A stretch of DNA of 13,461 nucleotides from Chitinophagales bacterium. GTDB taxonomy: Bacteria > Bacteroidota > Bacteroidia > Chitinophagales > UBA2359. Location of the stretch: the NCBI GenBank assembly GCA_020629335.1, contig JAHDDN010000113.1:1-13461 (forward strand), in the 5' to 3' direction. The position numbers were made by a program, and so were the translations under genes. The notes under the pieces are model-generated. The model saw nothing but the letters and a program-made list of their open reading frames with translations. It made no database searches and was not told where the DNA came from. Shown piece after piece: positions 1-13,461 of the stretch (position 1 is its first letter; each line of letters begins with the position of its first letter).

Positions 1-821
1 AAGTCCAAAGTTCTGGTTGGAAAGGGAATACCAACCCCATTTTTATCGAAAGACTCTTTGACATTTTTTAAGACTGCGCATTTCAGATCAAATGCAGCAT
101 CATTATCCGCACTCCAAACATAAGCTCTAAGTACAACAGCGAAATCATCTAAAGAAACTAATTTTACTTCTACATCTGATTTATTATTGGCTAATTCTTC
201 CTCTGTTCTATTATCAATATAATTAGGATGCTTTCTTACCTCTTCTTGAATAATAGCAATAGCCTTATTTATATCGGCATCATAAGCTATCCCAAACTCT
301 ATATGTTTTCTAATTTTAGTATCTGTGATACTGCTGTTGATGATGGTTTCTTCACTAATAGTGCTATTAGGGATAACTACTCTTCGAAACTCATAATCTT
401 TAATGATGGTATGTCTAAGGGTTATTTCTTCTACTGTCCCCTTTCTATTATTAGATATTTCTATCACATCTCCTACGCTAAAAGGCTTAAATATCAAAAT
501 GAATAAGCCTCCAATAATATTAGCGAAAGCTTTCTGTGAGGCAAAACCAATAACTGCTGCCAATACACCTGCTCCTGCAAAAAGCGCATTCCCAAGCGCA
601 TTAAAATAAGGAATCTTAATGAAGATCCACATAATCACAAAGGAGTAGACAATAAAGCTAACAGAATTTTTGAGAAATATGAAGTTAGTTGGGTTAGTAT
701 TTAGACTTTTGCTATTTCGATTAATAAGAGCGGTTAATACCTTACGAATTACATAAATACATATTGCCCCTGTTAAGAAACTCAACCCAATTAATATCGA
801 GTAATAAACAAATTTTTCCAT
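1..821 (-). CDS. MscS-family mechanosensitive ion channel (C-terminus outside window)
   Basis: Small-conductance mechanosensitive channel of the inner membrane, expected to release solutes on hypo-osmotic shock. The reverse strand is open from the ATG at 819-821 to the window edge (273 codons and two bases). Hydrophobic segments lie near residues 4-26, 50-70 and 76-105. The third is the MscS pore-helix pattern, rich in Gly and Ala (LFAGAGVLAAVIGFASQKAF), followed by the family's ANIIGGLFILIFKPFSVGD stretch leading into the beta domain. The visible end, GIPFPTRTLD, matches the usual end of the MscS cytoplasmic domain, so only a few residues should be missing. With three membrane helices and about 280 residues it is a short, E. 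coli MscS-like form. It diverges from the lipoprotein gene across 148 bp. Family call firm; gating and selectivity inferred. Confidence 0.93.
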   Translation of the reverse strand, partial: MEKFVYYSILIGLSFLTGAICIYVIRKVLTALINRNSKSLNTNPTNFIFLKNSVSFIVYSFVIMWIFIKIPYFNALGNALFAGAGVLAAVIGFASQKAFANIIGGLFILIFKPFSVGDVIEISNNRKGTVEEITLRHTIIKDYEFRRVVIPNSTISEETIINSSITDTKIRKHIEFGIAYDADINKAIAIIQEEVRKHPNYIDNRTEEELANNKSDVEVKLVSLDDFAVVLRAYVWSADNDAAFDLKCAVLKNVKESFDKNGVGIPFPTRTLD

Positions 822-848
822 TTTCTCATTTTTTTAAAACGTTTTTAA

Positions 849-874
849 GTGACCCAAAGCCAATAAAGAGTCTT
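849..874 (+). promoter_or_regulatory. ECF-type promoter-like motif, copy 1 (GTGACCC-N14-GTCTT)
   Basis: GTGACCC at 849-855 and GTCTT at 870-874 are separated by 14 bases. The same two blocks at the same spacing occur at 4416 and 5730. This copy is about 95 bp upstream of the lipoprotein start. Block spacing resembles -35/-10 elements of ECF sigma promoters; it could instead be an operator. Function is inferred from recurrence and position. Confidence 0.5.
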
Positions 875-969
875 GAAGTGAATCAATTAATTTTACATTT
901 TACAGAATCAAAATTATAAAGAAACTAAGGTAATAGAAAATATTTCAAAAACCATTAAACTTATATAAA

Positions 970-1677
970 ATGAAAAAAATTATTTTAGTTGTTATTCTTT
1001 TAAGTATCATACTATTAACCATAGCTTGTACTGAGCAGCCGAAGGACAAAAGGAGTTCATATGAATTAGAAGCTGAATGGGAAAACGAAGATGAATGGGA
1101 GGAAGATCTTTATGAAGAAGAGGAGGTAAACTTTTCTTTAGAGACTGATGATGAGGCTGATGATGAGGAGGAGGAGGATCTGTTTGAAGTCATTAAAGCT
1201 AATGCTAATGGAGACACTTCTCTTGCAATTGAGTACATACAATTTGCTACGGAAGATTTAGAACAAGAAGGTATGGGTTACGAAGATGAACTAGGACAAA
1301 GCTTTCAAGATGACATCAATCAATTAAGTAAATATGCCGATGCTATATCTGATGGCGATATTAATGATTCTAAACAAGTAGATAACTACTTAATTGAAAC
1401 AGAGATGATTGTCGCTTATAACTATTTAAAAATCACACAATTATATTTAGAAGAAGCAGAGGAAGCTGATGCTGAATTAAGCCTAACTTATAGTATCGAA
1501 AAGATGCTCAATGCCAGTAAGATACTAGAAAATCAATCTAAAAATTCTCTAATAAAATTAATTGAAAGTGGAGAATTGCTATTAGAGAGTGAGAGCGATT
1601 GGCAAAATAACCTTCAAAAACTAATTAAGGAAACAGCAAATTGGTTAAAACAAAACAAGTCAAAATTAATCGTATAA
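970..1677 (+). CDS. Acidic lipoprotein of unknown function
   Basis: A 235-residue exported protein. The N-terminus is a lipoprotein signal: MKK, a hydrophobic run to residue 19, then Cys20 in the context LLTIAC, an acceptable lipobox. Mature residues about 30-72 are extremely rich in Glu and Asp, with repeated EDE/EEE runs. The remainder (75-235) is predicted mostly helical from its periodic Leu, Ile and Ala, with no Cys pairs or recognisable enzyme motif. The start is fixed by the signal peptide. The gene stands alone, divergent from the MscS gene, and has promoter-like motif copy 1 upstream, which may link it to the stress-protein unit. An acidic segment like this could bind cations or basic partners, but nothing in the sequence proves that. 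I do not recognise the family. Confidence 0.85.
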   Translation: MKKIILVVILLSIILLTIACTEQPKDKRSSYELEAEWENEDEWEEDLYEEEEVNFSLETDDEADDEEEEDLFEVIKANANGDTSLAIEYIQFATEDLEQEGMGYEDELGQSFQDDINQLSKYADAISDGDINDSKQVDNYLIETEMIVAYNYLKITQLYLEEAEEADAELSLTYSIEKMLNASKILENQSKNSLIKLIESGELLLESESDWQNNLQKLIKETANWLKQNKSKLIV

Positions 1678-1726
1678 GTTTCGTTATTGAAGATTATTCT
1701 TGTGTTTTTAAAGTTATTATAATGAT

Positions 1727-1785
1727 AAATATTAAGATATCCTATATCATTAAGAATGGGGTCTAATGATATAAGGCTAATATTT
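1727..1785. repeat. Long AT-rich inverted repeat downstream of the lipoprotein gene
   Basis: Two nested stems. The outer stem pairs 1727-1734 (AAATATTA) with 1778-1785 (TAATATTT). The inner stem pairs 1741-1752 (CCTATATCATTA) with 1764-1776 (TAATGATATAAGG) with one bulged base, around a GC-richer loop. No T-run follows on either strand, so it is not a classic terminator. It may end or stabilise the lipoprotein transcript, or be a relic of a small palindromic element. The rest of 1678-1829 shows no gene. Confidence 0.45.
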
Positions 1786-1829
1786 CTCGAAATAATACTT
1801 ATTTTGGCCTTTTAACATTATTTTGTGTT

Positions 1830-2005
1830 GTGCGTGAGGGATGGCAGCGGTATGAAGTGTTTATGTGCTTACTAATGGAGCTTAGGTAGCTGCAGGCTGG
1901 CCACGCAGTGGCAGACAAAGATGCCTTAGCGAAATAGTAAGCACATAGCTTCATAAGAGCGAACAGCCCGACCCTATGGGATTTTTAATCCCATAGGGAC
2001 ACGCC
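1830..2005 (+). repeat. Structured intergenic repeat, copy A
   Basis: About 176 bp starting GTGCGTGAGGGATGG and ending CACGCC, with a diverged inverted copy at 5539-5696. Visible pairings are: closing stem GCGTG (1832-1836) with CACGC (2000-2004); TATGAAG (1851-1857) with CTTCATA (1949-1955); ATGTGCTTACTA (1863-1874) with TAGTAAGCACAT (1935-1946); a central CCAC-GCA-GTGG hairpin; and a perfect 12-bp hairpin at 1972-1998. The two copies differ in sequence inside these helices but keep pairing, which suggests selection on RNA or single-strand DNA folding. It occupies most of the gap before the histidine kinase gene. GC content is well above its surroundings. Repeat and folding are seen; function is unknown. 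Confidence 0.75.
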
Positions 2006-2055
2006 ATTATAATTATAATGAGTTGGGTAACTATTCATCATGAATCAATTTGATT

Positions 2056-3060
2056 ATGCATAATTATATTGAAGCTTCTGAGTTTTTATTATCGATCATC
2101 AGTAATATACCCTATGGTGTCATTGCCATAGATATGAATGCCTATATCACTATGATTAATGATACTGCTTTAGAAAACTTAAATATCAATAAAAATCCTA
2201 AAGCAGTCATTGAGACCTATATTATGGAATATTTTGAAAGAGATAATGAAATTACGACTTTATTAAATGAATGTTTAGAAGGTGGACGGAAAGAATTTAA
2301 AATTTCCGAATTAAGTTACAATGATAAATATTTGAACGTATATGCGAAGCCTATTTTAAATGGGATGCTAATTTCTTTTAATGATGTAACTGATAATAAG
2401 AAAGCTAAAGATGAGGCGACCAATGCCTTATTAAAAGGACAAGAGATAGAACGTATCCGCTTAGCTAAAGATATTCATGATGGAGTGGGGCCTTTATTGT
2501 CTACAATCAAACTAAATTTAGATAGTGTAAAGAAAGATATTATTGCGGAAGCTTCTCCTAAGACACAAAAAAAAATTGACCAGATGGAAGAACTAATAGC
2601 GAGTGTTTCATCAGATATACGAAGTATCTCTCATGACCTAATGCCAAGCGCTCTCGTAGATTTTGGTTTAGTTAAAGCTTTAGAAAATTACTGTGGAAAA
2701 ATCAATAACAATACAGACTTGAATGTCAACTTCCACTATCAAGGTTTAAAAAATCGGCTCGATCAAAATATAGAATTAAACCTATATAGAATTATACAAG
2801 AATTAATGAATAATTCGATTAAATATGCCAAAGCTGAAAATATATCTGTCCATATGATAGTAACTAAAGACAAAACGCTTTTACTAACAGTTGAGGATGA
2901 TGGATTAGGCTTTGATACCAAAAAATTAAAAAGATTCTCAAAAGAAGGGATTGGATTAAAAAATGTACAAACGAGGGTAGAGGCGATGAAAGGGGGTGTC
3001 AACTTAGATACTCAAATAGGAAAAGGGGTAAACTGGAATATTGAAATACCCATCCAATAA
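2056..3060 (+). CDS. NarL/DesK-type sensor histidine kinase with N-terminal PAS-like domain
   Basis: Sensor kinase that should autophosphorylate and pass phosphate to the regulator encoded 10 bp downstream. The start is taken at the ATG (2056, MHNYIEASEF); an in-frame TTG lies two codons earlier. Residues about 8-115 look like a PAS fold (NIPYGVIAIDMNAYITMIND and later ISFNDVTD). The HisKA_3 dimerisation helix carries the phospho-acceptor His141 in LAKDIHDGVGPLLSTIK. The ATPase domain (about 235-332) shows the N box (ELMNNSIKYA), G1 (VEDDGLGFD) and G2 (GIGLKNVQTRVEAMKG). There is no transmembrane segment or signal peptide, so it probably senses a cytoplasmic cue or a small molecule through PAS. 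The ligand cannot be read from sequence. The upstream gap is largely filled by structured repeat copy A. Confidence 0.92.
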   Translation: MHNYIEASEFLLSIISNIPYGVIAIDMNAYITMINDTALENLNINKNPKAVIETYIMEYFERDNEITTLLNECLEGGRKEFKISELSYNDKYLNVYAKPILNGMLISFNDVTDNKKAKDEATNALLKGQEIERIRLAKDIHDGVGPLLSTIKLNLDSVKKDIIAEASPKTQKKIDQMEELIASVSSDIRSISHDLMPSALVDFGLVKALENYCGKINNNTDLNVNFHYQGLKNRLDQNIELNLYRIIQELMNNSIKYAKAENISVHMIVTKDKTLLLTVEDDGLGFDTKKLKRFSKEGIGLKNVQTRVEAMKGGVNLDTQIGKGVNWNIEIPIQ

Positions 3061-3070
3061 ATCCACTATT

Positions 3071-3712
3071 ATGATCAAAATAATCATAGCAGACGATCAT
3101 ACTATTTTTAGAGAAGGAATAGTATCCATACTTGATGATGAGGAAGACATCAAGGTATTAGCACAGGCCACTAATGGTTTAGAATTGTTAGAACAATTAA
3201 AGTCTTGTAAACCTGATATTATATTAATGGATATTTCAATGAAAGAGATGAATGGTATTGATGCGAGTATAGAAATTGCTAAGCTATATCCTAACATCAA
3301 AATACTGGTATTATCCATGCATAACGAGATAGATTATATACTGAAAGTACTTGAAGCTGGTGCTTCTGGTTATATTCTCAAAGAAAGTGGAAGCAAAGAG
3401 TTACTTCAGGCTATTAGGAGTATTCTAAGCGGGAAAACCTATCATTCTCAAGAAGTATCAACAGTACTGGTACAACATCTCAATAAGAAACGAGACCAAA
3501 AACTCAAAAAAAAAGGAATTCCACTAACTCGCCGAGAGAAAGAAGTATTACAATTGATCGCAGAAGAATATACCAATGGTGAAATAGCTGAACAATTATT
3601 CATTAGTATTAGAACGGTAGATACACATCGACGTAACTTAATTGAAAAATTAGGTGTAAAAAATACGGCTGGATTAGTAAAATACGCCATTAAGTCAGGC
3701 TTAATTGAATAA
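3071..3712 (+). CDS. LuxR/NarL-family response regulator
   Basis: A 213-residue two-domain regulator, partner of the kinase just upstream. The start is set at ATG 3071 (MIKIIIADDHTIFREG), because the receiver domain normally begins there; a longer reading would overlap the kinase. The receiver domain has the acid pair Asp8/Asp9, phospho-acceptor Asp54 (LMDISM), Ser82 (LVLSMHN) and Lys104 (GYILKES), so it should be phosphorylation-competent. The C-terminal HTH (about 145-207) has the LuxR pattern: LTRREKEVLQLIAEEYTNGEIAEQL then RTVDTHRRNLIEKLGV. It should bind DNA as a dimer when phosphorylated. Targets are not shown; candidates nearby are the sigma factor and stress-protein genes. A weak hairpin with T-run at 3717-3736 follows. 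Confidence 0.95.
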   Translation: MIKIIIADDHTIFREGIVSILDDEEDIKVLAQATNGLELLEQLKSCKPDIILMDISMKEMNGIDASIEIAKLYPNIKILVLSMHNEIDYILKVLEAGASGYILKESGSKELLQAIRSILSGKTYHSQEVSTVLVQHLNKKRDQKLKKKGIPLTRREKEVLQLIAEEYTNGEIAEQLFISIRTVDTHRRNLIEKLGVKNTAGLVKYAIKSGLIE

Positions 3713-3716
3713 AACT

Positions 3717-3736
3717 AAGTAATTCTCGTACTTTTT
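3717..3736 (+). terminator. Weak candidate terminator after the response regulator
   Basis: AAGTA (3717-3721) pairs with TACTT (3729-3733) across a 7-base loop, and T continues to 3736. With only five A/T-rich base pairs it may be a partial terminator or chance. Confidence 0.25.
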
Positions 3737-3798
3737 ATGCGTTTTTCTTATTTATAAAAATCCGCTTTTTTACCCTAATTATATCCTACTTAGCACTC

Positions 3799-3806
3799 TA
3801 TATTTG
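3799..3806 (+). promoter_or_regulatory. Candidate Bacteroidota -7 box before the sigma factor gene
   Basis: TATATTTG fits the Bacteroidota TAnnTTTG -7 consensus and ends 33 bp before the sigma factor ATG. A T-rich block at 3765-3771 is a poor, slightly distant -33 match, so the call is tentative. Confidence 0.35.
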
Positions 3807-3839
3807 TGTTAGATTTTAACACAGTTTTAAATTACTAAC

Positions 3840-4412
3840 ATGAATCATCTTCAATTATTAACAGACACCGAATTAGTTCTTGCTTACCAAAACAAGCAAA
3901 ACAATATATATTTTGGAGAACTCTATAAACGCTTCAATCCAAAAATCTATCGATATTGCATGCAGTTGCTTAAAGATCAAGAAATGGCATCAGATGCAAC
4001 ACAAGATATCTTTTATAAAATTAGCAGTCGTTTATTAAAACTAAAATATCCTGTTACTTTTTCCAATTGGCTTTATAAAGTCGCTCATAATCACTGTATG
4101 GATCAATTGAAAAAAAGAAATTATAATTATTCCATATTAGACTATAAAATTCACGAAATCGAGAACATTGATTACGATTTTGAAACTGATAGTACCCGCG
4201 AAATACAAATCAATCAACTAAAACAATTCTTGAACACTATACCAGTTGAAGAAAAAGAATTACTAGAAGCAAAATACTTAGATAAAAAATCTATTATCGA
4301 TTTAATGAGTATCTATAAGTTATCAGAAAGTGCTGTAAAAATGCGTCTATCAAGAGCTCGACAAAAAGTAAAAAAATTATTTGGAAATAATCAGTTAGTT
4401 TTCGCTCAATAA
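3840..4412 (+). CDS. ECF-like RNA polymerase sigma factor (sigma-70 family)
   Basis: A 190-residue two-region sigma factor that should direct RNA polymerase to a small promoter set. Region 2 covers about 24-93: YKRFNPKIYRYCMQLLKD, then DATQDIFYKI (the conserved D-A-x-Q-D-x-F core) and FSNWLYKVAHNHCMDQLKKR, including the -10 recognition helix. Region 4 covers about 126-180, with SIIDLMSIYKLSESAVKMRL as the HTH and SRARQKVKKLF at its end. Regions 1 and 3 are absent, as in ECF factors. No anti-sigma gene with a membrane anchor is adjacent, so control may be transcriptional through the preceding two-component pair or by an unlinked partner. Immediately after its stop lies copy 2 of the GTGACCC-N14-GTCTT motif, a plausible target of this factor. 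The target assignment is inference. Confidence 0.92.
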   Translation: MNHLQLLTDTELVLAYQNKQNNIYFGELYKRFNPKIYRYCMQLLKDQEMASDATQDIFYKISSRLLKLKYPVTFSNWLYKVAHNHCMDQLKKRNYNYSILDYKIHEIENIDYDFETDSTREIQINQLKQFLNTIPVEEKELLEAKYLDKKSIIDLMSIYKLSESAVKMRLSRARQKVKKLFGNNQLVFAQ

Positions 4413-4415
4413 TGA

Positions 4416-4441
4416 GTGACCCTAAGACAAAAAAAAGTCTT
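4416..4441 (+). promoter_or_regulatory. ECF-type promoter-like motif, copy 2
   Basis: GTGACCC (4416-4422), 14 bases, then GTCTT (4437-4441). It begins three bases after the sigma factor stop and is the best candidate promoter for the stress-protein gene, leaving a leader of about 140 nt. Same blocks and spacing as 849 and 5730. Confidence 0.55.
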
Positions 4442-4526
4442 TGAAAAAAAGGGAATTTCTTAGTAGATTCAGTAAAGGTTATATAAAGTAGCGATTTTTC
4501 TTTAAGAGTTTAAATTGGGAACATAA

Positions 4527-4556
4527 TAGGAAGGTGGTCATTGCGTTACCTTCCTA
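4527..4556 (+). promoter_or_regulatory. Leader hairpin before the stress-protein gene
   Basis: TAGGAAGGT (4527-4535) pairs with ACCTTCCTA (4548-4556). The hairpin at 5849-5874 is its counterpart: GGAAGGT/ACCTTCC here and GGAAGAT/ATCTTCC there, a compensatory change. It sits 27 bases before the ATG and could affect translation or mRNA stability. No T-run follows. Confidence 0.55.
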
Positions 4557-4583
4557 TTTCTCAAATCAACCAAAATAATCTCT

Positions 4584-5420
4584 ATGAAAAAAATACTATT
4601 TCCAACAGAGTTTTCCTCACATGCCGCTGAGGTTTTCAACTTTGCTTCCGCAATAGCTTCTAATATCGAAGCAGAAATGATCATTGTTCATGCTTATGGA
4701 AGACCAGATCTAAAGCACGCAGCAGATTCTATCAATGATATTGTATTAGAAACCAAACTCAAAAAGGCAGAAATCAAAATGAAAGAATTTGAGAATATCG
4801 AATCTTTTAAAAGTAAAAATGTTAAAACAAGCTATCGTGTAAGAATAGGATTTCCAGCTGATACCGTTTTAGATATTGCGAATGATGATAAGGTAGATTT
4901 AATCGTTTTAGGAATGACTGGTAAAGCAGATACTATCGACAAACTTTTTGGTACCACTTCCTTACATATTCTCCAAGAAGCAAAATGTCCTGTTTTGTTG
5001 ATTCCAGCAAATGCCGAATTCACTGGTATTGAAAATATTGTGTTTACAACTAACTTCGAATTTTCCGCCATTAAAGGAATCGATTATTTAAAAAAATGGA
5101 GAGATCTTCTAAATGCAAGCTTACACTGTATTCACATTGCTCAGGATGAAGAATTTGCTGAAGAAGCAATCAAAAAATTAGAGACTCTAAAAAACACTTA
5201 TGAAAACGATTTAGAAATAGATTTCGATATGTTCATGGGCGATTTTGAAGAAGAAATTGAATTCTTCGCAGAAGATAAAAAAGCAGATATTATCGCGATG
5301 TGGGACAACAAAAAAGGCTTTTTTAAAAGGCTTATAGAAACAAACAAAATCAATAAAATTGCGCAGCAAATATCTACTCCCCTACTCGTCATTAGAGATG
5401 TCAATTACCAAAACGCTTAA
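4584..5420 (+). CDS. Tandem-domain universal stress protein
   Basis: A cytoplasmic protein of 278 residues, made of two UspA-like domains. Domain 1 (1-140) opens MKKILFPTEFSSHAAEVF and contains the ATP-binding pattern G-2x-G-9x-G(S/T) as GMTGKADTIDKLFGTT, ending CPVLLIPA. Domain 2 (about 148-274) keeps the fold pattern (IVFTTNFEFSAIKGIDYL to STPLLVIRDV), but where the phosphate loop should be it reads MWDNKKGFFKRL, so nucleotide binding is probably lost there. Double-domain Usps of this kind are common in Bacteroidota stress responses. The gene sits in its own unit: promoter-like motif at 4416, leader hairpin at 4527 and terminator at 5506. A similar unit without the coding part lies downstream at 5730-5993. 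Family call firm; the stress sensed is unknown. Confidence 0.94.
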   Translation: MKKILFPTEFSSHAAEVFNFASAIASNIEAEMIIVHAYGRPDLKHAADSINDIVLETKLKKAEIKMKEFENIESFKSKNVKTSYRVRIGFPADTVLDIANDDKVDLIVLGMTGKADTIDKLFGTTSLHILQEAKCPVLLIPANAEFTGIENIVFTTNFEFSAIKGIDYLKKWRDLLNASLHCIHIAQDEEFAEEAIKKLETLKNTYENDLEIDFDMFMGDFEEEIEFFAEDKKADIIAMWDNKKGFFKRLIETNKINKIAQQISTPLLVIRDVNYQNA

Positions 5421-5505
5421 AACACCTTATTAGATAAGTTGGGTAGCAAAGGATTGATCAAATTAAATTAATCTCTTTACCGATAGAGATTGCCCCATAA
5501 GGGCG

Positions 5506-5537
5506 GAGGCCTGACATTTGTTAGGCCTCTTTTTTTT
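5506..5537 (+). terminator. Rho-independent terminator of the stress-protein unit
   Basis: GAGGCCTGAC (5506-5515) pairs with GTTAGGCCTC (5520-5529) with one G-T wobble, a loop of four and eight T (5530-5537). A small GCCC/GGGC hairpin (5492-5504) and the block CCGATAGAGATTGCC precede it. The whole arrangement recurs at 5940-5993 with compensatory base changes. Confidence 0.9.
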
Positions 5538-5538
5538 A

Positions 5539-5696
5539 GGGCGTGCCCCTTCGGGTCGGGCTGTCCGCTCTCATGCGGCTATGTGTCTGCTACTACGCTA
5601 AGGTCCGTTTGTCTGCCACTTCGTGGCCAGCCTGCACGTACCTAAGCTTCGTAAGCAGCCCCATGACGCCACATACCGCTTCCATCCCTCACGCAC
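5539..5696 (-). repeat. Structured intergenic repeat, copy B (inverted relative to copy A)
   Basis: Read on the minus strand it starts GTGCGTGAGGGATGG and ends GGGCACGCCC, matching copy A (1830-2005) over its length. The closing stem GCGTG/CACGC and the central GCCAC-GAA-GTGGC hairpin are kept. The 12-bp hairpin of copy A is replaced by a compact CCC-GAA-GGG hairpin at the same place. It abuts the T-run of the preceding terminator and separates the two stress-protein units. No flanking target duplication or ORF was seen, so it is not an obvious insertion sequence. Confidence 0.75.
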
Positions 5697-5729
5697 AATA
5701 AATTAATCAATAAAATTTAGCCTAAAAAG

Positions 5730-5755
5730 GTGACATAAATACAAAAAAGAGTCTT
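5730..5755 (+). promoter_or_regulatory. ECF-type promoter-like motif, copy 3
   Basis: GTGACAT (5730-5736), 14 bases, then GTCTT (5751-5755). The first block has two changes from GTGACCC. The A-rich spacer and following TTGAAA also resemble copy 2. It would drive the coding-less unit ending at 5993. Confidence 0.5.
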
Positions 5756-5848
5756 TGAAATAATAAAAAATTCAGAAGCGATATTTTGGAGCAATAGATA
5801 CCGATTTTCAAATTAAACTTACTTACTAGAGTTCAGTGAGCATTTAAT

Positions 5849-5874
5849 GGAAGATGGCAGTTATGCCATCTTCC
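5849..5874 (+). promoter_or_regulatory. Leader-type hairpin in the coding-less unit
   Basis: GGAAGATGGCA (5849-5859) pairs perfectly with TGCCATCTTCC (5864-5874) around GTTA. It is the counterpart of the hairpin at 4527-4556, followed by the same CTATTTC or TATTTC run. Confidence 0.6.
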
Positions 5875-5963
5875 TATTTCCCATACGATAAAATGACTTA
5901 GGTAACAAAAGATTTATCAAATTAATTAAATCACCTTGCCGATAGAGATTGCCTGTAAAGGCG

Positions 5964-5993
5964 GAGGTCTAACAAATGTTAGACCTCTTTTTT
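5964..5993 (+). terminator. Rho-independent terminator upstream of the polyamine operon
   Basis: GAGGTCTAAC (5964-5973) pairs perfectly with GTTAGACCTC (5978-5987), loop AAAT, then six T. It is the counterpart of the terminator at 5506-5537, with a C-G to T-A pair swap. It should insulate the operon starting at 6073, which then needs its own promoter in 5994-6072. I see no clear TAnnTTTG box there, only a small dyad TAGTC-ATA-GACTA at 6039-6051. Confidence 0.85.
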
Positions 5994-6072
5994 GGAGTAT
6001 CGGGTATACTATTAGACAAAAACGAAAATACTGGGGCGTAGTCATAGACTATATCCTCACAAAGTAATAGCA

Positions 6073-7509
6073 ATGTTAACTAAAAGAAAATTATCAATGA
6101 AGAATACATATTTTGATCTAATCAATCAGAGTTATTATTTTCCACAAGAGGGCTTTGATCTTAATAATGGTTATCTCACTTTTCATGGTATATCATTAAA
6201 ATACCTGATAGATAAATATGGCACCCCATTCAAACTTGTCTATCTTCCTCGCATTGGAGAACAAATTCGAAAAGCTAGGAATTTATTTAATAGAGCTATC
6301 AAAAAAAATGCGTACAATGGCCAATATCATTACTGTTATTGTACAAAATGTTGTCATTTTTCTCATGTAGTGAAATCAGTTCTTCGTGAAAATGTACATT
6401 TAGAAACATCCTCTTCTTTTGATATTGACCTAATTTTTAACCTCTTAAATAAAGGAGAACTAAACAAAAACACTATTGTTGTCCACAATGGTTATAAGAC
6501 AGATGATTATCTAAAAAAGATTGTTCAATTAAATCAGGCTGGATTTAAAAACTCCATTTTGGTCTTAGATTCAAAAACAGAAATTCAGCGAGTAAAAAAG
6601 TATGCCTCTGAATATAAAGGAAAGCTTAAAATTGGAATTCGCATTGCAATTGATGAAGAGCCTCAGTCAGCTTATTATACTTCTAGATTAGGAATTCGCC
6701 CTACTGAGATCATAAGTTTTTATGAAAATGAAATCAAGGGGAACGATAATCTGAGCTTAAAAATGGTACATTTTTTCATTGATTCAGGAATTAAAGATAA
6801 TGTGTATTATTGGGGAGAGTTTCAAAAGGCACTTAACTTATTTGTTCAATTGAAACAAGCTTGTCCTGATATAAAAGCATTAAATCTTGGAGGTGGATTT
6901 CCAATTCGTAATAATTTAGGATTTGACTATGATTACGAGTACATGATTAATGAAATAGTGAGTAATATTAAAGCTACTTGTATGAAAGCCAAAATAGAAG
7001 AACCTGATATCTTCACAGAATTCGGAAAATTCACAGTAGGAGAAAGTGGTGCAATTATATTTAAAGTACTAGAGCAAAAGCATCAAAATGACAGAGAGGT
7101 ATGGTATATGGTTGATAATAGCCTTATGAATACGATTCCTGATGCCTGGTCAATTCTTGAAAAATTTATTTTACTCCCGGTCAATAAATGGAATAATGAA
7201 TATACCAAAGTTAATATTGGTGGGATAAGTTGTGATCATTCAGATTATTATAATTCTGAGGATTTTAATCAACAGCTATTTCTACCAAAATTTGATAATC
7301 AAGATGAAGAGCCTTTATTTATTGGCTTCTTCCACACAGGTGCGTATCAAGACTCTATAAGCGGATATGGTGGTATAAAACACTGTCTTATACCCGCTCC
7401 CAAGCTTATTATTATTGATAGGGATGAGACTGGAAATTTTGTCGATTATATATATCGAAATGAACAGACAGTTAATGATATGTTATCTATTTTAGGATAT
7501 AATGAGTAG
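6073..7509 (+). CDS. speA: Biosynthetic arginine decarboxylase, short Bacteroidota type
   Basis: PLP-dependent fold-III (alanine-racemase-like) decarboxylase converting arginine to agmatine plus CO2, the first step of polyamine synthesis. The PLP Lys is Lys92 in HYCYCTKCCHF. The barrel continues with HLETSSSFDIDL, VVHNGYKTDDYL, YYTSRLGIRP and the phosphate-binding glycines in LNLGGGFPIRN. The C-terminal beta domain carries the substrate-side motifs ISCDHSDYYN and FFHTGAYQDSISGYGG. At 478 residues it is shorter than the ~650-residue E. coli SpeA and matches the flavobacterial form, whose members usually begin M-K-N-x-Y-F-D-L-I-N-Q. The internal ATG at 6097 (MKNTYFDLINQ) is therefore an equally likely true start. 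It is the first gene of the polyamine operon, 52 bp before the SET-domain gene. Agmatine, not the decarboxylation of ornithine, is inferred from family match. Confidence 0.92.
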   Translation: MLTKRKLSMKNTYFDLINQSYYFPQEGFDLNNGYLTFHGISLKYLIDKYGTPFKLVYLPRIGEQIRKARNLFNRAIKKNAYNGQYHYCYCTKCCHFSHVVKSVLRENVHLETSSSFDIDLIFNLLNKGELNKNTIVVHNGYKTDDYLKKIVQLNQAGFKNSILVLDSKTEIQRVKKYASEYKGKLKIGIRIAIDEEPQSAYYTSRLGIRPTEIISFYENEIKGNDNLSLKMVHFFIDSGIKDNVYYWGEFQKALNLFVQLKQACPDIKALNLGGGFPIRNNLGFDYDYEYMINEIVSNIKATCMKAKIEEPDIFTEFGKFTVGESGAIIFKVLEQKHQNDREVWYMVDNSLMNTIPDAWSILEKFILLPVNKWNNEYTKVNIGGISCDHSDYYNSEDFNQQLFLPKFDNQDEEPLFIGFFHTGAYQDSISGYGGIKHCLIPAPKLIIIDRDETGNFVDYIYRNEQTVNDMLSILGYNE

Positions 7510-7561
7510 AAAATAACAAAGCACCTCATTAACAAATTTTATAATCATATAACAAACTAAA

Positions 7562-8152
7562 ATGCTACATCCGCATACCGAAGTAAAATTTTTAAATGAT
7601 GATAAAGGCTATGGTGTAATCGCAACACAAGATATCCCTAAAGGAACAATAATTTGGGTACAAGATTCTTTAGACAGGGTATTTACTCCAAAACAATATG
7701 AAGCCTTTACTCCAATATATAAGAACATACTAGATACCTACACATTTAGAAATAATAAGGGCAGTTTTATACTCTGTTGGGATAACGGAAGATTTGTGAA
7801 TCATAGCTTTAAATCCAATTGTCTTAGCACTGCTTACGATTTTGAAATTGCCATTAAGGATATCCCAACAGGCACAGAACTAACTGACGACTATGGGTAC
7901 TTAAATATTTCAGAACCATTTAAAGGAATTGACGAAGGAACTAAACGAAAATATGTATATCCTGATGACTTAAAAAAGTATTATAAAATTTGGGATAAGC
8001 AATTAATTAGTGCATTCAAGTACCTATTAGATGTTCCTCAAGATTTAAAATCTCTTATTCCAACTAATACATGGAAAGTTGCAAGTAAGATTGCACAAGG
8101 GCAAATGGAGATGAAATCTATTCTTTCACTGTATTATGAAGAAATAACATGA
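7562..8152 (+). CDS. SET-domain protein (putative lysine methyltransferase)
   Basis: A 196-residue cytoplasmic protein whose first ~125 residues form a SET domain: KGYGVIATQDIPKGTIIW at the N-terminus, FVNHSFKSNC with the SAM-site motif Asn80-His81-Ser82, AIKDIPTGTELTDDYGYLN near the end of the domain with the expected Tyr. SET proteins transfer methyl from S-adenosylmethionine to protein lysines. The post-SET Cys cluster is missing, as usual in bacterial stand-alone SETs. The C-terminal ~70 residues (KYYKIWDKQL to LSLYYEEIT) are helical and unassigned. Its last four bases overlap the agmatinase start (ATGA), indicating translational coupling and a job tied to polyamine metabolism. The substrate is unknown; it could methylate an operon product, a ribosomal protein or a small amine. 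Domain call firm, role open. Confidence 0.85.
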   Translation: MLHPHTEVKFLNDDKGYGVIATQDIPKGTIIWVQDSLDRVFTPKQYEAFTPIYKNILDTYTFRNNKGSFILCWDNGRFVNHSFKSNCLSTAYDFEIAIKDIPTGTELTDDYGYLNISEPFKGIDEGTKRKYVYPDDLKKYYKIWDKQLISAFKYLLDVPQDLKSLIPTNTWKVASKIAQGQMEMKSILSLYYEEIT

Positions 8153-8991
8153 AAACATTTGGAGAAATCCCACTAGAATATGCAACATTCGAAGAAGCTG
8201 AAATAATTCTCCAATCTATTCCTTATGACGGTACAAGTACCTGGATTAAAGGAGCTGATAAAGGATTTGATGCATTCTTAAACGCTGCTAAAAATATGGA
8301 ACTGTATGATATCGAAACTGAATTTGAGGTATATTACAAAGGCATTCATATACCTAATGAATGGTCTGGATTTAATAGTCCAGAACAAATGTTTAGTGAA
8401 GTTTATGCAAAAACTCAAAAGCTGCTTAACACAGGTAAGTTTTTGACTTTTTTTGGGGGAGAACACTCTATCAGTATTGGAATTATCAAAGCCTTCTATG
8501 AGAAGTATGAAAACCTCACGGTCTTACAACTAGATGCTCATGCTGACCTTCGCCCAAGCTATCAAGGTACTTCTTATAATCACGCCTGTGCACTTTATGA
8601 TGCCAGCCAGAATACGAATCTAATTCAAGTAGGTATCCGAAGTATGGATATATCTGAGAGAAAGCATATGGATATATATAAAGTCTACTTTGGCGATGAG
8701 ATAAGTTATTCTAATGATTGGATTAACTTTTCGCTAGCACAAATGACGGATCAAGTATACATTACCATCGATTTGGATGTTCTAGATCCAGCAATTATGC
8801 CTGCGACAGGCACTCCCGAACCAGGAGGAATGAATTGGTATACTTTGACCAACTATCTAATGACTGTTTTCGAAAATAAAAATGTAGTAGGGTTTGATAT
8901 TGTTGAGTTAGCTCCTATAGAGGGTTTACATGCTCCACAATTCTTAGCGGCCAAGTTATATTATAAAATGTTATCTTATAAATTCATGTAA
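8149..8991 (+). CDS. speB: Agmatinase / arginase-family ureohydrolase
   Basis: Dinuclear-manganese hydrolase, expected to split agmatine into putrescine and urea. All six metal ligands are visible: His106 in FFGGEHSIS, Asp129, His131 and Asp133 in LDAHADLRP, Asp208 and Asp210 in TIDLDVLDPA. SYNHAC and TGTPEPGGMNW are the other arginase-family signatures, the latter agmatinase-like. At 280 residues it has family length. Its ATG overlaps the SET-domain gene by four bases, and the next gene starts directly after its stop. Placement right after arginine decarboxylase supports agmatine over arginine as substrate; arginase or guanidinobutyrase activity cannot be excluded from sequence alone. Confidence 0.9.
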   Translation: MKTFGEIPLEYATFEEAEIILQSIPYDGTSTWIKGADKGFDAFLNAAKNMELYDIETEFEVYYKGIHIPNEWSGFNSPEQMFSEVYAKTQKLLNTGKFLTFFGGEHSISIGIIKAFYEKYENLTVLQLDAHADLRPSYQGTSYNHACALYDASQNTNLIQVGIRSMDISERKHMDIYKVYFGDEISYSNDWINFSLAQMTDQVYITIDLDVLDPAIMPATGTPEPGGMNWYTLTNYLMTVFENKNVVGFDIVELAPIEGLHAPQFLAAKLYYKMLSYKFM

Positions 8992-9966
8992 ATGAAAAAA
9001 GGAAAAATATCACAATTCATTGTAGAACACTACAAGCATTTTAATGCTGCTGCTCTTGTTGATGCAGCTAAAGAATATGAGTCTCAGATCAATAGAGGTA
9101 ATAAAATGATGATCACTATTGCTGGAGCTATGAGTACTGCTGAGTTAGGAAAATCGCTAGCCGAAATGATACGTCAAGATAAAGTACATATTATAACTTG
9201 TACTGGTGCAAATCTTGAGGAAGATGTATTCAATTTGGTAGCACATAATCATTATAAGAGAATTCCAAACTATCGTGATTTATCTCCTGAACAAGAAAAA
9301 AATCTTCTTGACAATCACTTTAATCGTGTAACAGATACCTGTATCCCTGAAGCAGAAGCAATGCGAGCAATTGAAGAGCATTTATATATTGCATGGAAAG
9401 ATGCCGATGATAAAGGCGAGAGTTACTTTCCACATCAATATTTTTATAAAATTTTATTGAGTGGAGAATTAGAGAACAAATATCAAATTAATCCTGACGA
9501 TAGCTGGGTTTTAGCTGCTGCTAAAAAGAACATTCCTATCATTGTACCAGGATGGGAGGACTCGACTTGTGGAAACTTTTTTGCCTCTTATTGCATCAAA
9601 AAGGAGCTAATTCCAAGCACCCTTAAATCAGGTATTCAATATATGATGCTATTATCCAAATGGTACCGAGAAAACACAAAAGATAATTCAATTGGATTCT
9701 TTCAAATTGGCGGTGGCATTGCTGGCGACTTTCCTATATGCGTAGTTCCTATGCTACATCAAGACCTTGAGTTAGACAATATTCATATGTGGTCCTACTT
9801 CTGTCAAATCAGTGACAGTACAACAAGCTTTGGTTCGTACTCTGGAGCTGCTCCTAATGAAAAAATTACCTGGGGTAAATTGCTTCCCGAAACACCCAAA
9901 TTCGTCATTGAATCAGATGCAACGATAGTGGCTCCATTGATATTTGCTTATGTTCTTAATTGGTAA
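8992..9966 (+). CDS. Deoxyhypusine-synthase-like protein, probable homospermidine synthase
   Basis: A 324-residue NAD-dependent aminobutyl-transferase of the deoxyhypusine synthase family. The N-terminal helix (YKHFNAAALVDAAKEYE) is followed by the NAD-fold segments MMITIAGAMSTAELGKSL and HIITCTGANLEEDVFNLV; later come IPIIVPGWEDSTCG and FFQIGGGIAGDFPICV. The catalytic Lys is conserved as Lys296 in ITWGKLLPE, aligned to the WGK Lys of the human enzyme. Bacteria lack the eIF5A substrate, and bacterial members studied so far make homospermidine from putrescine or act on other amines. Location directly after agmatinase (ATG abutting TAA) fits putrescine use. The exact polyamine product is inferred. 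The active-site region IHMWSYFCQISDSTTS departs from the eukaryotic form, consistent with a changed acceptor. Confidence 0.88.
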   Translation: MKKGKISQFIVEHYKHFNAAALVDAAKEYESQINRGNKMMITIAGAMSTAELGKSLAEMIRQDKVHIITCTGANLEEDVFNLVAHNHYKRIPNYRDLSPEQEKNLLDNHFNRVTDTCIPEAEAMRAIEEHLYIAWKDADDKGESYFPHQYFYKILLSGELENKYQINPDDSWVLAAAKKNIPIIVPGWEDSTCGNFFASYCIKKELIPSTLKSGIQYMMLLSKWYRENTKDNSIGFFQIGGGIAGDFPICVVPMLHQDLELDNIHMWSYFCQISDSTTSFGSYSGAAPNEKITWGKLLPETPKFVIESDATIVAPLIFAYVLNW

Positions 9967-9979
9967 AAATATAAAGGTG

Positions 9980-10345
9980 ATGAAAAAAATTTATAGCATA
10001 AAAGAAATACAAGTTTTCAAAGAATTGCTCATCAAAATGAAAAATTTAGAAGAAGCTCAAATTGAAAATATCAATCAAAAAATAATAGAAATTACCGAAA
10101 ATGGTAAGGATGAAAACAATCTAGATAACTCTTCTTACTCTATGCAAATTGACGACTTACTATATACTAAAAGTCGTCTAAAAACACATTTAAATCAAAT
10201 TGCTAATGCCTTGAAAAGAATCGAACATAATTGTTATGGAATTTGTGTAGAAACAGGCAAATTAATTCCAAAAGAAAGACTTTTAGCTATACCAACCACT
10301 AGCTTAAGTATAGAAGGTAAACTTTTAAGAGAAAAGAAAAAATGA
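9980..10345 (+). CDS. DksA/TraR-family protein with degenerate zinc finger
   Basis: A 121-residue protein. The start at ATG 9980 follows AAAGGTG and gives MKKIYSIKEI, while a longer in-frame reading from 9944 would overlap the preceding gene. Residues about 10-82 form two long helices typical of the DksA coiled-coil hairpin, with an Asn/Asp/Ser-rich tip (ENNLDNSSYS). The C-terminal part, CYGICVETGKLIPKERLLAIPTTSLSIEG, aligns to the DksA finger, but only one of four zinc cysteines (Cys89) is at its place; the others are Thr, Ser and Gly. Cys-poor DksA-like proteins of this type are frequent in Bacteroidota. It may bind the RNA polymerase secondary channel. The acidic tip residues of E. coli DksA are not obviously kept, so (p)ppGpp-type activity is uncertain. 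It is the last gene of the polyamine operon by spacing (13 bp). Confidence 0.82.
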   Translation: MKKIYSIKEIQVFKELLIKMKNLEEAQIENINQKIIEITENGKDENNLDNSSYSMQIDDLLYTKSRLKTHLNQIANALKRIEHNCYGICVETGKLIPKERLLAIPTTSLSIEGKLLREKKK

Positions 10346-10348
10346 ATT

Positions 10349-10438
10349 GAGTGCATGACATATTAGGTGCATAGTGATTTCAGAGATTGAGAAACCTGAT
10401 CTTACAGAATGAGGTTTCACCTGATTTGTCATGCACTC
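10349..10438. mobile_element. 90-bp MITE-like element, copy 1, with 9-bp target duplication
   Basis: The ends are perfect 12-bp inverted repeats, GAGTGCATGACA (10349-10360) and TGTCATGCACTC (10427-10438). Directly outside lie identical 9-mers AAATGAATT at 10340-10348 and 10439-10447, the mark of transposition. Inside are further stems ATTAGGTG/CACCTGAT (10362-10369 with 10418-10425) and AAACCT/AGGTTT (10392-10397 with 10412-10417), so the whole element can fold into one rod. It has no coding capacity, so a transposase elsewhere must mobilise it. The left 9-mer contains the stop codon of the DksA-like gene, which is left intact. Confidence 0.92.
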
Positions 10439-10459
10439 AAATGAATTAAAAACCTTAAC

Positions 10460-10606
10460 ATGAAATTTATAAAAAAATTCAAAGACGAATTCACTCGAAG
10501 TGATTCAAAAAGAAAGATAAAAAAATTAAAAAAACTAAAGAAGTTGCAACCAATTAAAAGGATTAATAAAAAATATTATTCCCAATATTTAAATGAAGAG
10601 GAATGA
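10460..10606 (+). CDS. Small highly basic protein of unknown function (48 aa)
   Basis: An ATG at 10460 opens 48 codons: MKFIKKFKDEFTRSDSK, then a Lys-rich stretch with KKLKKLKKL, ending YYSQYLNEEE. Its TGA overlaps the next gene's ATG (ATGA at 10603-10606), a translational coupling that supports real expression. No signal peptide, no Cys; the Lys-rich centre suggests nucleic-acid binding or an amphipathic helix, but that is inference. A-rich DNA makes chance Lys-rich ORFs easy, so confidence is moderate. It starts 22 bp after MITE copy 1. Confidence 0.5.
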   Translation: MKFIKKFKDEFTRSDSKRKIKKLKKLKKLQPIKRINKKYYSQYLNEEE

Positions 10607-11019
10607 AAAATAAAACCATAAAAAAAGAGGGTATAATAGACTTGAAAATAATAAAGAGTAGTAATAGAAAAATAACCACCGTAAGGCAGTTAAAACGAAA
10701 GTACGATAATCTACCGCTAAATTTTTTATTTGGAATTGATGATGAAATTGATTATCAATGTCCAATTATTGACGAATATATAGAAAAAATAGAATCGTGT
10801 CGTGAGTCTTTACTTAAAGCAAAACGTGCTAGAACATTAGAAAGTAAAAACACTCACCTACTTAAAGCTATATATTCTATCGAAAATATAGATATAGTGC
10901 TTGATACAACAACCAGAGATAACTTTGTCAAGTTAAGAAAATACGCCAACCAATGGAAGAGCTTTTCAATCAAATTATTGAATGCGTCTAAAACGCCTGA
11001 AAAGTTCATGATAAAATAA
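10603..11019 (+). CDS. Hypothetical protein, 138 aa, helical
   Basis: I do not recognise this family with confidence. The N-terminal 45 residues are basic (KNKTIKKEGIIDLKIIK, RQLKRKYDNLPLNFLF). A mid segment YQCPIIDEYIEKIESCRESL is followed by long helices ending RKYANQWKSFSIKLL. A Cys-Pro-x-Ile-Asp start of a helical pair and an Asn-x-W near the end loosely resemble small phage-type accessory proteins, but this is only an impression. It is coupled to the 48-residue basic ORF by an ATGA overlap. Its TAA stop (11017-11019) is the first three bases of the 9-bp duplication made by MITE copy 2. Together the two ORFs form an island between two identical-type elements, downstream of the polyamine operon and convergent with the minus-strand cluster. 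Confidence 0.7.
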   Translation: MKNKTIKKEGIIDLKIIKSSNRKITTVRQLKRKYDNLPLNFLFGIDDEIDYQCPIIDEYIEKIESCRESLLKAKRARTLESKNTHLLKAIYSIENIDIVLDTTTRDNFVKLRKYANQWKSFSIKLLNASKTPEKFMIK

Positions 11020-11025
11020 TTATAT

Positions 11026-11115
11026 GAGTGCATGACATATTAGGTGTATAGTCATTTCAGGGATTGCAGAACCTGATCTTACAGAATTAGGTTTCACCTG
11101 ATTTGTCACGCACTC
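11026..11115. mobile_element. 90-bp MITE-like element, copy 2, with 9-bp target duplication
   Basis: The same element as 10349-10438, in the same orientation and the same length, differing at eight of 90 positions by direct comparison. The ends are GAGTGCATGACA (11026-11037) and TGTCACGCACTC (11104-11115), with one mismatch between arms. Identical 9-mers TAATTATAT flank it at 11017-11025 and 11116-11124. The target differs from copy 1, so the two copies arose by separate insertions, not by duplication of one block. A 9-bp duplication is known for IS1-type and some IS4-type (IS10, IS50) transposases; the responsible family is not identified here. Confidence 0.93.
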
Positions 11116-11198
11116 TAATTATATTGTGCCAATGCATTCTCCATTAGAATTTCGCCTATGAATACAGTCAATCAACAAATCTTAAATTATTTAACTCG

Positions 11199-12200
11199 CT
11201 ACTTCAACAAACCCAAATGTAAAATCCGACTACCAGACTGAGCTATTGGATCTATACTTTTACCAATCACTATACCATCTTCTGGTGCATAATAACTTTT
11301 AATTACATTCCCAAAAATGGTTTGGATTTCTGCAATTTTATCACCCTTTTTCACTAAATCAGTTAAGCCTGGATATACCCTCAAAATCCCTCCTCGATCA
11401 GAGTATAGCCAATAAGATGATTGACAAAGTGTCGTAGGGCTTTCTGGTGGATCAATATCTTCTTCTACCATACCCAAATGACTTAAAAAATTGTGTATAC
11501 CCGTTAAGCCTGAACGAATCATTCCCTTTTGAAATTTATTGGGATCACCAACTTCAAGGGTAATCGCCTTAATCCCCAACTCATTTACGGCCCCTCTTAA
11601 AGTACCATCCGATGGTGGATTATGAACAATGATTTGAGCATTTTGTAATTTAGCCATTTGAGCTGTTATATCATCGCTCATATCAGCTCTAATATAGTAG
11701 GAATTAATTCGCCCAAAGCTAGCAGTATGTAAGTCTATTAAATAATCAAAATATTGGGCGATACGATCAACTATGCGATAAGCATAGACTTCACTTACAT
11801 TTCCATTGGCTTTGCCTGGCATGATGTGATTCAAATCTACATTATCATTAAATCGCCTTCGCTTACGATGAAGCCCAGGTACATTTAAAACGGGGACCCC
11901 CACTAAGGTTCCTTTTAGTTTTAGCGGATCTATCTCCTTGAAAAGCCGCTGAATGACAGGAATTCCATTTAGTTCATTGCCATGAATCGCAGCAGTTAAA
12001 CCAACCACTGGCCCCTCCTCATTACCCTTAGCAATAATGATAGGCACATAGATCGGCATCCCTAATCCATCAGAAATAAGATGTAACCAATATTGACTAA
12101 TTTTATTTTCTGGTGCTAATTCTACTGCTAGCTTTTTAATTACTTTTACGTGTTCATAAATGTTTCCACTTATCGCATCGCTTCCTTGATATAATTCCAT
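11199..12200 (-). CDS. Succinylglutamate desuccinylase/aspartoacylase-family zinc hydrolase
   Basis: A 333-residue metallohydrolase of the M14-like AstE/AspA family, which cleaves amide or peptide bonds of N-acyl amino acids or glutamyl tails. Zinc ligands are His73 and Glu76 in AAIHGNELNG and His158 in LIDLHTASFG; Glu216 in TLEVGDP is the likely general base. The motif FNDNVDLNHIMPG corresponds to the family's DxxDLNRxFPG, with His replacing the substrate-binding Arg, so carboxylate recognition may differ. The C-terminal beta domain (about 255-333) is the usual partial closing barrel. It overlaps the ATP-grasp gene by 31 bp, so the two are co-translated. A ligase and a hydrolase in one operon suggest making and trimming of the same amide compound. 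Substrate unknown. Confidence 0.88.
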   Translation of the reverse strand: MELYQGSDAISGNIYEHVKVIKKLAVELAPENKISQYWLHLISDGLGMPIYVPIIIAKGNEEGPVVGLTAAIHGNELNGIPVIQRLFKEIDPLKLKGTLVGVPVLNVPGLHRKRRRFNDNVDLNHIMPGKANGNVSEVYAYRIVDRIAQYFDYLIDLHTASFGRINSYYIRADMSDDITAQMAKLQNAQIIVHNPPSDGTLRGAVNELGIKAITLEVGDPNKFQKGMIRSGLTGIHNFLSHLGMVEEDIDPPESPTTLCQSSYWLYSDRGGILRVYPGLTDLVKKGDKIAEIQTIFGNVIKSYYAPEDGIVIGKSIDPIAQSGSRILHLGLLK

Positions 12201-13171
12201 ATATTATCACTTACTTGTTTAACAATTGGTCGGCCTGTTTGCTCAGCGGCTTGAGGTAATCCTCCTACACTCAGCGTATTAATTTCTGACAAAACCCTTT
12301 TGCCATCATCTCCTACTAATGTATCATACCCATATAATACAATACCAGACTTTAAGAGTTTATCTTTGATTCGATCATTAATTGCAATTTCATCAGTATC
12401 AGCTTTTGACGCTACAGACGTCCCTCCTTGAGCTACATTGCAAAGCCAGCTTCCATCGGCAGGTAATCTTAAAGAAGCGGCTAATATCTCGCCATTTGCT
12501 ACGATGATACGCTTATCTCCTTGGCCTACATTTTGGAGATATTTCATTCCCAGATAACCGCCATTTTTAAATTCTCTTTCTATTTGACGAGTATAAGAAG
12601 ATAAAGGAAGTAAATCTTCTCCATCATCTACCTTGCCATCTATTATTTTGATGACTCCTTTTCCGCCATAGTTTTCTAAAGGCTTAAGTACAATAGGGTA
12701 TTGATGCCTAAATTCATCTAAGCTTTCCCAATCTTGGCATAAACGCATTGGTGGGCATACTTCAGGAAAATTAAGCAGGTACTCTTTCGAGCTAGTCTGT
12801 ATAATACCAATAGGATTATTAACTATCAAGTTTTGTGGAAAATGCTCTGTCAAAAAGTAGAAAAAATCCCGCTTAATAGGACGCGGCAATCTAAGTAAGA
12901 TGGCGCCATAATCATATAAAGATGCCAGTTTCGTTTGCTTGAAATGATTTCCTTCAGCACTAAACTCAAAACTATTTTTAATTCTGCTAACATAAAGTTG
13001 GGGATCAACCCAATCATAAAAAAAATGTCTATTTTCTCTATTAGCTCTCGTTGCAACATCTACATAATCACATAATGGATGTGCATTCATTGTCCTAGCT
13101 AATGCATAAAGAGAATTCTCTGCACTATGAGCACTATGATCTGTCAGAATCAACAATTTTATTTTTTTCAT
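12170..13171 (-). CDS. ATP-grasp ligase, glutathione-synthetase/RimK-like
   Basis: A 333-residue ATP-dependent carboxylate-amine ligase. After an N-terminal Rossmann-like part (KLLILTDHSAHSAENSL), the ATP-grasp core shows LKPLENYGGKGV (ATP lysine and Gly-rich loop, residues 163-173), VGQGDKRIIVANGEILAASLR (217-235), CNVAQGGTS (244-252) and the metal-binding Glu296/Asn298 in LSEINTLSVGGLPQ. The order of motifs matches prokaryotic glutathione synthetase and RimK. True glutathione synthesis is doubtful because no gamma-glutamylcysteine ligase is visible and the tail differs (GGLPQAAEQTGRP). The partner hydrolase suggests a different glutamyl or amino-acid conjugate. The start ATG (13169-13171) follows an A-rich leader preceded by a hairpin at 13187-13211. 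Family firm, substrate open. Confidence 0.88.
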   Translation of the reverse strand: MKKIKLLILTDHSAHSAENSLYALARTMNAHPLCDYVDVATRANRENRHFFYDWVDPQLYVSRIKNSFEFSAEGNHFKQTKLASLYDYGAILLRLPRPIKRDFFYFLTEHFPQNLIVNNPIGIIQTSSKEYLLNFPEVCPPMRLCQDWESLDEFRHQYPIVLKPLENYGGKGVIKIIDGKVDDGEDLLPLSSYTRQIEREFKNGGYLGMKYLQNVGQGDKRIIVANGEILAASLRLPADGSWLCNVAQGGTSVASKADTDEIAINDRIKDKLLKSGIVLYGYDTLVGDDGKRVLSEINTLSVGGLPQAAEQTGRPIVKQVSDNIWNYIKEAMR

Positions 13172-13186
13172 TTCTTTTATTGATTA

Positions 13187-13211
13187 TATAGTCCACCAGA
13201 GATGGACTATA
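13187..13211. repeat. Intergenic hairpin between the ATP-grasp gene and the gene upstream
   Basis: TATAGTCCA (13187-13195) pairs with TGGACTATA (13203-13211), loop of seven. On the minus strand it starts two bases after the stop of the upstream gene and ends 15 bases before the ATP-grasp ATG. There is no T-run on the minus strand, so it is more likely an mRNA processing/stability hairpin or an operator than a terminator. Confidence 0.5.
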
Positions 13212-13212
13212 A

Positions 13213-13461
13213 CTATTGATCTAATAATATCTCTTGAATGAGTTTATCATCATCATTTAGGGATTTAAAAAGCCTCATTTTAAATCGCCCTTTTTGGTTC
13301 ATCAATTGCTTGGCCATATTGTCTATAGCAATCATAGAGAGGACAGTTTGAATATAAGCTTCTATCAAATCATCTAAGCCTAATCCTAACTTATTAAAAT
13401 CCCTTCTATCAGTTAAAAGCAAACGATTAGTATCGCTTCCAAAACTCCCATCTTCATTTTT
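13213..13461 (-). CDS. C-terminal fragment of an unrecognised protein
   Basis: The minus strand is open from the window edge to the TAG at 13213-13215, giving 82 residues of a protein whose N-terminus lies outside. The visible part begins KNEDGSFGSDTNRLLLTDRR, then a helical GLGLDDLIEAYIQTVLSMIAIDNMA stretch, and ends KLIQEILLDQ. There is no signature motif. An in-frame TTG at 13420-13422 is a poor start, and the frame stays open beyond it, so a longer gene is favoured. It is separated from the ATP-grasp gene by 41 bp holding a hairpin and is probably in the same operon. Function not recognised. Confidence 0.6.
   Translation of the reverse strand, partial: KNEDGSFGSDTNRLLLTDRRDFNKLGLGLDDLIEAYIQTVLSMIAIDNMAKQLMNQKGRFKMRLFKSLNDDDKLIQEILLDQ

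Follow-up and report, generated by a model that had tools for sequence, protein, structure and literature searches.

A universal stress protein (usp) gene of a Chitinophagales bacterium (contig JAHDDN010000113.1) is followed by a stretch that repeats the non-coding parts of its transcription unit and lacks the coding sequence, which raises the question of what this stretch is and whether it acts on the gene that it resembles. The origin of new small RNAs is an open question, and loss of the ORF only, if true, would be a direct example of one route to a small RNA, with the parent gene adjoining for comparison.

The DNA analysed, 13,461 nucleotides in all and hereafter called the window, carries, in this order, a kinase, a NarL-type regulator, an ECF-type sigma factor, Usp, an intergenic repeat, the ORF-less unit (unit 2) and a polyamine/deoxyhypusine synthase cluster. 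The intergenic repeat, of about 153 bp, is present as inverted copies (1828-1980 and 5547-5698; 80% identical) on either side of the kinase-regulator-sigma-usp block; a search of the other loci at E 1e-4 gave no match for it. Direct copies of a second intergenic repeat, of about 95 bp, were observed at 10348-10442 and 11025-11119 (90% identical); each copy is bounded by matching inverted ends and resembles a small non-autonomous mobile element. The downstream cluster (6097-9966) includes a SET-domain gene (7562-8152) within the decarboxylase, agmatinase-like and deoxyhypusine synthase genes.

The usp unit and its ORF-less counterpart

The box, leader hairpin, 3' block and terminator of the usp unit (unit 1; 4416-5537) recurred in the same order in unit 2 (5730-5993). 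The features of the two units are:

4416-4441, + strand: promoter box of the usp unit, GTGACC-N14-AGTCTT (pattern scan)
4529-4554, + strand: usp leader hairpin (folding; comparison of the units)
4577-4585, + strand: usp start region AATCTCTAT, extending over the first two bases of the start codon (ATG at 4584); paired with the tail core in the minimum-energy fold of the mRNA
4584-5420, + strand: universal stress protein, 278 aa (Pfam PF00582, E 7.5e-28)
5429-5505, + strand: part of the usp 3' UTR that is homologous to the unit 2 tail; core at 5483-5491 (comparison of the units)
5506-5535, + strand: intrinsic terminator of the usp unit (comparison of the units; terminator scan)
5730-5755, + strand: promoter box of unit 2, GTGACA-N14-AGTCTT, putative ECF-type sigma -35/-10 (pattern GTGACNNNAANNCAANAAANAGTCTT; same spacing in the relative G350)
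5763-5993, + strand: predicted ORF-less RNA of unit 2, its start taken from the box and its end from the terminator
5849-5874, + strand: unit 2 leader hairpin, 11 bp (folding; paired changes relative to unit 1)
5888-5963, + strand: unit 2 tail, in which helix C encloses helix A and is followed by an exposed core and helix B (60 of 76 positions identical to the usp tail)
5942-5950, + strand: candidate seed ATAGAGATT, antisense to the usp start region (complement of AATCTCTAT)
5964-5993, + strand: intrinsic terminator of unit 2, 11-pair stem (comparison of the units; terminator scan)

Identity between the conserved islands of the two units ranged from 71 to 83%, with 28 of 34 positions identical in the box (4416-4449 versus 5730-5763), 25 of 35 in the hairpin (4529-4563 versus 5849-5883), 60 of the 76 aligned in the tail (5429-5505 versus 5888-5963) and 25 of 30 in the terminator (5506-5535 versus 5964-5993). 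All of these parts were found where they had originally been predicted, and for each of the four islands none of 500 shuffles reached the observed score. The linker between box and hairpin (79 and 85 nt) was similar at chance level, 228 of 500 shuffles being as good, and so were the flanks, taken as 60 nt on each side of the units (279 of 500 for the upstream side, 366 of 500 for the downstream side). The original prediction that the second unit holds all the non-coding parts in order was therefore borne out, but the two units are not alignable throughout, the linker having diverged to chance. Since the islands were kept while the linker and flanks are at chance, the split is old; with linker and flanks saturated, the shared similarity serves as a footprint of what both copies kept.

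No ORF of at least 50 aa was found on the plus strand inside unit 2, in agreement with the prediction that it had none. The frames of at least 8 codons in its predicted RNA were 14, 15 and 19 codons long, the last with a TTG start and running into the terminator. From the box and the terminator we infer that unit 2 is transcribed; the RNA, put at about 230 nt by the original prediction, would extend from 5763 to 5993 (231 nt), with its own promoter box and terminator.

The tail of both units can fold into helix C (5 bp; GGTAR / TTRCC), enclosing helix A (GATTKA...), after which come an open core GATAGAGATT, helix B (GCCY / RGGC) and the terminator. The core stretch AUAGAGAUU, identical in both tails, lay outside the helices common to both copies. 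An alternative tail helix (AATCTCT/AGAGATT) was dropped, being broken in unit 2. Among the 35 stem pairs of the tail helices, terminator and leader hairpin, 25 were unchanged, 4 were changed on both sides, 5 were changed on one side yet still pairing, and 1 was broken, in unit 2. When the same 14 substitutions were placed at random, so few broken pairs were obtained in none of 200,000 placements and as many double changes in 0.05%, figures that overstate the case, since the choice of helices was based on these two sequences themselves and one gap was positioned manually.

The paired substitutions pointed out earlier, GGAAGGT/ACCTTCC to GGAAGAT/ATCTTCC and GAGGCCT/AGGCCTC to GAGGTCT/AGACCTC, are both real, and two further both-sided changes were found in tail helices absent from the earlier list. 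Judging by these paired changes, structure has been under selection since the two copies split. The same changes do not establish selection after the coding sequence was lost, because they are unpolarised and may have occurred in the usp lineage or at a time when unit 2 still contained a usp gene.

The predicted RNA (5763-5993) had a fold z-score of -4.77, none of 200 shuffles being as stable; without its terminator the z-score was -2.56, with 3 of 200 shuffles as stable. The leader hairpin was more stable in unit 2 than in usp (-19.9 versus -13.5 kcal/mol). A terminator scan of 4400-6110 returned just the two sites listed above, compared with a mean of 1.3 in shuffles; the scan by itself would not prove these terminators, which are better supported by their conservation with paired changes. 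An Rfam search of the window gave no match above the gathering threshold, and the sole match below threshold over 5700-6060 (E up to 5) was SpF03, with 22.1 bits versus 50 (E 0.57).

The promoter box and the searches in relatives

The box was found at three sites in the window, and its proposed reader is encoded between the first site and the second:

849-874, + strand: third box, preceding the lipoprotein gene at 970-1677 (pattern scan)
2050-3060, + strand: histidine kinase of the adjacent two-component system (homologue 50% identical, same gene order in G350)
3071-3712, + strand: NarL-type response regulator, REC plus LuxR-type domain (homologue 62% identical, same gene order in G350)
3840-4412, + strand: ECF-type sigma factor, proposed reader of the boxes (Pfam Sigma70_r2; NCBIfam TIGR02937 above cut-off)

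These three sites, GTGAC(C)-N14-AGTCTT, precede the lipoprotein gene, usp and unit 2, the -35 part of the unit 2 box being one base off. The pattern GTGACNNNAANNCAANAAANAGTCTT, itself written from the three window sites, occurred at a mean of 0.01 sites in the shuffled window and reached three sites in none of 200 shuffles. The relative G350, from the family of the Saprospiraceae MAG G001, contained 7 exact sites, and the reversed pattern used as a control was absent from it. Because the box was no commoner than the control in the other 19 genomes tested (6 matches versus 12), the claim for it rests on the window and G350.

The six G350 stretches examined (52,930 bases), five of which were chosen for their exact sites and one for its sigma gene, held 12 sites with at most one mismatch and no control site. 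An ATG-started ORF of at least 60 aa was located 30-192 nt downstream of 11 of these 12 sites, and a TTG-started RimB-like frame downstream of the twelfth. The genes directly after the boxes included those for three Usp, an MscS-like channel, GroEL and an AI-2E-like transporter, as well as a protein with a weak AsmA match, a sigma factor and a STAS-type protein; among those scanned with NCBIfam, GroEL alone passed its cut-off, and the Usp, MscS and sigma proteins were named by similarity to proteins of the window. The presence of the box before the lipoprotein gene and before these stress genes of G350 (Usp, GroEL and others) goes beyond what had been predicted. Five G350 stretches (L198, L199, L200, L201 and L202) were recorded as a putative stress regulon marked by GTGACC-N14-AGTCTT.

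On one contig of G350, the kinase (50%), the regulator (62%) and a sigma factor (32%) were in the same order as in the window, with a box about 73 nt after the sigma gene, a placement much like that of the window. The G350 sigma nearest to that of the window (36%, L203, versus 32% for the syntenic one) had no box in the 9 kb around its gene. STAS-type and SpoIIAB-like proteins (weak matches, below cut-off) were also observed just upstream of the G350 kinase.

The box may be an operator of the NarL-type regulator. However, only 30-38 nt lie between the end of the box and the start codon at four of the G350 sites, a distance that could hardly accommodate another promoter, and on this sequence evidence the box is best read as the -35/-10 of an ECF-sigma promoter rather than as a regulator site. 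With boxes at 5730, 4416 and 849, unit 2 would share its promoter type with two protein-coding genes, as an ECF-sigma-dependent small RNA does, and like such an RNA it has no ORF and ends in an intrinsic terminator. If true, an ECF-sigma stress regulon of Saprospiraceae would possibly include a noncoding arm; the putative regulon can be searched for by the motif GTGAC(C)-N14-AGTCTT.

The check in relatives proposed with the original prediction was carried out on 398 family genomes and on the flanks of 11 Usp homologues, and no counterpart of the tail was found. The tail core pattern was absent from all 398 genomes, conservation of unit 2 as an ORF-less gene was not found among them, and the paired units were seen in one genome only. 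A BLAST search with unit 2 gave short matches (E 0.01 or better) in 43 of the 398 genomes; the 31 matched stretches inspected, 29 of them from BLAST matches, were judged by eye to be due to chance. Two that looked more promising failed on closer inspection: one (L116) had a similar hairpin followed by TATTTC, with no box or tail nearby, and the other (L123) resembled the box end and linker, with no GTGACC before it. The covariance model of the tail gave 12 matches in 11 of the 398 genomes, and the four distinct outside matches viewed in alignment (two in L150/L161, one in L154 and one in L151) agreed well over the terminator only. A distant DNA search of the plasmid collection with unit 2 gave no match, and a pattern scan of IMG/VR for the tail core gave none.

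The closest Usp, P0002, was 80% identical, and a search with it in a draw of 295 family genomes returned a single match (37%). Among 80 decarboxylase loci, many of them with little upstream DNA, no sigma homologue passed the cut, and there were only two Usp matches (24% and 26%), 7-8 kb upstream (L009 and L022). The best decarboxylase relative among the genomes searched was 87% identical, with no closer genome apparent.

The tail core and the usp start region

The stretch AUAGAGAUU, common to both tails, matches the usp start region perfectly in antisense orientation. On the plus strand of the window, the 9-mer AATCTCTAT has a single occurrence, at 4577-4585 across the usp start codon, and its complement has exactly two, in the two tails (5483 and 5942). 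In folds of the usp mRNA from five assumed starts, the start region always paired with the usp tail; in the minimum-energy fold, 4577-4585 paired with 5483-5491 (pairing probability 0.69-0.89 per base, for the one start tested). Only 1 of 60 shuffled usp tails paired as strongly with the start region. These folds suggest a cis lock in the usp mRNA, with the tail core on the start region.

Repression of usp in trans by the unit 2 core is suggested more weakly. The longest antisense matches to unit 2 extended over 9 nt at the usp start region and over 6-8 nt at the others of the 15 start regions of the window. A match of at least 9 nt was obtained with 2 of 20,000 shuffles of the 15-nt core, the limits of which were set after the match was seen, and with 290 of 2000 shuffles (approximate) of the whole of unit 2. 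When the whole RNA was cofolded with the usp 5' region, 36 of 100 shuffled versions of unit 2 were as good, and the predicted contacts lay elsewhere, leaving the core unused. The start region was partly paired in the usp 5' part alone (unpaired 0.03-0.57 over 4576-4585), and the core was no less exposed in the isolated usp tail than in unit 2 (mean 0.79 versus 0.68).

From its sequence, unit 2 is probably a small RNA of an ECF-sigma stress regulon, for which the target and direction of effect are only proposed. It would be an old paralogue of the usp unit, without a coding sequence, in which the promoter, leader hairpin, structured tail and terminator have been retained. An ECF-type sigma, most likely that encoded at 3840-4412 under the neighbouring kinase and regulator, would start unit 2 at about 5763 and co-induce usp and the lipoprotein gene, giving a stress-induced RNA of 231 nt that ends at 5993. 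The tail core AUAGAGAUU would pair with AAUCUCUAU over the usp start codon: in the usp mRNA, the core of its own 3' UTR would fold back on the start region, and unit 2 would supply the same core in trans, so as to damp Usp synthesis during the stress that induces both. The specificity of the sigma, the pairing in the cell and the damping are what we infer from the shared box and the complementarity.

The original prediction, a small RNA that possibly acts with or mimics the usp leader, is upheld as regards an ORF-less unit with a promoter and terminator, the structure of which was kept while the linker became saturated. Mimicry of the leader only is too narrow a description, because the promoter and the 3' tail are also conserved, and because it is the tail, not the leader, that carries the antisense to the usp start.

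Alternative readings and related systems

The reading of unit 2 as a noncoding paralogue of the usp unit, co-induced by an ECF sigma and damping Usp in trans through its core, is the one we favour, tentatively and at somewhat less than an even chance. Its main rival, which we regard as somewhat unlikely, is a recently dead paralogue: a second usp gene that has lately lost its ORF, whose features were kept while it was coding and whose leftover transcript is inert. Selection since the split does not date the ORF loss, and a coding usp with the same UTRs would evolve alike; Usp paralogues are present in G350 (5 matches at E 1e-30 or better), and unit 2 lacks no more than the ORF and short flanks. 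This reading nevertheless needs a deletion both recent and clean; no coding remnant was seen in unit 2, 34 of the 35 stem pairs still pair there, and its hairpin is the more stable of the two. That an emptied stress-gene duplicate, co-induced with its sister, silences the sister mRNA in trans with the very stretch that forms the sister's own cis lock seems rather unlikely.

Conservation of both ends of the usp mRNA in unit 2, beyond the antisense stretch, and the unremarkable energy of the trans pairing would also suit a decoy, the hairpin and tail of which titrate an RNA-binding protein, an RNase or a small RNA acting on the usp mRNA. We know of no such binder, however, and as the hairpin differs at 10 of 35 positions, recognition would have to rest on shape and shared bases; we consider a decoy unlikely. 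Unit 2 lies on the same strand as the polyamine operon (decarboxylase at 6097, SET, agmatinase, deoxyhypusine synthase), and some 100 nt separate the end of its terminator from the likely ATG at 6097, so that unit 2 could be the leader of this operon and the terminator an attenuator. This is improbable in our view: the usp unit ends in this tail and terminator too, with no gene directly behind, and a scan of the 600 nt before the decarboxylase gene in 33 relatives (fewer than 600 nt being available in 4) found no box on the same strand with at most 2 mismatches. Least of all do we expect a small peptide, encoded by the 14- or 15-codon ORF over the hairpin. The usp leader has, by eye, a GTG-started frame at the same place as the 15-codon frame, but the changes in that frame over the 35-nt hairpin block number 6, 3 and 1 at codon positions 1, 2 and 3, respectively, the opposite of coding constraint.

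Literature searches for a sigma factor and universal stress protein in Saprospiraceae, and for a small or antisense RNA of universal stress protein genes with the term "Flavobacter-", returned no report, which does not prove absence from print. The favoured noncoding paralogue has likenesses in several known systems, compared here as far as the cited accounts describe them. Like the small RNAs that depend on ECF sigma factors (the sigmaE sRNAs of Proteobacteria, and FoxI and FoxJ of Fusobacterium nucleatum, PMC11005410), unit 2 would be a short RNA with an ECF-type promoter that adjoins a protein member of the same regulon, with post-transcriptional damping as the proposed role. It differs from them in being a coding-free paralogue of a regulon mRNA, predicted from sequence and belonging to a different phylum.

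In icaR of Staphylococcus aureus, for which experiments were reported, a stretch of the 3' UTR is complementary to the mRNA's own translation start region (PMC3868564). The usp mRNA resembles it in having a 3' UTR complementary to its own start region, with a stable pairing predicted between them; in usp, the pairing is predicted by folding only, and a separate RNA unit carries the same 3' stretch. As in small RNAs derived from 3' UTRs, such as MalH (PMC8081044), the tail with its terminator would be the active part; unlike these, unit 2 comes with a promoter box of its own and would not have to be released from an mRNA by processing. Finally, the PorY-PorX-SigP system of Porphyromonas gingivalis is a two-component system of the Bacteroidota that acts through an ECF sigma (PMC4800418). 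In the window, by comparison, the regulator combines REC with a LuxR-type domain, the kinase, regulator and sigma genes adjoin one another, and stress genes, not secretion genes, are the candidate targets.
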